A program made the translations under genes and the position numbers. Shown one piece after another: positions 1 through 64,000 of a stretch of DNA of 64,000 nucleotides. Below the pieces are notes generated by a model. The model had not been told where the DNA came from and ran no database searches. It saw nothing but the letters and a program-made list of their open reading frames with translations. Numbering within the stretch: position 1 is the first letter of the stretch; each line of letters begins with the position of its first letter. The DNA comes from Bacteroidota bacterium (GTDB lineage: Bacteria > Bacteroidota > JABWAT01), in assembly GCA_017303995.1 (NCBI GenBank), contig JAFLBE010000003.1:1-64000 (forward strand), written 5' to 3'.

Positions 1-1191
1 TTTGGAATCAATTGAAGGACATTGTGCTGCAGGAGCAGTGAAACGTGAATTGGCATGTGCTGCAGGTTTCCCTGAAGTTTTGTCAAACGGTTTACCGGTC
101 CAGTCAGTCATTCCTTCAGGAACTTCTTTGGTCAGACCTTCCCACCAAACATCTCCGTCAGCAGTAAGGGCAACGTTTGTGAAAATGGTATTCTTTTGAA
201 GTGAATCCATTGCGTTGGAGTTTGTATCGTAGTTAGTACCAGGTGCAACGCCAAAGAAACCAGCTTCAGGATTGATAGCACGAAGGGTGCCATGCTCATC
301 TGGTTTCAGCCAGGCAATATCATCACCAACGGTGGTAACTTTCCATCCGCCCATTGCTTTGGGTGGAATAAGCATAGCAAAGTTTGTTTTTCCGCAAGCT
401 GAAGGGAATGCAGCGGTTACATATGTTTTTTCGCCCTTAGGATCTTCTACACCCAGGATGAGCATGTGTTCTGCCAACCAGCCCTGATCACGACCCATTG
501 TGGAAGCGATACGGAGAGCAAAACATTTTTTACCAAGAAGTGCATTTCCGCCGTATCCAGATCCGTAAGAAATAATCATATTTTCTTCAGGGAAGTGGCA
601 GATATACTTGGTGGTTGGGTTACAAGGCCAGGTTTTATCTTTTTCACCAGCCTGAAGAGGTGCACCAAGTGTATGAAGTGCTTTTACGAAAGATCCTTCA
701 CCCAGTACATCATAAACATGCTTGCCCATACGGGTCATGATTTTCATGTTGACGACTACATATGCAGAGTCAGTAAGTTCAACACCGATGTGGGAGATAG
801 GTGATCCTAATGGTCCCATGCTGAAAGGAATTACATAAAGAGTGCGACCCTTCATACATCCCTTCATGATGTTGTTCAAAGTAACTTTCATTTCTTCTGG
901 TTCAACCCAGTTATTGGTAGGACCAGCATCTTCTTTTCTGCGGGAATTGATAAAGGTTTTGTCTTCTACCCGGGCTACGTCACTTGGGTCAGAAAACGCA
1001 AGAAATGAATTGGGCTTTTTGGCCGGATTTAAGCGAATGAAGGTTCCTTTTTGAACCATTTCTTCGCACAGACGATCGTATTCTTCCTGAGAACCATCAC
1101 ACCAGTAAATCTGGTCTGGAGTTGTCAGGTCAGAGACCTCTTTCACCCATTGGATGAGTTTTTGGTTTTTGACGTACGAGGGTACTTGCAT
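1..1191 (-). CDS. pckG: phosphoenolpyruvate carboxykinase (GTP), 3' part missing
   Basis: The reading frame is open from ATG at 1191 to the window edge (397 codons of about 600), so the C-terminal third is missing. The product converts oxaloacetate to phosphoenolpyruvate with GTP, the entry to gluconeogenesis, in the cytosol. The GTP-type P-loop FPSACGKTN lies near residue 265 and the second metal-site motif VGDDIAWL about 25 residues later. The segment [16 protein letters not shown], typical of the GTP family and absent from ATP-type enzymes, is also present. A GGAG ten bases before the ATG supports the start. It is the only gene of this orientation before the 61-residue gene at 1375. Family assignment is firm; only the cofactor choice rests on motif recognition. 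Confidence 0.95.
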
Positions 1192-1261
1192 GTGAGTATC
1201 ACTCCGATTAGTTATGAGAAATTTGCTCTAAGTTACAGTTTTTATTGCATTTTCAACTTTA

Positions 1262-1292
1262 CAAAGATACCAAAGTATCCTTAAATCATAAA
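1262..1292 (-). promoter_or_regulatory. possible Bacteroidota-type promoter of pckG
   Basis: Read on the minus strand, TTTA (1292-1289), 19 bases, then TATCTTTG (1269-1262) resembles the Bacteroidota consensus TTTG-N19-TAnnTTTG with one mismatch in the -33 element. It lies about 70 bases before the pckG start. Inferred from sequence only. Confidence 0.4.
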
Positions 1293-1374
1293 CTAAACTA
1301 CGTTAAATGGAAATTAGAAAGAAGGTTTTAATGTCTTTTATTCATTAGAGTTTTTAATCTACTTTGAAATCATT

Positions 1375-1560
1375 TCATTTCACTTGATCTGATGGTGGAG
1401 TTCCATCAGTATCCGGGATTGGCTGATCATCTTCCAGAGATTTTCTGATCAGTTTCATTGCAAGTTTTTCATCGAGGTGATGTGTGGGCGGAAAAATACC
1501 AAACCGTTCTTTATAGGCATCAAGCAGATCATAAAATTCAAATTCATCAGGTTCGAGCAT
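1375..1560 (-). CDS. 61-residue acidic hypothetical protein
   Basis: I do not recognise this gene. The likely start is the ATG at 1560, preceded by AAAAGGGA about nine bases upstream; a longer frame exists but lacks such a site. The protein begins MLEPDEFEFYDLL, has a predicted amphipathic helix in the middle and a proline/aspartate-rich tail (IPDTDGTPPSDQ). There is no membrane segment and no cysteine. Its start overlaps the end of the MFS gene by 14 bases, so it is very probably the last gene of the COG0523-MFS operon. Function unknown. Confidence 0.65.
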   Translation of the reverse strand: MLEPDEFEFYDLLDAYKERFGIFPPTHHLDEKLAMKLIRKSLEDDQPIPDTDGTPPSDQVK

Positions 1561-2770
1561 GGTGAATCCCTTTTCGGTTTCTTGTAAAGATAAAAAGTAA
1601 AATCGTGAGGAAAACGCCGCCAATTAAAAATGGCATTTCCCGGTTTGTGAGTTCTGCAAGTGAACCTGCCCATAAATTTCCTAACGGAGTACATAAAGTA
1701 AAAGTGAAGGTGTAAAAACTCATCACCCGGCCACGGTATTCATCTGAAGTTACATGTTGAAGCAACATGTTAGTTCCCGCAATCTGAATCATCATTCCTA
1801 ATCCGCCAATAAATAAAATCCCGATTGCAGCGAAGTACCAAGGATTTATGGCCATCATGATCAGTGAAAAGCAAAGCATCAGCGTTCCGGCTTTCAAAAC
1901 AGGTTTGAGTCTGGCCGGTGTGATTAATCCACCAAGCAAAAACGCACCCGAAAACGCTCCAATTCCCGAAGCGGCCATCAAGACAGATAGTCCTTCAGCA
2001 CCACGACCGAATTTTTCTTCAGCAAATAAGGGAAGCAAAGTTGAATAAAACATGCCCAACAGATTACAAAAACCAAAAAGGAGCAGATAATTTCTGATGT
2101 CTTTATTTCCGAAAACATAATCGAACCCGTTTCTGATTCTGGAAAAAATACCTTCAGTTGTTTGTTCAATTTGCTGAACGGTGGGGATAATCCAGAAAAA
2201 AGAAAAGAGAATGACCAGATAAGTTGCGGCATTTAACCCAAACGCAGCACCTTCACCTGCAAGCGGAATGATAAATGCACCAATAACCGGACCCAAAATC
2301 CGGCCAAGATTTACCATAACGGAATTCAGTGCAATTGCCTGCGGAAGTTCTTCTTTTCCTACAAGTTCAATCAGAAAGGTTTGGCGTGCAGGCATATCTG
2401 CACCTGAAATCAAAGCCTGAAAAAAGGAAAGTACTAATAGAATCTGAATGTTAATTATTCCGGTGAGAGTGAACCAGCATAAAATGGCAGCCTGAAGCAT
2501 TAACAAAGTCTGGGTAATAACAATAATAGTTTTCTTCGGATACCGGTCAAGCAGGGCGCCGGCAAACAGGTTAGAAAATATCCCGGGGAAAAGTCCCATA
2601 AATCCAACTAACCCGAGGTAAAAGGCAGAATGGGTTAACTGATAGGCAAGCCAAGCCTCAGCAATCCGCTGAAGCCATGTTCCGGAAAGAGAAACAAGCT
2701 GACCGAAAAAATAAATACGAAACGAGGTGTGACGAAAAGTCTGAAGTAATTTCGGGAAGGAATTCGTCAT
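1547..2770 (-). CDS. MFS transporter, EntS-like (MFS_3) family
   Basis: A 407-residue integral membrane protein with the spacing of twelve hydrophobic helices, the usual length of this family. The N-terminus (FRIYFFGQLVSLSGTWLQ) and the loop 2-3 motif GALLDRYPKK (residues 71-80) are typical of the MFS_3 group that includes the enterobactin exporter EntS and many proton-driven drug or metabolite exporters. The substrate cannot be read from sequence. Its ATG overlaps the TGA of the upstream COG0523 GTPase (four-base overlap), indicating translational coupling, and it overlaps the 61-residue gene downstream. The link to a metal-chaperone GTPase could suggest a metal or metallophore substrate, but this is inference. 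Confidence 0.85.
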   Translation of the reverse strand: MTNSFPKLLQTFRHTSFRIYFFGQLVSLSGTWLQRIAEAWLAYQLTHSAFYLGLVGFMGLFPGIFSNLFAGALLDRYPKKTIIVITQTLLMLQAAILCWFTLTGIINIQILLVLSFFQALISGADMPARQTFLIELVGKEELPQAIALNSVMVNLGRILGPVIGAFIIPLAGEGAAFGLNAATYLVILFSFFWIIPTVQQIEQTTEGIFSRIRNGFDYVFGNKDIRNYLLLFGFCNLLGMFYSTLLPLFAEEKFGRGAEGLSVLMAASGIGAFSGAFLLGGLITPARLKPVLKAGTLMLCFSLIMMAINPWYFAAIGILFIGGLGMMIQIAGTNMLLQHVTSDEYRGRVMSFYTFTFTLCTPLGNLWAGSLAELTNREMPFLIGGVFLTILLFIFTRNRKGIHHART

Positions 2771-3735
2771 TCACCAGCACCTGATTCAAAGCATAAATCG
2801 AGTTTTTCTTTAATCTCAGACACTAATTTCTGGTCAGATTCATGCACAATCAGGTCAAACCGGTTTTCGTGCCGGAATTCTGACGTTCTTTTGTGGAAAT
2901 GACCACCCGCAATTTCAAATAAAACTGGATTTTCACGTGTGACAAAAATTCCTTTTGCCCTTAGCAATCGTTTTTCCCCTGCAAGTGAAGTAAACAGGGC
3001 TGAAAGTTTTTCATCGTCAAAAATTCCTGTTTCCCAGATCCATCCTTTTCCAAGATAAAAAGAATGGTCGTGCGGGAGGTTTTTTTCTTTTCTGCCTGGT
3101 CTGAATGAAAACTGTTTATCGGCAACTAAATCAAGAATTTCGGCAGATACTTGACCGAATGTAGTTTCTACGATCAGTTGCTTTGAGGGAAGCATCGCCT
3201 CAAGTTCTTCACGGATTTGGGCTACCTTTTCAGGGGTTGAAAGATCTGTTCGGGTGATAATTGCAATATCGGCCGATTCAATCTGGTCATCAAAAACCAT
3301 GGAATCACGAAAATCTTCATCATGATAAAGTGCAGGATCAATAAGCGTTATAACCGGCCGGAAATCGAGCAAAGATTTGTACTCAGACGATTTTAGCTGG
3401 AAAATGAGGTCCGACGGTCGTGCAATCCCGCTGGGTTCAATGATAATCCGGGTTGGTTTAATATCATTCAGGATGAATCCCATATAATCCATCAGCATTT
3501 CATTACTGGCACAGCAAATACAACCACCTGGTACTTCAACAAGGTTGAAAGGTTTTCCATCCGCCTCAATCAGACTTCCGTCAATACCAACTTCACCAAA
3601 TTCATTGACGATAACGGCAATATTTTCGGTATCCCTGCGTTGACTGAGCAAATTAATGATGGCAGTCGTTTTCCCTACGCCAAGAAAACCAGTGATAATG
3701 TGAAGCGGTGTTTTGTTGTTTTCGGTTTGACTCAT
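2767..3735 (-). CDS. COG0523 (CobW/ZNG1-type) GTPase
   Basis: A 322-residue P-loop GTPase of the metallochaperone family. Walker A GFLGVGKTT is at residues 16-24, the metal-binding CxCC motif (GGCICC) at 70-75, the Walker B-like IEPSG near 99, and the CobW C-terminal domain fills the last ~90 residues with a histidine-containing GGHFHKR segment. Relatives deliver zinc, cobalt or iron to client enzymes using GTP. The base-recognition motif, usually NKxD, reads TRTD here (ITRTDLSTPEK), which could change nucleotide preference. The ATG is five bases downstream of a TACCTTTG element, so the mRNA leader would be extremely short. No Zur-like operator was recognised. Specific metal unknown. Confidence 0.9.
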   Translation of the reverse strand: MSQTENNKTPLHIITGFLGVGKTTAIINLLSQRRDTENIAVIVNEFGEVGIDGSLIEADGKPFNLVEVPGGCICCASNEMLMDYMGFILNDIKPTRIIIEPSGIARPSDLIFQLKSSEYKSLLDFRPVITLIDPALYHDEDFRDSMVFDDQIESADIAIITRTDLSTPEKVAQIREELEAMLPSKQLIVETTFGQVSAEILDLVADKQFSFRPGRKEKNLPHDHSFYLGKGWIWETGIFDDEKLSALFTSLAGEKRLLRAKGIFVTRENPVLFEIAGGHFHKRTSEFRHENRFDLIVHESDQKLVSEIKEKLDLCFESGAGE

Positions 3736-3787
3736 GCTGCAAAGGTACGGAAATTATGATTTTAAATCAGACAGAAAATCATGTTAT

Positions 3788-3826
3788 AAGTCGAGCGAAG
3801 CGAAGATCCCAAATTAACTTCGGGGT
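3788..3826. repeat. 39-base dispersed repeat, copy A
   Basis: This segment (starting aagtcgagcgaag, ending cttcggggt) matches 3891-3929 at 34 of 39 positions in the same orientation. In this copy one arm of the internal palindrome is degenerate. It lies in the divergent gap between the COG0523 gene and the glycerophosphodiesterase gene. Confidence 0.8.
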
Positions 3827-3845
3827 AAAAAGTTATAAGTTATAA

Positions 3846-3880
3846 AAACGGTCACTGAGCGGAGTCGAAGTGCCCGTTTT
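3846..3880. repeat. palindromic GTCACTGAGCGGAGTCGAAGTG element, terminator-like
   Basis: An imperfect hairpin ACGGtCACT ... AGTGcCCGT surrounds gagcggagtcga and is followed by six Ts. The core is of the cactgagcg(g/a)agtcgaagtg type that I know as a dispersed intergenic repeat in many FCB and other genomes. It looks like an intrinsic terminator on the plus strand but no plus-strand gene lies upstream, so it is better called a repeat. Confidence 0.65.
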
Positions 3881-3890
3881 TTATGAGAAA

Positions 3891-3929
3891 AAGTCGAACG
3901 AAGAGAAGACCCCGAATTAGCTTCGGGGT
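3891..3929. repeat. 39-base dispersed repeat, copy B with perfect hairpin
   Basis: Second copy of the repeat at 3788-3826. Here the palindrome is intact: ACCCCGAA (3909-3916) pairs with TTCGGGGT (3922-3929) around a five-base loop. It ends about 36 bases before the ATG of the lipoprotein gene, so it would lie in or near its leader. Confidence 0.8.
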
Positions 3930-3965
3930 GGTAAGTAGCAATCAGATAAACCAAAGAGAGAAAAT

Positions 3966-4841
3966 ATGAGATCTGTTTTAATCAAAACCTCAATTCTGTT
4001 TATCCTTTTTTTTCAGGTATCATGTTCTTCCTGGAATGCGAAAACACCTGATTTAAAAGAGCTGCAAAAGCAATTAACATGGTCACCTGACCGAAAGTTA
4101 TGGGTTTCAGCACATCGTGGAGGCCCTTCACCCGGATTTGCAGAAAACTGCATTCCGACTTTTGAAAAAACATCAAAACTGGGTTTGCTCATGATTGAAT
4201 GTGATGTCAGGGTTTCAAAGGATTCTGTTCTGGTTTTCAGTCATGATGAAGAAATGGGTCGAACACATTCTGTTTCGGAAGGAAAAGTTTCTGATTACAC
4301 TTTAAATGAGCTTAGAAAGGTAAAGTTAAAAGATGATGCAGGAAATCTGACAGAATCTGGAATTCCAACTCTTGATGAAGTTTTGGAATGGGCTAAGGGG
4401 AAAGCTCTTCTCACACTTGACGTTAAAAGAGGTGTTCCATTTAAAATGGTGACTGATAAAATCAAGGAACATCAGGCAGAAGGTTACGCACTTTTTATTA
4501 CTTACTCAGTTGAAGATGCAATGAAAGTTCACTTCCTCCATCCGGGAGTTATGATTTCGGTTGTTATTCAAAATCTTACAGAATGGAAAACATTCAGGGA
4601 ATCGGGAATTCCGACAAACATGATAACCGCTTTTGTGGGAATCAAGGAACCTGAACCTGCCTTGTATGACAGTTTACATGCAAATAAAATTCTGGCTGCC
4701 CTTGGCGTATTTAATGAGGATAAGGTGGCAGAACAAGGCGGAGATACGGTTTATGCGGGATTTTTTAAAAGAGGAGCAGATATTCTGGCGACTGACCGGC
4801 CTGAAGCGGTGATGAAGGTGATTACACGTGGTCAGTGGTAA
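3966..4841 (+). CDS. lipoprotein glycerophosphodiester phosphodiesterase
   Basis: A 291-residue GDPD-family enzyme that would hydrolyse glycerophosphodiesters (deacylated phospholipids) to glycerol-3-phosphate and an alcohol. A signal peptide (residues 1-19) ends in QVSC, with Cys20 the likely lipidation site, so it should be anchored in the periplasmic face of a membrane. Catalytic residues are visible: H50-R51 in AHRGG, E78 and D80 in IECDVR, and H93 in SHDEEMGRT. AAAGAGAG before the ATG may serve as ribosome site. It stands alone, flanked by palindromic repeats and facing ftsB/divIC. Its partner could be the cytoplasmic paralogue at 23965. The exact diester specificity is unknown. Confidence 0.88.
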   Translation: MRSVLIKTSILFILFFQVSCSSWNAKTPDLKELQKQLTWSPDRKLWVSAHRGGPSPGFAENCIPTFEKTSKLGLLMIECDVRVSKDSVLVFSHDEEMGRTHSVSEGKVSDYTLNELRKVKLKDDAGNLTESGIPTLDEVLEWAKGKALLTLDVKRGVPFKMVTDKIKEHQAEGYALFITYSVEDAMKVHFLHPGVMISVVIQNLTEWKTFRESGIPTNMITAFVGIKEPEPALYDSLHANKILAALGVFNEDKVAEQGGDTVYAGFFKRGADILATDRPEAVMKVITRGQW

Positions 4842-4884
4842 AGTTATAAGTGGAATGATTTAACATTTACCCCGTCAAAAGCCG

Positions 4885-4902
4885 CCCTTCGACAGGCTCA
4901 GG
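4885..4902. repeat. CCCTTCGACAGGCTCAGG dispersed repeat fragment
   Basis: This 18-base string belongs to a widely seen intergenic repeat type (cttcgacaggctcagg). It lies between the convergent glycerophosphodiesterase and ftsB/divIC genes. Only one copy is in the window; the family assignment is from memory of other genomes. Confidence 0.5.
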
Positions 4903-4950
4903 ATACCAGGTTATAAACATTAACAATTAACCATTGATCCTTAACCATTA

Positions 4951-5286
4951 TCATTTGTCCGTGTCGTCTGAAACCTGCACTTTATACAATGTTTCGCCAG
5001 GTTTTACCATTCCATATTTTTCTCTGGCAGCTTGTTCAATTCGTTTTTTATCGTTTTGCAGGAGTTTAATTTCCTTTTTCAGTGAATCCTGAATTTCAAC
5101 TTCCCGTTTCAAGGCAGTTTTAAGTTCATTGTTCTCAACTTCAAGATTATACCTTACCAAAAGTCCGTTATCGCCCATAACAAGTGCATAGGCAACCCAA
5201 ATAAAAATAATCAGGAAGAGGGTTAGATACCGGCGTCTTTTTAAAAAGGAAGCTGTTTGATTGAATACTGATTTGAATAGTTCCAT
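4951..5286 (-). CDS. FtsB/DivIC-type septum formation initiator
   Basis: A 111-residue bitopic membrane protein. A short basic cytoplasmic N-terminus (LKRRR) precedes one transmembrane helix at about residues 20-38. A coiled coil follows (about 45-85, rich in E/K/L: NNELKTALKREVEIQDSL) and then the family signature EQAAREKYGMVKPGE. Members hold together the FtsL-FtsB-FtsQ complex (DivIC in Gram-positives) that activates septal peptidoglycan synthesis. It is transcribed in the same direction as eno but separated by a strong terminator, and it has its own well-formed promoter. Whether it should be called ftsB or divIC cannot be decided from sequence alone. Confidence 0.88.
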   Translation of the reverse strand: MELFKSVFNQTASFLKRRRYLTLFLIIFIWVAYALVMGDNGLLVRYNLEVENNELKTALKREVEIQDSLKKEIKLLQNDKKRIEQAAREKYGMVKPGETLYKVQVSDDTDK

Positions 5287-5293
5287 GATTGCA

Positions 5294-5324
5294 CAAAGGT
5301 AAAGCAGGGAAGTTAGAGTTCAAA
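5294..5324 (-). promoter_or_regulatory. Bacteroidota-type promoter of ftsB/divIC
   Basis: On the minus strand TTTG (5324-5321), exactly 19 bases, then TACCTTTG (5301-5294) is a full match to the Bacteroidota consensus TTTG-N19-TAnnTTTG. The start codon is only seven bases further on, so the transcript would be nearly leaderless. Confidence 0.7.
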
Positions 5325-5350
5325 CCCGGCTGAAATTTATCACAAAAAAA

Positions 5351-5375
5351 AGCCACCCGGTTTTGCCGGGTGGCT
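5351..5375 (-). terminator. eno intrinsic terminator (bidirectional shape)
   Basis: A perfect ten-base stem AGCCACCCGG / CCGGGTGGCT with loop ttttg is followed on the minus strand by an eight-T tract. It lies 23 bases beyond the eno stop codon. Five Ts on the plus side would also allow weaker action in the other direction. Confidence 0.92.
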
Positions 5376-5397
5376 TTTTAATTCAAAGCAGGAAAAG

Positions 5398-6759
<1,362 letters not shown>

Positions 6760-6804
6760 TTAGCCTTTAAAAGCAATTTAAGAGGATTAACTCTGGATTA
6801 ATTA

Positions 6805-7269
6805 ATGTATAAAAACATCTTTTTAATGCGACATGGTGAAGCCGGCAATCAACCCGGACAGGCAGATTTTGACCGTGAACTTACCGAAAAGGGTATTCGT
6901 GAGGTAAAAACGGCATTTCATTCCTTCTTGGATGAACAGATTGCTCCCGGCTTGTTTTTGGTTTCTCCGGTTTGGCGGGCGCAAATGACCTGGCAGGTTA
7001 TAAAAGATGAACTTATGATTGATATCCCAAAGTTTGATTGCCAATCACTGGTTTATACCTCACATCCTTCGGCCATGTTTGAAGAAATAAAATCCTGGGA
7101 ACAGCAAAACATTTTTTTAATCTCTCATCAACCTCTGATCGGCGATTTTATTGCCAGATATAGCTTGGCTCGTCATCAGCACATTTCAGTTCCAACGGCC
7201 AGTATTCACAAAATGAACTTCACTATGGAAAATGAAAAAATGAAGGGTAATTATTTAGGGACAGTTTAA
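6805..7269 (+). CDS. sixA: SixA-type phosphohistidine phosphatase
   Basis: A 154-residue histidine phosphatase (phosphoglycerate-mutase fold) of the small SixA group. The catalytic motif RHGEA sits at residues 9-13 with His10 as the phospho-acceptor, the second arginine motif is SPVWRAQMT, and the second catalytic histidine is in LISHQP (~residue 111). SixA removes phosphate from histidines of phosphotransfer domains or PTS proteins in the cytosol. No phosphorelay partner is adjacent: eno diverges from it and purD follows 115 bases downstream. It could also act on another phosphohistidine protein. Confidence 0.88.
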   Translation: MYKNIFLMRHGEAGNQPGQADFDRELTEKGIREVKTAFHSFLDEQIAPGLFLVSPVWRAQMTWQVIKDELMIDIPKFDCQSLVYTSHPSAMFEEIKSWEQQNIFLISHQPLIGDFIARYSLARHQHISVPTASIHKMNFTMENEKMKGNYLGTV

Positions 7270-7384
7270 TTGTACCAGAATGAAATATGAAGTCATGGGT
7301 CATTTTCGTAATTTTAATCCTTGGTGGTAAATTCCCCACATCTTTGTGTGACCTTTTTTTTTTTAATTTTAACATGGAACTCTC

Positions 7385-8671
7385 TTGAAAATTTTGATTA
7401 TCGGATCCGGCGGCAGAGAATATGCCCTCGGATGGAAACTTGCACTTTCTGAAAAACCAACCAAGCTTTACTTTGCTCCAGGTAACGGTGGAACACCTTA
7501 TTTTGGGGAAAATGTCCCTATTAAGGCAAATGAAATCAAGGCTTTAGCCAGATTTGCCGAAGAAAAAAAGATTGACCTCACCATTGTTGGTCCCGAAGAA
7601 CCGTTGGTTTTAGGAATTGTGGATACCTTTAAAAAACGGAATCTTGCCATATTTGGTCCAGACCGGTTTTGTGCAACCCTCGAAGGTTCAAAGATTTTCG
7701 CCAAAACTTTCATGGATCGTCACCATATTCCAACTGCTGCTCACTGGATTTTTGAAGACTCGGAAAAGGAAAAACTGATTTCCTTCCTGAAAAATTCATC
7801 CTTTCCAATTGTTTTAAAAGCAGATGGACTGGCGGCCGGCAAGGGAGTGATTATTCCGCAAAATCTGGATGAAGCTCTGGATGCAGTAAAACTCTATTTT
7901 GACAAAAAATCTTTTGGCACAGCCGGGGATAAAATTGTTGTTGAAGAATTTATGGAAGGTGAAGAAGCCACTGTTTTTGTCCTTACAGATGGAATTCAGT
8001 ATCGTGTTTTCCCAGTTGCCCAGGATCATAAACGAATTGGTGATGGCGATACCGGGAAAAATACAGGCGGAATGGGTGCTTATGCTCCAGCTCCGGTTTG
8101 TACACCAGAGATTATGAAAATTGTAGATGAAACCATCATTAAGCCCACACTTACTGGATTAAGAGGTGAAAACCATCCTTATACCGGTATTCTTTATATC
8201 GGACTGATGATTACAGCTTCAGGACCAAAAGTGGTTGAGTACAATGTTCGTTTTGGTGATCCTGAATGTCAGGTTGAAATGATGTTGCTCGAAAGCGATC
8301 TTCTAGCCGCAATCGAAGAGGTGGTATCTGGAAAACTTGTTTCTGATTTGAAATTTAGAGCCGGATTTGCATCGGTTGTGGTAGCTGCTGCAAACGGGTA
8401 TCCTGATCAGTTTGAAAAAGGAAAAGAAATTACTTTTGGTTCAAAAGACAATCCTGATAAACGTATTTTTCATGCCGGAACAAAACTTGCTGGCGGGAAA
8501 GTGATTTCTGATGGGGGGCGTGTTTTGGGTAGTGTTGGTTTTGGTGAGACGCTTGAAAAAAGTCTCGAAAGAGCTTATCAGCATATTAAAACTGTTTCCT
8601 TCGATGGCATGGTTTACCGAAAAGATATCGGAAAAAAGGGAATTGAAGCTTTGGAAAGGATTACTAAATGA
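7385..8671 (+). CDS. purD: phosphoribosylamine-glycine ligase
   Basis: A 428-residue ATP-grasp enzyme that joins glycine to 5-phosphoribosylamine in purine synthesis. The N-terminal domain has the family opening ILIIGSGGRE, then PEEPLVLGIVD. The ATP-grasp core contains PIVLKADGLAAGKGV, and the signature RFGDPECQVEMMLL near residue 295 marks the active site. The start is a TTG at 7385, supported by alignment of the N-terminus; a weak GGAA is upstream. An 11-T run (7354-7364) and a four-codon mini-frame (ATG at 7374) precede it. The 3' end overlaps the epimerase ATG by four bases. The other purine genes found here, purL and purM, are unlinked. Confidence 0.96.
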   Translation: MKILIIGSGGREYALGWKLALSEKPTKLYFAPGNGGTPYFGENVPIKANEIKALARFAEEKKIDLTIVGPEEPLVLGIVDTFKKRNLAIFGPDRFCATLEGSKIFAKTFMDRHHIPTAAHWIFEDSEKEKLISFLKNSSFPIVLKADGLAAGKGVIIPQNLDEALDAVKLYFDKKSFGTAGDKIVVEEFMEGEEATVFVLTDGIQYRVFPVAQDHKRIGDGDTGKNTGGMGAYAPAPVCTPEIMKIVDETIIKPTLTGLRGENHPYTGILYIGLMITASGPKVVEYNVRFGDPECQVEMMLLESDLLAAIEEVVSGKLVSDLKFRAGFASVVVAAANGYPDQFEKGKEITFGSKDNPDKRIFHAGTKLAGGKVISDGGRVLGSVGFGETLEKSLERAYQHIKTVSFDGMVYRKDIGKKGIEALERITK

Positions 8672-9588
8672 AAATTTTAGCCACTGGTGGAGCTGGATTT
8701 ATTGCCAGCCATGTTGTAGATGCGCTTGTTGAAAAAGGGCATGAAGTTGCTGTTGTCGATAATTTATATTGTGGCTACCTCCAAAATATTAATCCCAAAG
8801 CAACCTTTCATCAGTTAGATATTGGTGATCCTAAAATTCAGGATTTGGTTGCTGACTTCAAACCAGAAGTTGTCATTCATCATGCAGCACAAATGGATGT
8901 TCGGAAAAGTGTATCAGATCCAATGTTTGATGCAACCACCAATGTTATTGGCTCCCTGAATCTTTTGGAGGCCTGCAGAAAAAATGGCGTCAGAAAATTC
9001 ATGTTTTCTTCAACCGGTGGTGCAATTTATGGTGAGCAGGATTATTTCCCGGCAGATGAAGAACATCCGTTACGGCCTCTTTCTCCATACGGAATTACAA
9101 AACTCTGTCTTGAAAAATATCTATTCTACTATAAAGAAGTATTTGGGCTCGAACATGTTATTCTAAGGTATGGCAATATTTATGGTCCCCGTCAGAATCC
9201 ACATGGCGAAGCTGGGGTTATTGCCATTTTCATCAAAAAAATTGTGGCAGGTGAACAACCTATCATTAATGGTGCGGGAACTCAAACCCGTGATTATACT
9301 TTTGTAGGTGATGTGGTTCAGGCAAATCTGCTGGCATTGGACTATAAAAAATCTGGGATATTTAATGTTGGAACCGGAATAGAAACAGACGTAAATCGGT
9401 TATTTGCTGTCATCAACAATGCACTCGGTAATCCTGCCAAAGAAGTTCATGCAGAATCGAAGGCTGGCGAGCAGCAACGATCTGTTTTATCCACGAAAAA
9501 AATTCAAAGTGAACTGGGCTGGAAACAGAAAATGAGTCTGGAAGAAGGGCTTCAAATCACTGTGGATTGGTTCAAATCTCAACAATAA
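8668..9588 (+). CDS. NAD-dependent sugar-nucleotide epimerase/dehydratase
   Basis: A 306-residue extended short-chain dehydrogenase. The NAD-binding glycine motif TGGAGFIASH is at residues 6-15, the central STGGAIYGE motif near 112, and the catalytic YxxxK is Tyr141/Lys145 (SPYGITK). The segment LRYGNIYGPRQNP and the C-terminal half fit UDP-glucose 4-epimerase-like enzymes (GalE2 type) that supply sugars for cell-surface polysaccharide. Its start overlaps the purD stop (ATGA), so it is translated from the same message although the pathways are unrelated. Substrate not determinable here. Confidence 0.9.
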   Translation: MKILATGGAGFIASHVVDALVEKGHEVAVVDNLYCGYLQNINPKATFHQLDIGDPKIQDLVADFKPEVVIHHAAQMDVRKSVSDPMFDATTNVIGSLNLLEACRKNGVRKFMFSSTGGAIYGEQDYFPADEEHPLRPLSPYGITKLCLEKYLFYYKEVFGLEHVILRYGNIYGPRQNPHGEAGVIAIFIKKIVAGEQPIINGAGTQTRDYTFVGDVVQANLLALDYKKSGIFNVGTGIETDVNRLFAVINNALGNPAKEVHAESKAGEQQRSVLSTKKIQSELGWKQKMSLEEGLQITVDWFKSQQ

Positions 9589-9639
9589 GGTTAATTTAAC
9601 CTTTGCAATTGGTTTTTATTGACTAATTAGGTTTTCAGA

Positions 9640-10527
9640 ATGGTCACACAAATTATTAAAAAGCGGGGAATTCTTATTTTTAGATCGGTTTTCTTTAGCT
9701 TTTTATTTTTGTTTTGTTCCCTTATCGCTTCTGCACAATCTTTTCGTCTGGAACCAATTGGGTCGGTCTTACTTAGCGAGGCTTATTCGGGTATATCAGT
9801 TTCAGCCTCCGGCGAGTTATTCCTGCTTTCTCAGACAGCTTCCCGTCTCGACAAAATTGATCAGAAGGGAACGATTTTAGCTTCTTTTGGCGGAAGGGGA
9901 TCCGGCGCACAATATCTGAATGAGCCACGATCTGTTTGGGTAGCGAATGATCTCAACGTTTATGTAGCTGATTATAAAAATCACCGGATTACCCTGTTAA
10001 CCCGGGAGTTAGGTTTGATTTCTATAACAGAAGGTCACAATCCACCTCATGCAGATATGGAATTTGGGTACCCGGTTTTTATGGCACTTCTTCCCAATAA
10101 TGACTGGATGATTGTGGATCAGGAAAACCAAAATCTGATCAGGATGAATCTTCAGCATGGCTCAATCTTCAGATATGGTGGCATTGAATCAGGCTCGTTT
10201 CAATTGTTTCAGCCAGAATCGGCCGTTGCTGGAGAACGGGAACTTGCCATATTTGACAGCTCAGACAGTGTTTACAAGGTATTTGACTGGTACGGAAATC
10301 CGGTTCGCCGGATAAATGCCGACCGGGGTTCCTTATTTAATCTGCGCAACGTCTGGTGGAAGTTGTCTTCAAATATTCTGATTCCAGTTGATTCTGATAA
10401 AGGTTTCGAGCCTATTGATTTTAACTGGCTGACACCTGACCCAATTCGCGATATTGCTTTTAGAACAAATCAGATTTACGTTCTTACTGATTCTATTCTT
10501 TTGATTTTAAGTATCAAACCAAATTGA
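9640..10527 (+). CDS. secreted NHL/six-bladed beta-propeller protein
   Basis: A 295-residue exported protein with a signal peptide ending around residue 33 (SLIASAQ|S). The body has NHL-like blades, such as GRGSGAQYLNEPRSVWVANDL (split here: GRGSGAQYLNEPRSV then YVADYKNHRITLL), where a glycine/proline turn precedes a V(A/V)D strand. NHL propellers commonly bind proteins or glycans; no catalytic residues were seen. It overlaps the following 1179-residue outer-membrane gene by four bases (TTGA), so the two proteins are probably made in fixed ratio and may work together at the cell envelope. Function unknown. Confidence 0.7.
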   Translation: MVTQIIKKRGILIFRSVFFSFLFLFCSLIASAQSFRLEPIGSVLLSEAYSGISVSASGELFLLSQTASRLDKIDQKGTILASFGGRGSGAQYLNEPRSVWVANDLNVYVADYKNHRITLLTRELGLISITEGHNPPHADMEFGYPVFMALLPNNDWMIVDQENQNLIRMNLQHGSIFRYGGIESGSFQLFQPESAVAGERELAIFDSSDSVYKVFDWYGNPVRRINADRGSLFNLRNVWWKLSSNILIPVDSDKGFEPIDFNWLTPDPIRDIAFRTNQIYVLTDSILLILSIKPN

Positions 10528-13500
10528 TTTTCCCAATTCAAACTGTCCCAAATCAATCAAACCCGGATATTAAGAATGGAAATCCTTTTTCCTTTTCGCA
10601 TCTAATCCTGTTTCCTGTTTCTCTCCTCCTTTTTTCGTTGCTTACTTCGCCACCTGTTTTTGCTCAACTGATTCCTGCTAATTCCGATTCCATCCTGATC
10701 ACACAAAATTCCAGCTTTCCGATTTTACTTAACCGGGAAGAACTGATTTCAGAATCCTCATTCAACTGGAATCATCCTGAAGTGAATTATCCAGTTGTTT
10801 TCAATTTTCAATCGAACTCCATTTCAGTTCCAGGTCTTGACGAGTGGTTTAAATTGCATCCAACCGATACCCTGATTCTTTCCTTCCGTTATTTTCCGTT
10901 TACCATTCAAAAAGAATACAAACGATATTCGATGGGAAAAACCAATGCCTTGGGTGGAGAGATAAATACTGCACAAGCTGTTGCAACGACAACTATCCTC
11001 CCAAATCTTTGGGATGATTCCCGGTTAAGAAAATCGGGTTCATTCGTCAGGGGAATTACCGTTGGTTCAAATCGGGATTTAACACTTAATAGCGGATTCC
11101 GGATGGAACTGGATGGAAATCTGACAGATGATGTTGAAATTTCGGCAGTTTTAACCGACGAAAATATACCGCTTCAACCAGAAGGAAATACACAAACGCT
11201 TCAGGAACTTGATAAAGTCTATATTCAGCTTAAACACAAATCATACAGTCTGACGTTGGGTGATTACAATTTAAATGAGTCTGGAATGACCTTTTTAAGT
11301 TATAGCCGAAAGCTTCAGGGTCTTCAGGTAACTGGAAAATATGGCAGCTCTTCCGGCATGTTTGCTTTTGCAAATGCAAAGGGAAAATTTAACTCAAACC
11401 AGTTTAATGGTACCGATGGAAACCAGGGGCCTTATCGGTTAAGAGGAAAGTACAACGAAAAATTTATCATCATTCTTGCAGGAACTGAACGGGTTTACCT
11501 GAATGGAATTTTACTGACCCGGGGCGAAAGCAACGATTACATAATCGACTATGCTTCTGGCGAACTAACTTTCACGCCAAAAATTTTGATGAGTTCTGCT
11601 TCGAGAGTGACCGTTGATTTTGAATACTCAGACCGGCTTTATGCCCGTGATTTTTATGCGGGAAATGCAGAAGTAACTCTTCCCGGTGGGTTGGGAAATA
11701 TGAAAATCACCGCAGTTCGTGAAGCTGATAATAAAAGTGCACCAATTGATCTTGATTTAACTGAATCGGATAAAGACCTCATTTCAAAAGCCGGAAATGA
11801 CCCCTTAAAGGCTATAAAATCCGGTGTTGATTCTGTAGGATTCAATCTGGAAACCGGACAACCTGCGGGCAACTATATTCGGGTAGATACATTAACTTCG
11901 ACCGGACCTGTTACGTTTTACAGGTACGCACCCGGAAATGTAAATGCTGTTTATCGTATATCATTCTCAGAAGTAACACCTGGAACGGGGTCGTATACAA
12001 GAAGAACATTTGGCTACTATCAATACATAGGTTCTGGCGGAAATTACGAGCCAATTACCTATTTGCCACTGCCATCTTTAACTCAGGCCGTCAGTCTCAA
12101 AACCAATTTGAATTTATCACCTAAACTTAAATGGGTACAGGAATTTGCAGTTTCAGATCGGGATGACAACCAGTTTTCATCATTGGATGAAAACAAAAGA
12201 AAAGATTTGGCCTTTTCAAATCAATTAAACTATCAATCTGATTTGGTGAAAATAAACGGAACCGAAATCGGCTCATTTTCCTCCTCGCTCTTTCAGCGAT
12301 ATGTTGGCCGTCGATTTACCTTTGTTGATCGGTTTGAAGCAGTAGAGTTTAACAGAAACTGGGCATTTGATAGTCCTGAAACTGGTGTGGAAAGACAATT
12401 AGAGTTTAAATCAGGCTGGAAGTCAGTTTTACCAGTTTCAATAAATACAGGAATCGGTACCCTGAGTCAGGGAAGTCAATTCCAATCAAAAAAGATTACC
12501 GCAGATTTCACACAAGCCATTCCCGAATGGGTTCATACTTCATATTCAATTCTTCAAACGGTCGCTGATAATAAACGCACTGATCAGAAAACAAACTGGA
12601 ATCTGCAAACTGCCCGGCTTGCCTATCCGAACAGCTGGGTGACGCCAACTTTAAACTGGCTGCATGAAAATAAATCGCTTAAAAAAAATAGTTCAGATTC
12701 GCTTTTAATTTCATCTTATCTGGCTGATGAAGGTGAATTGGTGCTTTCAGGAAATTATGACCTAATTAAAACCACCATTAGCGGAAAAATCAGAGCTGAA
12801 TCAGAACCCGACAGTGGCAAGTTTTATCGTTCCAGCACGGCTTACACACAAAATGTTCAATTTTCACTTTCCGAATGGAACAGTTTCGGGACAGATCTTT
12901 CTCTTACCAATTACAATAAAAGTTTTAGTGAGCGTTTCCGCCAAAAAGGAAATGCCAATTCTGAAGCAACACTTGTAAAATGGACAACCAATTTTTCTCC
13001 TTTGAACCGATCAATTGAATCTGAAACCGATTATCAGGTCAATACTCAAAAAACAAGTAAACAAGACCGGATTTTTATTAAAGTTCAAAAGGGTTTGGGA
13101 AATTATATCTGGACTGACAGAAACGAAAATGGGATCCAGGAAATCAATGAGTTTGAACTGACCCGATTTGATGATGGTGAATTTGTTCTCAGAACGTTCC
13201 CGAGCGATGACCTCGAACCTGTCGTAGACTTGAATGCATCGTGGCGGATCAGACTAAAACCAGTTAAATCAGAAGCATTCTCTTTTTTGCCGGAATGGGT
13301 ACAGAAAAACTGGTCATCTGAAACCGTTCTGAATCTTGCAGAGAAGACAAGAACAACAAAATTGTCTGATGTGTATTTTCTTAAAATCGGAACCTTTTTT
13401 AACTCATCAACGACAATTGCCGGATCCCAACAGTGGATTCAGGATTTATTCTTTAATGAACAAAACCGGGATTTCAGTTTTAGGCTCAGGTCAGATGAAC

Positions 13501-14063
13501 GTAAAACCATGATTCAATTTTCACTTGACACTGAAATCCGCAATTTCTCCGAAAAATCGGTGCGGATAAATTGGAAGGTTTTTGATAATATTTACACAAA
13601 AACAGAGACGGGTTATATTTTAAATCAGTACGATTCGAAGCTGAATTACCGGCCTGATTACGAAATCCAAAGTTTGTTTTTTGGTCCGGATGTCAGTTAC
13701 CGGACAGGTTACACCTGGGAAATCGGATTAAAATCAAATCTGGATAGCCGGAAACAAAAAGGTGCTGAAGGTTTAAAAGCTCTGATTTGGAGTGAAATCG
13801 CCAGATACTCCTATTCGTTTACTTCAAAGGGAAGATTTCGGGCCGAACTTGAATATACAGGTACGAAAATTTCAGGATCCGCGGTTTCGTTTCCTTTCGA
13901 GCTTACAAACGGAAATCCAGAGGGAAAACTAATTTCCTGGAAACTATACTTTGACTATCAGATTTCCTCATTTATAAGTAGTTTCGTCAGTTATGATGGC
14001 AGATTGATCAATTCCGAACCCGCAATCCATACCCTCCGTGCTGAAGTCAGAGCCTATTTTTAA
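10524..14063 (+). CDS. large outer-membrane beta-barrel-like surface protein
   Basis: A 1179-residue exported protein, not assignable to a named family with certainty. A signal peptide occupies about residues 24-48 (LLLFSLLTSPPVFAQ) after an unusually long N-terminus; the only available start is TTG at 10524, overlapping the previous stop. Residues ~170-370 contain a repeat-rich beta domain with the motif GTERVYLNGILLTRGESNDY-IIDYASGELTFTP, which I know from large envelope proteins of FCB bacteria. The rest is alternating polar/hydrophobic strands with many aromatic residues, and the C-terminus ends in LRAEVRAYF with a terminal phenylalanine, the typical outer-membrane beta-signal. It probably forms a large barrel coupled to the NHL protein. 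Confidence 0.7.
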   Translation: MIFPIQTVPNQSNPDIKNGNPFSFSHLILFPVSLLLFSLLTSPPVFAQLIPANSDSILITQNSSFPILLNREELISESSFNWNHPEVNYPVVFNFQSNSISVPGLDEWFKLHPTDTLILSFRYFPFTIQKEYKRYSMGKTNALGGEINTAQAVATTTILPNLWDDSRLRKSGSFVRGITVGSNRDLTLNSGFRMELDGNLTDDVEISAVLTDENIPLQPEGNTQTLQELDKVYIQLKHKSYSLTLGDYNLNESGMTFLSYSRKLQGLQVTGKYGSSSGMFAFANAKGKFNSNQFNGTDGNQGPYRLRGKYNEKFIIILAGTERVYLNGILLTRGESNDYIIDYASGELTFTPKILMSSASRVTVDFEYSDRLYARDFYAGNAEVTLPGGLGNMKITAVREADNKSAPIDLDLTESDKDLISKAGNDPLKAIKSGVDSVGFNLETGQPAGNYIRVDTLTSTGPVTFYRYAPGNVNAVYRISFSEVTPGTGSYTRRTFGYYQYIGSGGNYEPITYLPLPSLTQAVSLKTNLNLSPKLKWVQEFAVSDRDDNQFSSLDENKRKDLAFSNQLNYQSDLVKINGTEIGSFSSSLFQRYVGRRFTFVDRFEAVEFNRNWAFDSPETGVERQLEFKSGWKSVLPVSINTGIGTLSQGSQFQSKKITADFTQAIPEWVHTSYSILQTVADNKRTDQKTNWNLQTARLAYPNSWVTPTLNWLHENKSLKKNSSDSLLISSYLADEGELVLSGNYDLIKTTISGKIRAESEPDSGKFYRSSTAYTQNVQFSLSEWNSFGTDLSLTNYNKSFSERFRQKGNANSEATLVKWTTNFSPLNRSIESETDYQVNTQKTSKQDRIFIKVQKGLGNYIWTDRNENGIQEINEFELTRFDDGEFVLRTFPSDDLEPVVDLNASWRIRLKPVKSEAFSFLPEWVQKNWSSETVLNLAEKTRTTKLSDVYFLKIGTFFNSSTTIAGSQQWIQDLFFNEQNRDFSFRLRSDERKTMIQFSLDTEIRNFSEKSVRINWKVFDNIYTKTETGYILNQYDSKLNYRPDYEIQSLFFGPDVSYRTGYTWEIGLKSNLDSRKQKGAEGLKALIWSEIARYSYSFTSKGRFRAELEYTGTKISGSAVSFPFELTNGNPEGKLISWKLYFDYQISSFISSFVSYDGRLINSEPAIHTLRAEVRAYF

Positions 14064-14133
14064 CATGATTTGCCAAACTGGAAAAGGGAATTAATTTGTC
14101 AATTTTGTATCTTGACATTCAATCGTAATTTAA

Positions 14134-14859
14134 ATGCCATTTGGGGTTATGTTTCAATCTATTGTGAAAGCCGGATTTAACTTTATTTATCCGCCAATTT
14201 GCCTCCATTGTGGAAAAAGACGAGACGAAAACCAGGAGTTTCTTTGTTTCACCTGTTGGAATCAGATAAAGACTTATGATGCTTCCCTTGATATCAGGCA
14301 GGTTTTAAAAAGCCGGATGATTGGCCGGGTAAAAACCGAACACAATTTTACCTTATTTTGGTATCAGCATTCATCGCCCCTTAAAACTCTTTTTCAGAAT
14401 CTGAAGTATCAGAACCGAAAAGGAATCGGGCTTTATCTGGGCAGATTTCTCGGAAAAAAAATAAATGAAAAACTTGAATCAGCATCTGAGCCGGCAATTC
14501 TGGTTCCTGTTCCGGTTCACAAACTGAAACAGATTGATCGTGGTTATAATCAAGCCCTTATGATTGCAATGGGAATTGCCAGAGAAACCCGGCATGTTGT
14601 GCTTCCAGCCAAAGAAATTATTTTAAAAACCCGGCAAACTGATTCTCAAACAAAAAAGGACCGTATATCAAGATGGACAAGTCAAAAGGAAGTTTTTGGG
14701 TTGAATCCGAAGGTTAACATAGATTTGAATTACAGATCGGTTCTTCTTGTGGATGATATCATCACAACTGGAGCAACTCTTGAACAAATCGGCAAACTTA
14801 TCCTTTCCAAATGGCCTGAAGCACGGATCTCAATTGCAACAATTGCACTTACAGAATAG
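14134..14859 (+). CDS. ComF family phosphoribosyltransferase-like protein
   Basis: A 241-residue ComF/GntX homologue. An N-terminal zinc site (C23xxC26 and C38xxC41) is followed by a PRTase-fold domain with VPVPVHKLKQIDRGYNQA and the PRPP-binding loop LLVDDIITTGAT (about residues 204-215). In competent bacteria ComF acts in DNA uptake, interacting with the helicase ComFA and PriA; elsewhere its role is unsettled. An alternative start at the sixth codon (14149) would give an N-terminus of the usual family length. pta follows nine bases later, so both are probably cotranscribed. No other competence gene is in the window. Confidence 0.88.
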   Translation: MPFGVMFQSIVKAGFNFIYPPICLHCGKRRDENQEFLCFTCWNQIKTYDASLDIRQVLKSRMIGRVKTEHNFTLFWYQHSSPLKTLFQNLKYQNRKGIGLYLGRFLGKKINEKLESASEPAILVPVPVHKLKQIDRGYNQALMIAMGIARETRHVVLPAKEIILKTRQTDSQTKKDRISRWTSQKEVFGLNPKVNIDLNYRSVLLVDDIITTGATLEQIGKLILSKWPEARISIATIALTE

Positions 14860-14867
14860 GTAGACTT

Positions 14868-15848
14868 ATGAACATCATCAAGACAATCAGAGAAAATGCG
14901 AAAAAACTGAACAAGCGAATTGTTTTTCCGGAATCAACTGAAAAGAGAACATTAGAAGCGGTAAAAACATTAACTGCTGAAGAAATCTGCCGGTGTATTT
15001 TAGTTGGAAAGGAAAGCGAAATCAGAGCAGCAGCAGAACAGGCCGGTATAAAATTATCAGCTAAAATTTCAATTGTAGACCCGTTAATCAGTGAAAAAGC
15101 ATTTGATTATACCAATGAATTTTTCAATCTGAGAAAAGCAAAAGGGTTGACTCATGATGAAGCAAGACAAAAAATGAAAGATCCTTTGTATTTTGCTGCT
15201 ATGATGGTTAGGCGGGGTGATGCTGATGGATGTGTGACTGGTGCTGTGACAACCACAGCAGACGTGTTACGTGCTTCCATCCAGGTTGTTGGCATGAAAG
15301 AAGGGAATAAAACAGTTTCATCCGTCTTTCTGATGGTGTTGCCTGATGGCCGACCAGTGACTTTCGGTGACTGTGCCGTCGTTCCTTATCCTGATGAAAA
15401 CCAACTCTCAGATATAGCAATTGCCTCAGCAGAAACTCATGAAGCCCTAACTGGTGAAAAAGCACGGATAGCCATGTTATCTTTTTCGACAAAGGGAAGT
15501 GCACAGCATGAAGCGGTTGTAAAAGTGACTCAGGCGCTAGACCTTGTGAAATCGAAGGTACCATCTCTTCATATTGATGGGGAAATGCAGTTTGATGCCG
15601 CATTCATTCTGGAAATTGGTGAAAGAAAAGCACCCGGGTCAGAAGTGGCCGGAAAAGCCAATGTCATGATCTTTCCAAATCTGGATGCCGGGAATATCGG
15701 GTATAAAATTGCCGAAAGATTGGGTGGAGCAGAAGCAATAGGACCAATTATTCAAGGGTTGGCTAAGCCAATCAATGATTTGAGCCGAGGTTGTAAAAGT
15801 GAAGATATTGTAACTGTAGCTGCAATCTGTGCACTGAAATCAGCATAA
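14868..15848 (+). CDS. pta: phosphate acetyltransferase
   Basis: A 326-residue enzyme of the short, single-domain Pta class, interconverting acetyl-CoA and acetyl phosphate. Family features include RIVFPESTEKRTLEA at the N-terminus, DGCVTGAVTTTADVLRA in the centre, SFSTKGSAQHEAVVKV, GEMQFDAAF, and FPNLDAGNIGYKI near the C-terminus. Phosphobutyryltransferases and MaeB C-terminal domains share the fold but the match to Pta is closest. The usual partner ackA is not adjacent. AGGTAGAC lies just before the ATG. It ends at a bidirectional terminator shared with the ferredoxin gene. Confidence 0.93.
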   Translation: MNIIKTIRENAKKLNKRIVFPESTEKRTLEAVKTLTAEEICRCILVGKESEIRAAAEQAGIKLSAKISIVDPLISEKAFDYTNEFFNLRKAKGLTHDEARQKMKDPLYFAAMMVRRGDADGCVTGAVTTTADVLRASIQVVGMKEGNKTVSSVFLMVLPDGRPVTFGDCAVVPYPDENQLSDIAIASAETHEALTGEKARIAMLSFSTKGSAQHEAVVKVTQALDLVKSKVPSLHIDGEMQFDAAFILEIGERKAPGSEVAGKANVMIFPNLDAGNIGYKIAERLGGAEAIGPIIQGLAKPINDLSRGCKSEDIVTVAAICALKSA

Positions 15849-15873
15849 ATCCAAAATCAGGATTTGATATAAA

Positions 15874-15907
15874 TAAAAAAAGCCAGTCGAAAAACTGGCT
15901 TTTTTTA
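15874..15907. terminator. bidirectional terminator between pta and ferredoxin
   Basis: Stem AGCCAGT (15881-15887) pairs with ACTGGCT (15894-15900) around a six-base loop, flanked by an A7 tract on one side and a T8 tract on the other. It serves two convergent genes. Confidence 0.92.
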
Positions 15908-15927
15908 TTTATACTGATGCTAACTGA

Positions 15928-16182
15928 TTACTTAAAATAATCAGCATTGATATCGATATAGTTTTTCCATTTATCAGGAACTTCATCCACCTGAAAAATT
16001 GCCTGAACAGGGCATTCTGGCTCGCATGCGCCGCAGTCAATGCACTCATCAGGATTAATGTAAAGTTGTTTTCCGGCAACGTCTTCAAATCCTTCTGAAG
16101 GTTGAATACAATCAACAGGACATACTTCAACGCAGGCGGTGTCACAAGTACTGACACAGGGTTCGCAAATTACATAAGGCAT
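15928..16182 (-). CDS. 7Fe/8Fe ferredoxin
   Basis: An 84-residue low-potential electron carrier with ten cysteines. The first group (C6, C9, C13, C17, C21, C25; CVEVCPVDC) and the second (C47, C50, C53, C57; CIDCGACEPECP) give two cubane-type sites, as in the Azotobacter FdI family; whether the first is 3Fe-4S or 4Fe-4S is not clear. The acidic C-terminal tail resembles that family. The start at 16182 is set by GAGGAG eight bases upstream; a longer in-frame extension lacks a site. A TACATTTG element (16224-16217) may be part of its promoter. Redox partner unknown. Confidence 0.93.
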   Translation of the reverse strand: MPYVICEPCVSTCDTACVEVCPVDCIQPSEGFEDVAGKQLYINPDECIDCGACEPECPVQAIFQVDEVPDKWKNYIDINADYFK

Positions 16183-16315
16183 AGACTGTTCTCCTCGTAC
16201 AAAAATTGTTACTACACAAATGTATAACAAAAATATTTAAACACACGATCTAAATGCAAGCCGATTCTATTAAAAATCAGTTTCATGATGAAATTTAGAT
16301 TGAGTCTAAAAAGTG

Positions 16316-19300
16316 TTACTGTCCTTGGCCACCCTGAGGTACAGGTATTGGTTTCGCTGTAATTGTCAGCGATACAGAGTCAGAAACCGAATCAATGCCA
16401 TCTGTAACTGAAATGGTTACTGTAAACTTACCTGAAGTTGTTTCAGAAGGAATCCAGCTGAATTTTTTCGAAGTAGGGTCAAACGTTGCACCGGTTGGCA
16501 GACCTGATGCACTAAAAGTTAAGGTTTCTTTGTCTTCATCAGTTGCAGAAACAGCAAACTCAACTGATTCTCCACCAATAGCTGATTTTGAGCCAGGAAC
16601 CGTCAGTTTTGGTTTTCTATTGTTATTTGTTACCGTTAGGCTGAATTTTGCACTTGTAGTGGCCTTTTCAGGGTCAGAAACGGTTAATTCAAACGGACCA
16701 TATTGTCCAGCCTGAGTAAAATCAGGATTAAATGAGAACTCGCCATTTTTCTCATTGAATACTGCACCCTTTGGAAGGGTTCCTTTTAATTTGCTGATGA
16801 CCAACGTTTGTTTATCAGGATCTGAAGTTTTAAAAGTAAAGTCAAATGATTCCCCTTCAGCAATCGAGAGATCCTTTACATTTTCAAATACAGGTACACG
16901 ATTTACATTTTTTACATCTACAACAAGGTTAGTTGATACTTTTCCATTTTCAGGATCGGTTGCTGAAACAGAAATTGTATATTTTCCTGCTTGTTCGTAA
17001 GTGGGAACCCATGAGAAATCTCCACTTGTTGCATTTAGAACAGCACCTTCAGGGAGGTTTGTTGATGAATAATTTACAGTCTGACGATCAGGATCGGTGG
17101 CTTTAAACTGAACATTGACAGGATCCACTTCATTTACTGTAATTGGCTGAACTGCTGTAAGCACAGGCAAACGGTTTACATTTGAAACCACGATTGTAAC
17201 CAGCTTATCAGTTTTTGCATTTTCTTCATCAACTGCACTAAATGTAACCGGATAGGAACCCGATTGTTCAAAGGTTGGCTTCCATGTTAATTGTCCGTTT
17301 AATGGATCAAATGTTGCACCTTCGGGAAGTGTACTTGAAGATAAAACGACCTTCTGGCGGTCTGGGTCTGTAGCACTGACCTTAAAGGTCAATGACTGGT
17401 CTTCGTTAACAGCCTGGTCTGCAAGAGCAGCAAATACAGGGAATCGGTTCACATTTGCGATTACCAGTGAAAGATCGGCTTCTGCTGAACCGCCCAATGG
17501 ATCAACAGCTTTCAGTTTCATCTCATAATTTCCTGCTTGTTCGTAAGTGGGTACCCATGAAAAAGTCTGGGTTGCAGCATCAAATTTTGCTCCTTCAGGG
17601 AGCTTACCCAAAGTAAGAGTAAGCGCTTCAAGGTCAGGATCTGTTATTGCAAACTGGATTTGGAGCGGGGAATCTTCTTTCCCCTGCGCAGGAGTTACAA
17701 ATTTTGCAATTACCGGCATTCGGTTAACGTTTTCAACTACTATATACCCCTTAGTTGAGGCATTCAGTTCGGAAGGTTCAGTAACTGTGAACGTAACGTT
17801 GTAAGCACCGGCCTGGAAGTAATCTGGCGTCCAGGTAAATACAGAGTCCTTTAATGAAGAACCTTTAGGCAAATCAGTCGCCGTTATTTTTAGCTTACCG
17901 AAATCCTCTTTGTCGAGATCAAAAACACGAATATTAAATGAAAGTTGCTGATCTTCCTTTGTGCCGTGTTCTGGAACTGCAACAATGAAAGGTGTCCGGC
18001 TTACGTGATTAACGGTTAGGGTAACTTTTTCTTCGTCAGACAAAACTCCCAATTTATCGCTGTTGGAATCTGTTACTTTAAAGGTAACCGTATAGGTTCC
18101 TGATTGCTCGTAAGTTGGTTTCCATGAAAAATCGCCGGTCTCATTATTAAATACAGAACCCTCGGGAAGGCCGGTGGCATTCATTACAAGCTTACCCTTG
18201 TCTTCTGTATCGGGATCTGACCATTTGACTACATAAATAAGGTCTTTCATTTCATCAATTGTTTTTGCTCCAACTGCAGCAAGAACTGGAGGACGGTTAA
18301 CGTGGTTTACTTTAATCTTTAATTCTGAAGTAGCTTCGAGCCCACTTGGATCTTTGACTCCGATAATTGCTGTATATTCACCAGATTGATCGTAGGTTGG
18401 CTTCCAGGTAAATTTTAAGGATTTGGTATCAAAGGATGCCCCCTCAGGCAAATTCCTTGAAAAGTGAACCAGCTTTCCCTCATCTTCACGATCAGGGTCA
18501 GTTCCTTCTTCAATTTTAAAAGAAAGTTCTTTGTTTTCATCGATTAATTTGTTTTCAATTTTGGCAATCACAGGTAGTCGGTTTACGTGATTTACTGTAA
18601 TGAAAACGGTATCGAGGTCATAAAGCGAAGCATCTGTGTCTTCTGTAATTGTGTAATAAACACGGTAACGGCCAGATTGTTCAAAAGTTGGCTTCCATTT
18701 AAAAAATGTGGAATCAATATTCCAGTCTGCCCCTTCAGGTAAACCCTCAGCAGAAATGATCACTTTAGATCCATCAGGATCATAACCGGATCGTGAAAAA
18801 GTTAAAACCTGATTTTCATCAATTACCTGCCGTTTAATTGGTTCAAAAATTGGAGGAGAATTGTACTTGTAGATCATTAAGCCCCGGTCTGAAGATACAT
18901 AGAGGTCTTCATTCCGTTTTACCATGCTAATTATTTCGCCGGGTTCTTTTGTTTTAAAATCAATTCCAAGACGACCTGTTGAGGTTTCGGATAAGATATA
19001 AATTCCATCGTCACCGGCTGCCATGAAAAAATATCGGCCTGATTTGAAAACGTTTTGTGCATCACCTTTGATGTCAATGTCTTCAACCTGACGGCTATAA
19101 CCTGCGGCATTCAACGAAAAGGTATGCAGTCCTTCAGGTCCGTTTGCCACGATCATGGTTTCACCATCTTTAATAATATCTTTTGGCGTTCCATTGGTTT
19201 TGAATGATGTTAAATATACAGGAGATTCCGGCTTTGATATATTAAAGAGTTTGATACCTTCCTGTTGATCAATGACAAACAGAGTGTCATTTACAATTTG

Positions 19301-19843
19301 TGTGCGCCATGCCCAGGCCCATTTGGCTGCTGATTTGTAATTCTGTAGAAGAGTAAATTTTCCGTCTGGAAGGATTTTGTAGGTTGTGAGGCCGGCTTTT
19401 GACTCTGCTGCATAAAGAATGTCTCCTTTTATAGCGAGATCATAAACATCATTGGCAGGTTTGAATTCCTGAACAAGGGTCATATTATCATTTGAAACAT
19501 CAATCGAAAGAATACCATTAAGTCCGTCAGATAAAAAAAGGAAATTATCCTTTTTCGCTATTCCGCCATTAATAAGTCCACCTTCGGCATAATGAGCGAC
19601 CTCACGCAAACTATCAGGATTTACCAATTTATAGATGTAAGCGCCCTTGCTTTGGGTGGCTAGAAAAAGTTTATCACCCTCAAGAATAGCCCGCAGCGGT
19701 GTTGCATCCTTGTCTGCTGTAGTTTTGATGTAGGTCAGAGAACCTTTTCCGGCTCCTGGCTTTTGAGCGGAAACTTCGGTAATAAGGGTTACACCCAGAA
19801 ATGAAAAAAGAACAAACTTTACTATCTTTTGGATCATGGTCAT
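16316..19843 (-). CDS. secreted LVIVD-like propeller plus nine Ig-like (He_PIG) repeats
   Basis: A 1175-residue exported protein. A signal peptide ends near residue 26 (TEVSAQ). Residues ~30-330 form a propeller of LVIVD-like repeats (for example GLNGILSIDVSNDN, QEGIKLFNISKPESP). From ~330 to the end come nine tandem domains of ~90 residues. Each has a DxxDPD segment, LPEGAxF, a (F/W)xWxPTYEQ(S/A)GxY strand and an NVNRxPV linker, the pattern of putative Ig/cadherin-like domains that often bind calcium through the DPD aspartates. The C-terminus is a short proline/glycine tail without a recognisable sorting domain. It is likely a surface adhesion or matrix protein. Its first codon overlaps only non-coding upstream sequence of the divergent Omp85 gene. 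The third codon is an alternative ATG. Confidence 0.82.
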   Translation of the reverse strand: MTMIQKIVKFVLFSFLGVTLITEVSAQKPGAGKGSLTYIKTTADKDATPLRAILEGDKLFLATQSKGAYIYKLVNPDSLREVAHYAEGGLINGGIAKKDNFLFLSDGLNGILSIDVSNDNMTLVQEFKPANDVYDLAIKGDILYAAESKAGLTTYKILPDGKFTLLQNYKSAAKWAWAWRTQIVNDTLFVIDQQEGIKLFNISKPESPVYLTSFKTNGTPKDIIKDGETMIVANGPEGLHTFSLNAAGYSRQVEDIDIKGDAQNVFKSGRYFFMAAGDDGIYILSETSTGRLGIDFKTKEPGEIISMVKRNEDLYVSSDRGLMIYKYNSPPIFEPIKRQVIDENQVLTFSRSGYDPDGSKVIISAEGLPEGADWNIDSTFFKWKPTFEQSGRYRVYYTITEDTDASLYDLDTVFITVNHVNRLPVIAKIENKLIDENKELSFKIEEGTDPDREDEGKLVHFSRNLPEGASFDTKSLKFTWKPTYDQSGEYTAIIGVKDPSGLEATSELKIKVNHVNRPPVLAAVGAKTIDEMKDLIYVVKWSDPDTEDKGKLVMNATGLPEGSVFNNETGDFSWKPTYEQSGTYTVTFKVTDSNSDKLGVLSDEEKVTLTVNHVSRTPFIVAVPEHGTKEDQQLSFNIRVFDLDKEDFGKLKITATDLPKGSSLKDSVFTWTPDYFQAGAYNVTFTVTEPSELNASTKGYIVVENVNRMPVIAKFVTPAQGKEDSPLQIQFAITDPDLEALTLTLGKLPEGAKFDAATQTFSWVPTYEQAGNYEMKLKAVDPLGGSAEADLSLVIANVNRFPVFAALADQAVNEDQSLTFKVSATDPDRQKVVLSSSTLPEGATFDPLNGQLTWKPTFEQSGSYPVTFSAVDEENAKTDKLVTIVVSNVNRLPVLTAVQPITVNEVDPVNVQFKATDPDRQTVNYSSTNLPEGAVLNATSGDFSWVPTYEQAGKYTISVSATDPENGKVSTNLVVDVKNVNRVPVFENVKDLSIAEGESFDFTFKTSDPDKQTLVISKLKGTLPKGAVFNEKNGEFSFNPDFTQAGQYGPFELTVSDPEKATTSAKFSLTVTNNNRKPKLTVPGSKSAIGGESVEFAVSATDEDKETLTFSASGLPTGATFDPTSKKFSWIPSETTSGKFTVTISVTDGIDSVSDSVSLTITAKPIPVPQGGQGQ

Positions 19844-19891
19844 ACTCTGGTGAAAAATTTAATAATGAGCAGAAATAGTTTGACGGGTTTT

Positions 19892-21694
19892 ATGCCTAAA
19901 GGTATTTTTTACGGATACCAAAATCAAGATTCCAGATTTTTATACATTTGGGTAAAACGGATAATTTTACATTTAATGATAATTATTTTTCTCTTCAACA
20001 CCTCAGTTGGACAAGAAATTCCCGTACAATTGCATGGATTTCCGTCATTGAATGATGTTGAATCCCTTCCAATAGATGGTGATCCATTTAAAGTCTCAGA
20101 AAACCTGGCCCAAAACAAAAGTAAAATTGTGACAACTATTTTCAGTAAACTAGCTGAAAACGGGCATTATTTCCCCGCAATTGATTCTTTAGTCTTTGAT
20201 GGCTACCGCATTTTGGTGTATGGCAGCGAAGGTTCTGTTTCCCTTATTGCCAGAATTGATTGGGTTATTCCAGACTCTTTATCGGTATTGGTTCCAAATC
20301 AGACTGAAGAATTACCGGTTGTTTTTTCAAATTCCATTATTGATAAAAATAGTCTCCGGTTTTTGGAATTGGCGGGAAAAGCGGGATATCCGTTTGCAAC
20401 TGTAAGACCAGAAATTAAACTTTCCAACCAAAATAAAGACACTATATTCTATTCGGTCACCTTTATTTCATCTGATTTCAAGCGGGTTCAATTATCAGGA
20501 ATAACAGCAGATGGAACTGAAAATGTATCAAACAAAACTCTGGAAAGAGTTGCAGCAATTAAAAACGGACAACTTTTCTCGGAGAGAGAAGCAGTTGCCA
20601 TTCAGGGCAGGTTAAAGCGGAGTGAATTGTTTGAGACGGTTGATTTGCCAACTTTTCAACTTACTGATGACGACAATTTTAAATGGTTTGTAAAGGTCAA
20701 AGAGTTACCCTCAACGCGGTTTGATGGTGTTCTTGGTTACCTTCCGGCAAGTAAAAAAGGAGAAGATGGTTACTTTACCGGATTGGTTAAAATTCACATG
20801 AGAAATTTCCTGGGGAATGCAAGAAAACTGAATTTGTACTGGGTAAGAGAGAATCAGTACTCACAGGAATTCAATTTTTATTTTATGGAACCTTGGGTGT
20901 TTGATAAACAGATTGATCTTTGGACGTCTTTAAGTCAACGCAATCAAGATACAACTTTCGTCAAAAGGGGATTTTCTGCAGGCTCTGAGCTCCGGTTTTT
21001 TGATCCACTCACCATTCGTCTTGACGGGCAGTTTGAAAGTATTGTTGGTCTTTCGAATTTAAGGTCAAGGGTTAATGGTCCGGATGTTTTAAATTCTGAA
21101 AAATTTCTCGGTGGTTTGGGTGCCGGCATAGATACGAGGAATTCCTATTTTAATGCTTCAGAAGGGTACCGTGTTTCAGTAAACTTTCAATTTGGAGTTA
21201 AGACCATTACTGGTCCTGATAGTGTTTTAACCCCGGCCGAAAAGAAAAGTTCATTTATGCGTCGTTCTGTTCTTGAAGCCGAAACTTATGTAGCAATTAC
21301 TAGACAGCAAATTGTTGCAGGTTTTTTCCGGTTTTGGGAAACACGGGTTCCCGATATTGATTTGCCGGATATGTTTTTGGTGGGTGGAATTCAGAATTTA
21401 AGAGGTTATCGTGAGAATCAGTTCTATGCCAGCAGTCTGGCAATGGCATCACTTGAATACCGGTTTTTGCTTTCTGAAAGAAGCTATGTTTTTCTATTTT
21501 CTGACACTGCTTTTCTGGAAAGAGCTAAAATAAACAGAACTCACCTGAAGGCTGACAAAGGTGTGTATCCGGGAGCAGGGGGGGGGGCAATTTTGTCGTC
21601 TCCGCTTGGTATTGTTAAAGTGATTTTTGGCATGGGAAAAGGCGATACCTTTTCCACTGCGAAGATTCACTTTGGTTTAGTCAATGAGTTTTAG
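19892..21694 (+). CDS. Omp85/BamA-superfamily outer-membrane protein with G10 tract
   Basis: An outer-membrane barrel of the BamA/TamA/surface-antigen family (about 600 residues). A hydrophobic export signal ends at NTSVGQ, then POTRA-like domains (RVQLSGITADGTENV and LKRSELFETVDLP) precede a 16-strand-type barrel with the conserved GGIQNLRGYRENQF, equivalent to the RGY/F lid-lock motif. The last residue is Phe (HFGLVNEF), a beta-signal. Single copies such as BamA are longer, so this may be a TamA-like or partner-specific transporter/assembly factor. The start is uncertain: ATG 19892 is used here, but 19865 or 19976 are possible. Ten consecutive G at 21578-21587 lie 38 codons before the stop. 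The 3' end overlaps the convergent methyltransferase by 14 bases. Confidence 0.85.
   Translation: MPKGIFYGYQNQDSRFLYIWVKRIILHLMIIIFLFNTSVGQEIPVQLHGFPSLNDVESLPIDGDPFKVSENLAQNKSKIVTTIFSKLAENGHYFPAIDSLVFDGYRILVYGSEGSVSLIARIDWVIPDSLSVLVPNQTEELPVVFSNSIIDKNSLRFLELAGKAGYPFATVRPEIKLSNQNKDTIFYSVTFISSDFKRVQLSGITADGTENVSNKTLERVAAIKNGQLFSEREAVAIQGRLKRSELFETVDLPTFQLTDDDNFKWFVKVKELPSTRFDGVLGYLPASKKGEDGYFTGLVKIHMRNFLGNARKLNLYWVRENQYSQEFNFYFMEPWVFDKQIDLWTSLSQRNQDTTFVKRGFSAGSELRFFDPLTIRLDGQFESIVGLSNLRSRVNGPDVLNSEKFLGGLGAGIDTRNSYFNASEGYRVSVNFQFGVKTITGPDSVLTPAEKKSSFMRRSVLEAETYVAITRQQIVAGFFRFWETRVPDIDLPDMFLVGGIQNLRGYRENQFYASSLAMASLEYRFLLSERSYVFLFSDTAFLERAKINRTHLKADKGVYPGAGGGAILSSPLGIVKVIFGMGKGDTFSTAKIHFGLVNEF
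21578..21587 (+). repeat. G10 homopolymer inside the Omp85-like gene
   Basis: The only G run of this length in the window. In the given length the frame reads through to the C-terminal Phe. Losing one G leads to TGA 12 codons after the tract, and gaining one leads to TAA at about the same distance, so any slip removes the last strands of the barrel. Confidence 0.95.
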
Positions 21695-22871
21695 GTAAAA
21701 GCTCAGCCACATAAACAACTGTTTTTTCATTTTCACTTGTGATAAAAAAATAAACTGCAGGGTCGGTTTTCCCGGTTTTATTCCCGAGTAATTTTTCAAC
21801 CTCTTCTAATTTTACAGATGTGTTTTTCTTTTTAAGAATAACCCGTCGGGGTGAATATTTTTTGGAAAGATCAGGAATATCTTTCATTTTATATGAATGT
21901 TCATCAATAAGTAAAAATGGTTTAAATAAAGGTTCCACGGAAGTCGATGAGCCATGTGGAAAGCCACTATCTTCTGCAGGAAGGCGTAGTCCGACCCTTT
22001 CAGACCAGAATGCAAGACGGCCAGATTTCATTACTGCCGGGTCTGGGTCGAAGATGTATGTGTTCACTTCTCTTCCGGAACTGACATCCTGCTTCATGTC
22101 ACCTTCTGGATTAAAAAGGGTTCCATCAATCCAAAGTGAACCATCCACTGTTTCAGGATTTCCATGAACCAACAGAATTTCCCGGCACTCACCGTCCAGA
22201 GATACGATTATCTTTTTGAATCCATTTAAAGCCGGATCTGATAAGGGTGTCATCGGAGAAATTTTCACCAGACAACCGGTTGATTTTTCCTTTAAGGAAA
22301 CAATTTCACTAAATGGCGGTGTGTAATCATCCAACCTGAAAGTTCTTCCGGAACCTGATCTTCTCATTGGGTCTGCAAACCAGTATTCAGGTATTTTTCC
22401 TGTACTCCCAAATATACTATGACGGAAAACAGGACATTGACCTTGAAAGAAATGGTGAATATTTCTCTCGAGAAGTAGTGCGGTGGTTGGGTCGGTTTCG
22501 TGGGCAGTAACCTTTAATCCTGCCAGAAGAAAAGCAACAAGATCAAAACCAGATCCTGCTGTGAGATCGGTTACTGAGGGTGACATTTCCTTTAGCAACT
22601 GGGCATGGAAGGTTGCAATTCTAAAATCGGTAGCCATTTCAAAAAGGTTTTTTGTGATCCACCAGAATGAAAATGGAAAGTGCTTTTCTTTGAGGCGTTT
22701 TCTTAGGGTGATACTTTGTGAAAGAGTTAATTTATCCGAAGGGGGAAGTTTCGGAAAATTTTGGTCAATCCATTGTCTGAGTTTGAAAGGATCAGACAGG
22801 TTGAGTTCTGGAGATTCGGCAACCAGATTGTAATTGAATTCGTTTGGTAGAGAGAGATCAGTGTGCTTCAA
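21681..22871 (-). CDS. class I SAM methyltransferase, PG_1098/THUMP-like type
   Basis: A 396-residue protein of the Bacteroidota-type family exemplified by PG_1098. An N-terminal helical segment is followed by a Rossmann methyltransferase with the SAM-binding motif DLTAGSGFDLVAFLLAG (around residues 98-114), the acidic HETDP at the end of the second strand, and the catalytic-loop ADPMRRSGSGRTFRLDDY, equivalent to the (D/N)PPY position. The C-terminal ~100 residues form the THUMP-like domain (SPRRVILKKKN). An rRNA or tRNA base is the probable substrate, but the modified site is unknown. Its ATG overlaps the end of the SirB1-like gene by 14 bases, so they are an operon; the 3' end overlaps the Omp85 gene. 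Confidence 0.85.
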   Translation of the reverse strand: MKHTDLSLPNEFNYNLVAESPELNLSDPFKLRQWIDQNFPKLPPSDKLTLSQSITLRKRLKEKHFPFSFWWITKNLFEMATDFRIATFHAQLLKEMSPSVTDLTAGSGFDLVAFLLAGLKVTAHETDPTTALLLERNIHHFFQGQCPVFRHSIFGSTGKIPEYWFADPMRRSGSGRTFRLDDYTPPFSEIVSLKEKSTGCLVKISPMTPLSDPALNGFKKIIVSLDGECREILLVHGNPETVDGSLWIDGTLFNPEGDMKQDVSSGREVNTYIFDPDPAVMKSGRLAFWSERVGLRLPAEDSGFPHGSSTSVEPLFKPFLLIDEHSYKMKDIPDLSKKYSPRRVILKKKNTSVKLEEVEKLLGNKTGKTDPAVYFFITSENEKTVVYVAELLPKTH

Positions 22872-23706
22872 ACGAGTCTACTTTTTTGATCAGGTTCTCA
22901 ATAATGGCTAATTTATCGTGTTGTTCGGCATTAGAATAGATATAGACGAGATTTTGCAGCATTCTTTTAATTACAGAACGTCCAGAAGGATAGAGATAGG
23001 TATTGATGCCTTCAGTTACATTGATTTGAAGCAGGAAATCGGCAACCTCAGTGGGCTGAAGAATATTGCCAGAATTGAAACAGTCAATAAAAAGAAAATG
23101 GGGGTCCGAGACAAAAAGCATAAAATGGCGAGGAAGGGCAGCCGGGTGAACATCTATACCGCATCTTCTTGCTACCAGATAGTAGAGGAGAGAAAGCGAG
23201 ACTGGAATTCCGGTTTTATTTTCAAGGAGGGAAGACAAATCAGAATTCTCTGGCAGGTAGTATTTATTATGATTTCCCTTGAAATGATGTTTAAAGTAGA
23301 TCACATTATTCAGTGCAGAAATTTTGTCAACACTATCATCATGCGGATGCAAAACTTCTCTCACATCCTCAATCAGATTCTCAAGCGCAATCCGACCATC
23401 CATGACAGGGTATTGTTCATCAAAAAGGACATTCATACCTAGCAGTACATCTGTTAGCAAATCCAGGTTCAGAAGGGAATCTGCTTCAAGAAAGGCATTC
23501 AGATTTTGAAGAAACCAGTTTGACTTACAAAGACTGTACAAATTGTCATAAAAAAACCTCCGGTCTTCAGAAACCAGTTTTTTGATGACTTCGAGTTGAA
23601 CAAGATCTTCATACCTGTTATTCACAGTAAAGTAGTTCAGAAGTTCTCTTTCAACAACGGGGTCAGTATCATCCAACAGGGTTAGCAGGGCTTGTGGGTT
23701 CATCAT
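22858..23706 (-). CDS. SirB1/transglutaminase-like protein
   Basis: A 282-residue soluble protein. Residues ~120-215 match the SirB1-type transglutaminase-like region (NKTGIPVSLSLLYYLVARRCGIDV, then ALPRHFMLFV and FIDCFNSG), with the family's conserved HF and D. The canonical catalytic cysteine of true transglutaminases is not evident, as in many SirB1 proteins, so enzymatic activity is doubtful. The N-terminal ~110 residues are helical and leucine-rich. Biological role unknown. It is the first gene of a two-gene operon with the methyltransferase, and diverges from the glycerophosphodiesterase operon across a 258-base gap that shows no clear element. Confidence 0.8.
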   Translation of the reverse strand: MMNPQALLTLLDDTDPVVERELLNYFTVNNRYEDLVQLEVIKKLVSEDRRFFYDNLYSLCKSNWFLQNLNAFLEADSLLNLDLLTDVLLGMNVLFDEQYPVMDGRIALENLIEDVREVLHPHDDSVDKISALNNVIYFKHHFKGNHNKYYLPENSDLSSLLENKTGIPVSLSLLYYLVARRCGIDVHPAALPRHFMLFVSDPHFLFIDCFNSGNILQPTEVADFLLQINVTEGINTYLYPSGRSVIKRMLQNLVYIYSNAEQHDKLAIIENLIKKVDSFEAH

Positions 23707-23964
23707 GAGTTTTTATTTTTGCTCAATTTACAACATATTCAACCAAAATTGAAGTCAATCTGAATGTCAGCATCTGTATAAAAGAATCTTTTTTTTGTTT
23801 ATTTGAAGTTTTTACCATTATTCTCTTGCATATTCCGGTAAGAAAACATTAAATTAGAAAATCTGGGTAAAAAATCGAACCAGTCACAGTAAATCAAAGC
23901 TGAATAATTATTCCGGAATCTGTTTTCCAAGATCAAACGATCGTTAATTTAAATATACCAAATC

Positions 23965-24798
23965 ATGTCCGAACCAAAAGCTCCAAAAAAATCAAAAAAA
24001 GTTCAGAAGAAAGTTACCATAGTAAGACCTCCGGTACAAATCTTTGGCCACAGAGGCAATAGCGGGTATTTCCCTGAAAATTCAATTAAAGCGTTCAAAT
24101 CCTGCCTGGAATTAACCGGAGTTGCCGGTGCAGAGATTGATGTTCAAATGACCCGTGACGGTGAAGTTATCGTTTATCATGACGAAGATCTCACCCGGTT
24201 TGGTGGTCCCAAAGCAAAAATTCCTACGACTTCATGGGCAGAAATCAAGAAAATTGATATTGGCACCTATTATGGACCTGAATCTGCAGGAACAACCGTT
24301 CCTTTGCTGGATGATCTGATGGCTTTGCTTCCTGAAAACAGTCAGGATTTTCTGCTGAATATCGAATTGAAAATCAGCCCTGTGTTAAAGGGTGAAAATC
24401 TGAAAACCTTTGTTCACCGGCTTTACACGCAGGTTGACAGCTGGGTTGACCCCAAGAAAATTCTTTTTTCAAGTTTCAATTGGGATTGCCTGGATATCCT
24501 CAGACATTACAGCTCAGAAATGCGTCTTGGCGTTCTTACCGATCAGCCAGATGAAAGAGGCTGGATTTCTAAAGTTAAACAGCTGAACGCAGAGTTTATT
24601 ATTGTTCCGATGTCTAAATGTGATCCTGAATTTATTGCCATCGTAACTGATGATCTTGAAGCCGGAATCATTGCCTACACAGAATTTGATTACAAACTTA
24701 AAGAAGAAGAACTCGAGATGTGTCGTACGCTTCTGAATTCAAATATTCGTGGGCTTATTGTTAACTATCCACAGGACGTTTTTAACCTTATCAGTTAA
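23965..24798 (+). CDS. cytoplasmic glycerophosphodiester phosphodiesterase (UgpQ-like)
   Basis: A 277-residue GDPD enzyme without a signal peptide; a lysine-rich N-terminus (KAPKKSKKVQKK) precedes the catalytic TIM barrel. Active-site residues are in FGHRGNSGYFPENS (~29-42), the metal-binding GAEIDVQMTRD (E~60, D~62) and VYHDEDLTRFGG. It releases glycerol-3-phosphate from glycerophosphodiesters. glpD begins three bases after its stop, which would oxidise that product directly. It is clearly diverged from the lipoprotein paralogue at 3966, so the pair likely acts in two compartments. Confidence 0.92.
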   Translation: MSEPKAPKKSKKVQKKVTIVRPPVQIFGHRGNSGYFPENSIKAFKSCLELTGVAGAEIDVQMTRDGEVIVYHDEDLTRFGGPKAKIPTTSWAEIKKIDIGTYYGPESAGTTVPLLDDLMALLPENSQDFLLNIELKISPVLKGENLKTFVHRLYTQVDSWVDPKKILFSSFNWDCLDILRHYSSEMRLGVLTDQPDERGWISKVKQLNAEFIIVPMSKCDPEFIAIVTDDLEAGIIAYTEFDYKLKEEELEMCRTLLNSNIRGLIVNYPQDVFNLIS

Positions 24799-24800
24799 TT

Positions 24801-26345
24801 ATGCTTCCGGGAAACAATCAGTTTTCTGCCTTTCATCACGCTTCCCCTGATCTTCTTATTCTTGGCGGCGGCATTAACGGAGCTGCAATTCTCCGTGAAG
24901 CCTCCGCCAGAGGATACTCCTGCCTGTTGATTGATAAATATGATTTTGCCTCTGGTGCATCGGGTCATTCAAGCCATTTGATTCATGGTGGACTCCGTTA
25001 TCTTGAATTTGGTGAAATTGATCTGGTTTATGAAAGTCTTCACGCCAGAGAATGGATTTTGTCTGAGTTTCCGGAATTCACCAAAGTGATTCCTTTGGTT
25101 ATTCCCACTTCTAAAAATGCTTCAAGACCCCGTTGGATGCTCAAACTTGGGCTGACCGCCTATGATTTTCTTGCAAGATCAAAAAAAGTCCCAACCCATA
25201 ACTGGCTATCAAAAGAAGAAATAATTGACCGCTTTGATGGCATCAAATCATCGGGTCTTACCGGTGGTTATCAATATTTTGATGGGATGGTTGAATGGCC
25301 AGAACGTTTGATACTTGATTTGTTGAAACGGTCAGGATCACCCGCCTTTAATTATGTTGACCTTGTCAGAAAAAATGAACAGGGAATTTTACTCAGGCAA
25401 CAGTTCAGCGGAGAAGAAATTCTCATCCATCCGAAGAAAATAATTAATGCAACCGGTGCCTGGGTGGATTTTACAAATGTTTCTCTCGGAATCAAAACCA
25501 CTTATATGGGTGGAACTGCTGGAAGTCACCTTGTCGTTTCATTCCCCGGGAAGCTGCCTGAATCTGGAATTTATACTGAAACCGGATCAGATCATCGTCC
25601 GATTTTCTGGTTGCCTTGGGCTGGAAAAATTTTATTTGGTACCACTGACATCAGATATAACGGAAACCCTTCATTTGTTACAGTTACAAATGAAGAAATT
25701 AGTTATCTGAAGGAAGCCTTGAACGAGTTGTTTCCCGGATTGGGAAGTGAAGCAATAGAGTTTAGTTTCTGTGCAGTCAGACCCTTACCGGCAACACCAC
25801 TTAACCGCACGCCCGGAAAGATCACCAGAAAACACACGTTGTTTCACGATAAATTCCACCCGGACTGTCTGCACCTTATTGGTGGAAAACTTACCACATT
25901 TCCGGTTGTTGCAAAACAGGTATGTGACTGGTTGGATAAAGAAGAAAGAAAAAATACGACCAAACTTGGATGGAGCGGGAAATCACCATCCGAAAAAAGC
26001 AAATTTGTTCAGAAAAAGGAACCAATACCAATTGGTCAAAGTTTGATTTCTTTTTATGGCAAGGATATCTTAACCAGTTCGGGCTCAGAACCGGGAAAGA
26101 AAGAAAGTGAAATCACACTGGTTGATGAAATTATTTTTGCTTTTGAAAAGGAAATGGGTTTCACCTGGCCAGATGTAATGGAACGCAGAACCTGTCTTTC
26201 CCAGAAAATAGGGAATAACAGTTTTGAATTAGAAAAACTGAGAACAATGCTTTTTTCTGCCGGATTATTCAAAGATAAAGCTGGAATTGATTTTAATGCT
26301 TATCTTGAAGAGCTGAATCGCAATCGATTTTTACAAAACATATAA
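24801..26345 (+). CDS. glpD: FAD-dependent glycerol-3-phosphate dehydrogenase
   Basis: A 514-residue flavoprotein oxidising glycerol-3-phosphate to dihydroxyacetone phosphate and passing electrons to quinone at the inner membrane. The FAD-binding Rossmann motif LILGGGINGAAILREA is at residues 20-35, followed by LLIDKYDFASGASGHSSHLIHGGLRY (first half FASGASGHSS, second LIHGGLRYLE), the family hallmark. The substrate region LPWAGKILFGTTD and the IGGKLTTFP motif are present. The C-terminal ~130 residues are the usual alpha-helical domain, slightly short. It sits between the phosphodiesterase and the FakA-FakB fusion gene, spaced 2 and 12 bases. Confidence 0.95.
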   Translation: MLPGNNQFSAFHHASPDLLILGGGINGAAILREASARGYSCLLIDKYDFASGASGHSSHLIHGGLRYLEFGEIDLVYESLHAREWILSEFPEFTKVIPLVIPTSKNASRPRWMLKLGLTAYDFLARSKKVPTHNWLSKEEIIDRFDGIKSSGLTGGYQYFDGMVEWPERLILDLLKRSGSPAFNYVDLVRKNEQGILLRQQFSGEEILIHPKKIINATGAWVDFTNVSLGIKTTYMGGTAGSHLVVSFPGKLPESGIYTETGSDHRPIFWLPWAGKILFGTTDIRYNGNPSFVTVTNEEISYLKEALNELFPGLGSEAIEFSFCAVRPLPATPLNRTPGKITRKHTLFHDKFHPDCLHLIGGKLTTFPVVAKQVCDWLDKEERKNTTKLGWSGKSPSEKSKFVQKKEPIPIGQSLISFYGKDILTSSGSEPGKKESEITLVDEIIFAFEKEMGFTWPDVMERRTCLSQKIGNNSFELEKLRTMLFSAGLFKDKAGIDFNAYLEELNRNRFLQNI

Positions 26346-26357
26346 TCAGGAAAATTT

Positions 26358-28169
26358 ATGGCCATCCATTACCTGAACGGTCACCGGCTGAGACGATCAG
26401 TCATTGCAGGATCGTTGAACCTTATCAAGCACAGAGACCATCTGAATAAAATAAACGTGTTCCCGGTTGCTGATGGTGATACCGGAAGCAATATGGCTTC
26501 AACCATGCGGGCCATTCTGCAACGTGCTTATGACTCTTACGAACCCAATGTTTCGAAATTCGGTTATGCGATTGCAGAAAGTGCTTTGATGGCCGCTAGA
26601 GGCAATTCTGGCGCAATTCTGGCCCAGTTCTTTCAGGGGCTTGCTGAAGGACTTAACGGAAAATCAAAGGTTAGCACTTCTGACTTTGCTTTCGCTGCTG
26701 AAAAGGCTGTTAATATGGCCATTGAAGCGATCAGCAACCCGAGAGAAGGAACCATTTTATCTGTTATGAGAAATTGGGCAGATTCACTTAAAAGAATCGC
26801 CAAAACTGAGAAAGACTTTCGTCCGCTTATTTTAAATTCCTTGGCAGAACTCAGAGTTGCCCTTGAGCATACTAAAGATCAGCTTGAAGTGCTAAAGAAA
26901 GCCAATGTGGTCGATTCTGGTGCATCTGGTTTTGTGAATATAGTAGAAGGTGTTTCGCAGTTTATAAATGCAGGTTCCATCAAGGAAGAACATATTGAAG
27001 AACTTGACCGTGCTGATGTTGAAATTGAAGAAGAATCACATATTGAGTTTGATCCTGAATCGATTCATTTTCAATTCTGTACCGAGTTTTTGCTGGAAGG
27101 AAAAGACATTAAGAAGCCCCTGATCAGAGAACAGCTTCTGAATCTGGGTGATTCAATGATTGTTGCAGGTTCAGCAACAAAAGTGAGGGTTCATATCCAT
27201 ACCAATGAACCTGAAACCATCTTTGCTATAGCCGGTAAACACGGTACTATTCTTCAGCGCAAGGCAGAAGATATGAAGGCTCAGCATGAGAGCACCTGGG
27301 GGCAGGTTGATTCAACGCTTGCTTATGGAATTGTGGCTGATTCATCGTGTGAGATAACTGAAAACTTTCGCCTGAAATATAATATCCGGGTTGCCCCATT
27401 GCTCGTTTTTCTTGACGGGAAGGAATATGAGGATAAGGAATCAATCACGGCAACTGAGTTTTACAATAAACTCAGGGAGAACAAAGATATTGTTCCAAAA
27501 ACTTCACAACCTTCACCGGCCCGCTTAAAAAAAGAATTTATTGAAGCAACGCGCAAAAAAGACAAGGTGTTGTGGTTTGGTTTGAGTTCAGCAGTCAGCG
27601 GAACGTTTCAGGGTGGGGTAACTGCCGGGAAAATGATGGAATCATCATCACCGGGAAAAACAGTTCTTGCTTTCGACTCCTGTCAGATATCTCTTTCATC
27701 AGGATTTATGCTTGAAGAAGTTGTTGAACAACTTGAAAAAGGTGCCACCCTGGAAAGTATTGTGGAAAACCAGAAGGAAATCAGAGAAAAATTTCACCTG
27801 TGGTTCTATCTGGATACTGTGGAATATCTGATTAAAGGTGGCCGGATGTCAAAACCTAAAGGATTTTTTGCTAAAATTCTTGGGCTGAAACCCGTGCTTA
27901 CATTTACCCGAGACGGACGTGTTGAAAAAGTCGGAATTGTAAGAAACCGGAAAAAAGCGGTCGATTTTCTGATAGGCCAGATAGACAAATCCAGGAAGGT
28001 CAAGCGTATCGGTATTGTTCATGCTGCCAATATTGAAGCTGCCGTAAACCTTGAAATTGCTTTACGGAAAGAATATCCAACCGTTCTCATCCCAACGTCA
28101 GAAGTTTCACCGGTTTTAGGTTGCCATTGCGGACCCTATGCCTTTGGGTTGGTTGTTCAATACGAATAG
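26358..28169 (+). CDS. FakA-FakB fusion: DAK2 fatty acid kinase with DegV lipid-binding domain
   Basis: A 603-residue cytosolic fusion. Residues 1-200 are a DAK2 nucleotide-binding domain with INVFPVADGDTGSNM (N33, D39, D41, T42 coordinate Mg-ATP in homologues) and ALMAARGNSGAILAQ. Residues ~235-315 match the middle domain of FakA/YloV. From ~321 the protein is a complete DegV/FakB fatty-acid binding domain with YGIVADSSCEI, the carboxylate-binding TSQPSP (T382-S383), YLIKGGRMSKPKG and GCHCGP with H590. In Staphylococcus FakA and FakB are separate and make acyl-phosphate, the donor for PlsX/PlsY. Here kinase and carrier are one chain. TCAGGAAAATTT precedes the ATG. The operon with GDPD and glpD, and plsY elsewhere in the window, fit phospholipid recycling. 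Confidence 0.9.
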   Translation: MAIHYLNGHRLRRSVIAGSLNLIKHRDHLNKINVFPVADGDTGSNMASTMRAILQRAYDSYEPNVSKFGYAIAESALMAARGNSGAILAQFFQGLAEGLNGKSKVSTSDFAFAAEKAVNMAIEAISNPREGTILSVMRNWADSLKRIAKTEKDFRPLILNSLAELRVALEHTKDQLEVLKKANVVDSGASGFVNIVEGVSQFINAGSIKEEHIEELDRADVEIEEESHIEFDPESIHFQFCTEFLLEGKDIKKPLIREQLLNLGDSMIVAGSATKVRVHIHTNEPETIFAIAGKHGTILQRKAEDMKAQHESTWGQVDSTLAYGIVADSSCEITENFRLKYNIRVAPLLVFLDGKEYEDKESITATEFYNKLRENKDIVPKTSQPSPARLKKEFIEATRKKDKVLWFGLSSAVSGTFQGGVTAGKMMESSSPGKTVLAFDSCQISLSSGFMLEEVVEQLEKGATLESIVENQKEIREKFHLWFYLDTVEYLIKGGRMSKPKGFFAKILGLKPVLTFTRDGRVEKVGIVRNRKKAVDFLIGQIDKSRKVKRIGIVHAANIEAAVNLEIALRKEYPTVLIPTSEVSPVLGCHCGPYAFGLVVQYE

Positions 28170-28249
28170 TTTTGTCAAATAAACAAACCTCAGTGAAAAA
28201 TGAGAAGTCATAAAAACCCTACTTTTTAATCATTAAACCGGAAAATAAA

Positions 28250-28759
28250 ATGTCAACTGGTAATCCTCAGGTAAAAATAGAAACCCCTCATGGCAACATT
28301 TTGATCAGCTTAAATGCGGATGTAGCTCCATTGCACACACAAAATTTTATTAAGCTTGCAACAGAAGGTTTTTTTGATAAAACCACCTTCCATCGGGTTA
28401 TCCCAAAATTCATGATTCAGGGTGGTGATCCGAATTCAAAAACCAACGAAAAATCGTCTCACGGTCTTGGCGGACCCAATTACACCATTCCAGCCGAAAT
28501 CAAACTGCAAAACAAGCGTGGAACCGTTGCAGCTGCCAGAAAGGGTGATGCAGTTAATCCTAAAAGAGAATCTTCTGGATCACAGTTTTATATCAATGTG
28601 GCAGATAACGGATTTCTAGACGGTCAATACACTGTTTTTGGTGAAGTTCTGGAAGGAATGGATGTTGCTGATCTCATCGCTGGTGTTGCCAAAGATCAGA
28701 GAGATAATCCGGTTGAAAGAATTGAAATGAAAGTAACTGTCGTTCCGCAGGTTCCCTGA
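28250..28759 (+). CDS. cyclophilin-type peptidyl-prolyl isomerase
   Basis: A 169-residue cytosolic cyclophilin (no signal peptide) catalysing proline cis-trans isomerisation in protein folding. Core motifs are FHRVIPKFMIQGGDP (about residues 47-61), SGSQFYI and FLDGQYTVFGEV, where Tyr replaces the tryptophan that confers cyclosporin sensitivity in eukaryotic forms. queG starts on the last base of its stop codon (TGATG), so both are cotranslated. It is 80 bases after the Fak fusion gene and could share that transcript. Confidence 0.94.
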   Translation: MSTGNPQVKIETPHGNILISLNADVAPLHTQNFIKLATEGFFDKTTFHRVIPKFMIQGGDPNSKTNEKSSHGLGGPNYTIPAEIKLQNKRGTVAAARKGDAVNPKRESSGSQFYINVADNGFLDGQYTVFGEVLEGMDVADLIAGVAKDQRDNPVERIEMKVTVVPQVP

Positions 28760-29706
28760 TGTCCAAATTGAATTCCGGACTGATAAAGCAATTTGCTTTA
28801 TCAGTCGGTTTTCACTCTGTTGGAATCACCAAACCCCATCTGCTTACTGAACATCTGAACCGGCTGCAATCCTGGAATTCTTCAGGATTTAACGGTCAGA
28901 TGGATTACCTGAATAAAAATTTCCCAGTCCGCGAAGATATTTCCCTGCTTTTTCCGGATGTTAAGTCAGTTATTGTAACCCTTCTTCATTACGATAAACC
29001 TGCGACATTTTCAGTTGAAACGCCACTCGGGAAACTTTCAAAATATGCCGCAGGACCAGACTACCACCTGATTATAAAAGATCGTTTTGCCTTACTTTTA
29101 AATTTACTGAAGGAAAAAGATCCACTTGCTGATGGCCGGTATTTTACTGATTCGGCACCTATATTTGAACGGGAATATGCCAGACTTGCCGGGTTAGGGT
29201 GGGTAGGGAAGCACACACTGCTGATTGAACCAAAGAAAGGTTCCTTTTTCTTTATCGGGATTTTCCTTCTTAATAGTGATCTGGAAACCGATGCTCCGTT
29301 TGAAATCAATCATTGCGGAACCTGCCGGGCTTGTATTGACTCCTGTCCTACATCTGCAATTCTGGAAAATGGCCATCTTGATGCAGTAAAGTGCATATCC
29401 TATCAATCCATTGAAGTAAAATCACCCGAACTTTCTCCTGAAGTGAATCTTGATGGGTGGGTTTGGGGTTGTGATGTTTGTCAGGATGTTTGTCCGTGGA
29501 ATCAACGATTTTCTTTGGTACCTCAACCAGACTGGTTTCCGCCAAATCAACTGTTACATTCCTTATCAGAAAAGGATTTGACTGCCCTATCAGAGAATCA
29601 GTTCAGGAAGAAATTTTCCCGGTTTGCGGTGAGTCGTCGCGGACGAAAAGGACTTTTACGAAATTTTTGGCATAATAAACTAAAAACACCAAACAGTAAG
29701 TTTTAG
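28759..29706 (+). CDS. queG: epoxyqueuosine reductase
   Basis: A 315-residue cobalamin-dependent iron-sulfur enzyme, last step of queuosine synthesis in tRNA. The cobalamin-binding/catalytic segment YFTDSAPIFEREYARLAGLGWVG (catalytic Asp in FTDSAP) sits near residue 135. Two 4Fe-4S motifs follow: CGTCRACIDSCPTSAI and CDVCQDVCPWN. The C-terminal HEAT-like extension of some QueG proteins is shortened here, giving the short family form. It is translationally coupled to the cyclophilin gene. Other queuosine genes are not in the window. Confidence 0.94.
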   Translation: MSKLNSGLIKQFALSVGFHSVGITKPHLLTEHLNRLQSWNSSGFNGQMDYLNKNFPVREDISLLFPDVKSVIVTLLHYDKPATFSVETPLGKLSKYAAGPDYHLIIKDRFALLLNLLKEKDPLADGRYFTDSAPIFEREYARLAGLGWVGKHTLLIEPKKGSFFFIGIFLLNSDLETDAPFEINHCGTCRACIDSCPTSAILENGHLDAVKCISYQSIEVKSPELSPEVNLDGWVWGCDVCQDVCPWNQRFSLVPQPDWFPPNQLLHSLSEKDLTALSENQFRKKFSRFAVSRRGRKGLLRNFWHNKLKTPNSKF

Positions 29707-29758
29707 ATTATTGATTATTTAATTATATTACTTCTAATTAGAAGAACAGGGGAAAACC

Positions 29759-30745
29759 GTGCTTGAGTTTGTACCAAAAACACAGTCAAGAATTCTGGTC
29801 GTTGATGATCATGAGTCAGTTTTGACTCTTCTCAAAGATTGTCTTGAAGAAGAAAACTATTTTGTTGAAACTGCTCAGGATGGTGAAGAGGCACTGGGAA
29901 AAATAAGCACCCGCACACCGGATCTTGTCATCGTTGATATGATGATGCCGAAAATGAACGGTTATGAACTGTCGAAAGTGTTGAAAGGGAACCGTGAAAC
30001 CCGGCTTATACCCATCATCATGCTCACTGGTCTTTATGATTTTGATGCCAAAATAAAAGCAATTGATATTGGTGTTGATGATTTTCTGGGAAAACCATTT
30101 AACCGGACTGAACTTATCACACGTGTGAGGTCTCTTCTAAAGACTAAATATTTTACTGATCAGTTAGAAAATGCTGAAACTGTTATTTTTTCACTTGCCC
30201 GTGCAGTTGAAGCCAGAGATGAATATACTGAAGGTCACTGTGACCGGTTAGCTTTTTATGGTCGTCTTCTCGCCGAAAGAATCGGGCTTTCTGCTGAAGA
30301 AGTTGAAATTGTAATCCGTGGTGGAATTCTTCATGACATTGGAAAAATCGCAATCAGTGACGCAATCCTGTTGAAGCCAGGAAGACTTACTGCAGACGAA
30401 TATGATGTCATGAAAACTCACCCTGAAGAAGGTGAAAAGATCTGTGCTCCTCTTAAAACGCTGCAACCCGTTCTTGCCTGCATCCGGCATCATCAGGAAC
30501 GTTGGGATGGCTCTGGTTATCCAGATAAATTAAAAGGTGAAGAAATTCCGTTGGTAGCCCGTGTGGTTTCTACCGTTGATTTCTATGATGCTTTAACGAC
30601 TGACAGACCTTACCGGAAGGCTCTCGATCGCAAAACAACTTTTGATATTATGCTGAAGGAAACCCAGCAGGGAACCTGGGATCCCAGACTTATTCAGGAA
30701 CTTCTCGATCTGATTGTAGAAAAAAACCTCGACAATCAGGGATAA
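29759..30745 (+). CDS. response regulator with HD-GYP phosphodiesterase domain
   Basis: A 328-residue two-domain regulator. The receiver domain (about 10-128) has the acidic pair in VVDDHE, the phospho-acceptor D60 in VDMMMPKMNG and the conserved lysine in LGKPF. The output domain (~150-325) is a full HD-GYP: HDIGKIAISDAIL, HPEEGEKI, HHQERWDGSGYP and DFYDALTTDRPYR. HD-GYP proteins degrade cyclic di-GMP. The start is GTG at 29759 with AGGGGA upstream; an N-terminal ATG is absent. No cognate histidine kinase is adjacent, and the DHH gene follows by four bases. Confidence 0.93.
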   Translation: MLEFVPKTQSRILVVDDHESVLTLLKDCLEEENYFVETAQDGEEALGKISTRTPDLVIVDMMMPKMNGYELSKVLKGNRETRLIPIIMLTGLYDFDAKIKAIDIGVDDFLGKPFNRTELITRVRSLLKTKYFTDQLENAETVIFSLARAVEARDEYTEGHCDRLAFYGRLLAERIGLSAEEVEIVIRGGILHDIGKIAISDAILLKPGRLTADEYDVMKTHPEEGEKICAPLKTLQPVLACIRHHQERWDGSGYPDKLKGEEIPLVARVVSTVDFYDALTTDRPYRKALDRKTTFDIMLKETQQGTWDPRLIQELLDLIVEKNLDNQG

Positions 30746-30748
30746 TCT

Positions 30749-31633
30749 GTGAGACTCATTGTCAGGCCGGATTTTGACGGGTTGGTTTGTGCGCTTTTTC
30801 TGAAGAAGATTTTCCGGATTTCTGCTATCGCGTATTCAGAACCCAAAGATATTCAGGATGGTGTTTTTCCTGTCCAACCCGGCGATATCATTGCCAACCT
30901 ACCATACCACCCCAATTGCTCCTGGTGGTTTGATCACCACGCCTCAAATGAAATTCCGGATTCTTTTCGTGGACTTTTTGAAATTGCACCTTCAGCAGCC
31001 GGATTAATCTGGAAAGCTTACAAGGACCAGTTTCCGAAACTCCAGGCCTTTAGTTACCTGACTGAGCAAACCGATATCATTGATGGTGCTTTGTTATCCA
31101 AAGATGATATCCTGAATCCTCAAGGGTATGTCCTCTTAAGTATGACGGTTGTTCCGTCCCATGATCTGGCAGATGCAGATTATTGGGATTATCTTATTGA
31201 TCTTCTTGATGTAAATGATGTAGATTTGGTTCTTGCAGATCCAGTTCCTGCAGAGCGAATCAGAAAATTCAAAGACGGAAAAGACGAATTTGAATCTGTG
31301 TTGAAGCAGTCTTCAATTATGAACGGAAAGGTTGTAGTAACTGATTTTCTTTCAAATCCGCCTGAAGATTTTTCTTTGAACCGGTTTTTGGTTTACGCAC
31401 TTTTTCCAGAGTCCGAGGTCAGCATTACGTTAACCAGGATGACTGACAAACCGGGTCTGGTAAAAGTGAGTGTTGCAAAATCAATTCTGAACCGGATTAA
31501 TGAACTTCATGTTGGTTTCACCCTGCGTGAATTTGGCGGTGGCGGACATTCCGGAGCTGGAAGTACCCGAATTACAGAAACTCAACTGCCTGAACTTCTA
31601 CCCAAACTAATCTCACGTTTTAATCTTGCCTGA
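30749..31633 (+). CDS. DHH/DHHA1 family phosphoesterase
   Basis: A 294-residue protein of the DHH superfamily. The N-terminal metal ligands are in VRPDFDGLVCA (a DxD form in place of the more common DHD), the signature DHH is in WWFDHHASNE (~residue 64), and the C-terminal DHHA1 motif is GGGGHSGAGS (~residue 268). Members include NrnA nanoRNases, cyclic-dinucleotide phosphodiesterases, exopolyphosphatases and RecJ. Lying directly behind an HD-GYP regulator (which makes pGpG or GMP from c-di-GMP) suggests it could clear pGpG or other short oligonucleotides, but this is inference. GTG start at 30749. Confidence 0.85.
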   Translation: MRLIVRPDFDGLVCALFLKKIFRISAIAYSEPKDIQDGVFPVQPGDIIANLPYHPNCSWWFDHHASNEIPDSFRGLFEIAPSAAGLIWKAYKDQFPKLQAFSYLTEQTDIIDGALLSKDDILNPQGYVLLSMTVVPSHDLADADYWDYLIDLLDVNDVDLVLADPVPAERIRKFKDGKDEFESVLKQSSIMNGKVVVTDFLSNPPEDFSLNRFLVYALFPESEVSITLTRMTDKPGLVKVSVAKSILNRINELHVGFTLREFGGGGHSGAGSTRITETQLPELLPKLISRFNLA

Positions 31634-31754
31634 TCAGGTCACTTCTGGTGGTTCACCGGTTGACTTAAATTCCTGAAAATCTGATCTTTACGAAGCTAAT
31701 AAAAATTGTATTTGAACAGTTGCCCAATCGCAACTCCTTTTCCGGATTTTAGAA

Positions 31755-32294
31755 ATGAATAAAAAAATTGATATCAATGAGCGTCTGAAATTTTCGGAGC
31801 AAATTTACCTTCCTGAAATCATGAAAGGGATGTGGTATACGCTGAAACAAATGTTTCAACCGGTTTTCACAATGCGCTATCCGGAAGAACGCTGGACTCC
31901 GCCCTCAATTTTTCGGGGACGACCGGTTTTAGTTGCCCGTGAAGATGGAACTGAACGTTGTGTGGCGTGTGGATTATGTTCACGTGTTTGTCCGCCACTT
32001 GCAATTTATGTCCAGGCTGATGAAACTGAAAGAGCTCAGGAAAGATATCCTTCAATATTTGAAATTGATATGCTTCGTTGCATTTTTTGTGGATATTGCG
32101 AAGAAGTTTGCCCGGAAGAAGCCATCGTAATGAGTAAAGAATATGATATCGTTTTTGAGAACCGTGACTCGGCTATTTTTAACAAAGAAAAGCTTATGAC
32201 GCCCGCTTCTGCACTTACCGACAGACTTACTTTTCTTCACCAGTACAAAAACCCTGAAGAAATCACCAAAGCTGCAACTGATTTAAAAAATTAA
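31755..32294 (+). CDS. nuoI: NADH-quinone oxidoreductase subunit I, solitary
   Basis: A 179-residue protein with two 4Fe-4S motifs, [16 protein letters not shown] and [16 protein letters not shown], and the NuoI-type N-terminus ([26 protein letters not shown]), which in complex I packs on the membrane arm. NuoI carries clusters N6a and N6b in the peripheral arm. No other nuo gene is in the window; it has its own terminator and a preceding 121-base gap. It may complement a split nuo operon elsewhere or serve a different ferredoxin-like membrane complex. Confidence 0.9.
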
Positions 32295-32300
32295 ACTTCA

Positions 32301-32331
32301 AAAGGGTCGGAATAAAAACTGACCCTTTTTT
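32301..32331 (+). terminator. nuoI intrinsic terminator
   Basis: AAAGGGTC pairs with GACCCTTT around a twelve-base loop, followed by six Ts, six bases after the nuoI stop codon. Confidence 0.85.
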
Positions 32332-32359
32332 ATTTCCTTCAATTTTTCCCATTTCTCCC

Positions 32360-33637
32360 TTGAAACCTGATTCACCAACCCGTTCCGGCCTGCAGATTTC
32401 AACATTTGAAGGCGTTGCCTCAAATTTTCAATATATTCTCATGCAGAGTTCCTACCTCATGGGTATGGGATTTCTTTTTGGTTTGTCTGAAAAGACCATC
32501 TCGATTCTTGCGAGTTTTTCTTATTTGTTCCAGGTTTTCTACTTCCTGAGTGTTTATCTGCTTGATCGTTGGATTGACCGGAAAAAGTTTGTTATGGGTT
32601 TGGCACTATTCGCCAGAACAAGTTGGGTTTTTCCGGCAATATTGTTGCTGAGTGAAGATCCGTCACGTTACGGTTGGATCTTCGTGTTTCTCTTTACTGG
32701 CTACTTTTTCCTGGATAAAATGCTTGCTCATAGCTGGAACAGCTGGATGAGTGATCTGGTGCCAATGAAACTGCGCGGAAAATACTTTGGATTCAGGCAA
32801 GGGGTGACTGCCATTGTTTCTGTTATTTTCCACCTGATCATTGCTGGAATTATTGATCATTATAAAGGGGATGGAAATGATGCTCTGGGTTTTTCAATTG
32901 TTCTCGGCATCAGTGCAGTTCTGGGTGTGGTAACCGTCATCTTATTTAAGTATCAGTCCCATCCGCCGCATCCCGTTAAAAATACGGAAGAACTATTCCA
33001 TATCGACCGGATCAAATTTGTATTTACAGATAAACTGATGACTGGCCGTATGATTCGCGTTTCACTCATCATGATGTCGATTGGCATGGTTATTATGTTT
33101 ATCCCAGTTTACATGATTGAGCAAAGCGGCATATCTTACACGACCTTCGCATGGTATCAAAACGGAATTTTATTTCTAGGGGTAGCAGGTTATCGCCTTT
33201 TTGGAAAGATAATTGATCTTCATGGTGCTGATCTTGCCTTAAAACTTTCTGTTTCAGGACTGGTTTTATCTGCCTCCTTATGGCTTTTCATTGATTCAAA
33301 TCACCTTTGGTTATTTTTCTTAGACGCGATTTTACTCGGATTCTGTTACAGTGGCTTTATGCTGACCAATGCCACAATTTCTTTATCTGATCCGAAAGAT
33401 CCTGACCGGAATCTCAAAATTGCAGTTTATGCTTCTTTTACAGGACTCATGTTTTTTGCAGGGTCTTTACTTTCCGGCTCCATTTTTAATTCAGAGTGGG
33501 GAACACCCGGTTCCCGCATCCAACTTATTTTTGTTGTTGCCCTAGTAATCCGTATTTTTGCACTGATTTTAATGATACCCAGACAGAAAAAACAGGATCC
33601 TTCTTATGAAATCCCCGGAAACACCACGGTTTATTGA
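32360..33637 (+). CDS. MFS-type membrane transporter
   Basis: A 425-residue integral membrane protein with 12 hydrophobic segments and a MFS-like loop ([12 protein letters not shown] ~residue 70). Conserved family residues include the N-terminal [12 protein letters not shown] and [14 protein letters not shown] near the middle, a combination I know from uncharacterised MFS proteins of FCB genomes. Substrate unknown. The start is TTG at 32360; no ATG is available before the first helix. The last 32 bases overlap purL in another frame, implying coupling. Confidence 0.78.
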
Positions 33638-35864
33638 ACCTGAAGTAACACCAGAACTTGCCAAAACCCATGGGTTAACTGAACCTGAATATCAGCGCGT
33701 TCAGGAAATCCTTGGTCGAGTCCCATCTTTTACTGAATTGGGAATATTTTCAGTGATGTGGTCTGAGCACTGCAGTTACAAAAATTCGATTCTTGAAATC
33801 AAGAAATTACCACGATCAGGTGGCCGGTTATTGGTCGGTGCCGGTGAAGAAAATGCCGGTCTTGTTGATATCGGTGACGGACTTGCCGTTGCATTCAAAA
33901 TTGAAAGTCATAATCACCCGAGTGCAGTTGAACCAGTGCAGGGTGCAGCAACTGGTGTTGGAGGTATTCATCGTGACATTTTTACCATGGGAGCCAGACC
34001 CATTGCCTCGTTGAACTCGCTTCGGTTTGGCAGTCTTGAAAATAAGAGAACCCAATTTCTTCTGGAAGGTGTTGTCAAGGGAATTTCGATGTACGGAAAT
34101 TCATTTGGTGTTCCAACAGTTGCTGGCGAAATCTATTTTGATCCGTGTTACCAGGGAAATCCGCTTGTAAATGCCATGTCAGTCGGGATTGTTGAAGCAG
34201 GTAAAACTGCTTCTGCAACAGCTGCTGGTATAGGAAACCCAGTTCTCATTGTTGGAAGTGCAACCGGTCGTGACGGGATACATGGTGCAACATTTGCTTC
34301 AGAAGAAATTTCAGAAGCCTCAGAAGCTAAACGACCCAGTGTACAGGTCGGTGATCCGTTTACAGAGAAGTTACTACTTGAAGCCACTCTAGAGGCCATT
34401 GCAACTGGATATGTTGTAGGCATTCAGGATATGGGAGCAGCTGGTATTTCGTGCTCAACTTCTGAAATGAGTGCAAAAGGTGAAGTTGGAATGAGAATTG
34501 ACCTTGATAAAGTTCCGGCCCGTGAAGCTCACATGACAGCATATGAACTGATGTTATCTGAATCACAGGAGCGGATGCTTATCGTTGCCCAAAAAGGATT
34601 TGAAAGTCAAATCCAAGCCATTTTTGAAAAATGGGATCTTCATGCCGTCATTATTGGAGAAGTAACCGACACCGGTCGGGTTGAAATTTTCCGGGATAAT
34701 GAGAAAAAGGCTGACATTCCAGCATATGAGCTGGTTTTGGGTGGTGGAGCTCCGGTTTATACCAGAGAACGTTCACGGCCAGTTTATCTTGATGAAGTCC
34801 AAAATGCCGATCTGACTGGTTACAAAATTAAAAATGTGAAGGAAGAAATCCTTCAGATGCTTAAATCCCCGAATATCGCCTCGAAACGTTGGATTTATGA
34901 TCAATATGATTCCATGGTTCGTACAAACTCACTTACTCAGACTGGTGCTACTGATTCTGCTGTAATCCGGATTAAAGGAACAAAAAAGGCCCTTGCAGTT
35001 AAAACTGATTGCAACGGTCGTTACGTTTATCTGAATCCACGCAAAGGTGGCCAGATTGCAGTTGCAGAAGCAGCAAGAAATGTGGTTTGTTCGGGAGCGA
35101 AGCCATTAGCAATTACAAACTGTCTCAATTTTGGAAATCCGTATAAACCAGAAGTTTATTGGCAGTTTTCTGAAGCGTTGGGTGGCATGGGTGATGCTTG
35201 CCGTGTGTTTGACACACCTGTTACAGGTGGAAATGTTTCATTTTATAATGAGAGTCCTGATAGTTCAGTTTTTCCGACCCCAACTATTGGAATGCTTGGG
35301 CTTATTGAAGATGTCGAAAAAACAAAGCCATTATTCTCTGGAGTTTGCGAAGCTGATGAAGTTATTTATCTGATTGGTAAAACAGGGAATTCGATTGGTG
35401 GTTCAGAATATTTATCATGGATCCATAAACAAACTCTCGGGGATGCACCTTATCTGAATCTTGAAGAAGAAATGTTGCTTCACCGACTCATCCTTGAAGG
35501 CAATGAACTCGGATTTTACAGTGCCTGCCATGATTTGAGTGACGGTGGTTTTATTGTTGCAGTTATTGAACTGGTTCTGCTTCGCCGGAAAGAAAACCTG
35601 GGACTTGAAATATTCGAACTTCCTGAAACTTCCAATATGGAAAGTGCTTTATTCAATGAAGATCAGGGCAGGGTGTTGGTTTCAGTTAAGAAGGGAAGGG
35701 AGCATGATTTTGAGCAACTTGCAGGGAAACTGAAACTTACCATTAAAGCAATCGGAAAAGTGACGACCCGAAATACCATGAAAATCAAATCGGTTGGTGA
35801 ATTTTCATATTCAGAACTGGCAGAACCTTTTCTCAAAACCATTGAAAGCTATTATAAGAGATAA
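33606..35864 (+). CDS. purL: phosphoribosylformylglycinamidine synthase subunit PurL
   Basis: A 752-residue small-type PurL, which forms FGAM from FGAR using ammonia delivered by the separate PurQ/PurS subunits (not in the window). Motifs: [10 protein letters not shown] near residue 50, [60 protein letters not shown], and the second half [12 protein letters not shown] and [10 protein letters not shown]. Bacteroidota commonly encode the large, ~1200-residue single-chain PurL; the small type is notable here. The start inside the end of the MFS gene is set by the ATG with no better alternative. Confidence 0.96.
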
Positions 35865-35898
35865 AAAAAGGGCTGTCAGAAATGACAGCCCTTTTTTT
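35865..35898. terminator. bidirectional terminator of purL and Rrf2 gene
   Basis: A perfect nine-base stem GGGCTGTCA / TGACAGCCC with GAAA tetraloop (35870-35891), T7 on one side and A7 on the other. Confidence 0.95.
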
Positions 35899-35925
35899 GT
35901 ATACAATAACTTTACATAACAATGT

Positions 35926-36384
35926 TTATTTTGTTAGATAACCCGGTTTTAAAAATGGAATCCGTTTTCCTTCTTTTGCATCCTGCATCAATTTTTCAAC
36001 GGTTTCTTTCTCGAGCATTTCCTTGATGTTGTTTCTGATGTGAGCCCAATCTTCATGGAAGGGACAAGGATCTTCACGGTGGCATTCAGGGAATCCGGCT
36101 ACACACTTGTTCACAAGGTCCAGACCATCGATTGCTTCCACAATCATGAGAGCGGTAATCTTGTTTGGAGTCTCATAAAGTGCAAAGCCACCATTCGGTC
36201 CTTTCTGACTATCCAGCAATCCTGACTTGGCAAGTTTCTGAAGAATTTTACCTAGAAAATGCTTGGGAATGTTAACTTTTTCAGCAACTTCTTTAAGCAG
36301 AACCATTTGATTTCGTGGTTGCATTGCAATGTACATTACTGCCTGAAGGGCATATTCACATGATCTTGAAAAAATGACTGACAT
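35926..36384 (-). CDS. Rrf2-family regulator with three-cysteine Fe-S site
   Basis: A 152-residue winged-helix transcription factor. The DNA-binding region (residues 1-85) has EYALQAVMYIA, then NIPKHFLGKILQKLAKSGLL and the wing KGPNGGFAL. Three cysteines C94, C101 and C107 (CVAGFPECHREDPC) match the [2Fe-2S] ligand triad of IscR/NsrR-type sensors, with spacing six and five. It likely senses iron-sulfur, nitric oxide or redox state; the target is unknown because no isc/suf or NO-detoxification gene is adjacent. AAGGTG precedes the ATG. The upstream gap is extremely AT-rich. Confidence 0.88.
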   Translation of the reverse strand: MSVIFSRSCEYALQAVMYIAMQPRNQMVLLKEVAEKVNIPKHFLGKILQKLAKSGLLDSQKGPNGGFALYETPNKITALMIVEAIDGLDLVNKCVAGFPECHREDPCPFHEDWAHIRNNIKEMLEKETVEKLMQDAKEGKRIPFLKPGYLTK

Positions 36385-36500
36385 AATTACACCTTTTAAA
36401 TATCCTTTTGTCTGAAACTAAGAAAAAGAATTCATAATTCCAATATCTTCAAAATAAATTGCGTATTTAAATAGTATATAATATATATTATGTAAAGTAT

Positions 36501-36523
36501 AATAACGCCATTCCGGCGTTATT
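36501..36523 (-). terminator. hairpin after CheY-like regulator
   Basis: A perfect nine-base stem AATAACGCC / GGCGTTATT with loop ATTCC begins at the stop codon of the regulator gene. The following sequence is T-rich but without a clean T tract, so termination is likely but less certain. Confidence 0.6.
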
Positions 36524-36884
36524 ATTTAATATGTTTCTTAAGTGCTGCCTTAAGTTCATCTTCGCTGAAAGGTTTGGTCAGGTAATCAGATGCCCCTTGT
36601 TTCATTCCCCAGAACCGGTCTGAATCCTGATCTTTTGAAGTCAACATGATTATCGGGGTTTTCTCGAATCCCGGTGTTTTTCTGATTTCACGAAGAAGTT
36701 CAAATCCGTTTCTGCCTGGCATGACAACGTCAAGAATCATTGCCTCAGGTTTTTCAGCTTTTGCAACAGTTTCACCTTCAAAACCATCACCGGCTTCACA
36801 GGTTGTATGTCCTAAACTGAGCAGATAATTGACAATAACTTTTCGGTTGGTAATGCTGTCATCCACAACAAGAATATGAGCCAT
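36522..36884 (-). CDS. single-domain response regulator (CheY/PilH-like)
   Basis: A 120-residue receiver domain without output domain. The acidic pair is in LVVDDS, the phospho-acceptor in LDVVMPGRNG (D~52), the conserved Thr in MLTSKD and Lys in LTKPFS. The GMKQGASDYLTKPF ending resembles PilH/PilG-type regulators of twitching motility as much as CheY; no kinase or motility gene is adjacent. AAGGAGAATCAA before the ATG is a strong ribosome-binding site. It diverges from rsgA. Confidence 0.93.
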   Translation of the reverse strand: MAHILVVDDSITNRKVIVNYLLSLGHTTCEAGDGFEGETVAKAEKPEAMILDVVMPGRNGFELLREIRKTPGFEKTPIIMLTSKDQDSDRFWGMKQGASDYLTKPFSEDELKAALKKHIK

Positions 36885-36997
36885 TTGATTCTCCTTATTT
36901 TTAGGTCAGGTCTCAGTTAATTTTTTATCTACCGTATTTTTCTTAATTTTAAATATATCAGATTCTGATAAATCAAACAACTCACGAATGGGAAAAT

Positions 36998-37897
36998 ATG
37001 ACAGGACGGGTTACAAAATCTGTAGGAAGTACCTATCTGATCAAATTGGATGATGGAAATGTTGTTTCTGCTTCATTACGAGGCAAACTCCGGCTTATTG
37101 AATCAAAAGCTACCAATCCGGTTGTGGTTGGTGATTTTGTGGATGTTGAAAAACAGGATGAGTGGGTCATTACCACAATTCTTCCCCGCCGGAATAAAAT
37201 GACCCGAAGTGCCATCGGAAATGAAAATAACGAACATGTTCTTGCAGCCAATGTTGATCAGGTTGTTATTGTTTCTTCACTGGTTAAGCCTGCTCCGAAA
37301 TTTAATTTTATTGACCGTTGTTTAGTTGCTGCGCAATCTTACCGGATTCCCGCTATTTTGGTTTTCACAAAGTCAGATTTAACCGAAAATTTCGAGGAAG
37401 TTTCAACAGGAATCAGAGAGTTGTACTCTGGCTGTACAGACGGTATTTATTTTGAAAACTTGTTACTTCCCTCTTCTGGTAGTTTGTTTAAGTCAGTTTT
37501 TCAAAATAAACTTTCTTCCCTGACTGGTTTAAGTGGTGTTGGTAAAACAACTCTTATCAGTTCTTTAAATGCAGATCTTGCTTTACGAATCGGGAAAACT
37601 TCTGAGAAATGGAATCAGGGGAAACACACCACCAGCAATGCAGAATTGTTTGAGGTCATGGAAAATTCATTCATCATTGATACTCCTGGCCTTCGAGAAT
37701 TCGGACTCATGAACATTGATGCCTATGAGTTGAGTCATTTCTTCAGGGAAATGGTTCCCTATCTTGAGGATTGTAAATTTTCGAAATGTACACATACCCA
37801 TGAACCCATTTGTGCTGTAAAATCAGCAATTGAGAACAAACTGATTCATCCGATGCGGTATGAGAGCTATCTGCAGATGCTAAAAGATTTAAAATAG
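36998..37897 (+). CDS. rsgA: ribosome small subunit-dependent GTPase A
   Basis: A 299-residue circularly permuted GTPase assisting late maturation of the 30S subunit. An N-terminal OB fold (1-70) precedes G motifs in permuted order: TKSD (G4, ~130), LSGVGKTTL (G1, ~183), DTPG (G3, ~227). The C-terminal zinc site is CKFSKCTHTHEPIC (~259-272). All expected elements are present. It converges directly on the AlbA_2 gene with no intervening base. Confidence 0.95.
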   Translation: MTGRVTKSVGSTYLIKLDDGNVVSASLRGKLRLIESKATNPVVVGDFVDVEKQDEWVITTILPRRNKMTRSAIGNENNEHVLAANVDQVVIVSSLVKPAPKFNFIDRCLVAAQSYRIPAILVFTKSDLTENFEEVSTGIRELYSGCTDGIYFENLLLPSSGSLFKSVFQNKLSSLTGLSGVGKTTLISSLNADLALRIGKTSEKWNQGKHTTSNAELFEVMENSFIIDTPGLREFGLMNIDAYELSHFFREMVPYLEDCKFSKCTHTHEPICAVKSAIENKLIHPMRYESYLQMLKDLK

Positions 37898-38524
37898 CTA
37901 AGCCAGGGTAAAATATTCAGTCGTTTCAATAAAAACAGATTTTACCATCCCAATTTGAATCAACCGGGTAAGCCTTTCAGATGATTCATTTACATTTAAA
38001 CCCGATAAAACTTTGAATTTCTCAAGAGTGATAGTTCCGTAGGCGGTTAAATAGTCAAACAACAATCTTTCAGCTTCCCCAAAATTAATCTTACCAGATT
38101 TACTGCTTTTCTCCTTCATCAAAGCAATCTGAACAGGTCCCGCAACGATTGACTTATCACCAACTCTAATATAAGGCTGATTCTCTGTTTTAATAAAATG
38201 GGGTTTCGTCAAACTTTCAGGAATTTCAATAACCAAAACATATTTGTTATCAATTTTAATAGAAAATAACGAATAATTTACCGGTGGCGTACAATCAGTT
38301 TCTGAAATTAAGTGAAGAAGTTCTGCAGGGTATTTTTCATCTTCGATTCCGTAGATGAAGCCATTGTCATCCACGCCTATAACTAAAAAACCACCCAGAG
38401 AATTTGCAAAAGCCACCAGACTTTTTGCAATTTTCTTTGGATGGTTAATTTTTCGTTTGAACTCCAGTGCGACACCTTCGCCCTGCTGGATCAGACTTTT
38501 TAAAGCGGCATCAGAAAACCGCAT
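37898..38524 (-). CDS. AlbA_2 (Schlafen-type) domain protein with C-terminal winged helix
   Basis: A 208-residue protein. Residues ~10-125 match the AlbA_2 domain: EGVALEFKRK, SLVAFANSLGGFLVIGVDDNG, YIRVGDKS. The last 60 residues (ERLLFDYLTAYGTITLEKFKVLSGL) look like a winged helix for nucleic-acid binding. Family members are usually described as putative transcriptional regulators or nucleases; some Schlafen-like proteins act in phage defence, but nothing nearby suggests that here. It lies six bases after the unknown secreted gene on the same strand. Confidence 0.82.
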   Translation of the reverse strand: MRFSDAALKSLIQQGEGVALEFKRKINHPKKIAKSLVAFANSLGGFLVIGVDDNGFIYGIEDEKYPAELLHLISETDCTPPVNYSLFSIKIDNKYVLVIEIPESLTKPHFIKTENQPYIRVGDKSIVAGPVQIALMKEKSSKSGKINFGEAERLLFDYLTAYGTITLEKFKVLSGLNVNESSERLTRLIQIGMVKSVFIETTEYFTLA

Positions 38525-38529
38525 GCTGC

Positions 38530-39921
38530 TTATTTTATATCTTTATATTTTAATGAGTTTAAGAAGAGATTGATTATACCGGTATCAGAATCATTTAGGC
38601 TTCCATTTGGGTATTCAACAAATGCAGAAACAACTTCCCCTTTTCTTTGAAGAAAAAGAGCTGCAATTTCTTTAGAACCGTAGTGATACTTGGCTACGTA
38701 AGTTTGATCAGCACCAAATGACTGGGCTCGTGATTTAGGAAACTTGGTATAATTATCAGAAAATTGATTTTTACCATATGAGGAAGCTTCATAAATTCCT
38801 GCCCAATAGTGCAATGAGTCAACAGAGGCAAGAGACTGATTGATTGTAATAATGATCTTTTTATCAGGACTAGAGTAGGAAATCACCGGGTATTTAAATT
38901 TTTCAAATTTTCGCCAGGCATCCGGTACTCTGAATGTGAAAAGCATGGAATCTTTGGCAATTGTTTTAAAAATGTTGCCGTTCTCACCGAGATTTTTATC
39001 AAGGTATGACTTCACGGGGTTAACACGTGGGTCAGTTGTCAAAGGAGTTTTAGCATCAAAATCCCAATCAGCAGCAGGGTCAATCAAACGTCTGCTTGCA
39101 ACAGTAGATGTCATTCCAGCTGAAGCTGTAAGATTCTTCAGGTCACGAGCAAGAACTTTAAGCGAATGATGCCGTTCAGATAAATAGGATGTTTCCTTTA
39201 GTTTCTGGTCAAGACCTGGTATGGAAACCGCAACCTGATTAAGTGTTGAGTCTGCATCAATTACAAGCTTTCGTGCGGATAGCAGATTTGCCTTAATATC
39301 CACCGATGGTCCAGAGTTTTGTCTCGTAGAATCAGGATTTTCGGTTTGATTGGTTTCACTTTCCTGAGCTGAAGGTGCTGAATTTGTTTTTTCAAGAAGG
39401 GAGAGTGCTTCAGTCAAATTTTTATCTGCAAAATCAAGTCCCTCGGCATATTTGATATGAGCCGCAGATGATTTCACTAAAAGTTGTTTTGACGACTCTT
39501 GTAGTGATTTAACTTTTCGCTTTGATATTTGTGTTTTTGGTATTTTCGGGTCAAGAAGTTCAACTCGGAGTCTCAGTTCATAAAGAAGCGAATCAGTTTC
39601 ACTGATTAGTTTTTGAATATTGACAGAAACTGTTGATTGAGGAACCGCTTTGGTTGTATCTCCCGGAATGGGTGCAACAACCTGGGGTTGTTCGGCAGGC
39701 GATTTTGAAATACTTTGGTTAATTTGTGCAAGTTTTGCTTCGGCAACAATAATACCTTTTTCAACCTGGGGGGTAAGTGTATCTGCGGGTGCAGAAAGTA
39801 CTGGCAAGGGTGGTGGTGCTGTGGTTGTGGCAGGAGCAGTTGGGTTCTCTTGTCCGAAAACAGGAATACTTGTAAGTATTGCCAAATAAATTAAAGTAAA
39901 AAGGCGGGGATTTCTTTTCAT
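38530..39921 (-). CDS. secreted protein of unknown function, coiled and Pro/Thr-rich
   Basis: I do not recognise this 463-residue exported protein. A signal peptide ends at ~residue 23 (TSIPVFGQ). Residues 25-50 are Pro/Thr/Ala-rich linker. Residues 50-260 are mostly helical with heptad-like leucines, interrupted by a Ser/Asn/Glu-rich stretch. The last ~165 residues form an alpha/beta domain (FTFRVPDAWRKFEKFKYP, IITINQSL, FVEYPNGSLND) that resembles PsbP/DUF1795-like folds in layout only. It is probably periplasmic or surface-attached. Cotranscription with the AlbA_2 gene downstream is likely from spacing, not from known function. Confidence 0.7.
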   Translation of the reverse strand: MKRNPRLFTLIYLAILTSIPVFGQENPTAPATTTAPPPLPVLSAPADTLTPQVEKGIIVAEAKLAQINQSISKSPAEQPQVVAPIPGDTTKAVPQSTVSVNIQKLISETDSLLYELRLRVELLDPKIPKTQISKRKVKSLQESSKQLLVKSSAAHIKYAEGLDFADKNLTEALSLLEKTNSAPSAQESETNQTENPDSTRQNSGPSVDIKANLLSARKLVIDADSTLNQVAVSIPGLDQKLKETSYLSERHHSLKVLARDLKNLTASAGMTSTVASRRLIDPAADWDFDAKTPLTTDPRVNPVKSYLDKNLGENGNIFKTIAKDSMLFTFRVPDAWRKFEKFKYPVISYSSPDKKIIITINQSLASVDSLHYWAGIYEASSYGKNQFSDNYTKFPKSRAQSFGADQTYVAKYHYGSKEIAALFLQRKGEVVSAFVEYPNGSLNDSDTGIINLFLNSLKYKDIK

Positions 39922-39994
39922 TTTTGAGTCCTCAATTCTAAACCGGACAAATTAATTAACTAAACTTTTAAATTACCCAAATAAGTTGAGGAAA

Positions 39995-41023
39995 TCAATT
40001 TCCCCAATCCTCATCTTTTACAGACCTGGTCATAAGCGTTTTGACGACTTCTTTTGGGTCGTGATCTTCGAATAGAATACTGTGGACAGCTTCGGTAATA
40101 GGCATATCAATTCCCAATTTTTTTGCAAGACCGAGTGTTGATTTGGTCGTATTCACACCTTCTGCAACCATGATCATGGAATCAAGTACCTGTTTTAAAG
40201 TCTTTCCTTTTCCAATTTCTTCACCAACGTGACGGTTTCTTGAATGTCTTGACATACAAGTCACAATTAAATCACCCACACCGGTAAGACCTGCAAATGT
40301 TTCCTTTTTGGCACCAAGCGCAACACCCAGACGGGTGATTTCAGTTATTCCGCGTGTCATTAAAGCTGCTTTAGCATTATCACCAAAGCCGATTCCATCT
40401 GAGATACCAGCGGCAATTGCCATCACGTTTTTTACTGATCCGCCAATTTCGACGCCAATGATATCTGTGTTAGAATAGACACGAAACATTGGGGTAACAA
40501 AAATTTCACGGATTTTTCGTGCTGTTTCAAGATCAGACGAGGCACTAACTACTGTTGTTGGCAGCCCACGGCTAACTTCCTCTGCATGTGAGGGGCCGTA
40601 TAAAGCCACAATTCTGTTAGGATTTATATCAGGAATTACATCAGCAATCACCTGTGACATGGTAAAAAAAGTACCGTTTTCAATTCCTTTCGCTACATTG
40701 ACGAGGATTGAATCGGGTTTGATAATCCCAACAAGATTTTTTACAACACTTCTGATGGTATGAGAAGGTGTTGCCAGAACAATAATTTCAGCATTCTCAA
40801 CAGCTGGTTTTAACTCGGATGTAATAAACAAAGCTTCAGGGAAAACGATATCGTCTCCGAGATATTTTAAATTCTTTCTAGTTTTTTGAAGAATCTCTGC
40901 AGCTTCAACACTGAATTCCCAAAGTGTAACCTGGTGACCCTTTTGTGAAAGCAGAATGGCAAGACTGTTTCCCCAGCTTCCGGCACCTAAAACAGCAATT
41001 TGAGATGACTGATTATTTTGCAT
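39995..41023 (-). CDS. gpsA: NAD(P)H-dependent glycerol-3-phosphate dehydrogenase
   Basis: A 342-residue cytosolic enzyme reducing dihydroxyacetone phosphate to glycerol-3-phosphate for phospholipid synthesis. The nucleotide motif IAVLGAGSWGNSLA is at residues 8-21, then NVAKGIE, LYGPSHAEE, the catalytic-lysine segment EIGGSVKNVMAIAAGISDG, and TGVGDLIVTCMSRHSRN. Its start overlaps plsY by 11 bases; product and next enzyme are encoded together. Confidence 0.97.
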   Translation of the reverse strand: MQNNQSSQIAVLGAGSWGNSLAILLSQKGHQVTLWEFSVEAAEILQKTRKNLKYLGDDIVFPEALFITSELKPAVENAEIIVLATPSHTIRSVVKNLVGIIKPDSILVNVAKGIENGTFFTMSQVIADVIPDINPNRIVALYGPSHAEEVSRGLPTTVVSASSDLETARKIREIFVTPMFRVYSNTDIIGVEIGGSVKNVMAIAAGISDGIGFGDNAKAALMTRGITEITRLGVALGAKKETFAGLTGVGDLIVTCMSRHSRNRHVGEEIGKGKTLKQVLDSMIMVAEGVNTTKSTLGLAKKLGIDMPITEAVHSILFEDHDPKEVVKTLMTRSVKDEDWGN

Positions 41024-41660
41024 TTCCGCCCTTTAAACTGGTGATTTTATTTTCTGTGCCATTCAGTAACCGTTGAATATTGGATCTATGTGTATAAATA
41101 ATCAATAAAGCAATTGCGGAGGTAATGTAAATAAGAACGGGTTCAAGTTCAGGGTTTGTTGTTAATTTTTGAATAATCAATATTGATGGAATGCCAATTG
41201 CAGCACAAACAGAACCCAGGCTCACATATCTGAAAATGAAAAAAAGTGTAAAGAATATCACCATACCACCAAGTGCAGCCAAGGGAATCAGACCAAATAA
41301 AAATCCAGCGGCGGTACCAACGCCTTTTCCGCCCTTAAATCCGGCAAAAATGGTCCAGATATGTCCGACAATGGCAAAAACGCCTGCTAAAATTTCGAGA
41401 TAAACCGGGTTATAAACTTCCCCCGGGAAAAAAAAGACCTGGGAAATATAAACGGTAGCCAGGTAACCTTTGAGCATGTCAACCAACATGACAAAAACAC
41501 CTAATTTCCAGCCAAGAACTCTGAAAACATTGGTGCCGCCTGCATTCCCGCTTCCATGTTGGCGAATATCAATTCCACGGGATAACTTACCAACAAGAAT
41601 GGCAGTTGGAAAAGAACCGGCCAGATAAGCTAACAGTGCGATAATTACCAGATTCAGCAT
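41013..41660 (-). CDS. plsY: acyl-phosphate:glycerol-3-phosphate acyltransferase PlsY
   Basis: A 215-residue polytopic inner-membrane enzyme with about five to seven helices that acylates glycerol-3-phosphate using acyl-phosphate. Family motifs: YLAGSFPTAILVGKLSRGIDIR, GSGNAGGTNVFR (motif 1), GHIWTIFAGFKGGKGVGTAAG (motif 2, here split), and RYVSLGSV. Since acyl-phosphate is the donor, the FakA-FakB fusion at 26358 or PlsX elsewhere could feed it. It heads the plsY-gpsA operon. Confidence 0.96.
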   Translation of the reverse strand: MLNLVIIALLAYLAGSFPTAILVGKLSRGIDIRQHGSGNAGGTNVFRVLGWKLGVFVMLVDMLKGYLATVYISQVFFFPGEVYNPVYLEILAGVFAIVGHIWTIFAGFKGGKGVGTAAGFLFGLIPLAALGGMVIFFTLFFIFRYVSLGSVCAAIGIPSILIIQKLTTNPELEPVLIYITSAIALLIIYTHRSNIQRLLNGTENKITSLKGGNAK

Positions 41661-41800
41661 AGGAAAAATCCCTGAATTGTATGGTTACAGGTATGATTAA
41701 TTACGAAAATAATATATAATTTACGATTTACCTCATTATTTGAGGATCGCAGGCTGTTATTGTGATAAAACCTGAACAGTACGGCGGATAGATAAAAAAA

Positions 41801-41824
41801 AACCGGCTGTTGCCGGCTTTTTTT
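41801..41824 (-). terminator. purM intrinsic terminator
   Basis: On the minus strand CCGGC-AACA-GCCGG forms a compact stem, extended by A-U pairs, with eight Ts after it. It begins one to five bases after the purM stop. Confidence 0.85.
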
Positions 41825-42829
41825 TTAAACAATTGTTCCAATTTCGAAGGGTAATTCCCCTTTCGATACCAGATGACCTTTTACTTCTTCAATATTTTGT
41901 GGAGATACAATAAGAACCAAACCAATTCCCAGGTTAAAGGTTCTTCTCATATCTTCTTCAGGCACATTTCCCAGTTCCTGAATCAGTTTATAAATTGCAG
42001 GGCGTGCCCACGATGTCCAGTCAACTTCCATTTTTAATCCATCAGGAACGACTCTCATTGTGTTTGAAATTAAACCACCACCTGTAATATGGCTGATACC
42101 ATTTACAAGTTTTTGCTCAATCAACGGAAAAACGGAGTGAAAATAGGACCGGTGAACGGCTAAAAGTGCTTCACCAAAGGTCATTCCAAGTTCGGATGAG
42201 AAATCAGAAAATTCATGGTTAAGAAGAATAACCCGGCGGGCCAGACTATAACCATTTGTGTGAAGTCCTGTTGAAGGAAGAGCTAATAGAATATTACCCT
42301 TTTTAACATTTTCACGGTTTAAAATCAGGGATTTTTCTGCAACGCCAACGATAGTTCCGGCTATATCATAATCTTCATCATTATAGACGCCAGGCATTTC
42401 TGCAGTTTCACCACCAATTAATGCACAACCGTTTTCTCCGGCAGCTTTTGCCATTCCGCCAATGACATGCTCAGCAATTTCCGGGTTCAACTTTCCAGTA
42501 GCAAAATAATCCAGGAAAAAAAGAGGTTTTGCTCCACAAACCAGGATATCATTGATGCAGTGATTAACCAGATCCTGACCGATTGTATCATGTTTATTGA
42601 CAGCTTGGGCAACTTTTAATTTGGTTCCCACACCATCAACGGAGGATACCAGAACAGGTTCTTTATACTCTGGAAAACGAGCATCAAACATGCCGCCAAA
42701 GCTTCCGAGGTCAGATAAAACCCTTGAATTGAACGTCTTTTTGACGTGAGGTTTGATCCGTTGAACAGTTTCTTCACCGGCATCAATATCCACACCAGCT
42801 GATTTGTAAGTAATTTGTTGTTTAGACAC
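41825..42829 (-). CDS. purM: phosphoribosylformylglycinamidine cyclo-ligase
   Basis: A 334-residue enzyme closing the imidazole ring of AIR in purine synthesis. Motifs: YKSAGVDIDAGEE at the N-terminus, SSVDGVGTKLKVAQ (~residue 62), HCINDILVCGAKPLFFLDYFA, GGETAEMPGVY, and LPSTGLHTNGYSLARR; the second half has HITGGGLISN. GTG start with AGGA five bases upstream. It overlaps the end of the MshEN-like gene by eight bases, so it is coupled to that gene rather than to other pur genes. Confidence 0.96.
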   Translation of the reverse strand: MSKQQITYKSAGVDIDAGEETVQRIKPHVKKTFNSRVLSDLGSFGGMFDARFPEYKEPVLVSSVDGVGTKLKVAQAVNKHDTIGQDLVNHCINDILVCGAKPLFFLDYFATGKLNPEIAEHVIGGMAKAAGENGCALIGGETAEMPGVYNDEDYDIAGTIVGVAEKSLILNRENVKKGNILLALPSTGLHTNGYSLARRVILLNHEFSDFSSELGMTFGEALLAVHRSYFHSVFPLIEQKLVNGISHITGGGLISNTMRVVPDGLKMEVDWTSWARPAIYKLIQELGNVPEEDMRRTFNLGIGLVLIVSPQNIEEVKGHLVSKGELPFEIGTIV

Positions 42830-43187
42830 CGTATTCCTGCTGTAATTTTACTATATAATTATGTTGTTCGAGGGTGAGATAACCGAGCTCCATCATGATT
42901 TCACCCAAATATCCTTTGATTTTCTTTTGAAAGGCTAGTGCCCGTTCAATATCAACGGCTGATGCATAGCCGTATTCTTCACATATCTGACCAAATCTTT
43001 TACCGCCGCCTTCAGGTGATTTCCCGAAAGTCAGGGCTTCATATTGTTGCTCAAGTGTGATAATTCCCATATCAATCATCACTTTTCCCAGTAACTTCTC
43101 ACTGGTTCTCTGGTATTCAAGTGCTTTCAATACCTGCTCTTCAGTTGCATACCCTTCATCTACGACCAATTCACCATACCGCTTCAT
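42822..43187 (-). CDS. small protein with two MshEN-like modules
   Basis: A 121-residue soluble protein of two similar halves. Each carries the pattern xxGE-(I/L)xxxxGYxTxEQ-xxxALxxQ: first KRYGELVVDEGYATEEQVLKA with a second turn LLGKVMIDMGIITLEQ, and then KRFGQICEEYGYASAVDIERA with YLGEIMMELGYLTLEQ. This resembles the MshEN / type II secretion ATPase N-terminal domain, some members of which bind c-di-GMP, but no ATPase domain follows. It lies 17 bases after leuS and overlaps purM. I infer a regulatory or adaptor role; ligand binding is untested. Confidence 0.65.
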   Translation of the reverse strand: MKRYGELVVDEGYATEEQVLKALEYQRTSEKLLGKVMIDMGIITLEQQYEALTFGKSPEGGGKRFGQICEEYGYASAVDIERALAFQKKIKGYLGEIMMELGYLTLEQHNYIVKLQQEYGV

Positions 43188-43204
43188 GGCATATTCCCTT
43201 ACTC

Positions 43205-45712
43205 TTATTTTGCTACAATATTAACAAGTTTATTCGGTACTGCAATAATTTTTACAATAGTAAGACCCTGCAAAAATTTCTGAACTTGCTCATTTGAGGT
43301 TGCTAAAGCTTTCACAGTTTCTTCTGAAGAATCTCTTGGGACTTCAATATTTCCCCTGAGTTTTCCATTTACCTGAATTACCAGAGTGATATTGTCAGAA
43401 ATGGTGGCTTCCGGATGGAAAGATGGCCAACCCCGATCAAATACTGAACCACTAAAGCCAAGTTGAGAAAGCAATTCTTCAGAAATATGTGGTGCAATTG
43501 GCGTGAAAACTTCAAGAAATCTTACGGTACAGTGTTTAATCACTTCCCTGTAAAGCTGATTGGATTCTAAAAGAGCACGGTCAGTTTTGTTCAGTTCATT
43601 CATGAGTTCCATAAAGGCAGCAACCGCTGTGTTGAACTTGAAATCACCCAGATCATCGGTTACTTTTTTAACAGTCTGATGAGTTTTCTGGTAAATTTTA
43701 AACGAAACCGGATCCAATTCTTTTATCTCAAACTGTGTTTTAAATTCAGCTTTTTCCAAAAGATCAAGGTTATCAGTGACAAATGCCCAAATTCGATTCA
43801 GAAACCGGTTTGCACCTGCTACACCTTCATTCGTCCATTCAAAATCACGTTCGGGAGGAGCTGCAAACAAAATCATGACCCGGCCTGTATCAGCTCCCCA
43901 TTCTTTTACAAACTCTCCAACGGGGACCACATTTCCTTTTGACTTCGACATTTTCTCCAGTTTTCCTGTTTTGGGGGAAAACATGGTTACCATGCCCTGA
44001 GTAAAAAGGTTATGGAATGGCTCGGTGAAATTGATGAGTCCGATGCGGTGAAGTGCTTTGGTGATAAACCGGGAATAAAGCAAATGAAGAACGGCATGTT
44101 CGGCACCACCAATATACTGATCAACCGGAAGCCACATGTTGGCGATATCAGAATCAAAAATGGCATTACTGTTTTTGTTATCTGAATACCTGAGGTAGTA
44201 CCAGGATGAACACATGAAGGTGTCCATGGTATCGGCATCCCGTTTGGCGGGTCCTCCACAGGTTGGACAGGTTGTGTTAATCCATGATTCATCTGTTTCG
44301 AGCGGAGTTTTGCCCTGAGGTTTTAACTGCACATTTTTTTCGGAAGGAAGTCTGACCGGAAGTGACGGATCTTTTACCACACCACACTTTGCACAATGAA
44401 TCATTGGGATAGGAGCACCCCAGTACCGCTGACGGGAAATTAACCAGTCACGAAGGCGATAATTGATGGTTTTCTTGCCAAACCCTTCTTTCTCAATCCT
44501 TTCGGCGATTGCAACAATAAATTCTTCTGAGGATTTTCCATCGTACCCCGGTGTATTAATCATGATACCTTCATCAGTGAAGGCATTTTCCATGGTTTCA
44601 GGAGTTAGGTTATTTTTCTGATCCTGAATAACAAGTATGATCGGCAGGTCATATTTTTTTGCAAAAGCAAAATCACGTTCATCATGGGCAGGTACGCCCA
44701 TTACGATCCCGGTTCCGTAAGTTGCCAGAACGTAATCACCAATCCAAAGCGGTACTTTTTTCCCGGTTAACGGATGGATAAGATCAAGTCCTGAATAAAT
44801 CCCGGTTTTTTCTCCGGTTGACGTCCGTTCAATTTCTGTTTTGGCTTTTGAAAGAACCTGATAAGCTTCAATTCCCTTTTTCTGTTCAGGTGTAACCAGT
44901 TTCTTGATTTCTTCAACCAGTGGTTGTTCCGGAGAAATAGAAACGAAAGTAACCCCATAAATGGTGTCGGGGCGGGTGGTGAAAACCGTTAGTTTTTGGT
45001 TCAGTTCCGGTTGTTGAAACTGGATTTCAACACCAAGCGATTTCCCTATCCAGTCAATCTGCTGTTTCTTAACACTTTCCGGCCAGTTACTTAACTGATC
45101 CATGTCAGCGAGCAAATCATCAGCAAATTCGGTGATCTTTAAAAACCATTGTTCAAGATTTTTCTTGGTTACAGGCGTTCCGTGACGGTAACAAACCCCA
45201 TTTTCAACCTGTTCATTTGCTAAAACGGTTTGACAGTCGTTACACCAGTTAACAAATGCTTTTTTGCGGTAGGCAAGTCCGTTATCAAAAAGAAGCTGGA
45301 AAATATGCTGAGTCCACCGATAATAATCTTCACGGCAAGTGACGACTTCCCTGTCCCAGTCATAGCTTAAGCCAAGCAGCGACATGGTTTTTTTGTAAGT
45401 TTCAATGTTGCCATAAGTCCAATCACCGGGAGACACATTCCGTTCAATGGCCGCATTTTCTGCTGGGAGACCGAATGCATCAAATCCCATCGGGTGAAGA
45501 ATGTCATAGCCGTGAAGTTTTTTATACCGGGCAACCACATCACCGATTACGTAGTTTTTCAGGTGTCCCACATGCAGATCACCTGACGGATACGGAAACA
45601 TTTCAAGAACATAAAATTTTTTCTTAGGAGCTTTGGGAGTTTTAAAAATCCCTTTTGTTTCCCAAACAGATTGCCATTTGGGTTCAACATCTTTAAACGA
45701 ATATCTTGCCAT
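43205..45712 (-). CDS. leuS: leucyl-tRNA synthetase
   Basis: An 835-residue class I synthetase. The HIGH-equivalent [15 protein letters not shown] is near residue 40, the editing domain CP1 contains [12 protein letters not shown] and [15 protein letters not shown], the zinc-binding inserts have paired cysteines (CAKCGVV and CPTCGGP), and the KMSKS loop is [10 protein letters not shown] near 610. The C-terminal domain ends with [13 protein letters not shown] start at ATG 45712; a TTG five codons upstream is possible but has no ribosome site. Downstream is the MshEN-like gene, in the same orientation. Confidence 0.96.
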
Positions 45713-45753
45713 TGTTTTTTTATTCAACTAAAACTAGTAAGGTAGAAGGACAA

Positions 45754-45783
45754 ATACTGGATCCCCGTCTGCACGGGGATGAC
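45754..45783. repeat. palindrome ATCCCCGT-ctgc-ACGGGGAT
   Basis: A perfect eight-base inverted repeat (45761-45768 with 45773-45780) within the string actggatccccgt...acggggatgac, of a type common as dispersed intergenic repeats in many bacteria. It lies between asnS and leuS and could form a hairpin in their message; there is no T tract for termination. Confidence 0.7.
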
Positions 45784-45795
45784 AACCAGAACATT

Positions 45796-47091
45796 TTACG
45801 GTTTCAAACGGCCCATTAATCTTGCAAACGGAATGGTTTCCCGAACGTGGTGGATGCCGCAAATCCAGGAAACGGTTCTTTCAACACCCATTCCAAATCC
45901 GGCATGAGGAACAGAACCATATCTTCTGAGATCGAGATACCAGTCATAAGCTTCTTCGGGGAGTTTGTGTTCACGTATTTTTTCAAGAAGGAGATCAAGG
46001 TTGTCTTCTCTCTGTGCTCCGCCGATGATTTCGCCATATCCTTCAGGTGCGAGCATATCAACACCTTTAGCCTTTGACGGATCTTTTTCATCCTGCTTCA
46101 TATAGAAGGCTTTAACTTCCTTCGGCCAGTTGTAAACCATGACCGGTTTATCAAAATCTTCACCAATTCCGGTTTCATCAGGTGCACCGAAATCATTTCC
46201 GTATTCAAACGGTAGTCCTTTTTTGTGAAGGATCGCAACCGCTTCATCATAGGAAATACGTGGAAATGGACGTTTGATAACTTCAAGTTTGGTAATATCT
46301 CTTTCCAAAACTTCAAGTTCCATTTTCCGGTTGGTAAGAACCTGCTGAACGATGTGTTCAACGAATTCTTCCATCAGATCCATATTCATATCCAGATCAT
46401 AAAACGCCATTTCAGGTTCTACCATCCAGAATTCAGTCAGGTGACGACGGGTTTTTGATTTTTCTGCCCTGAAGGTCGGTCCAAATACGTAGGCTTTACC
46501 AAAAGCCATTGCTCCGGCTTCACCATAAAGCTGCCCAGACTGGGTAAGGTAGGCAGAACCTTCATCGAAATAGGGAGTTTCAAAAAGTGTGGTGGTACCT
46601 TCAACCGAATTCGGAGTAAAAATCGGCGCATCAAATAGAGTAAAGCCCCGGTCATCAAAAAAGTTACGGATGGATTTAATAATTTCATGGCGGATTCTGA
46701 GGATTGCCCACTGACGATGAGAACGAACCCAAAGGTGCCGGCGATCTGCGAGGAATTCCACACCGTGTTCTTTTGGCGTAATCGGATATTCCTGGGCAAG
46801 ATGAACGAGTTCAACCTTTTGAACATCAAGCTCGTAACCGCCAACTGAACGGGGTTCAGCTTTTACTGTTCCGGTAACAATAAAGCTGCTTTCCTGGGTG
46901 AGTGATTTTGCAACTTCAAACTCACCTTCTGCAACATTTTTAATAAATACAACACACTGACTGAGTCCGGTGCCGTCTCTCATGATTAAAAAAACAAGTT
47001 TTCCGCTGTGACGGCTGTTATAGAGCCAGCCTTTCAGGGTAACGGTTTCACCAACGTGGTTTTTTAGGTCGGAAATGTAGGTCTGTTTCAT
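45796..47091 (-). CDS. asnS: asparaginyl-tRNA synthetase
   Basis: A 431-residue class IIb synthetase. The N-terminal OB-fold anticodon domain ([24 protein letters not shown]) is followed by motif 2 [24 protein letters not shown] (residues ~210-233) and motif 3 [12 protein letters not shown] at ~405. The presence of IGGAQRE and absence of the aspartate-specific RDEDLR pattern favour asparagine over aspartate. Having AsnS suggests that Asn-tRNA is charged directly, though GatCAB may also be present. Confidence 0.95.
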
Positions 47092-47274
47092 AGTTTTTCT
47101 AAAAATCTTCTGAAAAAGGAATAAGTCAGGAAGATAATTAATCTATCTGATAAGTTCAAAAAATAAAGAGGAAGAAGTCGGAGAACAGAAGATAGAAGAA
47201 AGAAGTTAGAAGGTAGAAGATGGAAGGAAACTCACTTTTCATCCTGCAAAATTAAAAATTACCTTCCTTTCCTG

Positions 47275-47282
47275 TATCTTTG
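47275..47282 (+). promoter_or_regulatory. possible -7 element of nadE
   Basis: TATCTTTG fits the Bacteroidota -7 element TAnnTTTG and ends five bases before the nadE ATG; no good -33 element was found at the expected distance. Confidence 0.3.
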
Positions 47283-47287
47283 CCATT

Positions 47288-48115
47288 ATGCTCAATTTAA
47301 CTCTAAACTACGCAGAAATTTCAAAAGCCCTTGAACTTTTCATCCGGCAGGAAGTAACAGAGCCCGGATTTAAAAAAGTGGTTCTCGGACTTTCAGGTGG
47401 AATTGACTCTGCCCTCGTAGCCGGACTTGCAGCCCGTGCTTTGGGTCCCGAAAACGTGCTCGGTGTGAGAATGCCCTATCAGACCAGCTCTGCTGATTCC
47501 CTTTCGCACGCCGAACTTGTGGCAAATACTTTTAAAATTAAAATGGAAACCAAATCTATTACATCCGCCTGTGACGGTTATTTTTCATCTGATCCTGACA
47601 TGAATGCCCAGAGAAAAGGCAATGTCATGGCCAGAATGAGAATGATTACGCTTTTTGATCTTTCCTTCCGGGATTCTGCTTTGGTTCTGGGAACTTCCAA
47701 TAAAACTGAACTTATGCTGGGGTACGGAACCTGGTATGGTGATATGGCATCAGCAATTAATCCGATCGGTGATCTTTACAAAACCCAGATCTGGGAATTA
47801 TCCCGGTTTATCGGAGTTCCCGAAGAAGTCATCACCAAAAAACCTTCCGCAGACCTTTGGGTTGGCCAGACTGATGAGCAGGAAATGGGTTTCAGCTACC
47901 CGGAAGCTGATCAGATTTTGTATCACATGATAGACCTGCGTAAAAAAGATGAAGAAATCGTTGAACTGGGATTTTCAACTGATCTCGTCAAAAAAATCAG
48001 GCGAATGGTGATCCGATCCCAATATAAACGCAGAATGCCGGTCATCGCCAAATTAACCACACGTGCAGTCGGGACCGATTTTCTTTATCCCCGTGACTGG
48101 TATCAGCAGGTCTGA
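47288..48115 (+). CDS. nadE: ammonia-dependent NAD synthetase
   Basis: A 275-residue enzyme converting deamido-NAD to NAD with ATP and ammonia. The PP-loop LGLSGGIDSALVAG is at residues 33-46, GTSNKTELMLGYGTWYGDMA near 138, and KPSADLWVGQTDEQEMGFSY near 200. No glutaminase domain is present, so it is the ammonia type. It is the first gene of a nadE-rsmI-PHP run; rsmI starts immediately after its stop codon. Confidence 0.96.
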   Translation: MLNLTLNYAEISKALELFIRQEVTEPGFKKVVLGLSGGIDSALVAGLAARALGPENVLGVRMPYQTSSADSLSHAELVANTFKIKMETKSITSACDGYFSSDPDMNAQRKGNVMARMRMITLFDLSFRDSALVLGTSNKTELMLGYGTWYGDMASAINPIGDLYKTQIWELSRFIGVPEEVITKKPSADLWVGQTDEQEMGFSYPEADQILYHMIDLRKKDEEIVELGFSTDLVKKIRRMVIRSQYKRRMPVIAKLTTRAVGTDFLYPRDWYQQV

Positions 48116-48826
48116 ATGTCAAATAACGCCTCACCCGGAACCCTCTACCTCGTAGCAACTCCCATCGGCAATCTTGATGACATGACGTTTCGTGCCGTCA
48201 ATATTCTCAAAACAGCCGATCTTGTTGCCGCTGAAGACACAAGAAATTCTTCAGTACTTTTCCGTCATTTTGAGATTAAAACCCCAATGACGGCCTACCA
48301 TGAATATAATGAACGGACAAAAGGACCTGAACTGATTCAGGATCTCCTTGGCGGGAAATCTGTGGCGGTCATTACCGATGCCGGAACTCCCGGTATTTCT
48401 GATCCGTGTTATCCGCTGGTCAAACTGGCAATTGAAGCGGGAATCCGTGTAGAATCAATTCCCGGCGCATGTGCAGCCATTTCAGCTTTGGTTATTTCTG
48501 GACTGCCAGTTCACAGATTCCGTTACGAAGGTTTCCTTCCGCACAAAAAAGGACGCCAAACCCGGATGCTTTCATTAAAAGAAGAAACCGGATCCATCAT
48601 TTTCTATGAATCACCCCATCGGGTTGTAAAACTACTTGAAGAAATAAAAGAATTTCTGGGTGAAAGAAACGTTTCAGTTTCCCGTGAACTTACCAAAAAA
48701 TTTGAAGAAACGATTCGGGGTCCTGTTTCTGACGTTCTTGCCATTTTAAAATCGAAAGAGCACAAAGGCGAATTTGTTGTGGTGATTGAAGGTCTTTCTG
48801 ACCGGCGGAGACCCAATGAAGACTGA
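48116..48826 (+). CDS. rsmI: 16S rRNA (cytidine-1402 2'-O)-methyltransferase
   Basis: A 236-residue tetrapyrrole-methylase-fold enzyme that methylates C1402 of 16S rRNA in the decoding site. Typical motifs: TLYLVATPIGNLDDMTFRA, AAEDTRNSSVL, AYHEYNERTKGPEL, the SAM loop ITDAGTPGISDPCYPLV, and SIPGACAAISALVISGLP. The C-terminal helical region (FYESPHRVVKLLEE, RELTKKFEETIRG) is complete. ATG directly follows the nadE TGA. Confidence 0.96.
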   Translation: MSNNASPGTLYLVATPIGNLDDMTFRAVNILKTADLVAAEDTRNSSVLFRHFEIKTPMTAYHEYNERTKGPELIQDLLGGKSVAVITDAGTPGISDPCYPLVKLAIEAGIRVESIPGACAAISALVISGLPVHRFRYEGFLPHKKGRQTRMLSLKEETGSIIFYESPHRVVKLLEEIKEFLGERNVSVSRELTKKFEETIRGPVSDVLAILKSKEHKGEFVVVIEGLSDRRRPNED

Positions 48827-50033
48827 CCGGTTCATTGTATCGGTTATGGTTGCCGGATTGGTTCTGCTTGTTGTTCTTGTTATTACCTTTCTCTTTTCTC
48901 TTCGGTATCAAACTGAGACTGCTGAGTTAAGTGCTCCTGAGTTGGATGGATTTCATCACTACAAGGGCATTTTTCATGTTCTTACGACCTATTCAGGCGC
49001 TGAAATTGATTATCCCGGTTTAAAACAAACTGTTGCAGAATACAATTTTGTGATTACCACCGAAAAAAATTCTTATGAATCCAGGATTCGTGGTGAAGGT
49101 GGTTTTTATGATAGTTTAACTATCCTTCCCGAAATACAAGTTTCCCTTCCAGGCGGATCCGGTTGGTTTGCTTCTTTGGATGTTCCCGATTTTACTGATA
49201 TTTCAGCCGGTGATCGTTTTGATTTGTATTCCCCTGATGAAAATCCATTTGCCGGGGGATTCAACATTGCGCTTTACTCTAACCATCCTGAATTAGGTTG
49301 GAAATCTGCAGATTCATCTGTTCAGGCTGTTGAGATATGGAATTTTGAATCTGGCTGGCGAAACCTTTCCTCCCCGTTTTTTTCTGTTACCTCTTTTTTA
49401 CTGTCCGACCATCTTCCCTGGATTTTAAATAAATTTATGACCTACCCGGAATCCGGGATTAATTGGATTAATCGACCCACAGCCGATCCCCTTGTTTTAA
49501 TTGGCGGATCAGGTGCAGTTGAACCTAAAAAATGGCTTGGCATCTGGACTGTTCAATTCCCTTCCTATCCGTCAGTTTTAAAAACCTCGGTTCTTCATTT
49601 ACTGACTGAACCTTTTCTTTCACATTCTGCTTATCAAAACACTCTGGTTATCAACCATGCCATCCGGGAAGGACAGTTTTTCGTTTCAAATGATTTGCTT
49701 GCTCCAGCTGACGGCTTCAGAACCTGGATGACAATCCGGGGAAAATCGTACACAAATATTCATTTACACGCTGATCCGGATACCGCCATCTGGTCAATGA
49801 GAATCCCGAAAACTGAAAGTGAATTGATTCTTCGTTTGTTCAAAAATGGTTCGGTTTGGAAGGAATTTGAAAAACCAGCTGATCAGAATATTCTTCTCGA
49901 AAATGATGGCAGTTACCGGGCAGAAGTTTGGCAGATCAGAAAACCTTGGTATGGTTTCCTGTTCTTTTGGCGTGATAATGCAGATTGGGCGCTTCCCTGG
50001 ATATTTACCCAGAATTACAGGATTGGAAACTAA
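48816..50033 (+). CDS. membrane-anchored degenerate PHP-domain protein
   Basis: A 405-residue protein starting at ATG 48816 inside the end of rsmI. One transmembrane helix (residues ~7-30) places the rest in the periplasm. The body follows the PHP (polymerase and histidinol phosphatase) layout: FHVLTTYS (54-60), VITTEKN (79-85), SNHPELGW (~155-162), AVEIWN, IGGSGAV, and a late TVQFPSYPSVLKTSVLHLL that matches the family's usual tail. However, the metal ligands are mostly gone: HxH is H54-x-L56, TDHN is TEKN, and GSDAH is GSGAV; H157 and the EIWN Glu remain. It is probably not a metallohydrolase. A beta-rich C-terminal domain follows. Function unknown. Confidence 0.7.
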   Translation: MKTDRFIVSVMVAGLVLLVVLVITFLFSLRYQTETAELSAPELDGFHHYKGIFHVLTTYSGAEIDYPGLKQTVAEYNFVITTEKNSYESRIRGEGGFYDSLTILPEIQVSLPGGSGWFASLDVPDFTDISAGDRFDLYSPDENPFAGGFNIALYSNHPELGWKSADSSVQAVEIWNFESGWRNLSSPFFSVTSFLLSDHLPWILNKFMTYPESGINWINRPTADPLVLIGGSGAVEPKKWLGIWTVQFPSYPSVLKTSVLHLLTEPFLSHSAYQNTLVINHAIREGQFFVSNDLLAPADGFRTWMTIRGKSYTNIHLHADPDTAIWSMRIPKTESELILRLFKNGSVWKEFEKPADQNILLENDGSYRAEVWQIRKPWYGFLFFWRDNADWALPWIFTQNYRIGN

Positions 50034-50113
50034 GGCGGTCTAAACTATACGCTATACGCCGTACGTGGTACGTTATACGATATAATAAAAATTATAAGTA
50101 ATAAGTATTTAGT

Positions 50114-50153
50114 CCCCCTTTGAAGGGGGTGTCCGTCGGCTGACGGACGGGGG
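50114..50153. repeat. double-hairpin palindromic repeat before lnt
   Basis: Two adjacent perfect hairpins: CCCCCTT-tg-AAGGGGG (50114-50129) and GTCCGTC-ggct-GACGGAC (50131-50148), followed by GGGGATG. The pattern is of a type seen as dispersed repeats in FCB genomes. It ends nine bases before the lnt start, so it makes up the ribosome-binding region of lnt. Confidence 0.8.
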
Positions 50154-50161
50154 ATGTGGTC

Positions 50162-51760
50162 ATGCAATCATTTTTCAAATCTCTTTTTATCGAACCCCGT
50201 GCCGGGAAAGAATTTCTGGGATATTTCCTTGGCGGACTTTTCTGGTGTTTGAGTTTCGCGCCGTTTAATATTTCCTTTTTTGGCTGGTTTGCGTTAATTC
50301 CCTTATTCTTTCTTTTCAAAAGAAATGAAGGATTTGGGACAACCTGGGTAAAAACCTACCTCTATCTTTTAATTACCCACACTCTCACTGTTTATTGGAT
50401 TTGCTTTTCCACTTTTGCGGGTGGCATGGGGGCCATTTTGGTCAATCCGATTTTCTTAATGATACCGGTTACAATTTGGTTATTACTTAGAAACCGGATT
50501 AAATCAGAAGCCATTTCTCTTGTTTTTCTTCTGTTTTTATGGATTATTGGGGAATATTTGCTCAGTATTTGGGAACTTGCCTTTCCCTGGATGTTTCTTG
50601 CAAACGGGCAATACCTGATTTCGCCTCTGCTTCAGTGGGCATCTGTGGGTGGTGCCTGGATGGTCTCAGCTTTTGTTTTTTCCTTTAATATTCTGTTCTA
50701 TTTTCTTGTTGTAAGTTGGATTCTTGATCGGCCAATTACCAACAAAGTCCGCCTGATTGTAACCTTTTCCGTTTTGATGCCGATTCTGATTGGATATTTT
50801 ATCGGACAGGAAAAACTTCCATCTATCGGGAAAATGAAGGCAGGAATCATTCAGCCAAATGTAGATCCATGGATAAAATGGGATCAGGAACTAGAAAATT
50901 ATGAACAGTTGATGAACCTATCCGACAGTCTTATTCAGTTGGATACGTCCATTAATCTGATAGTCTGGCCAGAAACAGCAGTTTCCTATTATTTGCTGGA
51001 TGATCGTGGGGCGTTTATCAGAAAGGAAATGGAAACGTTCAGTGCTGAACACAATACTGCAATTCTGACCGGCTATCCTCACATTTTCTATTATGAAGAT
51101 TCGCTTTCAGCTCCACCCAGTGCCCGCTGGAGCCGGATGAACAAGAAATACTATCACAATTACAATGCAGCAACAGTTTTTGACGGGATAACGGAACCAC
51201 ACTTTTACGGAAAAATCTCACTGGTTCCTTTTGCTGAACGGGTTCCGTGGGTCGATTCGGCTCCGTTCATGAAAGACCTCAGGTTTAATCTGGCCGGACT
51301 TGGCGGTTGGGGAAAAGGAAAAGATACGTCAAATTACATTCTTTCCAGAAATCCGAAGGCAGTTTTCCCGACAGCAATCTGTTACGAATCTGCCTTTCCT
51401 GAACTGATCAGAACGTTTGCAAAGAAAGGCGCCACATTTCTTACCGTTATCACCAATGATGGCTGGTGGGGAAATACTTCGGGGTATCACCAACATTTTG
51501 AATTTTCCCGACTCAGAGCAATCGAAAACCACCGATGGGTTGTCAGATCTGCGAATAATGGAATTTCAGGGTTTATTGATCCGCACGGAAATGTCATTCA
51601 ATCAACAGAGTACTGGACAGAACGCATTTTGTCCCAGGAAATCGAACTCATTGCTGAGCCTTCGCTTTATACCCGGTTTGGTGACTGGTTTCCGCAACTT
51701 TTGTTCGTTTTGTCACTTGGAATGACAGGACTGATTCTAGTTCGGAAACGGATTATCTGA
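50162..51760 (+). CDS. lnt: apolipoprotein N-acyltransferase
   Basis: A 532-residue inner-membrane enzyme adding the third acyl chain to lipoproteins. The N-terminal ~200 residues have several transmembrane helices (GLFWCLSFAPFNISFFGWFAL is one); the periplasmic nitrilase-fold domain contains the catalytic Glu in LIVWPETAVSYY, Lys in HFYGKISLVPFAERVPW and Cys in PTAICYESAFPEL, then ITNDGWWGNTSGYHQH. The C-terminal helix ends in RKR. I prefer ATG 50162; GTG 50156 is two codons upstream. An lnt gene confirms an outer-membrane-bearing organism with triacylated lipoproteins. Confidence 0.95.
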   Translation: MQSFFKSLFIEPRAGKEFLGYFLGGLFWCLSFAPFNISFFGWFALIPLFFLFKRNEGFGTTWVKTYLYLLITHTLTVYWICFSTFAGGMGAILVNPIFLMIPVTIWLLLRNRIKSEAISLVFLLFLWIIGEYLLSIWELAFPWMFLANGQYLISPLLQWASVGGAWMVSAFVFSFNILFYFLVVSWILDRPITNKVRLIVTFSVLMPILIGYFIGQEKLPSIGKMKAGIIQPNVDPWIKWDQELENYEQLMNLSDSLIQLDTSINLIVWPETAVSYYLLDDRGAFIRKEMETFSAEHNTAILTGYPHIFYYEDSLSAPPSARWSRMNKKYYHNYNAATVFDGITEPHFYGKISLVPFAERVPWVDSAPFMKDLRFNLAGLGGWGKGKDTSNYILSRNPKAVFPTAICYESAFPELIRTFAKKGATFLTVITNDGWWGNTSGYHQHFEFSRLRAIENHRWVVRSANNGISGFIDPHGNVIQSTEYWTERILSQEIELIAEPSLYTRFGDWFPQLLFVLSLGMTGLILVRKRII

Positions 51761-52096
51761 AAGGAAAATACGTTTTAAACAGGGATGAACAGGATGGTCA
51801 GGATATTAACAATGGATTATGGGAATTTGTAATTGGTAAAAAACTTGCAAATTTGAAATGGTAACCCCAGCGGGGTGAATCTTGTTAGATAAACAAAACC
51901 ACACACAATTCGAACCGCCCAGGCACAACCCTATTTGAAACTGAGAATCCGGTTCCGGGCGGAAATGCGATTCTCCCACGCCCAAGCAAGAATACTTGCC
52001 GGGTTAAAAGATCACGCTGATTTTCACGGATGAATGAAAAACAATTTGATCCGGATACAGAAAATAAAGGCTCATGATTAATGAAGGCTACCCGGT
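51761..52096. other. gene-free 336-base region built of repeat fragments
   Basis: No open frame or RNA gene was found. It contains a run of aacaggatg/gtcaggat units (51783-51806), a short hairpin ACCCC-agc-GGGGT (51864-51876) within ggtaaccccagcggggtgaat, an inverted pair GAGAATC (51943-51949) / GATTCTC (51969-51975), CCGCCC (51915-51920) / GGGCGG (51957-51962), and cacgctgattttcacggatgaatg near 52014-52037. These look like several dispersed repeat types joined end to end. Confidence 0.6.
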
Positions 52097-53359
52097 TTGA
52101 AAACTAAATTGATAGCATTTTTGGGAATACTTTTCCTTCTCGCTGGAATCCCTGAGCTTGTAAAACCTCAATCTATTTTTGAGGTTATGAAATTGGGGCA
52201 GGATCCGGTTATCCGGATTTTACTTTATAAAGGAACCATACCCCAGAAAATTACACTTCCAACCGGCTCAGAAGTATTTACTTCAATCGGAGTCCGCCGG
52301 ATTACTCCGCAAACCCAATGTTTGGTTGCCCTGAAAGGAAATTCTATTTCTTTAACAGTCGGTGATAACAAATTTGTATCATCCGATTCCCTTTCCATCA
52401 AAATACCCAGTACTGAAACCTTTCTTTTAGATGGAAATGAATATCACGGAAGTCTTATCCTTCATTATTCCAATAATGAGTTACTTGTTGTGAACCATGT
52501 TGATCTTGAATCCTACCTTCAATCGGTAATCCCAACCGAAATTGGACAAGGCCGGAAAAAACAGGATCTCGAATCAGTAAAAGTTCAGGCAATTGCCGCC
52601 AGAACATTTACCTACGGAAAAATACTAAGTAAAAAAGCAAGTATTGGGAAATATGACTTACTCCCAACCGTTATGGATCAGGCCTATTTTGGTACAAAAA
52701 GTGAAAACAACACCTACCGGGTTGCCATTGCTGCCACAAACGGAATGGTCGGTGTTTTTGATTCAACATTAATTGAAGCCTTATATCATTCAACTTGTGG
52801 CGGATTAACAGAAAATTCTGAAAGTGTTTGGGGTGGAAATAAAATAAGTTACCTGCAATCGGTTTATTGTGGTGATGACACTTCCTCATTTTGCGGAGCT
52901 TCACCGTTCTTCAACTGGGAAAGAATAGTTGATATGAAACGGCATAACACATTCTTCTTCAGGCAGATAATTAAGTATGTAGAGAAAAACCCGGCTCACC
53001 CAATTTTCAAAAATAAGACGACGGAAAAAATTGAAATTTCAGGAAGAGATTCTTCTGGCCGGGTATTGGGTCTCAGAATAATAAACGGATCTGGTGCCGA
53101 AGTTCTTGCTCAGGGTGATTACCTGAGATGGCTTTTCCCTGATTCAACCGGAAAAATTCTGTCCTCAGTCTGGTTTGATCTGGAAACAATTCGGTCGGAC
53201 TCAGGTGAACTGGAACAAGTTCATTTTAAAGGCCGGGGTTACGGTCATGGTCTTGGAATCTGCCAATGGGGTGCGGTCGGAATGAGTCGCCGGGGTTACA
53301 CTTATGATCAGATTTTCAGGTTTTATTACCGGGGTGCCAGGATTGTGAAGTTGTACTGA
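52097..53359 (+). CDS. SpoIID/LytB-like peptidoglycan hydrolase
   Basis: A 420-residue exported protein with a signal peptide ending near residue 25 (PELVKPQ). The SpoIID domain (about 130-415) contains the catalytic Glu in QSVIPTEIG, AIAARTFTYG, HSTCGGLTE and the terminal GRGYGHGLGICQWGAVGMSRRGY. SpoIID is a lytic transglycosylase that cuts denuded glycan strands; homologues outside spore formers act in cell division and sporulation-like remodelling. The start is TTG at 52097, with AAGG nine bases upstream. Confidence 0.88.
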   Translation: MKTKLIAFLGILFLLAGIPELVKPQSIFEVMKLGQDPVIRILLYKGTIPQKITLPTGSEVFTSIGVRRITPQTQCLVALKGNSISLTVGDNKFVSSDSLSIKIPSTETFLLDGNEYHGSLILHYSNNELLVVNHVDLESYLQSVIPTEIGQGRKKQDLESVKVQAIAARTFTYGKILSKKASIGKYDLLPTVMDQAYFGTKSENNTYRVAIAATNGMVGVFDSTLIEALYHSTCGGLTENSESVWGGNKISYLQSVYCGDDTSSFCGASPFFNWERIVDMKRHNTFFFRQIIKYVEKNPAHPIFKNKTTEKIEISGRDSSGRVLGLRIINGSGAEVLAQGDYLRWLFPDSTGKILSSVWFDLETIRSDSGELEQVHFKGRGYGHGLGICQWGAVGMSRRGYTYDQIFRFYYRGARIVKLY

Positions 53360-53397
53360 ATTGGAATTAGTTTAGTTAACTCAGACCTTTACAAAAA

Positions 53398-53640
53398 ATG
53401 AACACAATCAATACCATAGTTTGGACGCTGCTATTATTCCTGACGGTTTGGTTAACGTCAGAAGAATCAGAGCCAATTGAAAAAGCAATTGAAATCAGTC
53501 ATTCTGATTCAACCCAAATTGTACTTCCAATTGCTGTCATCATTTGCGGTAACCGGGTGTCAGAACAGGGTTTTCTTGTCTTACTTACAAAAAATCAGGA
53601 ACTCAGAAATCAGTTTTTCAGAAATTCCAGAAAAAACTAA
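53398..53640 (+). CDS. 80-residue hypothetical protein, possible small membrane protein
   Basis: An open frame between the SpoIID and maf genes. The N-terminus TIVWTLLLFLTVWLTS is hydrophobic and may be a signal anchor; the rest has no recognisable motif. It has no clear ribosome site, but ends two bases before the maf ATG, so it could be a leader that couples to maf. I cannot tell whether it is expressed. Confidence 0.4.
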   Translation: MNTINTIVWTLLLFLTVWLTSEESEPIEKAIEISHSDSTQIVLPIAVIICGNRVSEQGFLVLLTKNQELRNQFFRNSRKN

Positions 53641-53642
53641 CC

Positions 53643-54254
53643 ATGCTAAATTTGATTTCCAAATTAAACACTTTCCCGCTTATTCTGGCCAGTCAATCAC
53701 CCCGCCGGCAGGAACTTTTAAAAGGTCTGGGTTTGCAGTTTTCGGTCATTTCTCCTTCCATTGATGAAGATGATCATTCTCTTTCCCACGATCCGGCAGA
53801 AATGGTAAAAGAACTTTCGCTTCGTAAAGCTCGTAAAGTTCAAAATCTAAATCCCGATTCTGTTATCATTGCTGCAGATACAACCGTAGCATACGATGGA
53901 CATGTTCTTAATAAACCAGCTGATTCTGCTGAAGCAGAAAAAATGTTGGTACTTTTGTCCGGGAAAACTCATTCTGTTTTCACTGGTTATTCAGTTCTAT
54001 TTCCGGAGTCAAAAATTAAAATTTCCAGAACCATAGAAACCAAAGTCCGCTTTTCTGTTCTTTCGCCTGAAGAAATTAAATGCTACATTGGTACAGGCTC
54101 ACCAATGGATAAGGCGGGAGCCTACGGGATTCAGGATAGTCTGATGTCTGCTTTTATTTCTGGAATTGAAGGTGATTATTCCAACGTAATGGGTTTTCCC
54201 GTTAATGATTTTTATCAACAACTGAAGTCTGTTCTGGGTTCAGGACATTTCTGA
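53643..54254 (+). CDS. maf: Maf-type nucleoside triphosphate pyrophosphatase
   Basis: A 203-residue enzyme hydrolysing dTTP/UTP or modified nucleotides to monophosphates. Motifs: LILASQSPRRQELLKGLG at residues 13-30, AADTTVAYDG (~77), KPADSAEAEKML, LSGKTHSVFTGY, DKAGAYGIQ and GDYSNVMGFPV. The first motif matches the YhdE (dTTP/UTP) subfamily more than YceF. The miaA ATG overlaps its stop by one base. Confidence 0.94.
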   Translation: MLNLISKLNTFPLILASQSPRRQELLKGLGLQFSVISPSIDEDDHSLSHDPAEMVKELSLRKARKVQNLNPDSVIIAADTTVAYDGHVLNKPADSAEAEKMLVLLSGKTHSVFTGYSVLFPESKIKISRTIETKVRFSVLSPEEIKCYIGTGSPMDKAGAYGIQDSLMSAFISGIEGDYSNVMGFPVNDFYQQLKSVLGSGHF

Positions 54255-55165
54255 TGAAACTGCCGGTTTTATTCCTGGTTGGTCCGACTGCCAGCGGAAA
54301 GTCTTCTCTTGCCTTCGAACTTGCAAAGGCAACCGGAGCCGAAATCGTTTCTTCTGATTCGCGTCAGATTTATAAACACATGACTATTGGAACTGCAGCT
54401 CCATCACTACATGAATTAGAATGTGTTCAGCACCATTTTGTTGGTGAACTTGAGCCAGATCAGCCCTTTTCAGCTTTTGATTTCTTCCGGGAAGGAAGAA
54501 AACGGATTTCAGAAATTCTTGAACGGGGTAAACCGGTAGTTGTCGCAGGTGGATCAGGATTATACTTTTCTGCTTTGAAAAATGGAATTTCTGATATTCC
54601 AGCCGATACGGAAGTTAGAGATAAATTGCTTATTCGGCTGGAAAATGAAGGAAGAGAAAAACTTTTCGAAGAGCTAAAGGCTATTGATCCTCAGGCTGCA
54701 CAAAGCCGGGATTCAACAAAAACCCAACGGGTTATTCGTGCACTTGAAGTTTGGTATGCCTCTGGAAAAACCATGACATGGTGGCAACAGCATGATAAAC
54801 CGGAACCCTTTCCTTTTCCCTATCTTTGTGCAGGTCTGGCCCCTGAACGTGAAGACTTGTATAACCGTATTAATTCAAGAGTTCTCGATATGGTTAAAGC
54901 CGGACTGAAAAATGAAGTTCAATTTCTGCTTGAAAAAGGATTCACTTCTCAGACAAACGCTTTAAAAACGGTTGGATATGAGGAATATTTCCCCTTCTTC
55001 CGGGGTGAATATGATGAAAACCGGGCAATTGAGCTGGTTCAGAGAAATACAAGGCATTACGCAAAACGGCAAATGACCTGGTTTAAAAAGGATTCTGATG
55101 TGGTTTGGTTTAATCCATCTGATCCTGAAACGTCAGAAAAAGTATTAAAATTCTGGATGGGTTAA
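54254..55165 (+). CDS. miaA: tRNA dimethylallyltransferase
   Basis: A 303-residue enzyme adding the isopentenyl group to A37 of tRNAs reading UNN codons. The P-loop LVGPTASGKSSLA is at residues 8-20, SSDSRQIYKHMTIGTAAP near 33-50, HHFVGELEPDQPFSAFDF, VAGGSGLYFSAL and RQMTWFKKD near 279. All expected landmarks are there. It follows maf with a one-base overlap. Confidence 0.96.
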   Translation: MKLPVLFLVGPTASGKSSLAFELAKATGAEIVSSDSRQIYKHMTIGTAAPSLHELECVQHHFVGELEPDQPFSAFDFFREGRKRISEILERGKPVVVAGGSGLYFSALKNGISDIPADTEVRDKLLIRLENEGREKLFEELKAIDPQAAQSRDSTKTQRVIRALEVWYASGKTMTWWQQHDKPEPFPFPYLCAGLAPEREDLYNRINSRVLDMVKAGLKNEVQFLLEKGFTSQTNALKTVGYEEYFPFFRGEYDENRAIELVQRNTRHYAKRQMTWFKKDSDVVWFNPSDPETSEKVLKFWMG

Positions 55166-55298
55166 AGAATGAAATTCCGTATTTTGTAACCAGTTTTTTG
55201 TCCCTTGTCACCTGTCCCTCGTCTCTGGCTTTCGTGACCCGTAATACGTAACCCGTAACCGATATTTCGTGACCTGTAATTTTTTGGATTGGAAAAAA
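55166..55298. other. gap with imperfect short tandem units
   Basis: Between miaA and the SpmA-like gene is a stretch of phrases such as cccttgtcacctgtccctcg (55202-55221) and gacccgtaatacgtaacccg (55237-55256), then taaccgat and cgtgacctgtaat. They look like degenerate tandem repeats of 6-8 bases. No gene was found. Confidence 0.5.
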
Positions 55299-55895
55299 AT
55301 GCTCAACTACATCTGGCTCGGATTAATGGTTGTATCGGTTGTCGTTGCTGCCTTTACAGGTAAGATGGCTGCCGTCACACAGGCTGCTGTCGATTATGGT
55401 AAAACCGCTGTTGATATTTCAATCGGTCTGATCGGAATAATGGCACTTTGGCTCGGCATTATGCGGATCGGTGAAAAATCAGGTTTGGTTACCCTCATTT
55501 CAAAAGCTCTTTTCCCAATCCTGAGAAAATTATTTCCCTCCATTCCTGCAGATCATCCGGCATTGGGTGCTATTGTCATGAATCTTTCAGCCAACATGCT
55601 TGGGCTGAATAATGCCGCAACTCCGCTTGGTTTAAAAGCCATGGAAGAACTTCAGTCGCTAAACAAAATCAAGGAACGGGCTACCAATGCAATGGTCATG
55701 TTTCTTGCCCTGAATACGAGTTCGGTTACCTTGGTTCCTGCAACGGTAATCGCAATTCTTGTCGCTTCAGGTGCAACTTCCCCCACTGATATTATCATAA
55801 CAGCTCTTATCGCAACCATTTTTTCAACATTGACGGCAATTATTGCAGTTAAAGGACTCGAAGTTTTCATGAAGGATAAGGAAGACGCTGTATGA
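55299..55895 (+). CDS. SpmA-like nucleoside-recognition membrane protein
   Basis: A 198-residue membrane protein with four to five hydrophobic segments, of the SpmA type of the Gate/nucleoside-recognition family (MAALWLGIMRIGEKSGL-like, LGAIVMNLSANMLGLNNAATPLG). In spore formers SpmA and SpmB act in dehydration of the spore core; outside them their role is unknown. The start is ATG 55299 with GGATTGG upstream; a frame ten codons longer lacks a ribosome site. It overlaps the SpmB gene by four bases. Confidence 0.9.
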   Translation: MLNYIWLGLMVVSVVVAAFTGKMAAVTQAAVDYGKTAVDISIGLIGIMALWLGIMRIGEKSGLVTLISKALFPILRKLFPSIPADHPALGAIVMNLSANMLGLNNAATPLGLKAMEELQSLNKIKERATNAMVMFLALNTSSVTLVPATVIAILVASGATSPTDIIITALIATIFSTLTAIIAVKGLEVFMKDKEDAV

Positions 55896-56428
55896 TTGAC
55901 TTCCTTAAAACATTTTCTGAATGGGCGATTCCGGTTATCATCGTTGGGATTCCACTTTATGCGGTCATAAAAGCCCGTGTTCCTGTTTATGAAGAATTTG
56001 TTGAAGGCGCCAAGGAAGGATTTAATGTTGCAGTTAAAATCATTCCCTATCTGGTTGCAATGCTCGTTGCCATCGGTATGTTTCGGGCCTCAGGTGCGAT
56101 GGATCTGATCACACAATGGGCTTCACCGGCTCTTGATTTCGTTGGCTTCCCTTCTGATCTGCTTCCTCTTGCGTTGATGAGACCTCTTTCAGGCAGCGGA
56201 TCGCTTGCCATTCTTACCGATCTCATCAAAACCCATGGTCCCGATTCGCTGATCGTCAAAATGGCAGCCACGATTATGGGCTCAACTGAAACCACTTTTT
56301 ACGTTATCGCCGTTTATTTCGGTTCTGTTGGGATTAAAAAATTCCGTCATTCCATTCCGGCTGGTCTTCTGGCAGATCTGGCTGGCATCATTGCAAGTAT
56401 TATCATCTGTTACTGGGTTTTTACCTGA
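55892..56428 (+). CDS. SpmB-like nucleoside-recognition membrane protein
   Basis: A 178-residue polytopic membrane protein matching SpmB: KARVPVYEEFVEGAKEGF, MFRASGAMDLI, LMRPLSGSGSLAILTDL and GSTETTFYVIAVYFGSVG. Together with the SpmA-like protein it forms a two-subunit pair in many non-sporulating bacteria. The rluE-like gene starts two bases later, so this is the second gene of a five-gene operon. Confidence 0.92.
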   Translation: MIDFLKTFSEWAIPVIIVGIPLYAVIKARVPVYEEFVEGAKEGFNVAVKIIPYLVAMLVAIGMFRASGAMDLITQWASPALDFVGFPSDLLPLALMRPLSGSGSLAILTDLIKTHGPDSLIVKMAATIMGSTETTFYVIAVYFGSVGIKKFRHSIPAGLLADLAGIIASIIICYWVFT

Positions 56429-56430
56429 TT

Positions 56431-57057
56431 ATGTCAAAAAAATATTATCTCATTTACAAACCGTTCAACATGTTGTCCCAATTTTCAAAGGAAGGTTCAG
56501 GAACGTGTCTGAAGGATTTGAATTTTTCTTTCCCTTCTGATGTTTACCCCGTTGGCCGGCTCGACAAAGACAGTGAAGGACTACTTTTACTCACAAACGA
56601 CAAAGAAATCACTCATTTGTTGCTTGACCCTGAATTCGGACATGAACGTGAATATTGGGTTCAGGTTGAAGGTTCACCTACCTATCCTGATCTTCAACCC
56701 TTTCGGTCAGGAATCATGCTGGGAACTGAAAAATGCCGGCCGGCAGCAGCAGAAATATTAAGTGAAACACCAGACTTTCCGGAAAGAAATCCGCCAATTC
56801 GTGTTAGACTTACCATTCCTGATACCTGGATAAAAGTCATTCTGAAGGAAGGTAAAAACCGACAGGTTCGCAAAATGACAGCCGCCTGTGGTTTCCCAAC
56901 GTTACGATTGGTCAGAACCCGGATTGAGAATCTTTTTCTTTCCGGATTAAAACCCGGCGAAGTCAGAGAACTGACGCCAACAGAACTTTCAGGTTTAAAA
57001 ACCAAACTAAAAGGACGGGAAGACCTCAAACCCGCACCACGGAGAATCCGATTTTGA
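56431..57057 (+). CDS. RluE/RsuA-family pseudouridine synthase
   Basis: A 208-residue enzyme of the short RsuA class lacking the S4 domain, as in RluE, which modifies U2457 of 23S rRNA. The catalytic Asp is in GRLDKDSEGLLLLTND (~44-59), with LIYKPFNML at the N-terminus and GKNRQVRKMTAACGFPTLRLVR near 150-170. The C-terminus has a basic extension (GREDLKPAPRRIRF). Exact target uridine is inferred from family only. The bshC start overlaps its stop. Confidence 0.88.
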   Translation: MSKKYYLIYKPFNMLSQFSKEGSGTCLKDLNFSFPSDVYPVGRLDKDSEGLLLLTNDKEITHLLLDPEFGHEREYWVQVEGSPTYPDLQPFRSGIMLGTEKCRPAAAEILSETPDFPERNPPIRVRLTIPDTWIKVILKEGKNRQVRKMTAACGFPTLRLVRTRIENLFLSGLKPGEVRELTPTELSGLKTKLKGREDLKPAPRRIRF

Positions 57058-58688
57058 CCCCGTTAACTGATCTGTTCCCACCTGAGCACCTGCTTTCACG
57101 TTATCTGAATCAGGAAAAAGAAATAGTTGACCTGTATCCCGGACATTTTCAAAGTGACAAGGACTGGGAATCTGTAATTCAAAAGAGAATGTCCTTTCCA
57201 TCCGACACAAGAAAAGCGCTCCATTCGGCGATGGTTCGGCAGAATTCAGGAATTTCAGCAAAAACAGATTATAATCTTGAGCAACTGGCTAAAAGTAATA
57301 CTGTCGTAATTGTAACCGGTCAACAGGCCGGATTTTTTGGCGGTCCGTTATACACGCTGGTCAAAACCCTATCCGCAATCAAATGGGCTGAAGAGCTATC
57401 AGGTCGATATCCAAAGACAAATTTTATTCCTGTCTTTTGGCTGGAAGTTGAAGATCATGACTTCAAAGAAATTGCAATTTACCAGCAACCTGAGAAATCA
57501 ACCTTAGTTTTCCCGGAACCTGAAACCGAAGCATATTTTCAGATTTCAGCACGTCAAATCCCTGAATCCTTCTCCGATTTTCTTGATCAGGTCATTACCC
57601 AATTGCCTGAAACTGATTTTAAAGCTGATATGGTTGAAAAACTAAGGAAGTCATATCAACCAGGTGATTCTTATGCATCAGCCTTCCTGACGTTAGCCAG
57701 AGGCTGGTTTGCAGATTATGGGTTGCTGGTTTTAAATCCATCAGATCCAGAAATCAAAAGATTGGCTCTCCCGCTTTTTACAAAAGAGCTAACGTCACAA
57801 CTTGCTGGAAAAAGTGTTTCCATTCAAACCAAGTCCATGGTTGACAGGTCCATTCCTGTTCAGTTAACGCCTAGAACTGTAAATCTTTTCATGATCAGAA
57901 ACGGGAAAAGATTGGGTCTTGAACTGATTTCGGATAACAAATTAAAACTTGCCGGAACTGATAACTCATTCACAGTTGAGCAAGTCATCAGTCTGATAAA
58001 TGAAAATCCGGGATCTGTTAGTCCGAATGTAGTGACTCGTCCATTATTTCAGGATACGGTTTTACCAACAGTTGGGGTGATTTTAGGTCCTGGCGAGTTC
58101 AGCTATTGGGGACAGTTAAAACTGGCCTATAACGAAACTGAAACTGTGATGCCTTTATGCATCCCAAGAACATCAGGTGTTTTTGTCGAACCTGCCATTC
58201 AGAGGTTGCTTGAAAAATTCGGAAAAACTCCTGAAGAGATCATGAAAAATCCGGATTGGAGTGAGGCTGAACTTAAAAACCTGAGCGGAGTTGATTCTGA
58301 TCTTGAATTCAGGAAAATAAAAAATGAATTCAACTCTCTTTTCGCTGATCGTCTGCCAATGATCAAATCTGTTGATTCTACTTTAGAAGATACCTGGAAT
58401 GGGCTAACCGGTAGAACGGTTCAATCAGTCGAGCAATTCTTTTCAAGGCTTGAAAAATCAGTTAAAAAATCGCAGGAAGTGGCTTTCGGGCAAATGAAAA
58501 GATTGGATTCAAGTTTGATGCCTGAAGGAAAATGGCAGGAACGGTCTGTTTCTGGCTTGTATTTTCTTGTCAAATATGGTCCGGACTGGATAAAAGACCT
58601 GTATAGTCAGGTGACAACTGAACCTGTGTTTCATATCTTCCGTCCTTCAATCCCAAATAAATCAAACCGGGCAGAGGAAAAGAAATGA
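57054..58688 (+). CDS. bshC: putative cysteine ligase BshC (bacillithiol synthesis)
   Basis: A 544-residue enzyme thought to add cysteine to glucosaminyl-malate in the last step of bacillithiol synthesis. Family landmarks are VTGQQAGFFGGPLYTLVKTLSAI (first half VTGQQAGFFGG, near residue 84), FWLEVEDHDFKE, and DSYASAFLTL; the length is usual. Start is TTG at 57054, nested in the rluE-like stop (TTGA), with GGAG nine bases upstream. bshA and bshB are not in the window. Confidence 0.93.
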   Translation: MTPLTDLFPPEHLLSRYLNQEKEIVDLYPGHFQSDKDWESVIQKRMSFPSDTRKALHSAMVRQNSGISAKTDYNLEQLAKSNTVVIVTGQQAGFFGGPLYTLVKTLSAIKWAEELSGRYPKTNFIPVFWLEVEDHDFKEIAIYQQPEKSTLVFPEPETEAYFQISARQIPESFSDFLDQVITQLPETDFKADMVEKLRKSYQPGDSYASAFLTLARGWFADYGLLVLNPSDPEIKRLALPLFTKELTSQLAGKSVSIQTKSMVDRSIPVQLTPRTVNLFMIRNGKRLGLELISDNKLKLAGTDNSFTVEQVISLINENPGSVSPNVVTRPLFQDTVLPTVGVILGPGEFSYWGQLKLAYNETETVMPLCIPRTSGVFVEPAIQRLLEKFGKTPEEIMKNPDWSEAELKNLSGVDSDLEFRKIKNEFNSLFADRLPMIKSVDSTLEDTWNGLTGRTVQSVEQFFSRLEKSVKKSQEVAFGQMKRLDSSLMPEGKWQERSVSGLYFLVKYGPDWIKDLYSQVTTEPVFHIFRPSIPNKSNRAEEKK

Positions 58689-59155
58689 AGATGATGATGA
58701 TGGCACCAATTTTTACCATTTTGATTTTGTTTGGATTTGTTTCAGTTTTTGCCCAGTTAAAAGCGCCTCCATTAAGTCAGCCAAAACCGGTTCCAGGAAA
58801 AGAATTACCTGTTGATCCGTCCAAAAGTAAGCCAAAAAAGAATAAAAAAGGTCAGATTGTTACACAACGGGATGCAAATGACCTGAGTCAGGTTGTTGCT
58901 TTTCATGATCAGGATATGAGACTACTTTTTGAAACTTATAAACAACGTGATCCGAATCTGTCCGGAAAAGTTGAATTTTCTGTTACCATAAAACCAGATG
59001 GCAAAGTGGCAACAGTTAAGGCTTTGCACTCTACCTTGAAAAATCCTGCCTTTACAAAATCATTAACGACCAGAATCAAATTGTGGAAATTTTCGAAAAT
59101 TGATCCAAAATCTGCAATTCAGACCATAAAAGTTCCCTACATATTTTCCCGTTGA
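58685..59155 (+). CDS. secreted protein with AgmX/PglI C-terminal domain
   Basis: A 156-residue exported protein. A signal peptide ends near residue 24 (GFVSVFAQ), followed by a Pro/Lys-rich linker (residues 30-60). The C-terminal ~90 residues match the AgmX/PglI domain, a TonB_C-like fold: FETYKQRDPNLSGKVEFSVTI, KPDGKVATVKALHSTLKNPAF and LWKFSKI, ending in PYIFSR. Relatives occur in gliding and envelope proteins, usually at the end of larger chains. The ATG overlaps the bshC stop by four bases; its last 19 bases overlap the convergent DUF4032 gene. Confidence 0.8.
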   Translation: MKMMMMAPIFTILILFGFVSVFAQLKAPPLSQPKPVPGKELPVDPSKSKPKKNKKGQIVTQRDANDLSQVVAFHDQDMRLLFETYKQRDPNLSGKVEFSVTIKPDGKVATVKALHSTLKNPAFTKSLTTRIKLWKFSKIDPKSAIQTIKVPYIFSR

Positions 59156-60402
59156 AGGTATCCTGAAAGCTGACCTTCCATTTTTGACATGAATTTTTTA
59201 AGCAATGGTTTTGCCTGATCGAAATGGCCAAACCGTTGAACATAATCCCGGATTGCAGGTCCGGTCCCGACATCACTTCCTTTTTGTAAACTAAGGAAAT
59301 ATTTGTGGTTCATGATTTCCACGAAAAGTTGGGTTGGCGTTCTCTGCGGGAATAATTCTTCAATTTCAGGGGTTGCTAGTTGTGCGGCGGTTGGAAGAAA
59401 GACCTTTTGATACCAATTTACGGCAGCCTCGTTAAGGGGAACCGGTTTTCCCTTCTTTTCACTCAAATACCATTTGTGTTCTTCGACCTGTTTTAGAAAT
59501 ACCTGGAATGAACCTTCTGGCATCCATTCGAGTTCGAATGCTGGCGTTTGTAGATGGGTGACCTCCTCAAATTTCTGACGATCCCGGGTGATTTTTAACC
59601 AGTGGTCATATTTTTTCAACATATCCTTTTTCAATTTCGGAATATTGATATTTTTTTTTATTCCGGCCAGACTTAAATCTTCAAGTGTCCATTCGAGTGA
59701 TTCAAAAAACAGATCCCAATCTTCCATTCGTCTTTCATCAGAAATGGCCGGAAATTCTTCCATGGTTTCTGTATCAACAAGAATACCTTCAAGCAGGGTC
59801 AGATTTCTGGCTGAACTCGGATATCTTACCTTTTTAAACCGGATGAGCACATTATTTAAACTTCCGTCACCCCAATAAATATTATTGGCATGAAGGTCTA
59901 CAAACAATTGAATGATTGAATTCCAGACTTTTTGCTCATTAAATTTACTGAGTCCATAACCCAGTAAATCCTTATCAGGAATGACATCTCTTTGTAAATT
60001 GGTAACCAGAAATGCAGTATCGTCATATATTAGTGGTTGTCCAATTACATCTTTCATTCTTTCAGGTGGGCGGGTTACTTTTACCCAGCCAAGGGCAGTA
60101 AGGGTTGCAATGCCTAAACGGTTTAAAAGGTCGTAAAATCTGATTTCCTTCTCTGCCAGATGGGCCGGAATTTGCTTTATAGCCAAATATTTGTGATAAT
60201 GGTCTATGAACTTGACCGGATGGCGGTGATTCCCTTTCCGGATATTCAGTTCTTTGATTCTCTGAACCTGATGCCAATTGTCAAGGTCAAGGTGCCAGGG
60301 TAAATCAGCCAGAAGAGGAAAATGTTTTTCATCTGTAAAATAGTCAACTGAAAAATTTTGTTTCAACCCGGTTTCTTTCAATTTAAGGATTAAGCTATGC
60401 AA
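59137..60402 (-). CDS. DUF4032 / lipopolysaccharide-kinase-like protein
   Basis: A protein of up to 421 residues with a DUF4032 architecture and a protein-kinase-like (WaaP/InaA) core: KYLAIKQIPAHLAEKEIRFY provides the Lys and Glu pair, LHANNIYWGDGSLNNVL the HxxxxxxD catalytic loop, and GILVDTETMEE the metal-binding Asp. It may phosphorylate a lipid or sugar in the cytosol, or be inactive; no substrate is known. The listed TTG start at 60402 overlaps the opposite ATG (60397); TTG at 60381 or 60366 are as plausible. The 3' end overlaps the AgmX-like gene by 19 bases. Confidence 0.8.
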   Translation of the reverse strand: MHSLILKLKETGLKQNFSVDYFTDEKHFPLLADLPWHLDLDNWHQVQRIKELNIRKGNHRHPVKFIDHYHKYLAIKQIPAHLAEKEIRFYDLLNRLGIATLTALGWVKVTRPPERMKDVIGQPLIYDDTAFLVTNLQRDVIPDKDLLGYGLSKFNEQKVWNSIIQLFVDLHANNIYWGDGSLNNVLIRFKKVRYPSSARNLTLLEGILVDTETMEEFPAISDERRMEDWDLFFESLEWTLEDLSLAGIKKNINIPKLKKDMLKKYDHWLKITRDRQKFEEVTHLQTPAFELEWMPEGSFQVFLKQVEEHKWYLSEKKGKPVPLNEAAVNWYQKVFLPTAAQLATPEIEELFPQRTPTQLFVEIMNHKYFLSLQKGSDVGTGPAIRDYVQRFGHFDQAKPLLKKFMSKMEGQLSGYLQRENM

Positions 60403-61512
60403 AAGTATTGGTTACTTGTGCTCTTTGCAATTTCAGGGATTACCCTGTCAGTTGCTCAAACTAAACTACCTTACAAACCTTATATTGTCGCAGGAAGGGT
60501 TTCTTTTCCTTTTAACACAAGCAACGATGATTATATTGTTTTGCAGGAAACTGTTGCTGGTTTCCCAACTGAATATGATATTTTGATGTACAGCATCAAA
60601 GAAGACCTGATGTATAATCTGACCGATGACCGGAAGTCTACTTTTTCTGTTTCTCCGCCAAACAGTGCTGTTGATCCAACGGGTAATTGGGTTCTTTTTT
60701 ATTCCTTCCGGAACAAGAAGAATGGAATTTACCTTCAAAACCTATGGTCGAAGGAATTAATCACAATTACAACAAATGCAGATCCGTACTTTTTGTGTTC
60801 ATGGTCTCCCGATGGCCAAAAGATACTTTATGGTGAAGAATCCGGGCTGATTAACACTCCGAATTCAGTGGTAAAAGTATTCAACATGGATTCTAAGGCG
60901 ACAGATTCATATACCCTGACTGATAATGAAGACTATACGGTTATCAGAGGGCATTCCAATCCGGCATGGTCTGTTGACGCGAAAAGTATTTTTTACAATA
61001 CTTATCTTAAAAAGGATGGAGATTTCATCTTTGAATTTGAATTGGCGACGAACAAACTTCGGAAATTGGTGCGTGGATCAAAACCTCGTGTTAATCCAAC
61101 CACTGGTGAGCTGATTTATCTGGACAATGGCGGTTTGGTGGGTTTTGATTCAAAAACAAATTCAACCCGCAACATTTTCTCTGCTTTTAAAATGGAAAAT
61201 GATGAAGAAGGCACTTTTGATATCAGCGCTGATGGTAAAAGTGTTGCCCTCACCGCTAAAGTTGGTGAATTCCCTTCAGGCTACAATCGTCAAAGCATTT
61301 TCATTGTTGACCTGAATACGCTTACCTATAATAAAATCGAGATGAAAGATAAATCGCTTTTAAATCCACAATATCTGAATGAGAAGGAATTGGTTTTTCA
61401 GATTAAAGGATTAATGACTGCAGGCAGAGATCAGATTTTTCAGTTGGAAAACAAGTTATTCAGGTCTGATCTGGAAGGGAAAAAAGTTACCCGGATGTTT
61501 AACTGGGATTAA
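60397..61512 (+). CDS. secreted PD40/TolB-like beta-propeller protein
   Basis: A 371-residue exported protein with a signal peptide ending near residue 20 (TLSVAQ). The body has WD40-like PD40 blades: SWSPDGQKILYGEE, AWSVDAKSIFYNTY, DISADGKSVALTA and LLNPQYLNEKELVF, the pattern of TolB-like propellers that bind other proteins. No catalytic motif was seen. TTTAAGGATTAAGC before the ATG contains AAGGA nine bases upstream. It ends at a hairpin shared with greA. Confidence 0.82.
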   Translation: MQKYWLLVLFAISGITLSVAQTKLPYKPYIVAGRVSFPFNTSNDDYIVLQETVAGFPTEYDILMYSIKEDLMYNLTDDRKSTFSVSPPNSAVDPTGNWVLFYSFRNKKNGIYLQNLWSKELITITTNADPYFLCSWSPDGQKILYGEESGLINTPNSVVKVFNMDSKATDSYTLTDNEDYTVIRGHSNPAWSVDAKSIFYNTYLKKDGDFIFEFELATNKLRKLVRGSKPRVNPTTGELIYLDNGGLVGFDSKTNSTRNIFSAFKMENDEEGTFDISADGKSVALTAKVGEFPSGYNRQSIFIVDLNTLTYNKIEMKDKSLLNPQYLNEKELVFQIKGLMTAGRDQIFQLENKLFRSDLEGKKVTRMFNWD

Positions 61513-61530
61513 CAAGCAAAGAGAAGAAAT

Positions 61531-61553
61531 GGAGATCTGAATAACAGATCTCC
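61531..61553. terminator. hairpin between propeller gene and greA
   Basis: A perfect nine-base stem GGAGATCTG / CAGATCTCC with loop aataa lies between two convergent genes. No long T tract follows on either side (T-rich on the minus strand), so it may be a weak terminator or processing hairpin. Confidence 0.6.
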
Positions 61554-61561
61554 AAAAGGGG

Positions 61562-62041
61562 TTATTGGCGGGTAATATCGAGGACTTTTAAAGTCAATAG
61601 ACCAGCGGGGACTTTAATTTCAACCAGATCACCAATGGAGTGACCAAGCAACGCCCTTCCGATTGGAGAAAGAGTAGAAATCTTACCACTTGCCAGATCA
61701 GCTTCTTCTTCTGAAACCAGAGTATAATTAAACTCTTTATTTGTTTTGGAGTTAGCAACTTTCACTGTACTTAAAACAGTGACTTTGGTCAGATCCAAAT
61801 TCGAGGTATCCAGAATTCTTGACTTAGAGAGCGTTTCTTCCAGCTTGGCAATGCGCATTTCCAAATGGCCCTGTGCTTCTTTTGCTGCATCATATTCTGC
61901 ATTCTCTTTTAAGTCACCATGGGAACGGGCTTCGGCAATTCTAGATGCCATATCTTTACGGCCACTCGTTTTTAGTTCCCGAAGTTCTTTTTCCAGTCGT
62001 CCCCTGCCTTCCAGGGTAAGATAAATCGTTTCGTTTGACAT
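61562..62041 (-). CDS. greA: transcription elongation factor GreA
   Basis: A 159-residue factor that rescues backtracked RNA polymerase. The N-terminal coiled coil carries the acidic tip GDLKENAEYDAAKEAQ (D~43, E~46; needed for RNA cleavage), and the C-terminal domain has LSPIGRALLGHSIGDLVEIKVP. AGAGGAAACC precedes the ATG. Upstream lie a promoter (62142-62114) and a terminator-like hairpin at the very 5' end of the expected transcript. Confidence 0.95.
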   Translation of the reverse strand: MSNETIYLTLEGRGRLEKELRELKTSGRKDMASRIAEARSHGDLKENAEYDAAKEAQGHLEMRIAKLEETLSKSRILDTSNLDLTKVTVLSTVKVANSKTNKEFNYTLVSEEEADLASGKISTLSPIGRALLGHSIGDLVEIKVPAGLLTLKVLDITRQ

Positions 62042-62072
62042 GGTTTCCTCTGTCTGGACCTTTTTTTAAAAT

Positions 62073-62104
62073 AAAAAAAACCTGATGACACCTCACCAGG
62101 TTTT
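62073..62104 (-). terminator. 5'-terminal hairpin with T tract in greA leader
   Basis: On the minus strand AAAACCTG (62104-62097), a 12-base loop, CAGGTTTT (62084-62077), then TTTTATTTT has the shape of an intrinsic terminator, directly after the predicted start of transcription. It may attenuate greA or stabilise the mRNA. Confidence 0.6.
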
Positions 62105-62113
62105 ATGCTAACG

Positions 62114-62142
62114 AAAATACGCTATTACTTATCCTTTGTCAA
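62114..62142 (-). promoter_or_regulatory. greA promoter
   Basis: On the minus strand TTGACA (62142-62137), 17 bases, TATTTT (62119-62114): a near-consensus housekeeping promoter. Read in Bacteroidota terms the same bases give TTGA-N19-TATTTTCG. The expected transcript starts near 62107. Confidence 0.65.
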
Positions 62143-62150
62143 TCATCATA

Positions 62151-63158
62151 ATGAATGAACCCATTTCTCTGATTATTTGTGCTCACAATGAAGAAGATAA
62201 CCTCCCTTCGCTATTAAATTCGATCATTCCTGGTCATCAGGATGAAATAGTAATTGTGCTTGACCGTTGTACTGATCGGTCAGAACAAATAGTAAAATCG
62301 TTCATGGATCGCCTTCCAATTAGCATGGTTTCGATTTCTGAATCTGAATGGCCCGATTCACCCAAGAAATGGGCAGTATATCAAGGCATCACTCATTCAA
62401 AAAATAACCATCTTGCTTTTACTGACGCAGATTGCATCCTCCCCCCACACTTTTTTCCAGATTTTCGCACCCTTTTTTTAACTTCCGGTATTATTGTGGG
62501 TTATAGCCTTCCAATTATTAAACCGCAGGATGGTTTTTTGATTCAACTGCAATTTATGGATGCGCTTTTCACGGCAGTGAAATACACCCTGTTTTTTGAA
62601 CTTAAACAGCCATACATGGCTGTCGGTAGAAATTGGGGGTTCCACAAGGATTTATTTCAGAAAGAGTTACTGGAAAGTCATGCAAACATAAAATCGGGTG
62701 ATGATGATCTGTTGTTTCAGCAATTACTTCGTAAGGAACCACGGTTGTCTCATCTTTTTCTTAATGTAGACACCAAAGGTCTGAAACATTCCTGGTTGGA
62801 ATTGTTGAATCAAAAAGCCAGGCATTATAAAGCTGGGGTAAATTATAGGTTCAAAACACTTCTTTTATTGGGTATTTATGACCTTTGGGTTCCATTCTTT
62901 ACATTATTAATTGTCATTTCTGGTGGTCTTGGTTGGGTTCCGGGACTCCTTTCAGGAAGTGTTCTATTCGTTGGTGGATTACTTGTTCCTATCTTTAAAG
63001 GACGTCAAATTTTGAAAAGGTTAGGGTTTCCTGTGTCTTCCATCACCCGGATCTCAGTTTTTGCCCTGCTCTATCATTTCCTACTTCCATTTTTTTCCGT
63101 ATTTTTACAGCTTTTCAATCCTAAATGGAAAAGTGAAAAGCGCTTTTCCCCGAAATAA
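62151..63158 (+). CDS. family 2 glycosyltransferase, membrane-associated
   Basis: A 335-residue glycosyltransferase. The GT-A core (1-~220) has LIICAHNEEDNLP, the metal-binding DxD in FTDADC (~95), and a second GDDDLLFQQ acidic motif near 190; the C-terminal ~100 residues contain two to three membrane helices, typical of polyisoprenyl- or lipid-linked glycosyl transfer. The start at ATG 62151 is preferred to TTG 62136, which lies in the greA -35 box. It is five bases before the flippase-like gene, implying joint work on a surface glycolipid. Confidence 0.86.
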   Translation: MNEPISLIICAHNEEDNLPSLLNSIIPGHQDEIVIVLDRCTDRSEQIVKSFMDRLPISMVSISESEWPDSPKKWAVYQGITHSKNNHLAFTDADCILPPHFFPDFRTLFLTSGIIVGYSLPIIKPQDGFLIQLQFMDALFTAVKYTLFFELKQPYMAVGRNWGFHKDLFQKELLESHANIKSGDDDLLFQQLLRKEPRLSHLFLNVDTKGLKHSWLELLNQKARHYKAGVNYRFKTLLLLGIYDLWVPFFTLLIVISGGLGWVPGLLSGSVLFVGGLLVPIFKGRQILKRLGFPVSSITRISVFALLYHFLLPFFSVFLQLFNPKWKSEKRFSPK

Positions 63159-63163
63159 ATTAA

Positions 63164-64000
63164 GTGTTCAAAAATTTCATTCAAAAATATTTCAAACCCC
63201 TGATATGGGGACTAAAAATTTTCACCCTTGCCGGGTTGATCTCAGTTTGTTTTTTTATAAACTGGAATGAAGTTTTTCGTCTGGGACACCGTGCTGATTC
63301 TTCTTACCTGATTCTTGCCGGCCTCCTTGTCATTCCAAACATTTTTTTCAGTTGGTTGAAGTGGGATTATGTTGTTCGGTTTATCGATTCCAGAGTAAGG
63401 AAACGGGTTACCTTTTATTCCATGCTTTCCGGACTTGCTTTGGATACCGTGACACTTTCACCAATTGGTGATTATGCAGGTCGTTTATTAAATATGTCTG
63501 CATTTCCAAAAGCCTCACTTGTTGCCCTTCATTTTATTGAAAAGATCTCTCTCCTTTTTATTTCGTGTATTGCTGGTTCAATAGCCTTTATCGTCATTGC
63601 ATGGAATTACATCCCGGGTGCAGTCGAAAAAGAACTGATAATGGGTTTGGGAATTTTCTTTCTCCTGTTTGGGATTGCAGGAATTTTCTTTTGTGCTACG
63701 CCGAAACCTTTTCTCAAGCTAATCCCCAAATTTAAATTTATTGGTCAATTTCATTTGGATGGTGCAACACTGGCTGCCCAAAGATTAAATGCCGGCGATA
63801 ATATTTATTTGATTTTTGTAAATGTACTTAAATACTTTACCTATATAACTCAGTTTTATCTGATCATTTTAGCATTTGGATCATTACCAATCTCAATTGG
63901 ATATCTTGGGGCAACAGCAACTCTGCTGGTAAGATCTGTTTTGTCTGGGTTGACATTTGGTGATTTGGGAATTCGTGAAATTTCCTCAGTTTACTTTTTT
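63164..64000 (+). CDS. flippase-like (AglD/YbhN) membrane protein, 3' part missing
   Basis: An open frame of 279 codons from GTG 63164 to the window edge, so the end is missing. The hydrophobicity pattern and the motifs LSPIGDYAGRLLNM and GLTFGDLGIREISSVYF match the lysylphosphatidylglycerol-synthase transmembrane (UPF0104/flippase-like) family, whose members have six to nine helices. Together with the adjacent GT2 gene it may move or modify a lipid-linked glycan. The substrate is unknown. Confidence 0.82.
   Translation, partial: MFKNFIQKYFKPLIWGLKIFTLAGLISVCFFINWNEVFRLGHRADSSYLILAGLLVIPNIFFSWLKWDYVVRFIDSRVRKRVTFYSMLSGLALDTVTLSPIGDYAGRLLNMSAFPKASLVALHFIEKISLLFISCIAGSIAFIVIAWNYIPGAVEKELIMGLGIFFLLFGIAGIFFCATPKPFLKLIPKFKFIGQFHLDGATLAAQRLNAGDNIYLIFVNVLKYFTYITQFYLIILAFGSLPISIGYLGATATLLVRSVLSGLTFGDLGIREISSVYFF

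Follow-up and report, generated by a model that had tools for sequence, protein, structure and literature searches.

PHP domains carry three metals coordinated by nine conserved residues (PMC3666897). The set is not always complete: in the PHP domain of Escherichia coli Pol III the metal ligands have been lost and the role is structural, and among the variant PHP domains of polymerases the ligands are most often replaced by arginine (PMC3666897). Here we describe a protein of the variant kind from a Bacteroidota bacterium, encoded in a 64,000-nucleotide stretch of contig JAFLBE010000003.1 (the window), which an initial annotation had read as an unusual stand-alone PHP pseudoenzyme. At a probability of roughly 0.5, we consider it to be a catalytically dead, single-pass, membrane-tethered PHP protein, probably periplasmic, that acts as a non-enzymatic partner of apolipoprotein N-acyltransferase (Lnt) or its surroundings. 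Lnt is the last enzyme of lipoprotein maturation, and its step is usually treated as the work of one enzyme acting alone.

The gene was said to lie between rsmI and lnt, and so it does, overlapping the former and followed by the latter (Table 1). The name rsmI is the one given in the initial annotation and is putative. The single N-terminal helix proposed there is also borne out, mean Kyte-Doolittle hydropathy being 3.06 across residues 7-25. An AF2 model built on two sequences (pLDDT 33) has residues 2-36, a helix, as its sole well-scored part. Flanking charge is +1 before the helix and -1 after it, a weak bias by which the domain would most likely face the periplasm. Towards the C-terminus, a Q-x-R motif (Q373, R375) precedes the aromatic insertion and is common to all 16 anchored forms described below.

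Table 1. Features of the PHP gene and its immediate surroundings in the window (1-based positions; residue numbers refer to the PHP protein).
Feature	Position	Strand	Basis or remark
rsmI homologue (presumed)	48116..48826	+	11-nt overlap of its stop end with the PHP gene
GGAG, Shine-Dalgarno-like	48807..48810	+	5 nt upstream of the ATG; read from sequence
Membrane-anchored degenerate PHP protein, CehA/McbA-related, 405 aa	48816..50033	+	Frame open from ATG 48816 to stop 50033, read from sequence; homology; relatives; dN/dS
N-terminal transmembrane helix, residues 7-28	48834..48899	+	Hydropathy, flanking charge, AF2 helix
PHP domain, approximately residues 46-265	48951..49610	+	Alignments, hhalign
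Motif I: H54 kept, L56 at second His, G61 at Asp	48975..48998	+	Alignment
Motif II: TEKN for TDHN (T82-E-K-N85); K84 is metal position 4, same in three congeners	49059..49070	+	Alignment
Q108 at metal position 5, where intact forms and G001 have Glu	49137..49139	+	Alignment
W117 at metal position 6, where intact forms have His	49164..49166	+	Alignment
H157, kept in three congeners; may be metal position 7	49284..49286	+	Alignment, ambiguous
Motif IV: GSGAV (G231-S-G-A-V235) for GSDxH, without the ligands of metal positions 8 and 9	49506..49520	+	Alignment
C-terminal domain, residues 266-375	49611..49940	+	In degenerate forms relatively better conserved than cleft
Aromatic insertion near C-terminus, residues 376-392, KPWYGFLFFWRDNADWA	49941..49991	+	Absent from anchorless relatives
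Intergenic stretch with dispersed repeat AGTCCCCCTTTGAAGGGGG	50034..50161	.	15 genome copies
lnt, apolipoprotein N-acyltransferase	50162..51760	+	Motifs WPE, GKxxLVPF, ICYE; start by comparison with G002

Assignment to the PHP superfamily is not evident from the lone protein. As a query it matches nothing in Pfam or NCBIfam, the CehA/McbA model NF038032 included, and a PDB search gives merely two matches at E ~1, neither usable. These results would fit a protein that is not PHP at all and whose motif order is merely convergent. Against this, a profile-profile comparison with hhalign of the three congeneric proteins (the window's and two orthologues, below) and intact relatives spans residues 46-404 with a probability of 99.5% and E = 1.3e-22, so that the resemblance is not due to chance. 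Moreover, relatives of the same protein are recognised as CehA/McbA in eight of the 11 members of alignment A1, all eight from a second family, f20, which belongs to another class of the phylum. We regard convergence as very improbable. The claim that the PHP scaffold order is kept thus stands, and no better match to another fold was found by sequence. Both the anchorless relatives and the anchored relatives in f20 match NF038032, although the intact paralogue in the window's own genome (74 bits) and an intact anchored relative (74.9 bits) fall just under its curated cut-off of 80 bits. This paralogue, anchorless and of CehA/McbA type with all nine ligands (G000:C117:32248-33234; L043:8195-9280), would serve well as a comparison protein.

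The nine ligands are complete in all 33 anchorless relatives in our alignment. In the window protein only His54, at position 1, is surely kept; positions 2, 3, 4, 5, 6, 8 and 9 are occupied by L56, G61, K84, Q108, W117, G233 and V235, while position 7 is either S155 or H157, the alignment being ambiguous there. The initial annotation had recognised three of these changes, HxH to HxL, TDHN to TEKN and GSDxH to GSGxV, each of which we find (as H54-V-L56, T82-E-K-N85 and G231-S-G-A-V235). To its list should be added the Asp of SDG (G61), the motif-III Glu (Q108) and the next His (W117). It had also counted H157 and the EIWN Glu as retained; both residues are present, but the latter, E173, is not among the nine metal ligands and a ligand role for H157 is ambiguous. 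The more divergent congener, G001, retains slightly more of the site, with Asp at position 3 and Glu at position 5. The substitutions are kept within the genus: the three congeners have all lost positions 2, 4, 6, 8 and 9, with no His, Asp, Glu or Cys in their place, and the alignment reveals no alternative ligands at the lost positions.

From these replacements, the window protein is very probably a catalytically dead enzyme. It could instead still be an enzyme, its cleft rebuilt with other residues (such as H54, E83, K84, H157 and E173) or working with a single metal and a changed reaction. The invariance of H54, T82, E83, K84, N85, H157 and E173 among the three congeners would suit such a protein, as would the acids found at positions 3 and 5 in most f20 members. 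However, the five positions lost throughout the genus, without a candidate ligand in any of them, argue the other way, as does the weaker conservation of the cleft regions in the degenerate f20 forms, and retained catalysis seems unlikely.

This last point reflects a reversal in the pattern of conservation. Anchorless relatives conserve the cleft more strongly than the C-terminal domain. The degenerate f20 forms do the opposite, with greater conservation in the C-terminal domain and tail than in the cleft, and in the window's genus the best-conserved block comprises residues 296-315.

Comparison with the nearer congener, G002, gives dN/dS values of 0.103 for the PHP gene, 0.055 for lnt and 0.115 for a SpoIID-like gene, with leuS, asnS, nadE and rsmI ranging from 0.003 to 0.067. 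The PHP gene is real and under purifying selection. It might still be seen as what remains of an anchored hydrolase, decaying towards a pseudogene, and the protein does change faster than most of its neighbours, being 84% identical to that of G002 where the leuS, asnS, nadE and rsmI products are 97-100% identical. The frame is, however, open at full length in all 16 genomes, dN/dS is 0.10, a ribosome-binding site is present and the TEKN motif is identical in the three congeners, all of which make a relic highly improbable. In the same comparison (span 43205-53359), a step in identity and dS is seen near the start of the PHP gene: dS is 0.24-0.45 for the four conserved neighbours and 0.85-1.14 for the PHP, lnt and SpoIID-like genes, whose products are 81-91% identical. 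The step may mark recombination.

The distribution of the protein was assessed in a sample of approximately 395 genomes of the phylum, 197 of one class and 98 of another plus smaller groups, these sets overlapping. Genome searches retrieved orthologues in the two congeners, at 84% identity in G002 and 48% in G001, and more distant relatives in some 50 genomes. The G002 contig, JAIUNL010000008.1 from Bacteroidetes bacterium isolate BAC1, was the sole match in a scan of genome contigs; viral contigs scanned with both profiles yielded no relatives. In f20 an anchored homologue is present in all 13 genomes. The anchored subfamily, which carries no existing name, therefore numbers 16 members, three congeners and 13 from f20, in two distant lineages. 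The stand-alone, anchored character of the protein was correctly read in the initial annotation. It is not unique, the anchored form being the rule in f20, both with intact and with dead sites.

Degenerate metal sites are found in 13 of the 16 anchored forms. Within f20, three members have all nine ligands; the other ten, each lacking several, group in a single supported clade (97/89) of an unrooted tree with long branches. Nine of the ten have Arg for His at position 6, and all three congeners have Lys at position 4. Since this degenerate clade excludes the intact f20 members, the window's genus has lost its ligands separately; judged from these sequences, metal-site loss has occurred independently at least twice. 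Intact and dead versions of the gene are even found inside a single f20 genus, providing a natural series from enzyme to structural protein. The anchored forms share twelve near-invariant residues, Q373 and R375 included, that depart from the anchorless consensus. These shared residues, the anchor and the gene pairing discussed next would favour placing the two anchored groups in one clade of this unrooted, long-branched tree.

The pairing is with lnt, and its recurrence, the most informative fact, was missed in the initial annotation: lnt lies directly downstream of the PHP gene in every one of the 16 anchored relatives, in both distant lineages. The two genes are separated by about -4 to 12 nt in 13 cases (12 of the 13 f20 genomes and G001; in G399 the lnt start is ambiguous), with 128 nt in the window and 136 nt in G002. 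By contrast, lnt was seen beside none of the 33 anchorless relatives, within the roughly 1-1.5 kb of flank examined or with lnt on another contig, and no PHP gene was seen near the lnt loci of 23 other genomes. The repeat AGTCCCCCTTTGAAGGGGG, at 50111-50129 in the intergenic stretch of the window, has 15 exact copies in the genome, one of them within the window, where the reversed control has none. A second inverted repeat, GTCCGTCGGCTGACGGAC, comes next after it.

The wider neighbourhoods differ. The pair is accompanied in the window's lineage by leuS, asnS, nadE, rsmI and the SpoIID-like gene, names that we take from the initial annotation and general recognition, and in f20 by ispF, DedA/VTT, beta-eliminating lyase and anthranilate-synthase-type genes. 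The DedA/VTT gene, encoding a membrane protein and thus an envelope-lipid neighbour, lies just 5' of the pair in 11 of the 13 f20 genomes and was not found upstream of it in G399 and G396. The PHP-lnt pair is the sole element common to the neighbourhoods of both lineages. In G003, of the window's family but another genus (G003:C1, L129), nadE, rsmI, lnt and a maf-like gene follow in the same order with neither the PHP gene nor the SpoIID-like gene, rsmI being followed by lnt; Lnt is thus able to do without the PHP protein. In a tree of Lnt sequences the window's protein groups with that of G003 (100/100) and each lnt gene sorts with its own lineage, so that lnt itself was not imported. Transfer of the PHP gene and lnt as one horizontal unit was considered and rejected, since G003 has no PHP gene at that place. 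Given that the pair is all that the lineages share and that lnt follows those lineages, the pairing is either ancestral or was made twice.

Whether this association reflects a partnership with Lnt, functional or physical, is to our reading an even question, gene adjacency alone not establishing contact between the two proteins. The dead PHP protein might serve the envelope with no direct tie to Lnt, sharing an operon for, say, co-ordinated envelope expression. The gene run in f20, with its ispF and DedA/VTT, the rsmI upstream in the window's genus and the PHP-less lnt of G003 would all accommodate this. On the other hand, no other element is common to both lineages, and a pairing that is ancestral or twice made amid lineage-bound lnt genes is less readily accommodated. 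We hold such an untied role to be a real possibility, though below even odds.

A partnership with Lnt, which we prefer, could have arisen from a CehA/McbA-type PHP hydrolase turned single-pass membrane protein. Made together with Lnt and tethered at the outer face of the inner membrane, the protein would give non-enzymatic aid to Lnt or to nearby lipid and lipoprotein traffic. The former metal cleft would be retained, empty, as a structural core in which Lys84 may take the place of a metal ion, as Arg may at several positions in f20. The surfaces meeting Lnt, lipid or apolipoprotein would be the C-terminal domain together with the aromatic tail loop close to the membrane. The three anchored members that retain nine ligands count against a purely non-enzymatic partner; they imply that the pairing with lnt did not start from a dead protein, and may themselves still act as enzymes. 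A more specific and rather doubtful version makes the protein an accessory factor of lipoprotein N-acylation, in which a PHP hydrolase was first tethered in active form beside Lnt, perhaps with the lysophospholipid released by Lnt as its substrate, and was later converted, at least twice, to a dead scaffold or a lipid-binding partner of Lnt. Were the link to Lnt true, a lipoprotein maturation step would gain an extra partner. That a distant family has the same gene pair with a loss of its own is suggestive of a non-enzymatic function in the envelope.

The titles and abstracts retrieved on PHP pseudoenzymes, lnt-linked neighbourhoods, Lnt-related pseudoenzymes and periplasmic anchored PHP proteins describe no such protein. 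As far as this literature goes, the combination of a stand-alone anchored PHP protein, repeated metal loss and a constant place beside one enzyme is undescribed. Among known proteins, the CehA/McbA hydrolases (NF038032) share with the window protein a two-part layout, aligned over the range given above. They differ in that the window protein has a membrane anchor, an aromatic tail insertion and the lnt pairing, and is without nearly all metal ligands. PDB 3e38, a two-domain PHP-like protein, has the PHP domain in common and is matched over the N-terminal motifs, although weakly (E = 0.0014) and by the intact relatives rather than the window protein. With its nine-ligand set incomplete and its scaffold kept, as far as can be told from sequence, the window protein fits the definition of a variant PHP domain (PMC3666897). 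The variant PHP of E. coli DNA polymerase III alpha is similar in that the domain was kept after ligand loss, with basic replacements, and there a non-enzymatic role has been demonstrated (PMC3666897). That domain, however, is part of a cytosolic polymerase, whereas the window protein, rather than being embedded in a C-family polymerase, is a separate chain of 405 residues with a membrane helix of its own.
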